From Planctomycetaceae bacterium (lineage in GTDB: Bacteria > Planctomycetota > UBA8742 > UBA2392 > JABWBM01): 37,246 nucleotides of DNA. Below the pieces are notes generated by a model, which did no database searches, was not told the DNA's origin, and saw only the letters and a list, made by a program, of their open reading frames with translations. Position numbers and translations under genes: made by a program. The first letter of the stretch is position 1, and each line of letters starts with the position of its first letter. Of this stretch, positions 1 to 37,246 are shown piece after piece. The stretch spans positions 1 to 37,246 of the forward strand of contig JABWBM010000008.1 of assembly GCA_013360495.1 (NCBI GenBank). The letters are read 5' to 3'.

Positions 1-362
1 TACACGCCCATGTGGGAGTGCGTGTCGATCAGGCCCGGCGTGAGGAAGCGACCGGCCGCGTCCACGACACGGGCATCCTCGGGTGGCTGCATGTCCCCCG
101 GTCCCAGGCTTTCGATCTTCCCGTTGCGGATGAGCATGTAGCCGCCCCGAATGACGGTGCTGTTGCCCGTCAGAATTTCCGCGCGGCGAAACAGGATCCA
201 TTCGGATACGTGCCGGGGGGCGTCGATGGGGTCTGTGACGTTGACACCGAGCCGAAAGGGTAGAAGCTGTGCGCTTCCCGAGCGTGCCAGCACCGGCAAC
301 GGCCCTGAGCAGCCTGCGACTCCCGAAATCATGAGCGCTGAGGCGACAAATCGGAGTTGCAT
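1..362 (-). CDS. Amidohydrolase-family lipoprotein, N-terminal part (runs off the window)
   Basis: Reading the minus strand from an ATG at 362 gives 120 residues with no stop, so the gene continues beyond base 1. The N-terminus is a lipoprotein signal with lipobox VAGC (Cys18), which suggests a membrane-anchored periplasmic enzyme. Residues from about 64 follow the amidohydrolase start pattern: a small beta sandwich (ILTGNSTVIRGGYMLIRNGK) leading to PGLIDTHSHMGV, whose HxH is the first metal-binding motif of the imidazolonepropionase/dihydroorotase-type hydrolases. The rest of the active site lies outside the window, so the substrate cannot be named. It is divergent from the lipoprotein gene at 449. 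No strong ribosome binding site precedes the ATG, but the signal peptide supports this start. Confidence 0.85.
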   Translation of the reverse strand, partial: MQLRFVASALMISGVAGCSGPLPVLARSGSAQLLPFRLGVNVTDPIDAPRHVSEWILFRRAEILTGNSTVIRGGYMLIRNGKIESLGPGDMQPPEDARVVDAAGRFLTPGLIDTHSHMGV

Positions 363-448
363 AGAAGTACCGGCAGGTGAAATCTTCACATGTTATCCCG
401 TCAAATCGGATTCCCGTTTCTCCGTGGAGAGACGCAGCGGAGGCAGTC

Positions 449-1186
449 ATGGACACGAAGGGTTGGGCAGGGTTTTTCGTCGCCGGGAGTCGCGCGGCGG
501 CGCGGGTGGGAGCGCTCGCCACAATCGCCTTGGTGTTGTTGGTGGGCTGCGGGGATCCGGTGGAGAAGCTGTACAGGAAGTATCACGAGCAGGTCTCCTC
601 CGTTGGCGACATCAACGACGACATGGTGCGCAAGTACGCGCGGACCATTCGCCTTCTGCGCGCCGAGGGCGTGAATTTCCAGCGGAGTCTTGCCGACGAT
701 CCCCGCGGTCAGAAGGAGGGCTTCGCGCGGATCGAGCGGGCCATCCAGAAGGGAGGGTTCAAGGACTATCCGGAGTTCGTTCGGGTGAACGCGAAGATCG
801 CCTGGGCCTGGAACCTGGCGCAGGCGCGCATCGGCATGGAGCAACAGAAGAATCTCAACAAGTGGGCCCAGGGGGCGACGGACGAAGGGATTCGCAAGAT
901 CGATGAGACGCTCGCGGACCCCGAAGTTCCGGAGAGTGCCAAGGTCGAGTTACGAAAGACGCGCGAACAGTTGATGAAACAGAAGGGTGTGATCGCCGAG
1001 AATTGGCAGAAGAACAAGCGGTGGGCCGACTGGGCCATGAACTTCACGATTCCGCTCACGAACGAAAAAGACATTGCCGTCGTGGTTCGCAACAAGGACG
1101 AACTCATGGAGGCTTTCACGGGACTCTCCAAGGCGCAGCTGGAGGCGATTCAGGAGCATTCGCTCAAGCAATTGCAGTTGGACTGA
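449..1186 (+). CDS. Hypothetical lipoprotein
   Basis: This encodes 245 residues with a signal peptide ending in lipobox LVGC followed by GDPVEKLYRKY, so it is probably a lipid-anchored periplasmic protein. An upstream in-frame ATG at 377 exists, but the ATG at 449 has a good GGAGG at 439-443 with five bases of spacing and puts the signal peptide at the N-terminus, so I prefer it. The mature part is rich in Lys, Glu and Gln and looks mostly helical and possibly coiled-coil (for example residues 150-195). I recognise no family. It converges on the S1-domain gene with a 29-base gap. Confidence 0.75.
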   Translation: MDTKGWAGFFVAGSRAAARVGALATIALVLLVGCGDPVEKLYRKYHEQVSSVGDINDDMVRKYARTIRLLRAEGVNFQRSLADDPRGQKEGFARIERAIQKGGFKDYPEFVRVNAKIAWAWNLAQARIGMEQQKNLNKWAQGATDEGIRKIDETLADPEVPESAKVELRKTREQLMKQKGVIAENWQKNKRWADWAMNFTIPLTNEKDIAVVVRNKDELMEAFTGLSKAQLEAIQEHSLKQLQLD

Positions 1187-1215
1187 GCCAGGGCTCGAAG
1201 CGCTGGATCGCCCAA

Positions 1216-1884
1216 CTAAAGTCGGAAGCGGGCGGCCCGCGGGTTGGGTCGGAAGGCGTCGGCCAGGCGCCGTTTCTGCCAGTCTACCAGCGCCCAGGCG
1301 TCGATGCGGCGGTTGGCGCCGAGGTTTTCGTCGATCTGGCCGAGCAGCACGAAGTGTTCCGCCAGCGCGGGTTTCCACAGCACGAAGATATTAAAGAAGT
1401 ACAATGTGTTTCGCTCGAAGCAAGCAGAGCGGACCGCGTAGAGGTGCCGCCGAACATCGTCGGGCGTGTAGTAGAGATCCGGGCCGGAATTCACCGAGCG
1501 CAGGATGACCGGGGAGGTTCTGTCCAGCGCGTACGGGATCAAGAGTTTTTGGATCTGGCCGCGCTCGACCAATCGCATATCGATCTCCTCGACGGGGATC
1601 ACTTCGACCGGGTCGGTGCCGTAGATGTCCGAAAGTTCGACGCGCGGGTTGTAGGGCGCGATCACGTCGGAGACGTGAAGAAACGCGTTTTTCTTGTAGC
1701 CGATGTCGACGAACACGGCCTGTATGGCGGGCTCGGTGTTCGACACCACGCCACGGTAGATATCGCCGACGTGTTTGAGTTGTGACGGGCGGTCGAGGAA
1801 GTACTCGTGCAGCAGACCGTCTTTGGTCACAGCGATGCGATATTCGTCGCCGTCGCTGACATTCATCAAAATTCTCGTAGCCAT
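1216..1884 (-). CDS. S1-domain protein resembling the N-terminus of RNase E/G, catalytic part absent
   Basis: The first 75 residues match the start of ribonuclease E/G: MATRILMNV, then VGDIYRGVV, then AVFVDIGYKKNAFLHVSDV, which is the S1 RNA-binding fold with its characteristic insertion. Rne/Rng proteins are normally more than 450 residues long and carry a DNase-I-like catalytic domain with conserved Asp residues. Here the protein stops at 222 residues, and its C-terminal part (about 100-222) shows no recognisable catalytic motif. The ATG at 1884 is preferred over a GTG at 1890 because of the family start. It lies 48 bases behind a TIGR03936 gene, a common pairing with Rng, so the pair is probably one operon. 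It may be an RNA-binding relic or a repurposed domain. Confidence 0.7.
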   Translation of the reverse strand: MATRILMNVSDGDEYRIAVTKDGLLHEYFLDRPSQLKHVGDIYRGVVSNTEPAIQAVFVDIGYKKNAFLHVSDVIAPYNPRVELSDIYGTDPVEVIPVEEIDMRLVERGQIQKLLIPYALDRTSPVILRSVNSGPDLYYTPDDVRRHLYAVRSACFERNTLYFFNIFVLWKPALAEHFVLLGQIDENLGANRRIDAWALVDWQKRRLADAFRPNPRAARFRL

Positions 1885-1932
1885 AAACACTTGTCTTTCA
1901 CTGGAGAGACGCGGGAATGCGCGGAAGCCGGA

Positions 1933-2553
1933 TCAGGAGGTCGCGAGAAGTGTGCGGGTTTTCACGATGGTCAGTTCGAGCGGATCGATGCCGAGCCATT
2001 CGAGAAATTCAAAGGGCTTGACTCCGCCTTCGTTCGTCTGAACCAGTTCGAACGAAAGTGTATTGCGCTCCATGCTGACGGCGCGAACGTACTCTTTGAG
2101 GTGAATGGTTCGCGTCCTGTCCTTGCGGCTCCGAACAATGGCTGGGTCGCTGGACTGCGCGAAGCGTTCGAGAGCTTCCGTGATCTTCCCGGCTAATTCG
2201 GGCGAAAGATCGACCGAATACGCGCACGCTTCGACACGAGCGGCGGCGTTGAGCGCCGTCACATCGCACGAAAGCAAAGCGAGCCCTTCAGGGAGCTGCG
2301 CGCCAAGGCGGTCTTTCACCGCATCGGCGGGCAGCGATTCGATCAAGTCCACATCGACGATTTCGTCCAATGATTCGACCCCGAGCGGGAGCGCAAGGGC
2401 AAACACGAGTTTTGGCCGTGGATTGAACCCTTGTGTGTGCGCGACAGCCATGCCGGCGCGACGGAGCGCCCGCTCGAAAACCTGCATCAGATCGCGATGG
2501 GAAATGAACCTGAGCCGGCCTCGCTTGGAGAACCTTAACCGGTATCGTTGCAT
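1933..2553 (-). CDS. TIGR03936 family (DUF2344) radical SAM-associated protein
   Basis: This 206-residue protein begins with RYRLRFSKRGRLRFISHRDL, followed by FERALRRAGM and AHTQGFNPRPKLVFALALPLGVES. That combination is typical of the DUF2344/TIGR03936 family. Family members are usually fused to, or encoded beside, a TIGR03960 radical SAM protein and near RNase G; the precise reaction is unknown to me. Here the RNase G-like neighbour is present downstream on the same strand. No radical SAM partner precedes it: the upstream gene is a secreted protein of unrelated type. Length is on the short side for the family. The ATG at 2553 fits the family start. Confidence 0.85.
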   Translation of the reverse strand: MQRYRLRFSKRGRLRFISHRDLMQVFERALRRAGMAVAHTQGFNPRPKLVFALALPLGVESLDEIVDVDLIESLPADAVKDRLGAQLPEGLALLSCDVTALNAAARVEACAYSVDLSPELAGKITEALERFAQSSDPAIVRSRKDRTRTIHLKEYVRAVSMERNTLSFELVQTNEGGVKPFEFLEWLGIDPLELTIVKTRTLLATS

Positions 2554-2571
2554 TCCTGTCGTCTGTCAAAG

Positions 2572-2590
2572 AACCGGCGAGCGGCCGGTT
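2572..2590. other. Short stem-loop upstream of the TIGR03936 gene
   Basis: A perfect 7-bp stem (AACCGGC and GCCGGTT) encloses a five-base loop, 19 bases upstream of the minus-strand start at 2553. There is only a weak T stretch after it on the minus strand. It could be a poor terminator for the secreted-protein gene or a leader hairpin; the function is not established. Confidence 0.3.
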
Positions 2591-2729
2591 GCACGCTTCA
2601 TCGGTGCGGAGAGCGGCTCACGCCGCCCTGACACAGATGGATCGTCCCGCGAACGGCCGCTTCAACAGAAGCAGCCATCCGCAAGACCTGTCGCTCGCGG
2701 CCGCGCCGACCATCGGCGCAGCCAAAAAA

Positions 2730-3740
2730 TCATTTCGACTTCCCGTCCTTTTCAGGATCAACGAGGTCGAGTGTCATCTTTACATTGCCGGAAAGCTGGG
2801 TCCCGCCCAGCCCCGACCCGGCGTAATCCGCTTCCAGCGTGACGCTCACGACGACGCCCTTCTTCGCGTCGACCAGCATCACGCCGCGCATCGCCGGGAC
2901 GGCGACGCTCAATCCGTTGTTCAATGTCACTTGCTTGTTCGACGGCGTTGCCACCACGTCGAACAACGCGCAATGCGCTTCGTCCTTCGTCCCGTAGACA
3001 TTTGTCAGTGTCAGGGAAAGGGCGCAATCGACACCTTCCGCCGACGCCGTGCCGAGGGAAAGCCGCGCATTCCGGTTGACGGTTCCGCCGGTTTTACATT
3101 CGACCTTCGCTATGCCCGGGAACGCCAGGCGCATGAAGATCGTGGGGTCGATCAGGCGTTGCGGAAGATCGACGCTGCTGGATGCGCTCAATGTCGCTCC
3201 GTGGGAGAGACGCGTGGCCATATTGTCCGGACCGATCTCCGCGAATGCCGCGGGCTTCTTAAGGTTGGAGGCCAGCGAGCCGGGACTTGGCAGTCCGTCC
3301 GCTTTGTCCGACCGTTTTTTCCCATCGAGCCACAGCTGATTTTCCGCGCCATCTTTATCGCTCACGCTCAGGCCCCAACGCTTGCCGTTGAGCATGCTGT
3401 CGATGTCGATGCGTGTATATTGAAGTTTGGCGGTAAACTCTTCTGCGTCCTTGGGCTTTTCAAGAGTGATGTCCATCCCGGCAGTCATGAGCGACGAGAC
3501 GTCCGACGCCGCGGATCCGTCATGCGCCGCGACATCGCCAAAAACCGAAGCCTTGTAGTGAAGCTTCATCTCGGCTTCGAGACCGCTCTTGATGATGACG
3601 GTTTTGTCTTTCCAATCCGCGGTGACGTCATCGCCGCGTTTCGAGGTGTAATACCCCTTCTCAGTCTCGGCGTTGACGGCGATTCCGTTGATGCTCAAGG
3701 GAAGGCAAACAAGAATGGTAGCCGCGAATACGCGTTTCAT
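2730..3740 (-). CDS. Hypothetical secreted protein
   Basis: From the ATG at 3740 the product is 336 residues. It begins MKRVFAATILVCLPLSING with likely signal peptidase I cleavage after AVNA (residue 24). A longer open frame starts at 3833, but the 3740 start has GAGGAAG just upstream on the minus strand and exposes the signal peptide. The mature protein looks beta-rich and soluble, with several Cys residues (for example in VECKTG, VDCALS and AHCALF) that could form disulfides after export. I recognise no domain. It is divergent from ybaB with about 200 bases between them, and lies upstream of the TIGR03936 gene on the same strand with a 176-base gap. Confidence 0.75.
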   Translation of the reverse strand: MKRVFAATILVCLPLSINGIAVNAETEKGYYTSKRGDDVTADWKDKTVIIKSGLEAEMKLHYKASVFGDVAAHDGSAASDVSSLMTAGMDITLEKPKDAEEFTAKLQYTRIDIDSMLNGKRWGLSVSDKDGAENQLWLDGKKRSDKADGLPSPGSLASNLKKPAAFAEIGPDNMATRLSHGATLSASSSVDLPQRLIDPTIFMRLAFPGIAKVECKTGGTVNRNARLSLGTASAEGVDCALSLTLTNVYGTKDEAHCALFDVVATPSNKQVTLNNGLSVAVPAMRGVMLVDAKKGVVVSVTLEADYAGSGLGGTQLSGNVKMTLDLVDPEKDGKSK

Positions 3741-3947
3741 GAACTTCCTCACGAGAAGGCAGCATGGTAGGTCAAGGGCGCGGAAAGTCAATGCTGGCTC
3801 AAAAACATCCCAAAGCTCTGTCATATATGTCATAACGGGGAGCGTCTCAAAGACTTGCGCTCACACGGCTGGATTGATAAACGGCAGCGTGCCTGAAGGT
3901 TGGGCGAAAATTATTCGGGTAGTCACAATATGTAGGGTTGGATTCCG

Positions 3948-4268
3948 ATGGCGGGCATGGGCAATCTGAGTGGCCTGATGCAGCAGGCGCAAAAGATGCA
4001 GCGCGACCTGCAGCGTCTTCAAGCCGAGCTCAAGGAGCGCATGGTGGAAGGCTCGGCCGCCGACGGCGCCATCAAAGTGATCGCGTCGGGCGACCAGCGC
4101 GTCATGTCCGTCCGCCTCGATTCGTCCGTTGTCGATCCTGACGATACTGAAACGCTTGAGGACCTTTTGATAATCGCTGTGAACAGCGCCCTCGACAAAG
4201 CGCGCCAGCTTCAAAAAGATGAAACGGAAAAAGTCACAGGCGGATTGAACATCCCGGGAATGTTTTGA
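3948..4268 (+). CDS. ybaB: YbaB/EbfC family nucleoid-associated protein
   Basis: This 106-residue protein shows the full YbaB pattern: GNLSGLMQQAQKMQRDLQRLQAEL, a central beta section (GAIKVIASGDQRVMSVRLD), LEDLLIIAVNSALDKARQ, and the terminal GGLNIPGMF. Family members form dimers that bind DNA and help organise the nucleoid. In many bacteria ybaB sits between dnaX and recR; neither is present here, so it stands alone between a divergent secreted-protein gene and a Crp/Fnr regulator. The start could also be the ATG at 3957 (MGNLSGL); 3948 is kept because an AGGG lies ten bases upstream. Confidence 0.95.
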   Translation: MAGMGNLSGLMQQAQKMQRDLQRLQAELKERMVEGSAADGAIKVIASGDQRVMSVRLDSSVVDPDDTETLEDLLIIAVNSALDKARQLQKDETEKVTGGLNIPGMF

Positions 4269-4405
4269 TGGCGCAAATTTATACGTTTCTCCGCGCCAGA
4301 TTTTTCAATAAACCACTGGAGACCCCTTATGTAACCTGATGCCCACGCCCATCACCACCAACAACAAACACAACTTTGATCGTACTTCACCGGGAATTTC
4401 ACACC

Positions 4406-5110
4406 ATGACAAGCACCAAAACAGACCGACTTCAGCATTTTGGTATCAAACTCTTCTCCGGCATCTCACCTGAATCCACGGACCTGCTCGCCGAAGGGGC
4501 GAAGCACGTGCCATTTCAGATGGGACAGACCGTTGTCGCCGCAGGCCAAAAATATCCAGGACTGATCTGTGTTCTTTCGGGCCAACTCAAGTATGCGCGC
4601 GCGAATCGCTCAGGCAAGGAACAGGTTTTCGAGATCGCCGATCAAGGGGACACGCTCGGTTATGAGGGCATCGCGTCAAATCATGCCATCGACCATGACG
4701 TTGCCGGGCGAAAAAACGGCGAATACCTGCTTGTACATTATTCGAACGTCCGCAAAGCGATGGAGCGAGATCCCGTGCTCGCGCTCAATGTTGTCAGGGA
4801 AGCCGGCGCATCGCTCACGCGCATGAGGAAGCTCGCCGATGCTCTGAGCTTGAAAGACGCCAATGAACGGTTGGCAGCGTGGCTCGTTACATGGATCGAG
4901 TCGTCACGCAAGGAAACGCCGGACGAACCTTTTCAGGCGGTGCTTCCCTTTACCCAGTCGGAAATCGCGGCGCAGGTTGGAACGGTGCGCGAAGTGATCT
5001 CGCGCGGCTTCACGCGCATGGAGCGCGAAGGCTTGCTGACCGTGTCCGGCAAGCGCATCCGCATCTTGTCTCTCGACGGCCTGCGCAAGTATTCGAGCGC
5101 AACGGCGTAG
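4406..5110 (+). CDS. Crp/Fnr family transcriptional regulator
   Basis: This 234-residue protein has the CRP layout. A cyclic-nucleotide-binding-like beta roll occupies residues 15-115 (LFSGISPESTDLL; GLICVLSGQLKYARANRSGKEQ; DTLGYEGIA). A dimerisation helix lies around 122-150, and a winged helix at 181-222 includes TQSEIAAQVGTVREVISRGF, the Crp-type recognition helix. It lacks the Fnr cluster cysteines and has a single Cys (residue 55), so oxygen sensing by an Fnr-type cluster is unlikely. A TTG at 4376 would extend it by ten residues, but the ATG at 4406 with GGGAA nine bases upstream fits better. The target genes are not evident from sequence. Confidence 0.93.
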   Translation: MTSTKTDRLQHFGIKLFSGISPESTDLLAEGAKHVPFQMGQTVVAAGQKYPGLICVLSGQLKYARANRSGKEQVFEIADQGDTLGYEGIASNHAIDHDVAGRKNGEYLLVHYSNVRKAMERDPVLALNVVREAGASLTRMRKLADALSLKDANERLAAWLVTWIESSRKETPDEPFQAVLPFTQSEIAAQVGTVREVISRGFTRMEREGLLTVSGKRIRILSLDGLRKYSSATA

Positions 5111-5277
5111 GATTTCGCCGCCATTGGTCGAGCTCCATCGAGTTGATCAAGCCCTTCCATGCCGGGCGCGTGGTGGCGTCGAGTGTGGGCACGAGCTAAA
5201 ACCTGCCTATAGGCAAGGGGTCCAACATTCCGCTTCAGCGGATCGAACGCTCGATCCTGCTGCTTCGCGGCGCGAAG

Positions 5278-5724
5278 GTGCTGCTGGACGCTGATTTGGC
5301 GGAGTTGTATGGGGTGGACGTAAAACAAGTTATTCGTTCTGTAAAACGGAACCTTGATCGATTCCCAGAAGAATTCATGTTTCAACTGACCAAAGAAGAG
5401 TTTGAAAACTTGAGGTACCAATTTGGCACCTCAAGTTCATGGGGTGGTCGCCGCTACCGGCCCTATGCGTTTACCGAACAGGGCGTCGCTATGCTCTCGT
5501 CCGTGCTGCGCAGCCCGCGAGCTGTTGCGGTCAACATCGAGATTATGCGTGCGTTTGTCCGTCTGCGCGAGATGATTGCGTCGCATAAAGAATTGGCCGC
5601 GAAACTCGCCGCCCTCGAACGCAAATACGACAAGCAATTCGCCCAAGTCTTCGAAGCGATTCGGGCGTTGATGGTCGATCACCATTCGACAAGCAAGGAC
5701 AAGGTCGGTTTTCGCCCCAATTAG
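5278..5724 (+). CDS. ORF6N domain-containing protein, start codon uncertain
   Basis: The frame encodes [40 protein letters not shown] and [22 protein letters not shown], the hallmark of the ORF6N domain, a DNA-binding-type module of phage and chromosomal accessory genes. A helical, probably coiled-coil tail follows (residues 95-130). The only usual start is GTG at 5278. Recognisable family sequence ([17 protein letters not shown]) continues in frame back to about 5227 and the frame is open to 5200, without ATG, GTG or TTG. An ATA at 5209 sits where a start would be expected, so the start may have mutated. A 27-bp palindromic repeat forms part of the coding region ([10 protein letters not shown]). 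Confidence 0.75.
5409..5435. repeat. Palindromic repeat copy 1, inside the ORF6N coding region
   Basis: The arms CTTGAGGT and ACCTCAAG surround CCAATTTGG. The inverted symmetry extends to 5407-5437 with one mismatched pair. Read in frame it encodes the LRYQFGTS section of the ORF6N domain. Two further copies lie at 5732 and 5777. Confidence 0.8.
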
Positions 5725-5731
5725 CGGTAAT

Positions 5732-5758
5732 CTTGAGGTCGAAAATTGCGACCTCAAA
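5732..5758. repeat. Palindromic repeat copy 2, downstream of the ORF6N gene
   Basis: This 27-bp element has perfect 9-bp arms (TTGAGGTCG at 5733-5741 and CGACCTCAA at 5749-5757) and the same length and layout as copy 1. It starts eight bases after the ORF6N stop. It has no T-run, so it is not a classical terminator. Confidence 0.75.
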
Positions 5759-5776
5759 AACGATGATGGAATTAAA

Positions 5777-5803
5777 CTTGAGGTGCCAAATTGGGATCTC
5801 AAA
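5777..5803. repeat. Palindromic repeat copy 3, downstream of the ORF6N gene
   Basis: A third 27-bp copy with outer arms TTGAGGT and ATCTCAA and centre GCCAAATTGG. Its reverse complement matches copy 1 at 24 of 27 positions by eye. On the minus strand it would read LRSQFGTS, the same peptide motif found in the ORF6N domain. Confidence 0.75.
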
Positions 5804-5847
5804 GATAATGGAATGACCGGAGATATGCTTATACGGGAGTGAGGCTC

Positions 5848-6663
5848 ATGAACCTTGTATCTCAAATACTGTTTTTGGTGTTCGTTGTCATTCTCGTGGC
5901 TTGCGGCGACGCAGCATCTGTAACGGATCACCATTTGGTAGATAGCGCAAGCCATTTGAATGACGAGCCGATCGAGAAAAATGAGAAACCCGCGACCGTT
6001 GTAGAAACCATCAAGCTCGAGGGCATGACGACCCCTGTCGCCTCTGCTGACGGAAAGGTCCAGACAATACACTACGGATTGACAATCGATTTCGAATCGC
6101 CGCAGAAACCTCCGGCGCTTTGGAAAACAGGGGGCGGTTCGAACGTCCTTCGGGCTTTCGCCGACGACGTCATGAAAAAATTTCAATTTGAGCAAATACA
6201 AGATGCCGACTTCGAAGCCCGTTATTGTGCCGACCTGAAAGATTTTCTGAATTTGCATATCGTCACCAAGGCATTGCGTGTGGAAATGACAGAACTTCGT
6301 GTCGAACCGCGGGAGGAGCATGGTCGATTCGATCCTGTGGTGGATGCATGGCTAAAACTCGAAAATCTTGTAACGCCTGTGCCTGCTTCGGGCGGCAAAG
6401 TATCTACGGTGCGATACGGCCTTCTAATTCGATTCGAAGGAAATGTAACAGAGCAAGCCGAAACCATGGCGCGCTGGGAACAGAGCCGCAACCACGACGT
6501 TCTGCGCTCTTTCGCCGATGACGTGATGAAAAAATATGATATGGATCGTGTACGCGACGAAAGCTTCAAACGAGTCTATGCCGAAGAACTTCGCAAGACG
6601 ATCAACCTCCAAATCACTGACAAAGTCGATAGGATCGTCGTCACTGAACTTCGTTATGATTGA
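5848..6663 (+). CDS. Lipoprotein with two tandem FliL-like repeats
   Basis: The product is 271 residues from the ATG at 5848, preceded by GGGAG at 5835-5839 and GAGG at 5841-5844; a GTG at 5839 is less likely. The signal peptide ends in lipobox ILVAC (Cys19). Residues 55-153 and 167-271 are two copies of one domain. Each runs: KLE then TPV, a glycine-containing turn, a beta strand (HYGLTIDF or RYGLLIRF), VLR(A/S)FADDVMKK, a helix with (D/E)LRK-type residues, and a final strand ending MTELRVE or VTELRYD. The strand, membrane-proximal helices, helix, strand order resembles the periplasmic domain of FliL, but I see no flagellar genes nearby. The function is unknown. Confidence 0.75.
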
Positions 6664-6715
6664 AGACCGCGCTCTTGCCTTGCAAGACCCTACGCGGTTG
6701 AAGAAAGACAAGATA

Positions 6716-8413
6716 ATGTCTGCCAAGAACAACCCCTGGACGCTCGAACGCAAGACGCCCATCGCCGCGCCGCGGGGAACGGTCAAGTCCTGCAAGACGT
6801 GGCAGGCGGAGGCCGCGCTACGCTGCCTGATGAATAACCTCGACGCCGAAGTGGCCGAAGACCCATCACACCTCGTGGTCTATGGCGGCACAGGTCAAGC
6901 TGCCCGCAACTGGGAGTGCTTCGACGCCATCGTGCGCGAACTCAAGCGTCTCGAAGCTGATGAGACTTTGCTTGTGCAGTCCGGCAAACCCGTCGCCGTC
7001 TTTCGCACGCACGAAGACGCGCCGCGCGTGCTGATCGCCAACTCCAACCTCGTCGGCAAGTGGGCCACGTGGGAGCACTTCAATAACCTCAAGGAACGCG
7101 GCCTGATGATGTTCGGCCAGATGACGGCCGGTTCGTGGATCTACATCGGGACACAGGGGATTTTGCAAGGTACTTACGAAACATTGGTGGCGGCAGGCCG
7201 CAAGCATTACAGTAGCCCGAGCCTCGCGGGCAAGCTCTTCGTCAGTGGTGGCCTCGGCGGCATGGGCGGAGCGCAACCATTAGCCATGTCCATGGCGGGT
7301 GGCACGTCGCTCTTTGCCGATGTCGATCAAAAGCGCATCGACTTTCGCCTGCGCACCAAGTATCTGGACGAAAGCATCAGCGACCTCGACAAGGCCATCG
7401 ACACCGCGCTGAAATATCGCGAGGGGAAAATCGCCAAGTCCATCGGCTGGTGCGGCAACGCCGTGACCTTGCTCAAGCGCTTGATTGAACGTAAAGCCCT
7501 GCCCGATTTGCTCTCCGATCAAACCTCGGCCCATGACCCGCTCAACGGCTATGTACCCGATACCGTGAACCTCGAACAAGCGCTCAAGTTGCGCAAGGAC
7601 GATCCCAAACGCTATGAGAAAGAAAGTTTCGAGACCATGGCCCGGCATGTGCGCGCCATGCTCGAACTGCAAAAGCGCGGCGCCAATACTTTCGACTACG
7701 GCAATAATCTGCGTGGCTTCGCCAAGGAAGCGGGCGTGAGAGAAGCCTTCGATTTCCCGGGTTTTGTTCCGGCCTACATCCGGCCGCAGTTTTGCGAGGG
7801 ACGTGGCCCCTTCCGTTGGGTGGCGCTCTCGGGCGATCCAAAGGATATCTACGCCACCGACGAAGCGTTGCTGGGCTTGTTCCCCAAGGACGATGCCCTT
7901 GCCAATTGGCTCAAGAAAGCCCGTGAGCGTGTGAAGTTTCAGGGCTTGCCCGCGCGTATCTGTTGGCTCGGCTATGGCGAGCGCGACAAAGCAGGATTGC
8001 TTTTCAACGATCTCGTAAAAACCGGCGTGGTCAGCGCGCCCATCGCCATTGGCCGCGATCACCTCGACTCCGGCTCCGTCGCCTCGCCCAATCGTGAAAC
8101 CGAGAGCATGAAGGACGGCACCGACGCCGTGGCCGACTGGCCGATCTTGAATGCGCTCGTCAACACAGCCGCGGGCGCCTCGTGGGTCAGCTTCCACCAC
8201 GGCGGCGGTGTCGGCATCGGCTATTCGCTGCACGCGGGACAGGTGATCGTCGCGGACGGGACCGAAGCAGCCGCAAGACGCTTGAAACGCGTGCTTACCA
8301 CCGACCCCGGCATGGGCATCGCGCGCCATGTGGACGCCGGCTACGACGAAGCCAAGACGCATAACGAGCGCATGGGTGAAAATGCGGTTCGCATCCCGAT
8401 GTTTGATGCGTAA
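6716..8413 (+). CDS. hutU: Urocanate hydratase
   Basis: This 565-residue protein matches HutU over its whole length, and the family is about 555 residues. It catalyses the second step of histidine breakdown, urocanate plus water to imidazolonepropionate, in the cytoplasm, using a tightly bound NAD+. The NAD-binding glycine segment [13 protein letters not shown] is at 178-190. The catalytic Cys is in [17 protein letters not shown] (Cys416, corresponding to Cys410 of the Pseudomonas enzyme), followed by [18 protein letters not shown]. The ATG at 6716 has only a weak AAGAAAG upstream. No hutH, hutI or hutG is in the window, so it stands apart from the pathway. It is followed after 35 bases by the ferredoxin/NrfD fusion on the same strand. 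Confidence 0.96.
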
Positions 8414-8448
8414 GTTGCGGCGAAAGAGAATCTCTGTAGTCTCTCCCC

Positions 8449-10068
8449 GTGCGCTACGGCTTCGTCATCGATAATCGCGTTTGCATCGGCTGCCACGCCT
8501 GCACGGTCGCGTGTAAGGCCGAGCACTTGGTCCCCATCGGCGTCAACCGCACCTGGGTCAAATATATCGAGAAGGGAACATACCCGGATGTGCGCCGCCA
8601 TTTTCAGGTGACGCGCTGCAACCACTGCGAGGACGCCCCTTGCGTCACCATCTGCCCCACCAGCGCGCTTTTCACCCGCAAGGACGGCATCGTCGACTTC
8701 GACAATCGCCGCTGCATCGGCTGCAAATCCTGCACTCAGGCCTGCCCCTACGACGCCATCTACATCGACCCCAACAACGACACAGCCGCGAAGTGCAACT
8801 TCTGCGCCCACCGTATCGAGCAGGGCCTGAACCCCTCGTGCGTCAACGTCTGCCCCGAGCAAGCCATCCGCTATGGCGACCTCGACGACCCGAATTCAGA
8901 TATCTCGCGCCTGATCGCCACCAATGACGCGCGCGCGCGAAAGCCCGAGGCGGGCACCAAACCCAAACTCTTCTATATAGAAAGTGAATCGGCGGCCCTC
9001 GTGCCGGGCGCAACGGCGACATCGCCGCAGTCCGTGTGGTCGTCGCAGGTGCGCGGCGTCGGCCATAACGAGGGCGTCGAAGGTTCGCAACTCGATCTGC
9101 TCGGCATCGTTCGCAAAGCGCAAGTCACCCATCAGACGAATACCGGTAATTCGTCGCAGGCTCTCGATGGCCTGCTGCGCGAACTTGAAACCGCCACGGG
9201 CGAGACGAAGGTGCGCCGCGCCTATGACCAGCCCGACAAGGGCGTCATGTGGGGATGGGAGGTGGCCGCCTACATCATGACCAAGGCGATCTCGGCGGGG
9301 CTTGGGCTGATCGCGGCGCTAACCTTCCTGCTCCCTCAACTCGATATCGGCGCTGAAATGCTCGGCGGCGTATCGGGTTCCGACCAAACATGGCTCGCGG
9401 CTGTTGCGCTTCTCTTCCTTGCGCTGACTGGTGGCTTGTTGATCAAAGACCTCGACCGGCCCGATCGCTTCCTTTATGTATTGCTGCGGCCACAGTGGAA
9501 CTCATGGCTGGTGCGCGGCGGCTATATCATCACGGCTTACGGTGGCCTGCTGTCTGTATGGCTGCTCAACGCGCTGATATTCGATGACAATGGATTGTTC
9601 GGTGCGCTGGCGTGGCCGCTGGGGTTCGTTGCGCTGGCGACGGCGGTGTACACGGCGTTTCTGTTTAAGCAGGCGAAGGGGCGGGACTTCTGGCAAAGCC
9701 CGCTCTTGGTGCCGCACATGCTGGTGCATGCGCCGCTGGCAGGCTGCGCGGTGCTCTCGCTTGTTGGCTACGCACCGAAAGAGTTATTCATCGCCTGCCT
9801 GATTGTCAATGCGGCGATCCTGATCTATGAAGTATGCGGCAAGCACAAGTCGAAGGATGCAGCCGAAACCGCGAGGTCTATGGAAAGCGGAAAAGCGGGT
9901 GACATTTTTCGGATATACGTCATTCTCTACGGACACATTCTCCCGATGCTGTGGCTACTCATCCCAAACCTTCCATTACCAATGATGGCGGGGGTTTTTG
10001 TTCTCATTGGCATGGCGGTCACGGAATACCTGTGGGTCTACCTGCCTCAGCAACGCCCGAATGTTTGA
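8449..10068 (+). CDS. Fused four-cluster ferredoxin and NrfD/PsrC-type membrane subunit of a molybdoenzyme
   Basis: The 539-residue product joins two subunits that are usually separate. Residues 1-145 are a PsrB/NrfC-type electron-transfer domain with sixteen Cys in four groups: 12, 15, 18, 22; 57, 60, 65, 69; 89, 92, 95, 99; and 116, 119, 131, 135, enough for four [4Fe-4S] clusters. After a linker (about 160-265), residues 270-531 form about eight membrane helices of the NrfD/PsrC type, the quinone-linked anchor. There is no Tat signal, so the cluster domain should face the cytoplasm. The GTG start at 8449 lacks a Shine-Dalgarno but fits the family start MRYGFVIDNRVCIGC. It acts with the catalytic subunit at 10546. 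Confidence 0.92.
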   Translation: MRYGFVIDNRVCIGCHACTVACKAEHLVPIGVNRTWVKYIEKGTYPDVRRHFQVTRCNHCEDAPCVTICPTSALFTRKDGIVDFDNRRCIGCKSCTQACPYDAIYIDPNNDTAAKCNFCAHRIEQGLNPSCVNVCPEQAIRYGDLDDPNSDISRLIATNDARARKPEAGTKPKLFYIESESAALVPGATATSPQSVWSSQVRGVGHNEGVEGSQLDLLGIVRKAQVTHQTNTGNSSQALDGLLRELETATGETKVRRAYDQPDKGVMWGWEVAAYIMTKAISAGLGLIAALTFLLPQLDIGAEMLGGVSGSDQTWLAAVALLFLALTGGLLIKDLDRPDRFLYVLLRPQWNSWLVRGGYIITAYGGLLSVWLLNALIFDDNGLFGALAWPLGFVALATAVYTAFLFKQAKGRDFWQSPLLVPHMLVHAPLAGCAVLSLVGYAPKELFIACLIVNAAILIYEVCGKHKSKDAAETARSMESGKAGDIFRIYVILYGHILPMLWLLIPNLPLPMMAGVFVLIGMAVTEYLWVYLPQQRPNV

Positions 10069-10089
10069 AAACGAATGAAGAGAAGAGGA

Positions 10090-10538
10090 TTATCCACAGA
10101 TGTCGCAGATGGCCGCAGATGAAGAAAAGCCAGACCCGCAAACACACGAAATCATCGGGGCCGCGATGGAAGTGCACCGAATTTTGGGACATGGATTTTT
10201 GGAAATGGTTTATCAGCAGGCGTTGGCCCGCGAGTTCACAACGCGATGCATTCCATTTCGTAGGGAAGTTGCGCTTGTTATTGCATATAAGAACGAGCCA
10301 TTGGATTGCGCGTATAAGGCGGATTTCATATGCCATGAAGAGATCATCGTCGAAACTAAAGCTATTTCTGCTCTTTCAGGCGTCGATCACGCTCAGTTGA
10401 TGAACTACCTCAAGGCAACGAAACTACGGCGTGGTCTTCTTCTCAATTTTGGATCGCCGCGACTTCAAGTAAAACGAATGGTCTGTGATTGGAAGTCTTG
10501 AATTCTTATCTGCGGCCATCTGCGGCATCTGTGGACAA
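10090..10538. mobile_element. GxxExxY gene cassette bounded by 31-bp inverted repeats
   Basis: Left end 10090-10120 and right end 10508-10538 are inverted copies matching at 29 of 31 positions. Both contain TCCACAGATG and then CGCAGATGGCCGCAGAT. They enclose the GxxExxY gene almost exactly: its ATG lies inside the left repeat and its stop is seven bases before the right one. The unit separates the two genes of one molybdoenzyme, so it looks like an insertion. No transposase is encoded and I could not identify a clear target duplication. Calling it mobile is inference. Confidence 0.6.
10100..10501 (+). CDS. GxxExxY protein (PDDEXK-like family)
   Basis: The 133-residue protein has the defining motif at residues 32-38 (GFLEMVY) inside IIGAAMEVHRILGHGFLE. 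It continues with FRREVALVIAYKNEPLD, YKADFICHEEIIVETKAI, and LMNYLKATKLRRGLLLNFG. The D, E and (V)ExK pattern in ADF...EEIIVETK resembles the PD-(D/E)XK nuclease core; the activity is unproven. The ATG at 10100 is within the left inverted repeat, and an alternative ATG is at 10109. It is co-directional with, and lies between, the two molybdoenzyme subunit genes, to which it has no evident functional link. Families of this kind often occur in many copies per genome. Confidence 0.88.
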   Translation: MSQMAADEEKPDPQTHEIIGAAMEVHRILGHGFLEMVYQQALAREFTTRCIPFRREVALVIAYKNEPLDCAYKADFICHEEIIVETKAISALSGVDHAQLMNYLKATKLRRGLLLNFGSPRLQVKRMVCDWKS

Positions 10539-10545
10539 AATTCTT

Positions 10546-13407
10546 ATGAAAGCTTCACTCATAGAAAAAATAGCGTCCAAGCTCGGGTTCATACCGGACC
10601 TTGGGCAGGAGCACGGAGTTGCCAATCCTGTTGCGGGTATCGAAACGTCACCCTTTCCGCTCAGTTCCTATCCGCCCGAGGATGCATGGGATCACTGGGA
10701 GGAGTTCGACGCACAGAGCTGGCCCCTGCGCGAAAAGCGCGCCTACAGCATCGTGCCGACCACATGTTTCAACTGCGAGTCTGCCTGCGGCTTGCTCGCC
10801 TACGTCGACAAGGCTGACAACAACGTGCGCAAGTTTGAGGGCAACCCGCTGCACCCCGGTTCCCGTGGCCGCAACTGCGCCAAGGGCCCCGCAACCAAGA
10901 ATCAGATCGACGATCCCGACCGCATCTTGTACCCGTTAAAACGCGCGGGCGCGCGCGGCGAGGGCAAGTGGCAGCGTGTGAGTTGGGCCGAAGCGTTAAA
11001 GGACATCGGCGGACGCATCGGCGCGGCCTTCGATGCCCAGCGCCAAAATCACGTCGTCTATCACGTGGGCCGCCCCGGCCATGAGGGGTATATGGACCGC
11101 GTGCTCAACGGCTGGGGTATTGACGGCCACAACTCGCACACCACGATTTGCTCCGCAGGCGCGCGCCACGGCTATAGCTTGTGGATGAAGCACGATCGCC
11201 CCTCGCCCGACCACACCAACGCAAAGCTCATCCTGCTCGTCTCGGCGCACCTCGAATCGGGCCACTACTTCAACCCCCACGCCCAGCGCATCATGGAGGG
11301 CGTGATGAAGGGCGCGAAGCTCGTCGTTCTCGACCCGCGCCTCTCCAACACCGCGTCCATGGCCGACGAATGGATCCCCTGCTACCCGGGATCGGAAGCC
11401 GCCATCTTCCTCGCCGTCGCGCGGCTGATGCTGATCAATAAGACCTACAGTGAGAAGCAGTTCAAACACTGGACCAACTGGCGCGAGTTCATGGCGGCTG
11501 AGCATCCGAAGAAGCCGCAGACCTTCGAGGCCTTCTGCGACGTGTTGCTGGAGCTCTGGGCTGACTTCACGCCGGAGTTCGCGGCCAAAGAGGCGCAGAT
11601 ACCCGTCGCCCAAATCCACACGCTCTACAACCTCGTGGCCAAGTGCGAGGGACGGCTCGCGGCGCACACCTGGCGCGCGGGCAGCATCGGTAACCTCGGC
11701 GGCTGGCAGGTCGCGCGCACGTTGCACCTGCTCTCTGTGATGACCGGCGGTGTCGGGGTCAAGGGCGGTACGCTTCCCTCAGCGTGGAACAAGTTCAAAC
11801 CCTCGTTTTTTGTCACGCCACCCGCGCACAAATTCTGGAACCAGTTTCAATTCCCCGACGAGTGGAGCGTGGCGCAGTACGAGATGTCGCATTGCCTCCC
11901 GCACCTGCTGCGCGAGAAAAACGAAAAGATCGACGTCTACTTCACGCGCGTCTTCAACCCCGTCTGGACCTACCCCGACGGATTCTCATGGATCGAAATG
12001 CTGCGCAATGAGCAGCGCATCGGCCTGCACGTGGCCCTCACGCCGACGTGGAACGAAACCGCGTACTTCGCCGATTACGTATTGCCCATGGGCCACGGCA
12101 GCGAGCGCCACGACCTCAATTCCTACGAAACCGACAGCGGCATGTGGATCGCCTTCCGCCAGCCGGTACTACGTGAAGTCGCACGGCGTGCGGGCAAGAC
12201 ATTCAAGCGTACGTATGAGGTCAACCCCGGCGAAGTATGGGAGGAGGACGAATTCTGGATCGACCTGTCATGGGCCATTGACCCTGACGGCGAACGCGGC
12301 ATCCGGCGCTACTTCGAAAGCCCCCACGATCCGAAACAACCCGTGAGCGTCGATGAATATTACGAACACATTTTCAACAACGTCCCCGGCCTGCCAGAGG
12401 CGGCGAAAGCACGCGGGTTATCGCCGCTAGACTATATGCGGCGCGTGGGCGCGTTTCAGGTGCGCGAGCATTGCTACGGCAAGCATCTCGCCAAGGTCAA
12501 CGAAGGCGTGATGAAGGACGCGCACATCGACGACTTCGGGCGCGTGCTGACGGGCGATGGCCGTACCCTCGGCGTGATGGTGGACGGCGTGGCCTACGAA
12601 GGCTTCCCCACACCGTCAAGGCGCATGGAAATCTGGTCGGGTTCCATGAAAGAGCACGGCTGGCCGGAGAAGGAGTACACGCTCCCCTTCACCATCAAGA
12701 GCCACGTGCATCCGGATAATGTCGATCGCGACAAGGGCGAGATGTGCCTGATTCCCACATTCCGGCTCCCTACGTTAATCCATACACGTACTGGTCAGGC
12801 GAAGTGGCTCAACGAAATCTCCAACATGAATCCGCTCTGGATGCACCCGGACGATTTGAAGCGCTATCAGCTTCGCAACGGCGACCTCGTGCGCGTCAAC
12901 ACCGAGATCGGTTACTTCGTCGATCGCGTCTGGGCGACTGAAGCCATCAAGCCCGGCATCTGCGCGTGCTCGCACCACATGGGCCGCTGGCGGCGGCCGG
13001 GCGATCCGAACGGCAACCGCTATTCGGCGAACCTTGTCGACATCGTCGAGACCGCCAAGGGTCAGTGGAAGATGACGCCGCTCTCAGCCCCCAAGCCTTT
13101 TAAAAGCAATGACCCGGACAGCGAGCGCATTTTCTGGGGCACGGGCGGTGTGCACCAGAATGCTGCAGCCCCCATCCACCCCGATCCCGTATCGGGCGGC
13201 AACTGCTGGCTGCAAAAAATCCGCATCGAGAAAGCGAAACCCAGCGACAACTACGGCGATGTTGTGGCCGACACCGACAAGGCCCACGAGGTTTATTTAC
13301 AATGGAAGGCGCTGTGCCGCCCGGTGACGAAACAGGGCGCATGGCGCCGCATCCCCTGGCTCAACCGCCCGCTGGCCCCGACCGGACAAGCGTGGAAGAA
13401 GGATTAA
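10546..13407 (+). CDS. Molybdopterin oxidoreductase catalytic subunit (CISM/DMSO reductase superfamily)
   Basis: The 953-residue protein has an N-terminal [4Fe-4S] site (Cys74, 77, 81 and 111; CFNCESACG and NCAKG). It then has the long bis-molybdopterin-guanine-dinucleotide fold, including AKLILLVSAHLESGHYF and KLVVLDPRLS, and a C-terminal molydopterin dinucleotide-binding barrel (LWMHPDDLKRYQLRNGDLVRV). The likely metal ligand is Cys202 in HTTICSAGAR. There is no twin-arginine signal, so the enzyme is probably cytoplasmic, bound through the ferredoxin/NrfD fusion, as in SoeABC-type sulfite dehydrogenases. The substrate (sulfur, arsenic or other) cannot be told from sequence. The ATG at 10546 lies eight bases after the GxxExxY cassette; a TTG at 10489 would overlap that gene. 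Confidence 0.93.
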   Translation: MKASLIEKIASKLGFIPDLGQEHGVANPVAGIETSPFPLSSYPPEDAWDHWEEFDAQSWPLREKRAYSIVPTTCFNCESACGLLAYVDKADNNVRKFEGNPLHPGSRGRNCAKGPATKNQIDDPDRILYPLKRAGARGEGKWQRVSWAEALKDIGGRIGAAFDAQRQNHVVYHVGRPGHEGYMDRVLNGWGIDGHNSHTTICSAGARHGYSLWMKHDRPSPDHTNAKLILLVSAHLESGHYFNPHAQRIMEGVMKGAKLVVLDPRLSNTASMADEWIPCYPGSEAAIFLAVARLMLINKTYSEKQFKHWTNWREFMAAEHPKKPQTFEAFCDVLLELWADFTPEFAAKEAQIPVAQIHTLYNLVAKCEGRLAAHTWRAGSIGNLGGWQVARTLHLLSVMTGGVGVKGGTLPSAWNKFKPSFFVTPPAHKFWNQFQFPDEWSVAQYEMSHCLPHLLREKNEKIDVYFTRVFNPVWTYPDGFSWIEMLRNEQRIGLHVALTPTWNETAYFADYVLPMGHGSERHDLNSYETDSGMWIAFRQPVLREVARRAGKTFKRTYEVNPGEVWEEDEFWIDLSWAIDPDGERGIRRYFESPHDPKQPVSVDEYYEHIFNNVPGLPEAAKARGLSPLDYMRRVGAFQVREHCYGKHLAKVNEGVMKDAHIDDFGRVLTGDGRTLGVMVDGVAYEGFPTPSRRMEIWSGSMKEHGWPEKEYTLPFTIKSHVHPDNVDRDKGEMCLIPTFRLPTLIHTRTGQAKWLNEISNMNPLWMHPDDLKRYQLRNGDLVRVNTEIGYFVDRVWATEAIKPGICACSHHMGRWRRPGDPNGNRYSANLVDIVETAKGQWKMTPLSAPKPFKSNDPDSERIFWGTGGVHQNAAAPIHPDPVSGGNCWLQKIRIEKAKPSDNYGDVVADTDKAHEVYLQWKALCRPVTKQGAWRRIPWLNRPLAPTGQAWKKD

Positions 13408-13991
13408 AGTTGCGGCATCTTTCCGCCTTGGGGGATTTCGATCACGATGCCTTGTTCGTTGACGCGCATCAGCGAGAGGTTCCGCGCGAAACGCGCCAGC
13501 AGCACGCCGCCAAGCCCAAGCCAGATCAGCATCGCGAACATCACTGGCGGCAAGCTGGCCTCGGGCAGATCGCCCACAACAAAGCACGAGACGAAGACGC
13601 CAAGCCCGATGGTCGTGATGGTGATCCCGCCGAAGGCCGCTGAATCCCGTGAAGTGCGCCGCACCAGCGCGATGCCCCAGGCGGCAGCGACTGCCGCGCA
13701 CAACGCGACAATCGCCAACAATTGTTTGTCGCCCTTCAAACCGGAATACGCGCCCACGCCATACACACCGGCGCCGGTGACGATGGCGGCGATGGTGAGG
13801 CGCGTGCTCGCGCCCGGGGGGCGTTCCGCGGGCTTGGGTTCGGCTGTCGTGCGCTCTGGCAGATGATGAAAAACATTGCCGCAAAACGCGCAGCGGTATT
13901 TCCGGCCTGACAACAATACGGTGACGTTGAGGGCGTGGCCGCACTCCGAGCAGGTGTAGTAACGTTGAGGAGTGACGCGCGCGGTGGCCAT
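13404..13991 (-). CDS. Membrane protein with N-terminal zinc ribbon
   Basis: From the ATG at 13991 the product is 195 residues. Residues 14-37 carry two CxxC knuckles (CSEC and CAFC), a zinc ribbon, followed by a charged Pro-rich linker (45-62). About four membrane helices follow near 66-83, 91-110, 122-140 and 147-167, with a short basic C-terminal tail. It starts 11 bases after the kinase stop on the same strand and is probably co-transcribed with it, which suggests a regulatory or envelope role, but the function is unknown. Its stop overlaps the molybdoenzyme stop by four bases (TTAA, convergent). Confidence 0.8.
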   Translation of the reverse strand: MATARVTPQRYYTCSECGHALNVTVLLSGRKYRCAFCGNVFHHLPERTTAEPKPAERPPGASTRLTIAAIVTGAGVYGVGAYSGLKGDKQLLAIVALCAAVAAAWGIALVRRTSRDSAAFGGITITTIGLGVFVSCFVVGDLPEASLPPVMFAMLIWLGLGGVLLARFARNLSLMRVNEQGIVIEIPQGGKMPQL

Positions 13992-14002
13992 CGGCGCCGA
14001 GA

Positions 14003-14938
14003 TTAGTCCGTGAGAAGCAACGCCACAAGAGCCGCCGCCAATCCTGCGATAAGAAGCCCAAGCGCGATGCCCACGATCAGCCAGCGCCGCCCTATCCGCG
14101 TGTCGGGGAACATCAGCGCGAGCATTTCGCCCGCGTTCTGCGGCCGCTTGGCGCGGTCGATCTCGATACAAGTCATGACGGCCGTGGTGAAGCTGCGGGG
14201 CAAGTCGGGCGCGAGCTCCCAGAGCGGCTTCGTCCCGGCCATCTGCGCCGCAAGCACCGCATCCCGCCCGAAGGGGAGATGTCCCGACGCGAGATAATAG
14301 AGCGTGGCGCCGAGGGAGAACACGTCGCTGCACGCGTCCGATTCGCCGCCGCTCAAGACCTCCGGCGCGGCGTAGGCGGGCGTCGCGAACTTCGGCTTGT
14401 CGCGCCCGGCGGCCACAAGGCGCACATCGCCGGCGAGGCCGAAATCCGTCACCTTCACGGAGCCAAGGTGGTCGCAGATGATGTTGTCGGGCTTGATGTC
14501 TCGGTGCAGCACGCCCGCTGCATGGGCTGACGCGATACCTTCCACCACCTGCCGCGAGACAAAGAGCAGATTGTTGGGCGCGAGACGCCCGTCGCGTTTG
14601 ACCCAGCGGGCGAGGTCCATGCCCGGCGCGTAATCCATGGCGATGTAGGTCTGGCCGTCGGCCTCGCCGACGTCGACCACTTGCACGATTGACGGATGAT
14701 TGAGCCGCGCGAGCGCTTGAGCCTCACGCCGGAAAGCTTCGATCACCTGTTCGCGTTGCGGGGCGTCGCCACGCAGGATTTTCACGGCCACGGGTTTGTC
14801 GAGGAAGACGTGATGGGCGCGGTAGACCGTCCCCATGCCGCCGCGTGCGATCAGTTCGAGCAGTTCGTAGTTTGCCATGCGCAGAGGGAGAGCAGGGACG
14901 GTAGTGCTCCTGGCCGATGCGGTTTCCTTGTTGGCCAT
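14003..14938 (-). CDS. Membrane-anchored Ser/Thr protein kinase
   Basis: The 311-residue protein is a Hanks-type kinase. It has the glycine loop ARGGMGTVYRA (32-41), catalytic Lys53 in VAVKIL, the catalytic loop HRDIKPDN (145-152), DFG at 165-167, APE at 191-193, and a C-terminal membrane helix at about 286-308 with almost no residues beyond it. It should phosphorylate proteins at the inner face of the membrane; no external sensor domain exists. The ATG at 14938 is preceded by GGGGGAG six bases away, which rules out the longer frame starting at 15124. It is co-transcribed with the zinc-ribbon membrane protein and divergent from the small membrane protein at 15009. Confidence 0.95.
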   Translation of the reverse strand: MANKETASARSTTVPALPLRMANYELLELIARGGMGTVYRAHHVFLDKPVAVKILRGDAPQREQVIEAFRREAQALARLNHPSIVQVVDVGEADGQTYIAMDYAPGMDLARWVKRDGRLAPNNLLFVSRQVVEGIASAHAAGVLHRDIKPDNIICDHLGSVKVTDFGLAGDVRLVAAGRDKPKFATPAYAAPEVLSGGESDACSDVFSLGATLYYLASGHLPFGRDAVLAAQMAGTKPLWELAPDLPRSFTTAVMTCIEIDRAKRPQNAGEMLALMFPDTRIGRRWLIVGIALGLLIAGLAAALVALLLTD

Positions 14939-14942
14939 GATT

Positions 14943-15004
14943 GACTCCCCCGTGAAATATCCCGTATGCGCGAGCGCTGCCCTGCTAATATACGTCGGGG
15001 AGTC
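14943..15004. promoter_or_regulatory. Symmetric divergent leader between kinase and small membrane protein
   Basis: The 70-base gap between the two start codons is partly palindromic. GACTCCCCCG plus an AT-rich ATAT at 14943-14960 mirrors ATAT plus CGGGGAGTC at 14988-15004. The G-rich arms are the ribosome binding sites of the two genes, so each gene has nearly the same leader. A TAATAT at 14986-14991 could be a -10 element for the plus strand. This suggests shared control, without proof. Confidence 0.4.
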
Positions 15005-15008
15005 TTCA

Positions 15009-15485
15009 ATGGCGAATTCAGAGCAGCCTGGACCGAACAACGATGCGACCGAAAAGGCCGACATGATTGCCCGCATCGAGGCGGAACTCTCGCGCCGCCA
15101 AGACCAACCCAAGAAGAAAGCCACTGCTGCGCCCGCGAAATTCCGCGAGGGCGTTTACATGCTGATCTTCGAAGTGTTTCTGATTTTCATGTTCGGCGGG
15201 ATTTATGGCCGCGCCATCGAACAGGTCGAACAAACCGGCGCGCGCAAGGGCGGCGGTTTCTGGGAGGAGCGGCTGCGCGATCTCCGGGAAATCTCCGGTG
15301 GATTCACGCGTCAGCTTGGCGAAATGTGGGCCATCGAAGCGGGACTGATGGCAACGGCATTGCTCGTCGCCTTCGCTATTCGCAATGAGAAACCACGCCG
15401 GAGATTCTTCGCGCTGCTGGTGGCGGCGACCATGACGATCCTGAGCCTGAAGGTCTTCACCGCCATGATGGGGAATATCCGGTAG
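15009..15485 (+). CDS. Small membrane protein, unknown function
   Basis: The 158-residue protein starts at ATG 15009 behind GGGGAG (14997-15002), six bases away. The N-terminal 48 residues are charged and helical (MIARIEAELSRRQDQPKKK). About three membrane helices follow near 49-68, 108-124 and 132-154, with a charged loop between the first two (residues 70-105). I recognise no family. It shares a divergent regulatory gap with the membrane kinase, so a link to kinase signalling is possible. Confidence 0.75.
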   Translation: MANSEQPGPNNDATEKADMIARIEAELSRRQDQPKKKATAAPAKFREGVYMLIFEVFLIFMFGGIYGRAIEQVEQTGARKGGGFWEERLRDLREISGGFTRQLGEMWAIEAGLMATALLVAFAIRNEKPRRRFFALLVAATMTILSLKVFTAMMGNIR

Positions 15486-15511
15486 TGGCAGCTCATCGCA
15501 GTTTGCGGTAG

Positions 15512-15533
15512 CGTCACGCGCCCCCGCGTGACG
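15512..15533. other. Stem-loop between the small membrane protein and murJ
   Basis: A perfect 9-bp stem (CGTCACGCG and CGCGTGACG) encloses a CCCC loop, 26 bases after the stop at 15485. No T-run follows on either strand, so a factor-independent terminator is unlikely. It could slow decay of, or attenuate, the transcript. Confidence 0.4.
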
Positions 15534-15635
15534 GACAAATCAAACAACAAGACGTCCTGCGAGGGCGAATGAAATGAGCCGAGCGGAAGCGAATGCCTGT
15601 GGCATAAGCTTCCGATCAGGACGCTACGAATCTCC

Positions 15636-17294
15636 ATGACGACCCCCGACACACCATCCGCTCCGCCCACCATGAGCCACACGCTGCGTTCCGCGGGCGT
15701 CACATCCATCGGGACATTCACTTCGCGCCTGCTCGGCCTTGGCCGCGATGTGGCGATGGCGTCGTTCTTCGGGGCGGGGGCCGCGGTCGACGCGTTTTTC
15801 ATGGCGTTTATGATCCCGAACCTCTTTCGCGCGCTCTTTGGCGAAGGGGCCTTGAGCCAGATCGCCATACCCGCGCTCGCGCGCGTTAAAGAAACCAGGC
15901 CCCACACAGACGCCGAACGTCTCGTCTCAATCCTGATGGGCATCCTTGTTCTGATCCTCGCGGCGATTACCGTCATTGGGTGCGCAGGTATATGGGTGGC
16001 CGAGCCGGAGTGGTTCGGCTTCGAGGGCGATACGGCAAAATGGGAACAGTTCCGGCGCTACTTCACCGTCCTCTTCCCTCTCGTGCTCTGTTTTTGCGTT
16101 GCGGCGCTGCAAACGGGGGTGCTCAACACCTGGGGCCGCTTCGCGGTTCCGTCGCTGATGTCGGCGCTGCAAAACGTCTTGTGGATTTCCGCTATCGCGT
16201 TCGCTGTTACGCTTTTTCCTGAGAAACCTATCGAAGAGCGACTATCGATCGTCTGCGCTGGCATCCTGCTCGGCGGGCTCGCCCAAGTCGCCGTGCAATG
16301 GCAGAGCATGCGAAACCTCGGATTTCATGTCCGCCCGCGAGTCACATTCCGTGATGAGAATGTGCGTGAGGTTGGACGGGCCGTGCTGCCCGTGCTTTTG
16401 GCGAGCGGCGTGACGCAGATCAATTTACTGCTCGGGATGGTCATGGCCGAATGGCTCGTCGAGGGCGACGGCGCGGTGGCAGCGTATGGCTACGCCAACC
16501 GTTTCTATCAGTTCCCGCTCGGCATCGTGAGCATCGCCATGGGAACCGCGATTTTCCCGATGCTCGCGCGCTACGCCTCGCGCGGCGAGCACGAAAAAGT
16601 CACTGGCGGTTTGTTAAACGGCATCCGCCTGCTGATGTTCATCGCGTTGCCCGCGACGGCGGGCCTGCTGATCCTCAACGACGCTATTATCACCAGCGTG
16701 TATATGAGGGGGGAGTTTTCCGCCAACGATGCCATGCGTTCGGGCCGGGTGCTGTTGTTCCTTTCGATGGGGCTGCCGGTGGTTTCGGCGTCAATCATCC
16801 TGCTGCGCGGGTTTCACGCCATTGGGGAGCGGCGCACGCCGATGCGTGTGGCGTTGGCCTCTGTCGTCGTGAGTTTCGTTACGAACTACCTTCTCGTACA
16901 GACGACACTGGAGGAAGCGGGAATCGCGGCAGGCGCGCTGATCGCGTCGTGTTTCAATCTTGCGGCATTGGCGTTGATTCTGCGCCGTCGGTTGAAGGGG
17001 ACGCTGATCGAGTCTGCGCGGCTCGATTCGATCCCGGTTTCCGACCGTCTCGCGCAGCCGATGTCGCGCACGATGGTTCGAGAGTTTACGGGGTCGCTCT
17101 TGCGCGCTGGTGCGCTCTCGGGCGCCATGGCCGCCGGGGTGTGGGGCGCGCTGAAGGCACTGCCTCCCGTCGAGCGTGGGGACCTGCAGGGCATCGCGAC
17201 GACGCTCGGCGCGGTGGGCATCGGCATGGCGGTTTACGCTGTCTTGAGCGTCCTGTTCGCGCGTAATGAAATCCGCGAACTCTTGCGGCGCTAG
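15636..17294 (+). CDS. murJ: Lipid II flippase MurJ (MviN family)
   Basis: The 552-residue polytopic protein carries the MurJ signature SAGVTSIGTFTSRLLGLGRDV, then FFGAGAAVDAFFMAFMIPNLFRALFGEGALSQIAIPAL, with the conserved Arg residues of the central cavity, and about 14 membrane helices. It moves the peptidoglycan precursor lipid II across the inner membrane. Length is close to the usual 510-550. An internal ATG at 15672 (MSHTLRSAG) could also be the start, since homology begins only there. No clear ribosome binding site precedes either. Its TAG stop overlaps that of the convergent BNR-repeat gene (CTAG, 17291-17294). Confidence 0.95.
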   Translation: MTTPDTPSAPPTMSHTLRSAGVTSIGTFTSRLLGLGRDVAMASFFGAGAAVDAFFMAFMIPNLFRALFGEGALSQIAIPALARVKETRPHTDAERLVSILMGILVLILAAITVIGCAGIWVAEPEWFGFEGDTAKWEQFRRYFTVLFPLVLCFCVAALQTGVLNTWGRFAVPSLMSALQNVLWISAIAFAVTLFPEKPIEERLSIVCAGILLGGLAQVAVQWQSMRNLGFHVRPRVTFRDENVREVGRAVLPVLLASGVTQINLLLGMVMAEWLVEGDGAVAAYGYANRFYQFPLGIVSIAMGTAIFPMLARYASRGEHEKVTGGLLNGIRLLMFIALPATAGLLILNDAIITSVYMRGEFSANDAMRSGRVLLFLSMGLPVVSASIILLRGFHAIGERRTPMRVALASVVVSFVTNYLLVQTTLEEAGIAAGALIASCFNLAALALILRRRLKGTLIESARLDSIPVSDRLAQPMSRTMVREFTGSLLRAGALSGAMAAGVWGALKALPPVERGDLQGIATTLGAVGIGMAVYAVLSVLFARNEIRELLRR

Positions 17295-18442
17295 GTCTTC
17301 GCGAACCTCACCGAATAGACCGGCGGAAAGTTGTTGCCGGCGCACTGCCATGATTCGCCGCGATCCTCGGAGATGTACAGGTTGCCCGTGGTGCTGGCGA
17401 AGGCGAGCCGGTCGCCGCTGATGTCAAGCGCATGACGGAAGACGATGTCATAGCATTGCTGTTGCGGCAGTCCCTTGCGCAATTCCTTCCATGTCTTGCC
17501 GCCATCGTCAGTGCGGCAGACCAGCAACGCGCCTTTGATGGCGGCGCGGTTCATGTCGGCCTCGGCGGGTACAACCCATGCGACGTCGGGGTTCTTCTCG
17601 TCTGCGGTGATGGGAAAGCCGAATCGGGCCGGGCCCTTCTCCTGTGAAACTCTTGTCCATGTCTTCGCGCCGTCGGTTGAGCGGAAGATGCCGCCGTGGT
17701 TCTGCTGCCAGAGTGTGTCAGGGTTTGACGGAGAAGCCACGACACAGTGCGGATCATGCCCGGCCACGGGCTGCTGCTCATCGGGAGTGCCGATCGATGC
17801 CATACCCTTGTTACGAGGCGTCCAAGTCTTGCCGTCATCGGTTGTCTCGAACACGCCGGCGCTGCTGATGGCGACGAATACGTGTTTCGAGTCGCGCGGG
17901 TCGACGATGATGGAATGAATTGCCGGAAAATCGCGGCCGCCGCCCGTCCAGTCGGTGAGACGCGAAGGGTGGTCCCAGAGGCCGCGCACGAGTTCCCAGG
18001 ATTCGCCGCCGTCGTTGCTGACGAAAAGGCCACCGGGTTCGGTTCCTATATAGAGGCGTTTGGGCTTATCTTTGCCGCCTTCGGCCATGCACCACATGTA
18101 ACTCAAGACCGCCGGCGCGCGTTTGGCTTTGCCGGCCTCGGAGAGTTGGAAGTCGGCGCCAAAGAGTTCGTGAATGGGAGCTCCCTGCATCTCGCCGTCG
18201 GGATACTTGGGACGTTCGGTTTCCTTCCATGTTTCGCCCATGTCGGTTGAACGCTGCAATTTCTGGCCCCAATGGCCGTGGTCAAGACAAGCCCAGAGCG
18301 CGCCGTTGCGCGAGTCAACCATGGCGTAGGACACTGGAGCGCCGGCGTGCGCCTGACGCAGCAGACTCCAGTGGCCCTTCTTGTCGCGCTGAACGATGAT
18401 GAGGCCCTTGCGGGTACCGAGAAGAAGCGTATCGCTTGCCAT
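17291..18442 (-). CDS. BNR/Asp-box repeat protein (sialidase-like beta propeller)
   Basis: The 383-residue protein has six Asp-box motifs of the type SxDxGxTW: STDMGETW (65-72), SNDGGESW (142-149), TTDDGKTW (200-207), STDGAKTW (255-262), TDDGGKTW (311-318) and SEDRGESW (358-365). This predicts a beta propeller like that of sialidases and the Ycf48/VPS10 group. No signal peptide is seen, and the sialidase arginine triad is not evident, so an enzymatic claim is not supported. The ATG at 18442 is preferred over GTG at 18448 because GGAG lies five bases upstream. A MITE-like inverted repeat begins about 15 bases upstream of the start and probably forms much of its leader region. Confidence 0.88.
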   Translation of the reverse strand: MASDTLLLGTRKGLIIVQRDKKGHWSLLRQAHAGAPVSYAMVDSRNGALWACLDHGHWGQKLQRSTDMGETWKETERPKYPDGEMQGAPIHELFGADFQLSEAGKAKRAPAVLSYMWCMAEGGKDKPKRLYIGTEPGGLFVSNDGGESWELVRGLWDHPSRLTDWTGGGRDFPAIHSIIVDPRDSKHVFVAISSAGVFETTDDGKTWTPRNKGMASIGTPDEQQPVAGHDPHCVVASPSNPDTLWQQNHGGIFRSTDGAKTWTRVSQEKGPARFGFPITADEKNPDVAWVVPAEADMNRAAIKGALLVCRTDDGGKTWKELRKGLPQQQCYDIVFRHALDISGDRLAFASTTGNLYISEDRGESWQCAGNNFPPVYSVRFAKT

Positions 18443-18457
18443 ATTCACTCCAAAAGA

Positions 18458-18573
18458 TTTTTAACCACGGGCACAAAGGCCGCCAAGGAAGACACAAAAC
18501 GGACAAATCGCGTTCCAAGTTTTATAAAAACCTCGCGATATTATCTTCTTCCTTTGTGTTCTTGTGGTTCAAA
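18458..18573. repeat. MITE-like imperfect inverted repeat without coding capacity
   Basis: The left end (AACCAC at 18463-18468, ACAAAGG at 18473-18479) is mirrored by the right end (CCTTTGT at 18551-18557, GTGGTT at 18564-18569), giving an element of roughly 115 bp that is AT-richer than its surroundings. AACCAC/ACACAAAGG-type ends resemble the short dispersed repeats seen in many genomes. It encodes nothing convincing. It lies between the BNR gene and mreB. Confidence 0.5.
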
Positions 18574-18676
18574 TTCTTTCTCCCCCGGAATGGCTCAAGT
18601 CACGGCAGGGACAGGCCGATAGCCCCGATGAGGCTGCCATATCGGCCGCCCTACGTTATTGAACGATTGCCCAATA

Positions 18677-18691
18677 GGACTCCAAGAGTCC
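18677..18691. other. Small hairpin in the mreB leader
   Basis: GGACTC and GAGTCC pair around a CAA loop, 19 bases upstream of the mreB start. A wider pair, GGCCGAT and ATCGGCC, lies further upstream in the same intergenic region. This could fold in the mRNA leader; a regulatory role is not established. Confidence 0.25.
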
Positions 18692-18710
18692 CCAACAGAG
18701 CGGAATACCC

Positions 18711-19775
18711 ATGGCTATTCTCGACAAGTTCCTCGGCATGTTCTCGCAAGACATCGGCATCGACCTCGGCACGGCCAACTGCGTCGTCGGCACGCGTATG
18801 GAAGGTATCGTGCTCTGCGAACCCTCCGTGGTCGCCGTCAACAAGGACACGCAGGAAGTATTGATGAACGGCGCCGCCGTCGGCAACTCCGCGAAGAAGA
18901 TGCTCGACAAGGTTCCGGGAAACGTCGAGGCCATCCGCCCGCTCAAAAACGGCGTGATCGCAAGCTTCGAAATCACCGAAGCCATGATCGCCTATTTCAT
19001 CCGCAAAGTTTCGAACCGTAGCTGGGGCATCAAGCCGCGCCTGATCGTCTCCGTCCCCATGGGCATCACCAGCGTGGAAAAGCGCGCGGTGGTGGAATCC
19101 TGCGAACGGGCCGGGGCGCGCGAAGTCTACCTCATCGAACAGCCTATGGCCGCAGCCCTTGGCGCCGGCCTGCCCATCAGCGACCCCGCCGGCTCCATGA
19201 TCGTCGACATCGGTGGCGGCACCAGCGACGTTGCCGTGATTTCGCTATCAGGTGTCGTTGAATACTGCACGCTGCGCACCGCGGGCGACGACCTGAACAA
19301 CGCCATCGTCGACCACATGAAGAAGAACTACAACCTGCTCGTGGGTGAGCAGACGGCCGAGCGCATCAAGATCAGCATCGGGTCCGTGGCCCCGCTCGCC
19401 GAAATCGGCGAGCAGGAAATGACCATGGACGTCAAAGGCCGCTCGACTCGCACGCACCTGCCGGGCAAAGCGGTGATTTCCTCCGTCGAAGTACGCGAAG
19501 CTTTGCGTCCCGTGGCGGACAAGATCGTCGAAGCCATCAAAGATGTTCTCAAGCGCACGCCCCCCGAACTGGCGGCTGACCTCGTTGACCGCGGCATCAC
19601 GCTCGCGGGTGGCGGCGCCTACCTGCGCGGCTTGGCCTGGCTGATCGAGAAGGAAGTGGGCCTGTCCTGCAAAGCGTGCGACGAGCCGCTTTATGCCGTC
19701 GCGCGCGGCACGGCCGCCGTGATGGAGTCCTTCGAGCAGCTCAAGGATGTGCTACAGTCCAGCAACGACATATAA
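18711..19775 (+). CDS. mreB: Rod shape-determining protein MreB
   Basis: The 354-residue actin homologue has phosphate loop IGIDLGTANC near the start, PLKNGVIASFEITEAMI, VSVPMGITSVEKRAV, the second phosphate loop IVDIGGGTSDVAVISL, and the adenosine motif ITLAGGGAYLRGL. It forms membrane-bound filaments that guide lateral cell-wall synthesis, so a rod or elongated cell is expected. Length matches the family (about 345). The usual mreC and mreD neighbours are absent; a strong terminator follows 24 bases after the stop, so it is transcribed alone. This may be one of several MreB paralogues. The ATG at 18711 is preceded by a GCGGAA-type site. Confidence 0.95.
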   Translation: MAILDKFLGMFSQDIGIDLGTANCVVGTRMEGIVLCEPSVVAVNKDTQEVLMNGAAVGNSAKKMLDKVPGNVEAIRPLKNGVIASFEITEAMIAYFIRKVSNRSWGIKPRLIVSVPMGITSVEKRAVVESCERAGAREVYLIEQPMAAALGAGLPISDPAGSMIVDIGGGTSDVAVISLSGVVEYCTLRTAGDDLNNAIVDHMKKNYNLLVGEQTAERIKISIGSVAPLAEIGEQEMTMDVKGRSTRTHLPGKAVISSVEVREALRPVADKIVEAIKDVLKRTPPELAADLVDRGITLAGGGAYLRGLAWLIEKEVGLSCKACDEPLYAVARGTAAVMESFEQLKDVLQSSNDI

Positions 19776-19799
19776 GCTCGTATAATTGAGTCGTGACTA

Positions 19800-19828
19800 C
19801 GCCCCGCTTAACGCGGGGCGTTTTCGTT
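19800..19828 (+). terminator. Rho-independent terminator of mreB
   Basis: An 8-bp GC-rich stem (CGCCCCGC at 19800-19807 and GCGGGGCG at 19813-19820) with loop TTAAC is followed by TTTTCGTT. It has the expected structure on the plus strand only, 24 bases after the mreB stop. Confidence 0.9.
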
Positions 19829-19903
19829 GATGCGTTCATTGAACGCGCCGAAGCCTGTATCGTTTCCCGCCGGTCATCTCACGCCAAGCCTTTTGCACAG
19901 CCG

Positions 19904-21415
19904 TCAAGCCCGCACAGAATATGAATCGAACACATACCCTCTTTTTTGCGCGCGGCGAAAGAATCGCCGCGCTTTCTGGAGCAACGCAGTGGAATATGCC
20001 GAGCGCGATAGTTTCTCCGCGATCGCGACAACATTGCGATAGTGGGTAGCCCGAACGAGCAAGGGCGGTGATTCTTCCGGATCCATTGCGCCAAAACATT
20101 CGTCCGACGCTTTCAAATGATCGGTCGCGCGCCGTTCATCTCCCGCGATCCGCGCGAGCTGCGTCGCGGTGACCTCCATAATGAAAGTATTGATCGATGC
20201 GCGTTTCCCTGTGCCGGGATTGTCCGGAATCGCTTTGAAGGACTCGATGAAAGGATCAATGATGTTTTTGCTTGGTTCGAAAAGCGCCTGATAGAGATAT
20301 TTCGCCCGGGCGTAGTTCTGAGTTTCTGGCCCGATCACGGCCTGCTTGCCGAGGACATACTGGTCGCATGCCCTTTTCACCTGTTCGGGCCGTTCCGTCC
20401 AGCAGGCGAACTGCACGATGGTCGGCGCAACGCGTCCCCCCGTTCGAGCGCGCTCCAAGATCTCATCGAAGTTTTGCAATCCGAGATAGAGCTGAGCGCG
20501 CAAGGGAATACCGCGGTATTGATCCTGATAGTGCTGCGTCATGCCGGAGAACGCCTGACCGATGCGGGCGGCGCCGCGATGAAGGCTGCCGCTTTCGATA
20601 TCGAGCCATCCGGTAAGCATGGAAAGCAGCCTGCGCACCTGCCATTCCTTTCCGCGCCTGCCGGTGAGCGCAAGCATGGCGCGGCATACAGCCCGGCTTT
20701 CTCCCATAAGCCCGTTCTTGAAAAGCACATGGGCGAAATTGCAGGCGTCGAGACAGTCCGCCTCCGTGACGCGGGTTCCTTTGCGCAACGCGCGCGTGAA
20801 CGACTCGCGTTGCAGGTCCATGGCGCGCTCGAACCGCAGCTTTTTGAACTCATAGGCCGCCGACACGGCGACGAGACGCGAGTCCAGCTCATCGTCGTCG
20901 CACAGCCTTGACACCTGATCGAGCGCGGTTTTGAGAAAGTCCGCGCGTTTGAGTTCGGAGGCGTTCACTGCGGCGTCAAATTCCACCAAGAGTTCCCGGT
21001 AGGTTGCGGTCACCCTCTCATTGAGTTGCTTGCGAACGGTCTCGTACGCGCCGAGCGCCGTGTTGAGCTCGTTGACCATTTTCGCGTGGGCCTTACCGGT
21101 CAGCGCGCCAAGGCGCATCTTCGAGATGTTGGTCATCGCCTGCACCAGCTCGACGATGTTGGACGCGGTTTCCCCGGCGCCGGCAGCGATGTCGGAGAGG
21201 AAGGGGGCGCCCTCGCCCGTCAGCAGCCATGCCGGGTTGACGCCGGCGTTCTTCACCAGCGCAGCGCCGAACTCGATGGGCACGCGGGTACCGCGCAGAT
21301 AGCGGCTGACGTTGTTGCGGGTGGTTCCGACCTTGCGGGCGATTTCGGCCTGGTTGATGTGGTCACAAAGCTGGTTGAGGCGTTGACGAATCCCATCTGA
21401 AGCGAAAGCGTCCAT
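19904..21415 (-). CDS. XRE-family regulator with long helical C-terminal domain
   Basis: The 503-residue protein has an N-terminal helix-turn-helix at about 19-44 (INQAEIARKVGTTRNNVSRYLRGTRVP), followed by GVNPAWLLTGEGAPFL as in Cro/CI-type repressors. The remaining 400 residues are mostly helical, with repeated patterns that could be TPR-like (for example 200-420), probably for ligand or protein binding. The start is the ATG at 21415, with GAGGAGAG four bases upstream; an in-frame extension to 21475 is not needed. An inverted repeat at 21469-21491 in its upstream region may be its own operator. It is divergent from the small secreted-protein gene at 21615. Confidence 0.85.
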   Translation of the reverse strand: MDAFASDGIRQRLNQLCDHINQAEIARKVGTTRNNVSRYLRGTRVPIEFGAALVKNAGVNPAWLLTGEGAPFLSDIAAGAGETASNIVELVQAMTNISKMRLGALTGKAHAKMVNELNTALGAYETVRKQLNERVTATYRELLVEFDAAVNASELKRADFLKTALDQVSRLCDDDELDSRLVAVSAAYEFKKLRFERAMDLQRESFTRALRKGTRVTEADCLDACNFAHVLFKNGLMGESRAVCRAMLALTGRRGKEWQVRRLLSMLTGWLDIESGSLHRGAARIGQAFSGMTQHYQDQYRGIPLRAQLYLGLQNFDEILERARTGGRVAPTIVQFACWTERPEQVKRACDQYVLGKQAVIGPETQNYARAKYLYQALFEPSKNIIDPFIESFKAIPDNPGTGKRASINTFIMEVTATQLARIAGDERRATDHLKASDECFGAMDPEESPPLLVRATHYRNVVAIAEKLSRSAYSTALLQKARRFFRRAQKRGYVFDSYSVRA

Positions 21416-21468
21416 ACGACTCTCCTCTACCTGAATGCCGACGATGCCCTGCGTCGAGTTACAGTTTA

Positions 21469-21491
21469 GATACAAACAGGCGGCTTGTACC
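21469..21491. promoter_or_regulatory. Candidate operator between XRE regulator and secreted-protein gene
   Basis: GATACAA at 21469-21475 and TTGTACC at 21485-21491 are inverted half-sites with one mismatch, separated by nine bases. The site lies 54 bases upstream of the regulator start and on the far side of the divergent gene. Related strings (CTGTAAGTACTGTACC) lie near 21531-21546. Regulator binding here is inference. Confidence 0.35.
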
Positions 21492-21614
21492 TATTAAGGA
21501 ACCATTTCCCACGCCGTCACAACATTCAATCTGTAAGTACTGTACCATATTTGCAAGTCAGGGCGAATGGAGCGTTTCCATAAGCGACCGAGATAAGGCG
21601 ATAAGGAGTTATGT

Positions 21615-22067
21615 ATGAACACGATGTCAAAAATGATGGTTGGGACAACGGTTGTCGTCTGCGCACTATTTACCTCGCTTTGCGATAATGTTGTGGGTGC
21701 TGTGGCGATTGGAGGGGGAAGTGGTGAACGCGCCGCTGAAGGCCTTCCGGCCGGGCCAACCAAAACTTATACCGGAACCATACGAGCCCTTGGGTCTGGG
21801 ACTGCAATAGATGTAACAATTATTCCTGGGCGTGGGTCAATCGAGATTAAGAGAGGGGGAGCTTACGGCCCGTCGCTCGGAAAACAATCCGGGACTTGGA
21901 AACTGGGAAATGAAGGGAAGTGGAACTTTCAAGGTGGTTATGGCATCAATGCTTGGAACGTGAATTGTCCTGGTTCTGGCCATGCCAACTTGGACCTGCT
22001 CGGCGCAGACGGCGAGCCGGGGTCCGATGGGGAACCGGATACCACCATGCAAGTCAACGTCAATTGA
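21615..22067 (+). CDS. Small secreted protein, unknown function
   Basis: The 150-residue protein starts at ATG 21615 behind AAGGAG six bases away. A signal peptide covers about residues 1-29 (hydrophobic VGTTVVVCALFTSL, probable cleavage after VVGA). The mature part is Gly-rich and looks beta-stranded (TYTGTIRALGSG, DVTIIPGRGSIEIKRGG, GTWKLGNEGKWNFQGGYG), with an acidic end (GEPGSDGEPDTTMQ). I recognise no family. Base composition is less GC-rich than in surrounding genes, and it is preceded by a divergent XRE regulator, so it could be recently acquired. The double-glycine peptide gene follows 244 bases later. Confidence 0.75.
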   Translation: MNTMSKMMVGTTVVVCALFTSLCDNVVGAVAIGGGSGERAAEGLPAGPTKTYTGTIRALGSGTAIDVTIIPGRGSIEIKRGGAYGPSLGKQSGTWKLGNEGKWNFQGGYGINAWNVNCPGSGHANLDLLGADGEPGSDGEPDTTMQVNVN

Positions 22068-22311
22068 TGATTGGCGGGTTATTCGTGATTCGCAGAAAAC
22101 CTCACGCTGTTCATTGGGAGCTAGTTCCATATTGGGTTCAATAAACCGTCGCGTCCCGCAATTGGATCACTTTGTGTAAGCAACATAGCACTCATTCGGC
22201 TTCGCCGCGTATATTTCCAAATGTTGGTGACGCGGTGGTCGCGCCCAACAAGAAGGGCTCGTTGTTCCACGGTGGAGCGACGAGAAGAAGATCAAGAAGG
22301 GATTTCGAATC

Positions 22312-22446
22312 ATGAACAAGTTGAGCGAGAAGAAATTGTCATTGGTTAAAGGCGGATACGTCCTGATCGGTGGGACAATTGTTTACGGCGGCGGTGGTAC
22401 CACAACGACCCGTCCTGGGTTTAATCGTTGCCAAGCTCCTTGCTAG
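22312..22446 (+). CDS. Peptide precursor with double-glycine leader (candidate bacteriocin/RiPP)
   Basis: This 44-residue gene begins MNKLSEKKLSLVKGG. That matches the double-glycine leader pattern (LSxxxLxxVxGG) that C39-peptidase ABC transporters cleave after the second Gly. The predicted core is 29 residues, starts YVLIGGTIVYGGGG, has a Thr run (TTTT), and ends NRCQAPC, with two Cys that could form a disulfide or thioether bridge. AGGGA lies nine bases upstream of the ATG, and a strong terminator follows 24 bases after the stop, so it is a complete small transcription unit. No transporter, immunity or modification gene is recognisable next to it. Function is inferred from the leader only. 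Confidence 0.65.
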   Translation: MNKLSEKKLSLVKGGYVLIGGTIVYGGGGTTTTRPGFNRCQAPC

Positions 22447-22470
22447 ACATCGCTGGGGCCGAGTGATCCT

Positions 22471-22503
22471 ACGGGCGCTCTTCGGGGCGCCCGTCTTCTT
22501 TTA
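22471..22503 (+). terminator. Rho-independent terminator of the peptide gene
   Basis: ACGGGCGC (22471-22478) and GCGCCCGT (22487-22494) form an 8-bp stem with an eight-base loop, followed by CTTCTTTT. It sits 24 bases after the stop of the double-glycine peptide gene. Confidence 0.9.
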
Positions 22504-22600
22504 GATGCGCTTCAACCCAATGTACCCATATTGGAACAAAAATAGCAGCCGAAAAGCGCATAAAACGCACCCGTCCTGTACCATTTCTGTCGTCGGCAAA

Positions 22601-22638
22601 AGGACACAGAGGCACAGAAACCACAGAGACGGGAGAGG
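22601..22638. repeat. Short CACAGA-type repeat cluster
   Basis: Three related units (ACACAGAGG, CACAGAAAC and CACAGAGAC) follow one another directly upstream of the 752-residue protein gene, and the end of the cluster provides its GGGAGAGG ribosome binding site. Such CACAGAG strings are common dispersed intergenic repeats. I found no inverted partner nearby. Confidence 0.4.
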
Positions 22639-22641
22639 CTT

Positions 22642-24900
22642 ATGACCATGCGACTGACGAGGAGCCTGAAAAAGCTCAGTGTCATTCTTTATGTGGCGTG
22701 CGCCGCTTTTGCATCGGCGCTCTTCGCGCAGGCCGCGCCGGTCATTGCCACAGACTACAGTATCGTCCATCCATTGCCAGGGCGACTGCCTACCGCCAAG
22801 GAAAATAGTGTCTACACCCCCTACGATGGCGCGACGCCGGAGACACGCTTTGAAGCCCGCGGGGGCGCCCCGCTTTTGGCAAGCTCGGGGGTTCCGGGCG
22901 TCATTCCGCCGACATACCGCTATCCCGCCAATTGGGCGGTCGTCGCAGGCGCTTTGCCGGACGGTCTTCGCCTTGAGATCGAGTCCTGGATCGGCTACGA
23001 CCCTGTAACCGGCTCAATCGTTGGGCTCGTCATTTCAACCGACCCGGTAACGGGAGCGCGTATCCCGGCTGCCACGACACCGGGCGTCATCGCATTGCCG
23101 GAATTCGCCATTATCGAGGGTACTCCCATCCCTGGGGCGGCAGGTGTCTACACCTTTACCGTTGAAGCGTTCCTTCCGTTCGGCGCTCCCTATGCCGGAG
23201 ACGCGCCGATGCCAGCTCAGGCCGAATACACTATCGAAGTCGAACCCGAATTCGATCCACCGGTGATCGTGACGGCTGCGCTTGCCGACGCTCAGGACGC
23301 CGAGGCGTATGCGCCCTTTACGTTGGAGGTTCATGACGGCCAGCTTCCCCTCAATAACTGGCGCGCCGATGGGCTCCCGCCCGGTATGAGCATGTCCGCC
23401 GATGGCGTCATCTCTGGCATACCTGAGGTCGGAAGTTCCCTCCGCTCCCCCTGGATGGTGACCATTTCCGTCGACGATTCGAACACCAGCGGCGCGCGCA
23501 CCGCGACCACCACCCTACCGCTCGTCGTATCCCCAACCTTCCTGCGAATTGAAGCCGAAACTTTGACCGCTGGTTACGAAGGTCTTCCCTATGCCCACCG
23601 CTTCGAAGCGCGCGGCGGCTACGAGCCATATACCTATACAGCAGTCTCCGGTTTGCCAAGCGGGTTATCAATTGACGCGAACACTGGCGTTCTTTCGGGC
23701 GTCCTTGGCGCGGATACCGCGGGGCGAAGTGGAACACAGCACTACCGTGTGGTGGTAGAGGTGGCGGATAGCCATCCGGCATTCCCACAATCCATACGCG
23801 AAACCTTCGCGCTCGTCGTGTCGAGAGAGCACGGGGGAACTTTCCGGATGGCTACCGCCACACTGCCGCTCGCCACTGATGGCGAAGCGTATGCCGCGCA
23901 GCTCGTGGCGCTCGGCGGGAGCCAGCGGTATTCGTGGGCGGTTACCGGCGATCTTCCAGCCGGTTTGAGCATGGATCGTTCCGGACGTATCTTTGGAACC
24001 GTCGATGCCGGCGCCTCGGCGCAGTCTCCTTACGTTGCAAGTTTTACGGTCACCGATCTTGAGTCGGGCCAGAGGGTCAGCGTTCGTCTCCCGTTGAACG
24101 TGCTGATGGAAGGCGATATCGCGGCCGAACTGCGCGCGACGGGCGAGACGCCAACACAGATGGAAGAAAGCGCCGAGTATCGTATCCCGTTGGCAGCAAA
24201 AGGCGGCATCGCGCCGTATCACTGGCGCGGCATCAGTGTGCCGGCGGGCCTGAATGTCATCGCCGAAAATGGGGAATGGTTGTTGATGGGAACGCTGGCC
24301 CCGACACCTGCGCCGTCGGTCACGGTTCAACTCGAAGTTTCGGATAGTGCAAGCCCCGTTGCAAGCGCCCGTCAAAGCTATACGTTGAGCATCGCTTCGG
24401 CGGAAGGCTCGCAACCTGTGATCCTTACGACCAGTCTGCCGGCCGCCGTCGTGGGCGAAAGCTACGGCCCGGTAAGCATTGACATCGCTAACAGCACCGG
24501 AACGATCGAACTCACCGCAACGGGCCTGCCCGAAGGTTTGTCCCTTGGCCACAACGCGGCGCTAACACACTGGTATCTGGCGGGGCAGGTTGAGCATGGT
24601 GTCGATGCAAGTATCGCCGGAACCCGTTATCCGATTCGAATCACCTTGGTCGATAGCAACGCTGCAACCACCGAAAGGTCACTGACGCTGGTGGTGTTCA
24701 GCGATCCGTCAGCTGCATCAAGTTCGCTTCCCAACACCGTCCCAATCGCCAGCCTGCTTGCTGGAACTCCGGCGGGTGGCTGCTCGCTTCTGCGCGCGAA
24801 CGACCAAGACCAGAAGAGCGGATTCACGCTGTGGTGGTTGCTGGTTGCCGCCGCTGCCGCGAGCGGCGGTCTGCAGCTACCAAAGAACAAGCGCAAATGA
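22642..24900 (+). CDS. Secreted multi-domain protein with putative-Ig repeats and GG-C C-terminal sorting signal
   Basis: The 752-residue protein has a signal peptide (about 1-32, cleavage near AQA). A series of domains then carries the putative-Ig (He_PIG, cadherin-like) motif: GLPPGMSMSADGVISGIP (244-261), GLPSGLSIDANTGVLSGV (337-354), DLPAGLSMDRSGRIFGTV (437-454), VPAGLNV with GEWLLMGTL (533-552) and GLPEGLSL with WYLAGQV (628-650). The C-terminus has GGC (712-714), a polar spacer, a hydrophobic segment at about 728-741, and a basic end KNKRK. This three-part tail resembles the GG-C CTERM sorting signals such as MYXO-, JDVT- and Synerg-CTERM, so the protein is probably processed and surface-anchored. 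The start is supported by GGAG six bases upstream. Confidence 0.85.
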   Translation: MTMRLTRSLKKLSVILYVACAAFASALFAQAAPVIATDYSIVHPLPGRLPTAKENSVYTPYDGATPETRFEARGGAPLLASSGVPGVIPPTYRYPANWAVVAGALPDGLRLEIESWIGYDPVTGSIVGLVISTDPVTGARIPAATTPGVIALPEFAIIEGTPIPGAAGVYTFTVEAFLPFGAPYAGDAPMPAQAEYTIEVEPEFDPPVIVTAALADAQDAEAYAPFTLEVHDGQLPLNNWRADGLPPGMSMSADGVISGIPEVGSSLRSPWMVTISVDDSNTSGARTATTTLPLVVSPTFLRIEAETLTAGYEGLPYAHRFEARGGYEPYTYTAVSGLPSGLSIDANTGVLSGVLGADTAGRSGTQHYRVVVEVADSHPAFPQSIRETFALVVSREHGGTFRMATATLPLATDGEAYAAQLVALGGSQRYSWAVTGDLPAGLSMDRSGRIFGTVDAGASAQSPYVASFTVTDLESGQRVSVRLPLNVLMEGDIAAELRATGETPTQMEESAEYRIPLAAKGGIAPYHWRGISVPAGLNVIAENGEWLLMGTLAPTPAPSVTVQLEVSDSASPVASARQSYTLSIASAEGSQPVILTTSLPAAVVGESYGPVSIDIANSTGTIELTATGLPEGLSLGHNAALTHWYLAGQVEHGVDASIAGTRYPIRITLVDSNAATTERSLTLVVFSDPSAASSSLPNTVPIASLLAGTPAGGCSLLRANDQDQKSGFTLWWLLVAAAAASGGLQLPKNKRK

Positions 24901-25053
24901 TAGCGCACCGCATCTGGCGAAGTCTTAAGAAAATATTTTCGGGGTCGCCTGCTCGCGGCGAAAGCCCGGCCAGTTCTTTGCATTTCTCAGCACCAAACCC
25001 GCCGCGCTTGCCCACAGGAACAGAAACCTCCGGTCATTTTCGAACGCGATCAC

Positions 25054-26229
25054 TTATGATTTGGATGGCGCGGATTGTGCCATCTCGCGCCAGGTTTTTT
25101 GGGCTGCGACCACGCCCGCGCCGAAGTCTTTGATCGAACCGTTGGCGTAAAGTATCTGTTCGATGGCGGCGATCACGCCTACCGTGTCGATGTAGTCGAC
25201 GTATCCGATGTGCGCGAGGCGGAAGAGCTTACCCTTGTATGCATCCTGACCGTCGGCGATCACCGCGCCGAACTGCTTCTTGAGCGCGCCGATTACGACT
25301 TTGCTATTCACATCCTTGGGCATCAGGATCGGCGTCACGGCGTTGGCGGGATGCTCGGGGAAGACCGTAAGACCAAGAGCTTTGGCAGCAGCGCGTGTGC
25401 AGGCCGAGAGCGCTCCCGCATTACGGGCGAGCGCGCGCACGCCCCCATCGAGGCTTGCCACCCATTTGAGCGAGGCCCCTGCTGCTGCCACGAGACTGAT
25501 GGCCGGCGTCCATGCGGTCGTACCCTCCGACTGCGGCTTCTTCTCATGCAGGAAATTGAAGTAGTAGCGAGGCGACGTGACGCTCGCCGCACGCGCCCAG
25601 GCGCGCTCACTGATGCTCACCGTCGCAAGGCCCGGTGGCATGGAAAGGGACTTTTGGCTTCCGCACACGGCGAGGTCGATACCGAGGTCGTCCACCGAAA
25701 CGTCCTGCGCGCCGAGGTAGGTGATGCAATCGACGGCGAGCAAGCAGTCCGGCTGCTGATGCACGAGCTTCGAGAGCGCCGCGATATCGTTAAGCGCGCC
25801 AGTGCTGGTCTCGCAGCCCTGAACGAAGAGCGCCTTGATGGCACCTTTATGTTTGGCGAAGAGGTCGGCAATGACGGCGGGATCGACAGACTTTCCCCAC
25901 TGCACCTCGATCTCGACCACGTCGACGCCGTAAGCGCGGCCAATCTCGGCCCAGCGTTCGCCAAACTTGCCGCCGTTGACGAAAATCGCCTTGTCGCCGG
26001 AGTTGAGTGAATTGGCGACGCAAGCTTCCATGGCGCCCGATCCGGACGACGCGAAGATCAGCACGTCGTTTTTCGTGCGGTAGAAATTTTTAAAACCCTG
26101 CTGTGTCTCGCGGAACATGTCCTCGAACTGCGCGGTGCGGTGGTGCATCACGGCCATGGCTTGCGCGAACTGCGCCTCGGGGAGAATTGGCGTTGGACCG
26201 GGGGTCAATACACGGTTCTTCGTAATCAT
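25054..26229 (-). CDS. Class V aminotransferase (serine-pyruvate/alanine-glyoxylate type)
   Basis: The 391-residue PLP enzyme begins with LTPGPTPILPEAQFAQAM and HHRTAQFEDMFRE, typical of the alanine-glyoxylate/serine-pyruvate group. The family's Gly-rich site (FASSGSGAMEACVANSL) and the PLP Lys in CGSQKSLSMPPGLA are present. It would move an amino group between small amino acids and glyoxylate or pyruvate in the cytoplasm; the exact pair is not determinable. GAGGAC precedes the ATG by five bases. It lies nine bases behind the lipoprotein gene and is probably the last gene of the sigma/anti-sigma operon, although its metabolic role has no obvious link to it. Confidence 0.93.
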   Translation of the reverse strand: MITKNRVLTPGPTPILPEAQFAQAMAVMHHRTAQFEDMFRETQQGFKNFYRTKNDVLIFASSGSGAMEACVANSLNSGDKAIFVNGGKFGERWAEIGRAYGVDVVEIEVQWGKSVDPAVIADLFAKHKGAIKALFVQGCETSTGALNDIAALSKLVHQQPDCLLAVDCITYLGAQDVSVDDLGIDLAVCGSQKSLSMPPGLATVSISERAWARAASVTSPRYYFNFLHEKKPQSEGTTAWTPAISLVAAAGASLKWVASLDGGVRALARNAGALSACTRAAAKALGLTVFPEHPANAVTPILMPKDVNSKVVIGALKKQFGAVIADGQDAYKGKLFRLAHIGYVDYIDTVGVIAAIEQILYANGSIKDFGAGVVAAQKTWREMAQSAPSKS

Positions 26230-26238
26230 CGGTCGTCC

Positions 26239-27765
26239 TCACTTCAACAATGGCGCAGAAAAGCGGACGCCCGCATAGAGCGTGTCGAGCTTGCTCCACC
26301 ACGAAGCCGTTTCATCGCCAACGCCCCAGAACATGACGCGCAGCACGATGCCGTCATGTTCGACCAAGAGCACAGAAACATACACCGGTAGATTTGCGGC
26401 GTCACCGCGAGTTTTCGGACGGAGGGAAGCGTCGATACGCACGCCGCCAGCCACGGAGCTGAAGCTCATCCCCTCGACATTGGCTCCCTCAAGAAACGCT
26501 GCCCGCACGATCGTGGCGTACTGCTCAAGCGTATGCCCGGGAAGAAGAATATCGAGCCCGACGGTGCAGCGCCGTTCGCCTTCGGCAAGGCGCAGATTCG
26601 ATGTGGGAGAGCCGGACTCGCCGGCGCCTACGCGCGAGGGATTCGAGCGTTCTCCTTTGAGCGATGCCCGGTCCGCAAGCCCGATCAATTGCGTGCGAGT
26701 CTCCGGAACGCTATTCCCGATCATCAGGTCTAGATCATCCACAGGCACAATGAGCCAGCTTCCGGCAGGCGCGCGCCCTTCGGCGGTCGGCTCAACAGGG
26801 GCGCCCAAAGCGTTCAAGCGCGAAAAAATTTCGGCTGTGTTGAACATCAGCCGGTCGCGTTCTTTACGAATCCATGCCCCCAGACCGGCAACCCGGTCGA
26901 AGTCGTTGGCGCTACCGGGATAGAGCCGCAACGCCTCGCCCAAGCGTCCATTGATGAGCGCTGCCTGCGCGCCAGTCTCGACGATCATGGAATAATCGTC
27001 GCCGAGCGGGGCAAGCGCCCTGGCGATCACCAGTTGGCGGGATGCGCCAGCCGTCTTCCCAGGCCGGACTTCGATACTGCCCCGATATTGACCGCCGAGA
27101 GCAGCAGAGAATACCGGTATATCGGCACGCAGCGCTTCCGGCGGCGCCAGCAACGCCATCAGTGGCAACAGCTCCATCGGCGGTAGCGGCTCGGCGCACG
27201 TTACCGTCTGTTCGGCGCCGTCGTTGTTGGTCGTGACGTACGCCGTGATTTCAGACTTCCAGATTGCGCGCACGTACGAAACCCGCTCAATGGTTTCGCC
27301 GTTTTCACCGGCCAGGAGAAGCGCGCGCCGGGACTCGTAGCGCAACAGGCGCATGTCTCGGTTGAGTTCCATCACCAGGCGCTGTTGAAAATCCGGCCTG
27401 ACCAGTTCAGTGGTCAACTCATAACGATCGTCGCTTTTTCTTACGAGGCGGTAGCGCGTCGCGCCGAAGTTTCCGCGCGCGTCGGTTTGCACGATGGTTT
27501 GCTCGTTGAGAGTCAGCAAAGCCTGAGCATCCACGCGCAACGAACGCAGCATGAACGCGCGGCCTGCCGCTTTCTGCTCTTCCTCTGTCGCTGGAGGAAG
27601 AACCGGGAAATGCTGTTCCACCAGCAGGTCCGGCTGCCATTCCAGCGGGAGTTCTGACAACGGCGGCGGCGCGGGGTAATTCACGTTGGCAATTGGCGCC
27701 GTCGGACACCCAACGCAAAGCGCGAGACCGAGTAATGCAACAACGATTGAACCGGCGGGACGCAT
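26239..27765 (-). CDS. Hypothetical lipoprotein in the sigma/anti-sigma operon
   Basis: The 508-residue protein has a signal peptide ending in lipobox CVGC (Cys20), so it should be lipid-anchored in the periplasm or outer membrane. The mature part starts with a Pro-rich stretch (PAPPPLSELPLEWQPD). A beta-rich section follows (about 90-260), then a C-terminal region (from about 420) ending in a predicted alpha/beta piece (WGVGDETASWWSKLDTLYAGV). I recognise no family. It lies 58 bases downstream of the anti-sigma gene and nine bases upstream of the aminotransferase gene on the same strand. It may be part of the envelope response controlled by the sigma factor. Confidence 0.75.
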   Translation of the reverse strand: MRPAGSIVVALLGLALCVGCPTAPIANVNYPAPPPLSELPLEWQPDLLVEQHFPVLPPATEEEQKAAGRAFMLRSLRVDAQALLTLNEQTIVQTDARGNFGATRYRLVRKSDDRYELTTELVRPDFQQRLVMELNRDMRLLRYESRRALLLAGENGETIERVSYVRAIWKSEITAYVTTNNDGAEQTVTCAEPLPPMELLPLMALLAPPEALRADIPVFSAALGGQYRGSIEVRPGKTAGASRQLVIARALAPLGDDYSMIVETGAQAALINGRLGEALRLYPGSANDFDRVAGLGAWIRKERDRLMFNTAEIFSRLNALGAPVEPTAEGRAPAGSWLIVPVDDLDLMIGNSVPETRTQLIGLADRASLKGERSNPSRVGAGESGSPTSNLRLAEGERRCTVGLDILLPGHTLEQYATIVRAAFLEGANVEGMSFSSVAGGVRIDASLRPKTRGDAANLPVYVSVLLVEHDGIVLRVMFWGVGDETASWWSKLDTLYAGVRFSAPLLK

Positions 27766-27823
27766 GCTACGCTGACTTTATTGTCTGGCGGACGCGAGAG
27801 AAGGGGGAAGTACGCGAACCTGC

Positions 27824-30727
27824 CTATTTCGCGGCAAGCAGGGACGCGCCGTCCGGGGTAGCAAGGCCGCGATCGTCGAGGATCAGAACCGCGAGCGAGC
27901 GCCGGATTGCCGGGTTGGCAGCCTGTAACGCGGCATGGGAGATGAATGTTTCCGATCCACTGTTCTTTTCAAAGAGTTTACCGGTTTCGAACGCTTTGGT
28001 CATGGCTTTGACGCCGGCGCGGAACCATGGGTGCTCGCCAAGCACGGGGTGGCCCGTTTGGGCGAGAACTTCCGACTGCAAATAAAGATGCAAGAAATGG
28101 AACTGGCTGTTGTCGGCCAGGTTCGCGCCCGGGCGCGTATGAGGGTGGCCTTTGACCGTGAATGTCGCGTCGAGCCAGTTCAGCCCCGAATCTGATGCCG
28201 TCGCGATCCCTTTGAACAGATCCTCATTCTTCTTCGATTCGCGAATATACTGACGGCATACGTTCAACATATAGACCGCCGACGACGTGGCGACGCCACA
28301 GCAGGGTAAGACGGTGTTGTCGGAAGCGTTCCGATGATCGCCTGTAAGCGTCCAGCCCCGGGCAAGGCGCGCTTCGCCTTCAACCGGCCGGATATACCAT
28401 TCCTTTTGCCTGTCCCACGCGAGCGGAAAAGCTTCATATTCGATACCCGGAGAGAATTGGAGTTTGACCAGTGTCGTCGCAAGCCGCGCATAAACGTCTT
28501 CGGCGACGTTCAGCCCTTGAATATCGAGTCTCTGGGCGGCTTCAAGCCCCCGCACGGCGTAAAAGCCCGAGACGAGGTCGTATTCGACCTCCCGTCCAGC
28601 CCAATGGTTTATCGAGGTGGGGCTTTCGAGGGAGCCATAGGAAAGTGTTCCGCCGAGGGCCCACAGACCATCCTTATGCTGGCGATCCAGCAGGAATTTG
28701 CATAGCTCACGGATGACTTTCGTGTGTTCAGGCGAAGGACGGTTGTACTGCTTGCGTTTGCTGCGCTTTTCCATCGGGAGGCGGTAGTATTGCTCGAAGA
28801 GGGTCAGCATGGCCCCGGCGTCCTGCGTGGACAGCTCACGCAGCGTGATCTGCCCGCGCGAATCTTCGTAGAGCTTGATCAGGCCGTCCAACCCCTTCCG
28901 GATGACCGGGGAATCGGCGGGCTCTCCCGCCGTCAGCAATGCCTGAAGACACAAAGCATTGATGGCGATTTTGTTGGGGATGTATTGGTAGGACAAAACC
29001 GGCTTACCGTCGCCTTTTGACGGCGCATCGTTGGATGGCTTGTTCTGATATTCGTTGCGCGATTTTCCGGAACTCTTGGGAGGACGAGGAGCGCCATTGC
29101 CGCTGGAGTGCTCATTGCCGGCGCCGCCCTTGTCGCTCGGAGGATCAAGCAGGCCCGGCTCCTTGTCGCTCTCCTTTGTGACAAGCCCTTCCGCGAAATC
29201 GCCCCAGAGATCGAAGGTCCCATCTTTCAATTGGCAACCGGCAAGCGCGCCGCGATAGGCAGCGAACGCTTGGAGCCGCGCTTCGAGCGTTCCGGCGTCA
29301 ATGCTGACCTCAACCGGCTTTGGCTGGGAATCTTCCAGCCGGACAGTTGTGCCGTGGTCGCGCGTTGGGTCGGGCTGCTTGGGATTGTTATCGAGAACGT
29401 CGTCGGGTTTATCTGGTCCAGGTTGGTCCGGGGCTGGGGACACGTGCTCGGGAGACTTAGGCCCCTCGACCACTTCCTCGGGCGGCTTCGGCTGTTCCAG
29501 CGCCGGATTGGAAGGCGCCGGATCGGGCTTGGGCCGCTCCACTATGGCTGCGCCCGCGCCCGCGTCCGGTACCTTGGGTTGGGTATTGTCCGGCGAATTG
29601 TCAGCAATCGCCACCCCGCTTTCAGGCTGCTTGGGCTGCTCTGGTTGATTCTGTGGCGCCGGATTGGGCCGCTCAACATTGACCAGTGGCTCGCGGGGAC
29701 GATTTGAATGCTCTTCCGCTGGATTGGCAGGCAGTCTGACGAGACCTGTCTGCCCCGTGTCATTACCATCGTTCAACGCAAGAATGAACCCGCCGATAGC
29801 GAGCACGGCTACAACGCTCGCAGCAATCAGCGACGCCGCGCGGCGAACCTTGCGGCTGCGGAATACCGGAAGGACCCGCGCTTCGGGGCGAGAAGGCGTA
29901 ACACCAGGCTGAGCGCGCGTGGAGCGGGCTGGCAGCGCAGGAGCGCCGCGCAAGGAATCGCGCAACAGCTTTCCGTAGGCGCTGGCCTCCTTGAGGCGCT
30001 GTGCCACCGCCGGGCTTTCCATGGCTGCGCGTTTGAGGGCGTGGATTTCGTGATCCGAGAGTTCCCCCGCAAGATAACGGTCGATCAAGTCGTCCGTCAC
30101 TGTCAAATGATGGATTTCCGGACCTGCGACCGTCTGGCGCGAGGGCGCTCCAGAGGCAACTTTTCCGAACGTGTCGCGCATCACCCCTTCGAACGCCCTT
30201 GCTTGAGTCAGTTCCCGCCCAACCATCGTGGCATCAGGAGCGGCGCTGAACAATTCCGCTTGTTCAGTGGCGGACAGGTCTCCCGCGAGGTAGCGGTCAA
30301 CCAGTTCGTTTCCGGAAACCGGGATGGCGTCATTGCGCGCTGCGGTTTTGACGAACGTCTGGCGCAGCAGTTCCGTAAGCGCATCTGACTGCAACAACTC
30401 GGCGGCGAGCGCAATGTCATCATTCGCATCCGCGCGTAGTCCGGCCTCTGCTTCCTGGTCGAGCATTCCAGCCGCAAGGTCGTCGATACGGCTCAAGTCG
30501 GGCGCTGAGTCTTCATTGAGGCCAGCGGTATGGGATTCGTCGATGGCGGCGCCATCCGTGAACGCCATAAACGCGTTCGAGAGCAGCCCGTTAAGGGCGC
30601 GGGCCTCGCGCAACATTTCGCCGTACTCGGCCTTGCGCGAAGCGAGCGAGCGCATCATGACCTCTTCCTGCGGGCTCAAGTCTCCCGCAAGGTACCGGTC
30701 AATCAGACTCGTGAAATCACCATTCAT
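27824..30727 (-). CDS. Anti-sigma-like membrane protein with four N-terminal repeats and a toroid-like C-terminal domain
   Basis: The 967-residue protein starts one base after the ECF sigma stop, so the two are translationally coupled. The N-terminal part has three clear copies (8-53, 141-187, 213-259) and one degenerate copy (80-125) of a helical unit with DRYLAG(D/E)LS and a later LR(x)2F/L pattern. This resembles anti-sigma domains, but without the zinc His/Cys ligands. A membrane helix is at 298-317, then a Pro/Asn/Lys-rich linker (333-490). The C-terminal part (about 575-960) is an alpha/alpha toroid-like domain with DGLWAL (686-691), as in prenyltransferase/squalene-cyclase repeats. Cytoplasmic repeats probably hold the sigma factor, and the outer domain may sense a signal. 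Confidence 0.8.
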   Translation of the reverse strand: MNGDFTSLIDRYLAGDLSPQEEVMMRSLASRKAEYGEMLREARALNGLLSNAFMAFTDGAAIDESHTAGLNEDSAPDLSRIDDLAAGMLDQEAEAGLRADANDDIALAAELLQSDALTELLRQTFVKTAARNDAIPVSGNELVDRYLAGDLSATEQAELFSAAPDATMVGRELTQARAFEGVMRDTFGKVASGAPSRQTVAGPEIHHLTVTDDLIDRYLAGELSDHEIHALKRAAMESPAVAQRLKEASAYGKLLRDSLRGAPALPARSTRAQPGVTPSRPEARVLPVFRSRKVRRAASLIAASVVAVLAIGGFILALNDGNDTGQTGLVRLPANPAEEHSNRPREPLVNVERPNPAPQNQPEQPKQPESGVAIADNSPDNTQPKVPDAGAGAAIVERPKPDPAPSNPALEQPKPPEEVVEGPKSPEHVSPAPDQPGPDKPDDVLDNNPKQPDPTRDHGTTVRLEDSQPKPVEVSIDAGTLEARLQAFAAYRGALAGCQLKDGTFDLWGDFAEGLVTKESDKEPGLLDPPSDKGGAGNEHSSGNGAPRPPKSSGKSRNEYQNKPSNDAPSKGDGKPVLSYQYIPNKIAINALCLQALLTAGEPADSPVIRKGLDGLIKLYEDSRGQITLRELSTQDAGAMLTLFEQYYRLPMEKRSKRKQYNRPSPEHTKVIRELCKFLLDRQHKDGLWALGGTLSYGSLESPTSINHWAGREVEYDLVSGFYAVRGLEAAQRLDIQGLNVAEDVYARLATTLVKLQFSPGIEYEAFPLAWDRQKEWYIRPVEGEARLARGWTLTGDHRNASDNTVLPCCGVATSSAVYMLNVCRQYIRESKKNEDLFKGIATASDSGLNWLDATFTVKGHPHTRPGANLADNSQFHFLHLYLQSEVLAQTGHPVLGEHPWFRAGVKAMTKAFETGKLFEKNSGSETFISHAALQAANPAIRRSLAVLILDDRGLATPDGASLLAAK

Positions 30728-30728
30728 T

Positions 30729-31274
30729 TTACAGATACTTTCTCAACCGCTCTTTCAAGAGCGCGTTCGCCCGGAAAAGCCTGCTCAACACCGTGCCGAT
30801 CGGACAACCCAACGTCTCCGCGATCTCCCGCGCCGTCAGCCCCTGATAGAAGCGCATGGTGACCGGAATGCGGTAATCGTCGGGCAGGCCGCGGAGCGCC
30901 TTGAGCACAGCCACATTGCGCTCGTCCATCATGCTGCCCAATTCCGGCGAGCTTTCCATCGGTCCGGACTGTTCGCCAAGCTCGCGTTTGACATCCATCT
31001 CGCGCGAGCGCTTTTTGAGGTAAGCGGTCGTGGCGTGCTCGGTGATGCGCGCAAGCCAGCCAAGAAACGCTTTGGGTTCGCGTAGCTTGCCGATTTCGCG
31101 TTCGACGATCACCCAGACATCCTGCGCCACGTCCTCGGCAGCGTGGGCGTCAAGGCAGCGTGGCCGCGCAAGCGACAGCACGAAACCGTGACACTGCTGC
31201 ACCAACTCCTCGAGAGCGCCGGAGTCGTTGCGTGCCTGAGTTACGAGTTCTGTCAGTTCAGCGCTGGTTTTCAT
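30729..31274 (-). CDS. ECF-type RNA polymerase sigma factor
   Basis: The 181-residue product has region 2 (EELVQQCHGFVLSLARPRCLDAHAAEDVAQDVWV, with KAFLGWLARI) and region 4 (LRGLPDDYRIPVTMRFYQGLTAREIAETLGCPIGTVLSRLFRANALL) of ECF sigma factors. It directs RNA polymerase to a specific promoter set, controlled by the membrane anti-sigma encoded next to it. The longer open frame runs to 31448, but the ATG at 31274 (MKTSAELTELV) fits the family length; its ribosome binding site (AAGG) is weak and eleven bases away. The stop and the anti-sigma start are separated by one base. A TATAAT at 31353-31358 may belong to its promoter. Confidence 0.92.
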   Translation of the reverse strand: MKTSAELTELVTQARNDSGALEELVQQCHGFVLSLARPRCLDAHAAEDVAQDVWVIVEREIGKLREPKAFLGWLARITEHATTAYLKKRSREMDVKRELGEQSGPMESSPELGSMMDERNVAVLKALRGLPDDYRIPVTMRFYQGLTAREIAETLGCPIGTVLSRLFRANALLKERLRKYL

Positions 31275-31352
31275 CGTTGCGCAGCCTTCATTGAAAGAGA
31301 CAGACAAGCGCGCCATTATTGCATAATCTTTCGCGGTCTTTTCGAACCGGTC

Positions 31353-31358
31353 ATTATA
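31353..31358 (-). promoter_or_regulatory. Candidate -10 element for the sigma/anti-sigma operon
   Basis: Read on the minus strand this is a perfect TATAAT, 79 bases upstream of the sigma factor ATG. The expected -35 is weak (CTCGTT with a 16-base spacer), so a housekeeping promoter is only tentative. A GAGTT/AACTC inverted repeat lies just upstream (around 31379-31394). No ECF-type -35 GGAAC motif was seen. Confidence 0.4.
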
Positions 31359-31499
31359 CAACTTGCTACAGAATAACGAGTTATGAAACTCGACCTTGCT
31401 TGACTCTCGCCGAAGCCGCTCCGTTTTTACAAACATAGGGAAGACCACGAACGTCGCAAGCGCAACGATTCGTGAACTGATTTTCCGGTCAAGTCGTAT

Positions 31500-32468
31500 T
31501 CATTCCGGTGACCAGAGGTAGAGCAGGTGCGATCCAGCATGATCGAGACCAAGACGTTCAAGAAGGTTGACACCAAGGTTGATCCCGCCCTCGGTCTTCG
31601 TGTCCGTATAGATGGTGCGCTCGACATCGTCGCTGACATAGGAATAGATAACGACCGATGCATCGCTGGCACCCGCCATCTGCCCGGCTTTCGTCACCGC
31701 ATCGTCAAATGTTCCGATGGCGTCGATCAAACCGTTTTCTTTCGCCTTTGACGCGGTATAGACGCGCCCATCGGCAAGCTTGCGAATAGAGGCTTCGTCG
31801 AGATTCGTGCGCCCCGCATCAACCACACCGATGAATCCATCGAAAGCTTCGTCGATCATCGACTGACGATACTCAAGCTGCTCCTTGTTCAGCGGCGCGA
31901 TCGGCAGACCATCGCCCTTCATCGGCCCGGTGCGCAGGATCTGTGCTTTCACACCGAGGTCATTCATCAGACCCTCGACGCTCACGTGAACGAAGAACAC
32001 GCCGATGGAGCCGCACACGTTCGTGCGCTGCGCGATCACATGGTCGCAGGCCATGGCCGCGTAGTAGCCGCCGGACGCTGCCACGTCCTGAAAATAGGCG
32101 ATCATCGGGATGCCCCGCTCGCGCTTGAAGCGGAGAAGTTCGCTGTAGATCGAGTCAGTGGCCGCAACGGCTCCGCCGGGCGAATTGACCTTGAGGATAA
32201 CCGCGACGATCGAGGAATCGTCGCGCGCTTTGTTGAGGCGGCGCACAACGCCGTCAACGGTGTTGGGCGAGCCGCCAAGCAGCGAGCGCGAATCATGGGA
32301 CGAGATCGTCCCCTCGAGCGGAATGACGAGAATCTTTGACGAGCTGCCCTCGCGCAGCGCCGATTCGCTCAGCACCGGGCTTGCATTGTTGAAGAGCGGC
32401 ATGGTGACATTGATGCTGCACGCCGAAAGCGCGAGCGAAAAAAACAATGCGAGCGTGATTCGATGCAC
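31500..32468 (-). CDS. sppA: Signal peptide peptidase SppA, lipoprotein form
   Basis: From the GTG at 32468 (preceded by AAGGAGAG five bases away) the product is 322 residues and begins MHRITLALFFSLALSAC, a lipoprotein signal with Cys17. The S49 peptidase domain has KVNSPGGAV, the nucleophile Ser132 in VAASGGYY, and Lys184 in GPMKGDG, exactly 52 residues later as in short-form SppA. The substrate-binding portion continues with the GRVYTASKAKENGLIDAIG stretch. The enzyme degrades cleaved signal peptides at the membrane; the lipoprotein anchor is unusual because SppA usually has a transmembrane helix. It is divergent from the amidotransferase gene. Confidence 0.93.
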   Translation of the reverse strand: MHRITLALFFSLALSACSINVTMPLFNNASPVLSESALREGSSSKILVIPLEGTISSHDSRSLLGGSPNTVDGVVRRLNKARDDSSIVAVILKVNSPGGAVAATDSIYSELLRFKRERGIPMIAYFQDVAASGGYYAAMACDHVIAQRTNVCGSIGVFFVHVSVEGLMNDLGVKAQILRTGPMKGDGLPIAPLNKEQLEYRQSMIDEAFDGFIGVVDAGRTNLDEASIRKLADGRVYTASKAKENGLIDAIGTFDDAVTKAGQMAGASDASVVIYSYVSDDVERTIYTDTKTEGGINLGVNLLERLGLDHAGSHLLYLWSPE

Positions 32469-32479
32469 GGATTCTCTCC

Positions 32480-32531
32480 TTCGTTGGGGTGGCCCGATCA
32501 TAGCGTTACGACCTCGCGCGGCTCCAACGAA
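32480..32531. repeat. 8-bp inverted repeat in the sppA/amidotransferase gap
   Basis: TTCGTTGG (32480-32487) and CCAACGAA (32524-32531) are perfect inverted copies separated by 36 bases, within the divergent gap upstream of sppA. The first arm overlaps the sppA ribosome binding site region, so it might affect sppA translation or bind a regulator. The function is not established. Confidence 0.3.
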
Positions 32532-32709
32532 ATGCGGCCCCTTAGCATTGTCAAACCTTCCCCTCGCTAAAGCCCGCCAAATAAGCCAAAATGGCCGCGG
32601 GGTCAGGGGTGTTCTCGCGCGGCCAACAACCATGGCGGGGACATGCCGGACGCTACGCAGGTTGCGCCGCGGGCGATATCACGGCGCGCGAACATGGAGC
32701 ACCCGCACG

Positions 32710-33603
32710 ATGTGCCGATTCCTGATGTACATGGGCGAGCCGGTGTCGATGGCGTCGCTCGTCACCGAGCCCGAAAATTCGCTGATCAAACAAAGCTATA
32801 TGGCCAAGGAACGCCCGGAACCGCTTAACGGCGATGGGTTCGGCGTGGCGTGGTACGCTCCGCATATCAGCCCGAAACCCGCGGTGTTCAAGTCGATCAC
32901 GCCCGCATGGAACAACGAAAATCTCCTCGACCTCGCGCGTGTAACGTTGAGCCCTTGCATACTCGCGCACGTACGCGCTGCGACATCAAGCACCACCGTA
33001 ACGATGTCCAATTGCCACCCCTTCACATGGCGTGAAATGGCGTTCTGCCATAACGGCGACATAGGCGGCTTCCAGAATATCCGGCGCAAATTGCTCTCGC
33101 TGTTGTCCGACGAGGCATTCAATATCGTTAAGGGCAACACCGATAGCGAACACATGTTTGCGCTTTACGTGGACCATTTCCTGAGGATTCCTGACCGCGA
33201 ATCCAACCGCGCAGCATCCATGGCGACCGCACTGAGCACCACGATCAAGGATATCGCAGCCATGGCGCGCGCCGCGGATCCGGAAGAGCATTGTTATATC
33301 AATTGCGCTGTGACCGACGGAATTCACGCCGTCGTCGCCCACTGCTCGACTGATCCAAGCTACATCGACTCGCTGCACATCTATACGGGCGAGCGTTACG
33401 CTTGCGTCAAAGGGCGCACACAGATCATTTCGAAGCAAGCGGCCTCGGGCGCAAAAATCGTGCTCGTGGCGAGCGAACCCTTGACCAACGATCCGGGCTG
33501 GCACAACGTCGGGCTGAACAAAATCATGGCGATCGATGCGGATCGATCAGTCATCTCCATGAGCGTGAAATTCGAAGACCCCCCGGCAGCCGCAGCGGGC
33601 TAA
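32710..33603 (+). CDS. Class II glutamine amidotransferase (YafJ/EgtC-like)
   Basis: The 297-residue protein starts MCRFLMYMGEP, which after Met removal exposes the catalytic N-terminal Cys. Conserved glutaminase segments follow: NGDGFGVAWY (40-49), HVRAATSS (87-94), NCHPF (101-105) and CHNGDIGGF (113-121). It hydrolyses glutamine or a gamma-glutamyl compound; no synthase domain is fused, so the acceptor is unknown. Relatives include YafJ and the ergothioneine hydrolase EgtC, but no egt genes are nearby. The ATG at 32710 has GGAG ten bases upstream. Its stop overlaps the convergent DUF115 gene by four bases (CTAA). Confidence 0.92.
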   Translation: MCRFLMYMGEPVSMASLVTEPENSLIKQSYMAKERPEPLNGDGFGVAWYAPHISPKPAVFKSITPAWNNENLLDLARVTLSPCILAHVRAATSSTTVTMSNCHPFTWREMAFCHNGDIGGFQNIRRKLLSLLSDEAFNIVKGNTDSEHMFALYVDHFLRIPDRESNRAASMATALSTTIKDIAAMARAADPEEHCYINCAVTDGIHAVVAHCSTDPSYIDSLHIYTGERYACVKGRTQIISKQAASGAKIVLVASEPLTNDPGWHNVGLNKIMAIDADRSVISMSVKFEDPPAAAAG

Positions 33604-36600
33604 GACAGCGCGCACCAAGCTTTGCAATCGCCGCACGCCTTGTGTTCGCGGGCGTAATCTTTCTCCGCGTGCGAGCGGCGCACTCGCTCCAGCTTGCCGC
33701 CGCGCCAGATGTCGGCAATGCTCTGACCTAACACATCGCCCGCTATGGCCGAAGCATCTTCCGAACACAGAGGCACGCGCCCGTCAGCGAGGATCAGCAT
33801 CTGCTCGCTGATGCGCAGGCAGGGCGAACGCGTGGCCGGATAGAGGTCGATAGTCTGCTGCGGCGCAACGGCGCCGGCATATGTGCGGTAGCTCGCCACA
33901 TGGGGCCACGATACCGGCGACCACCACGCATCGCGGAATTCAATCAGTGTGCGGTCGCCCATGGCGCCCTTCACAACCTCGGCAACGATCAACGGCAGCA
34001 TCCGCCCCTGCGCCAGCCTCCCGTCGCGGATGGAGAGAATACGCGAGGCCAATTCGTCAAAGATATCCGCGCCATTGAGATCGCGGTATTCTTCGCGCCC
34101 CCAATAGCCGAAGCGCACGGTCACGGCGTCAACGCCCGCCTGCGCGAGACGCTCGAAAACCTCGGCAGTCAACGCCGTACCAAAGGTTCGCACGTTGAGC
34201 GCGCGGACACAGGGGCGAAGAGTATCAACAATGTCAAAGAAGCGCGGGTGCTTCAGCGAATCGCCGAAGCCGCCGAGGGTGAGGTTCAGGCTGTCGCGGT
34301 GGTCGGCGCATTGTTTCGCGACGCTCTCGATCACATCGAGCGGCATGTCGTATTCGTCGCGTGCGGACGGGAGATAGGCCGGGTGAAGGTCTCGGCGCGT
34401 GGTAATCTCGACCTCGAGATCGCGCGGAAAGCGCCCAACCCATGCATCGTAATTCTTGCTGCCCGCCTCGGCGACAGCGCCGAGATTCGCGTGGCCATTT
34501 TGAACGTCCATCTGTGAAGCAACCAGCCGCGCAAACTCGCGATCGCGTCTCGCGCGCAGGTCGAAGCCGCGGCGGCACTGCTTGACGGCGCTCGGGACGT
34601 AGGCGAACTCCTTCCCCCAAAAGCGCTCTTTGCTCTGATGATAAAAAATGAGCTGCGCCGGCAGGTTGTTGGCAACGACTTCTTCGAGCGACTCGCGATC
34701 CCACAACGACGGAATAAGGCCCAGCGGCCCCTCGCCGACGTAGATTCCCGCCGAATAGTTGCTTTCGCTCGCGGCGTCAAGCAACGAGCCGACGATCTCC
34801 GGCGTCAGGAATCCCATCGACCCCGGTACGACGAGAACATAGCCCGGAAGCGGCGCTACGAGCGATTCGAGAATCGCCCGCGCGTTGCCGTAAGTGGCGA
34901 CGTCGCTCGACATCTGGAGCCCGTGAAGCGTGCCTGTGTGATTCCACGCGCGGATGGAGTGCGCAGCGCTCCGGTAAGGAGAATCGGGCATCGCCGATGG
35001 CGGAACGACGCGGATGCGTCGGTCTGTCACGGGAAGAGGCAAGGAATCTTGCCACGGCACGATGACCGATCGTATGCGCGGATGATCGAGCAGCGCGTTG
35101 AGCGCGAGCCTGAGCGGTGAGTATGACTCATTGCCGATGAACGCGTCGCGCATCTCTCCTGCTTCAGGAATCTCAATGTAGGCGTCGATGATCGTATGGT
35201 CTTGCGCGGCAGTGGCGGCCTTGGTCGGGATCGGCGCCATAGCCGATGCGGGCGACTGGAAACGCGCGATGCTGCGCTCCAGCATGCCGTCAAAGATGTC
35301 CATGGCCGCCCCAAGGGCCGAAAGATATGCCATCTGCGCCCTCACCTGTTTGCGCGCCATCTCGACTTTGGACAGCGAAGGATCGGAGGCTTCGACCATC
35401 AGCCGGCGGCGCTCGAGCCGGTCGCCACTCGCGAGCCGCGAGAGAATTTCGTAGAGACCGCCATTTTTACTCATAGCGGCGTTGTAAGCATCGAGTGCCG
35501 GGGCAAGGCCCGGCGCATGGGCGCCTTGTTTGACGAGCGTCGACTCGGATTTCTTTAAATGAGCGAGGGCTGTTTCAAGCAGGCCTTTCAACGCGCGCAA
35601 CTCGCCTCGTTTCGCGTTGAGATGCTCCGCGCCGCGCGTGTTGCCGCTGGCGCTCCCGGAAGCGCTTTTGACCGCATTCGTGAGGCGTCCCAAGTCCACC
35701 GGCTTTGGCGCATAACGCTCGAAAGCCTGCGCCAGCGTCATGGTTTGCGCGCCCTTAAGCTGACGTCCGGCTTCGCTGCCGTTGATAAATATCGTCTGCG
35801 AGTTGCGGGCGATGATGTCCTCGAAGGTGGTGGCCGAGACACTCATTTGCCGGTCAGTGATCAGCGGGTTGCCATACATATCGACGCCCGCATCCGTGCG
35901 ATCCTCGCTGGCGGTGATGATGAAGAGCTCCTGACTCTCGAAACTCGAGAAACGATGCACCGATGCCAATGCCTCGTCGTAGATCACGGTCCCCGGCGTA
36001 TGCGTGATGTGAAAGCTGAAAGCTTGATCGAGCCCGCAAAAAATAATCGGGTTGCAACCGAGATAGAGCAGCAGATTCAATCCATGGTGCGCGACGTTGG
36101 ACGACGTGCCGCCAAGCTGGCCGTGATCGGCGACCGAGTCACCAAAAAGCGCGCGATAGATCCAGCTATCCTCGACGATCTTGACGCCGGAGTATGCATC
36201 GAGAGGCTTGGGATGCGCGGTCGCATCGGCGAGAAGCGGCGGAGCATCTGTGGCGGGAATGCCGGAAAAATAGCGCTCACTCAGGTGGTGATAGTCGACG
36301 ACATTGGTCGTGGCGATGGGGAGCTTCTTGCCCAACATGCGTTTGAGCGCCGTCGAGACGACGTGAATGCAGGCGTTCGGCGCATAACGCTGGAGCGTTT
36401 CGAGGTTGAGCGCGATCGACGGCCCGGCCCCCACCAGCACGCCCGGCGTCCCGGCAAGCGTTCCTTTCAGGCTGGAGAGCGACGGACTGCGGAGGTAATG
36501 CGGCACGTTGAGCAGTGCGTTGCCGATATGGATTTCCGCCCCGGCGATGGAAGTCTGCAACGCGACTGACACCTCGCGCGCCCATTCGCCATAGTGCGCG

Positions 36601-37109
36601 AAGAGTTCGCCATAGGCCCGGTTTGATGCTGTGTAACCGTGGTTGTACGTCTTCGCGCCAAACGTGGCGATGTCTTCAACGGCTGGCGCAAGCGCATCAG
36701 CCAGTGGCTGCCCGGGCAATGGAACCCCAAAGAGCAAGCGCTTCGCGCCGATGGTTTGGCGAAAATCGTGCAGGTCAAGGACCGCCCGCAACAGCGCGAG
36801 ATCGCCCTCAAGCACAGCGACGACCGAGCGCGGATGGCGATTGAGCGCATGCAAAATGGCATAGCCCATGCCGCAGCCAAGCAATACGCAGGGCTGGCCG
36901 AGTTTGGGCGGATCGTTGTCGATCAAGCGTTCGGCCTCGCGTTTGGGCGCGCGGCGGCTCGCTATCCACTGGCCGTTATGCTGGAGCGTGCAGCCGCCGT
37001 CGTCGGCCCGCGTCACCGGCGCCGCAACGCCTGGCGCGTTGGCAAGCGCCTGAGCCAACAAGGGTTGGTATTGTGCGAGCGAGCGCAGATTGGTGTCGAG
37101 GAAAGACAT
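33600..37109 (-). CDS. DUF115/MptE-like protein fused to a cluster-less radical-SAM-like domain with SPASM domain
   Basis: The 1169-residue protein has at least three parts. The first is an N-terminal DUF115/MAF_flag10 (MptE-like) domain, about residues 40-450, with CVLLGCGMGYAI and the Rossmann-type VGAGPSIALN (226-235). The second is a helical, probably coiled-coil section (about 480-620) followed by a possible nucleotidyltransferase-like region (640-800). The third, from about 895, resembles radical SAM proteins (LEVEITTRRDL, LTLGGFGDSLKHP), but the CxxxCxxC triad is missing: positions 906, 910 and 913 are R, P and L. The C-terminal SPASM domain keeps its Cys (1097, 1115, 1159, 1162, 1166). 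DUF115 proteins are linked to flagellin glycosylation or pterin chemistry, and the dead radical-SAM/SPASM part resembles the spirochaete spiro-SPASM family as I remember it. Confidence 0.8.
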   Translation of the reverse strand: MSFLDTNLRSLAQYQPLLAQALANAPGVAAPVTRADDGGCTLQHNGQWIASRRAPKREAERLIDNDPPKLGQPCVLLGCGMGYAILHALNRHPRSVVAVLEGDLALLRAVLDLHDFRQTIGAKRLLFGVPLPGQPLADALAPAVEDIATFGAKTYNHGYTASNRAYGELFAHYGEWAREVSVALQTSIAGAEIHIGNALLNVPHYLRSPSLSSLKGTLAGTPGVLVGAGPSIALNLETLQRYAPNACIHVVSTALKRMLGKKLPIATTNVVDYHHLSERYFSGIPATDAPPLLADATAHPKPLDAYSGVKIVEDSWIYRALFGDSVADHGQLGGTSSNVAHHGLNLLLYLGCNPIIFCGLDQAFSFHITHTPGTVIYDEALASVHRFSSFESQELFIITASEDRTDAGVDMYGNPLITDRQMSVSATTFEDIIARNSQTIFINGSEAGRQLKGAQTMTLAQAFERYAPKPVDLGRLTNAVKSASGSASGNTRGAEHLNAKRGELRALKGLLETALAHLKKSESTLVKQGAHAPGLAPALDAYNAAMSKNGGLYEILSRLASGDRLERRRLMVEASDPSLSKVEMARKQVRAQMAYLSALGAAMDIFDGMLERSIARFQSPASAMAPIPTKAATAAQDHTIIDAYIEIPEAGEMRDAFIGNESYSPLRLALNALLDHPRIRSVIVPWQDSLPLPVTDRRIRVVPPSAMPDSPYRSAAHSIRAWNHTGTLHGLQMSSDVATYGNARAILESLVAPLPGYVLVVPGSMGFLTPEIVGSLLDAASESNYSAGIYVGEGPLGLIPSLWDRESLEEVVANNLPAQLIFYHQSKERFWGKEFAYVPSAVKQCRRGFDLRARRDREFARLVASQMDVQNGHANLGAVAEAGSKNYDAWVGRFPRDLEVEITTRRDLHPAYLPSARDEYDMPLDVIESVAKQCADHRDSLNLTLGGFGDSLKHPRFFDIVDTLRPCVRALNVRTFGTALTAEVFERLAQAGVDAVTVRFGYWGREEYRDLNGADIFDELASRILSIRDGRLAQGRMLPLIVAEVVKGAMGDRTLIEFRDAWWSPVSWPHVASYRTYAGAVAPQQTIDLYPATRSPCLRISEQMLILADGRVPLCSEDASAIAGDVLGQSIADIWRGGKLERVRRSHAEKDYAREHKACGDCKAWCALS

Positions 37110-37246
37110 GCGGACGGCGTTATATCACGGCGCCGCCAAAGATTGCCACCCGGCCTGAACACGAAATGCCGAAAGACGGCACGGGCCACTCAAGCTTTTA
37201 AGCATGCGAACCCGAACGTAAGCCGCGACCGTGATCAGTGCTGTCT
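37110..37246. other. Intergenic end of the window, nothing recognised
   Basis: The 137 bases upstream of the DUF115 gene contain no convincing open frame or RNA gene. The minus strand has a TATAAC-like string near the start codon, but no matching -35 element is convincing. Confidence 0.3.

Follow-up and report, generated by a model that had tools for sequence, protein, structure and literature searches.

The standard route for peptides with double-glycine leaders is cleavage at the GG motif and export by a C39-ABC transporter. The published consensus for the leader is M(R/K)ELX3E(I/L)X2(I/V)XG(G/A) (quoted in PMC3140520). In Synechococcus elongatus, the EbfG1-4/PteB system comprises small secreted GG-motif biofilm peptides that need a C39 exporter; these peptides act at the level of the community, and no role as antibiotics has been shown for them (PMC4997328). 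The locus described here resembles the C39 PCAT systems (PCAT1, ComA, LagD, CvaB) in that the spacing of its leader fits the published consensus and in that genes for a C39-ABC exporter and an HlyD-type adaptor are present in the genome. However, it differs from them in that 33 precursors are scattered, none was found beside the exporter, and most are located in surface-protein cassettes.

The gene was found in a 37,246-nucleotide stretch of DNA, the whole of which is called the window, and its translation is a peptide of 44 amino acids, MNKLSEKKLSLVKGGYVLIGGTIVYGGGGTTTTRPGFNRCQAPC (Table 1). Short precursors exported by C39 PCATs carry hydrophobic residues at -12, -7 and -4 and GG (or GA) at -2/-1. 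The leader, of the form M-x-K-L-x4-L-x2-V-x-GG, agrees with this, and the same spacing was observed in 33 paralogs. The first-pass annotation, which was made from the letters of the window, described an open reading frame with a ribosome binding site and a hairpin, located in a stretch of lower GC content next to a divergent XRE gene and a small secreted-looking ORF, and each of these was found where it had been placed. The GC content of the stretch from 21476 to 22641 was 51.6% compared with 59.7% for the whole window. The hairpin and the T-rich tail are present, and the region folded alone was unexceptional when compared with shuffled sequences (z = -1.3). The case for the gene consequently rests on comparison. 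A scan for sigma-70-type promoters found none and an Rfam search of the window gave no match. Three elements had been missing from the annotation: the peptide family, the exporter and a He_PIG surface-protein gene that starts 195 nt downstream of the peptide gene.

Table 1. Features of the peptide locus, in positions of the window
Feature	Position	Strand	Basis or remark
Divergent XRE-type regulator: N-terminal HTH and long all-helical TPR-like region	19904..21415	-	ATG at 21415 preceded by GAGGAG; longer alternative start TTG at 21475
150-aa secreted-looking protein	21615..22067	+	Cassette membership uncertain
Ribosome binding site AAGGGA	22297..22302	+	9 nt upstream of ATG
Double-glycine-leader peptide gene, 44 codons and stop	22312..22446	+	ORF read; family of 33; pS > pN in related pairs
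15-residue leader MNKLSEKKLSLVKGG, predicted C39 cleavage after GG	22312..22356	+	Leader length same in 33/33 peptides
29-residue core YVLIGGTIVYGGGGTTTTRPGFNRCQAPC, C-terminal predicted CxxxC disulfide loop	22357..22443	+	0-or-2 Cys rule of the family
Intrinsic-terminator-like hairpin and T-rich tail	22471..22503	+	10-bp stem and 4-nt loop at 22471-22494, then CTTCTTTTAG; similar hairpins enriched after family members
Large secreted surface protein, 752 residues, He_PIG (Ig-like) domains; C-terminal GGCS, TM and basic tail	22642..24900	+	PF05345, E 1e-36

The genome (G000) is a fragmented MAG of 256 contigs that is 92% complete, and it was searched both by pattern and by stretches. The first leader pattern gave 6 matches, 4 of which, the window peptide included, were leader peptides, and many more peptides then came from scanning the neighborhoods of the XRE paralogs. 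A broad leader pattern, ATGMANRNNVTNWNNNNNNNNNNNHTNNNNNNNRTNNNNGGNGG, had 25 matches in the genome as compared with 1 for the reversed control. The window peptide itself was missed by the broad pattern because TTG codes Leu4, so the 25 matches are independent of the query. With close variants, the family comprises at least 33 peptides scattered over the genome. M1, G14 and G15 were invariant in all 33, and the hydrophobic positions of the leader were L/V/I/M4, L/M9 (one A) and V/I12. The leader was 15 residues long in every case, partly because the final pattern sought that length; a looser regular expression with variable spacing found no convincing leader of any other length. A purine-rich, RBS-like match was located within 18 nt of the ATG in 33/33 peptides, and a hairpin of -18 kcal/mol or lower, preceding a T-rich tail and no more than 110 nt past the stop, followed 20 of the 33 as opposed to 3 of 150 random stretches. 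The 15-residue bacteriocin leader model TIGR01847 matched 18/33 peptides at E <= 1 (best 8e-4), and the window peptide, with 13.8 bits, fell below the cut-off of 15.7.

The cores were 11 to 55 residues long, most of them 11 to 31, and varied in sequence. Two cysteines were present in 21 of the peptides and none in the other 12, but never one or three, a rule that did not occur in any of 20,000 shuffles (binomial log10 P -9.8). A terminal cysteine was found in 10 cores, including that of the window peptide. A recurrent motif, W-x-[AST]-T-[KRN] with a pair of cysteines after it, linked the window core (TTTTRPGFNRCQAPC) with those on contigs C170 and C175 in an alignment read by eye, and the end of the window core resembled WSATKVPNRDCISPVGAC and WSATKAPTRPCIGPNGLPC of these paralogs. 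The cysteine rule suggests that a disulfide loop is formed outside the cytoplasm. In the close pairs pS exceeded pN, with values of 0.50 and 0.13 for the C145 pair and 0.54 and 0.17 for the C170/C175 pair, which indicates that the reading frame is under protein-level constraint. Within the core as well pN was lower than pS, so that there was no diversifying selection. An untranslated chance ORF would fit with a window hairpin that is unremarkable by itself, but the 33-member family, the RBS-like matches, the synonymous bias and the cysteine rule reduce this explanation to a negligible one. The small gene is real and belongs to a set of at least 33 related genes. Good support for the proposal that it encodes a double-glycine-leader peptide and forms a transcription unit of its own is given by the family and by purifying selection, and also by the C39-ABC exporter and HlyD-type genes found in the genome.

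Four matches to the C39 domain were found in the genome. Two of them resembled the halves of one gene at a contig break, C129:2-220 (-) and C32:2-2224 (+), and PF03412 was found on both halves. The C32 part could be aligned to chain residues 87-725 of PCAT1 (4ry2, 6v9z), and to ComA as well. The expected catalytic triad was present in C129/C32, with the cysteine in QSDCG, the histidine in HHFIVV and the aspartate in IADP, and the C39-ABC gene was followed by an HlyD-type gene. We infer that C129 and C32 are adjacent and carry a single exporter gene. The absence of a C39 transporter had been named as a result that would speak against the peptide; the transporter is present, split over two contigs. 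The two remaining matches, a membrane protein that carries a C39 domain (C170) and a C39 domain with TPR-like repeats (C222), were set aside as exporters since their ORFs lacked the ABC part. The exporter adjoins none of the peptides found. On the 3' side of the exporter and HlyD-type genes (L027:3940-5211) there is a thioredoxin/TlpA-like sequence, apparently frame-shifted near 4206-4222, that might have a role in disulfide formation or might be unrelated.

The predicted use of one exporter for many scattered precursors is comparable to the cyanobacterial multi-precursor systems (PMC3140520) and, together with cores rich in Thr, Ser, Cys and Gly, would be in keeping with modified RiPPs of the lanthipeptide, azoline or radical-SAM type, the enzymes for which would be encoded elsewhere in the genome. 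However, neither LanC (PF05147) nor YcaO (PF02624) had a match in the genome (about 92% complete) in a search for these two families. No modification enzyme recurred beside the peptides in the neighborhood maps, and the score of the window peptide against TIGR04149 (radical SAM RiPP) was 12.3 bits, far below the cut-off of 25. Such modification is thus very unlikely, and the suggestion of a RiPP precursor in the first-pass annotation has so far found no support.

A He_PIG or vWA-like gene was located within 4 kb of 25 of the 33 peptides, and the 8 peptides without one were in some cases on short contigs. The linkage was counted in loci that had been chosen by regulator or peptide, so this rate is biased, but the agreement in strand is not: the nearest He_PIG or vWA-like gene was on the strand of the peptide in 30/32 cases. 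The genes of a cassette would presumably be co-expressed. Most He_PIG proteins of the cassettes (window, L109, L114, L116, L127, L128, L133, L135, L136 and others) carry at the C-terminus a [LVI]xGAAAAGCS-like motif, followed by a TM helix and then a basic tail. In this three-part arrangement, with an invariant Cys in the motif, they are like the MYXO-CTERM proteins of the myxosortase system (PMC11980579), but the motif here is GAAAAGCS-like and no NCBIfam CTERM model was matched in the proteins scanned. The C-terminal element is perhaps an undescribed sorting tag of the MYXO-CTERM type.

A second secreted family, of about 300 residues and with a DxSxS-like motif, was also observed beside the peptides (L046:5833-6741, L114:2786-3700, L125, L128, L133, L165 and others). 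The loci fetched contained 18 ORFs that matched, including two fragments on C159. The name vWA for this protein is tentative, as it is based on the sequence DMSNS (DxSxS-like) and a weak match to TIGR03788, and a Pfam scan of two members of the family gave no match. The 150-residue protein of the window had no match in Pfam or NCBIfam, and a paralog of it was absent from the other cassettes. A typical cassette comprises the peptide and a large Ig-like surface protein, often the secreted protein of about 300 residues, and frequently a divergent HTH-TPR regulator.

Several observations could be taken to mean that the peptides are narrow-spectrum bacteriocins, class II or microcin-like, whose cores kill close competitors and vary as the result of an arms race: 1) the leader model matched, TIGR01847, is a bacteriocin model, and 2) the cores are short, variable, glycine-rich and predicted to be disulfide-looped. 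However, most cores are no longer than 31 residues, the lower pN than pS in the cores of the close pairs is not what an arms race would leave, the linkage to surface proteins is recurrent, and neither a small membrane gene nor an immunity gene was seen to recur beside the peptides in neighborhood maps that listed ORFs of about 110 residues or more. Killing of competitors is therefore considered rather unlikely. The linkage to anchored Ig-like proteins, the lack of LanC and YcaO and the lack of a recurring immunity gene among those listed favor a surface or community role over an antimicrobial one.

The divergent regulator belongs to a large family. The window XRE protein had 39 matches in the genome, 35 of which were open over the full length of about 500 residues. 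Its close relatives (L079-L100) were nearly all in Planctomycetota, so the genome itself is probably planctomycetal. The Pfam model HTH_3 matched the window regulator with an E value of 2e-4, just under the cut-off; no Pfam TPR model matched the protein of 503 residues, and its C-terminal region was without a Pfam model. The structure predicted with AlphaFold2 (23 sequences) showed an HTH and, after it, a solenoid made up entirely of helices, with a mean pLDDT of 85. Its best fold match in the PDB was domain III of MalT (E 6e-5); no other fell below 1e-3, and the match to the quorum sensor NprR was weak (E 0.07, TM 0.57 by target length). The model makes it plausible that the regulator senses a ligand, which does not imply that the ligand is the peptide.

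Peptides and regulators are linked in the genome. An XRE regulator gene was within 4 kb of 15 of the 25 unbiased leader matches, in regions that make up 8.5% of the genome (P 1e-10). The distance between peptide and regulator was 180-840 nt in six cassettes and greater in the others. This arrangement raises the possibility that the peptides are pheromones read by the adjoining HTH-TPR regulators, an RRNPP-like system in a diderm in which each cassette would sense its own peptide and control its surface protein. The combination of an HTH with helical repeats, the MalT and the weak NprR fold matches, and the presence of a peptide within 4 kb of 15/35 full-length regulators are consistent with such a scheme, as is the correlation between regulator and core distances when all cassettes are included (Mantel r 0.50, p 2e-4). 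However, the C175 cassette is a near-duplicate of the C170 cassette and carries this correlation. Co-evolution of regulator and peptide was not supported, since r fell to 0.10 (p 0.17) without the C175 cassette and to 0.02 (p 0.44) when each regulator was represented by a single peptide. The correlation between surface protein and core was weaker but survived (r 0.29, p 0.0065). Moreover, 20/35 regulators lack a peptide within 4 kb, planctomycetes that are free of the peptides have the same regulators, and re-import of a looped peptide would require passage across two membranes.

The RRNPP systems themselves (Rgg, PlcR, NprR, Rap; PMC10075063) are alike in having an HTH and helical-repeat regulator near a small propeptide, the export of which is predicted here. 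They differ in that the leader here is of the GG type, not Sec or SHP, that the host is a diderm, that no co-variation of regulator and peptide was found, and that regulators also occur without peptides. An RRNPP propeptide is exported by Sec or PptAB, while the GG leader, as read from its sequence, lacks a hydrophobic signal core; an RRNPP receptor has TPRs and about 250-500 residues, and the window regulator has 503 residues and MalT- and NprR-like folds with no Pfam TPR match. Pheromone sensing by the regulators is accordingly judged unlikely.

The leader pattern had 0-2 matches in each of 391 other genomes of the phylum as compared with 25 here, and none in any of the 16 that belong to the same order. 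One or two matches per genome were found at G237:C140:13713, G237:C196:37502 and G158:C14:51811 (for example MKTISNEDMSKVEGG and MQELNVNEMQNVDGG), which might be outliers belonging to this type of peptide. A BLAST-like peptide search of 60 relatives, none of the same genus or family, gave matches at the level of chance, the best with an E value of 0.036. In the other hosts of the regulator, the same peptides were absent from the regulator loci and from 12 genomes. In other Planctomycetota, this type of regulator is usually beside a large secreted protein and without such peptides. The pair of regulator and surface protein thus seems to be the older or more general element, to which the peptide looks like an addition in this lineage.

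The reading that we prefer, a surface or community role, can be summarized in the following way. The single C39-peptidase ABC exporter (C129/C32), with its HlyD-type adaptor, probably recognizes the 15-residue leader, and would cut the precursor after Gly-Gly and export the core. Outside the cell the two cysteines would close a small disulfide loop. The peptides would most likely act there, together with the surface proteins of their cassettes, in surface, matrix or adhesion behavior or in self-recognition, a role suggested by analogy with EbfG1-4. That they are disulfide-looped peptides exported by one C39 exporter, that they belong to surface-protein cassettes and have an extracellular role, and that they are less likely to be classical bacteriocins, is proposed tentatively, with a likelihood that we place a little short of even. 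If it is confirmed, the role of double-glycine peptides would be wider than an antimicrobial one and the peptides would be candidates for signaling or surface interaction. The system connects the short peptides with large anchored surface proteins and with a multi-copy regulator family that is almost confined to Planctomycetota.

A more far-reaching version is a system of many channels, with dozens of cassettes that each have their own HTH-TPR sensor, looped peptide and Ig-like protein, in which kin or density would be recognized by the combination of peptides and matched by the surface display. This version is improbable at present; if true, cells of what are probably Planctomycetota would recognize each other in a new way. 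We know of no described peptide-based communication in this phylum.

Among the systems described, the cyanobacterial NHLP/N11P bacteriocin precursors (PMC3140520) are similar in that many GG precursors are accompanied by few C39 transporters. However, those precursors are clustered with the transporters and often with modification enzymes, while here the leaders have only 15 residues and LanC and YcaO were not found. The closest experimental precedent is EbfG1-4, as small GG-motif peptides would be the common element of both systems, a likeness drawn without comparison of the core sequences. EbfG1-4 are encoded in one operon of four genes, in contrast to the 33 scattered genes found here.
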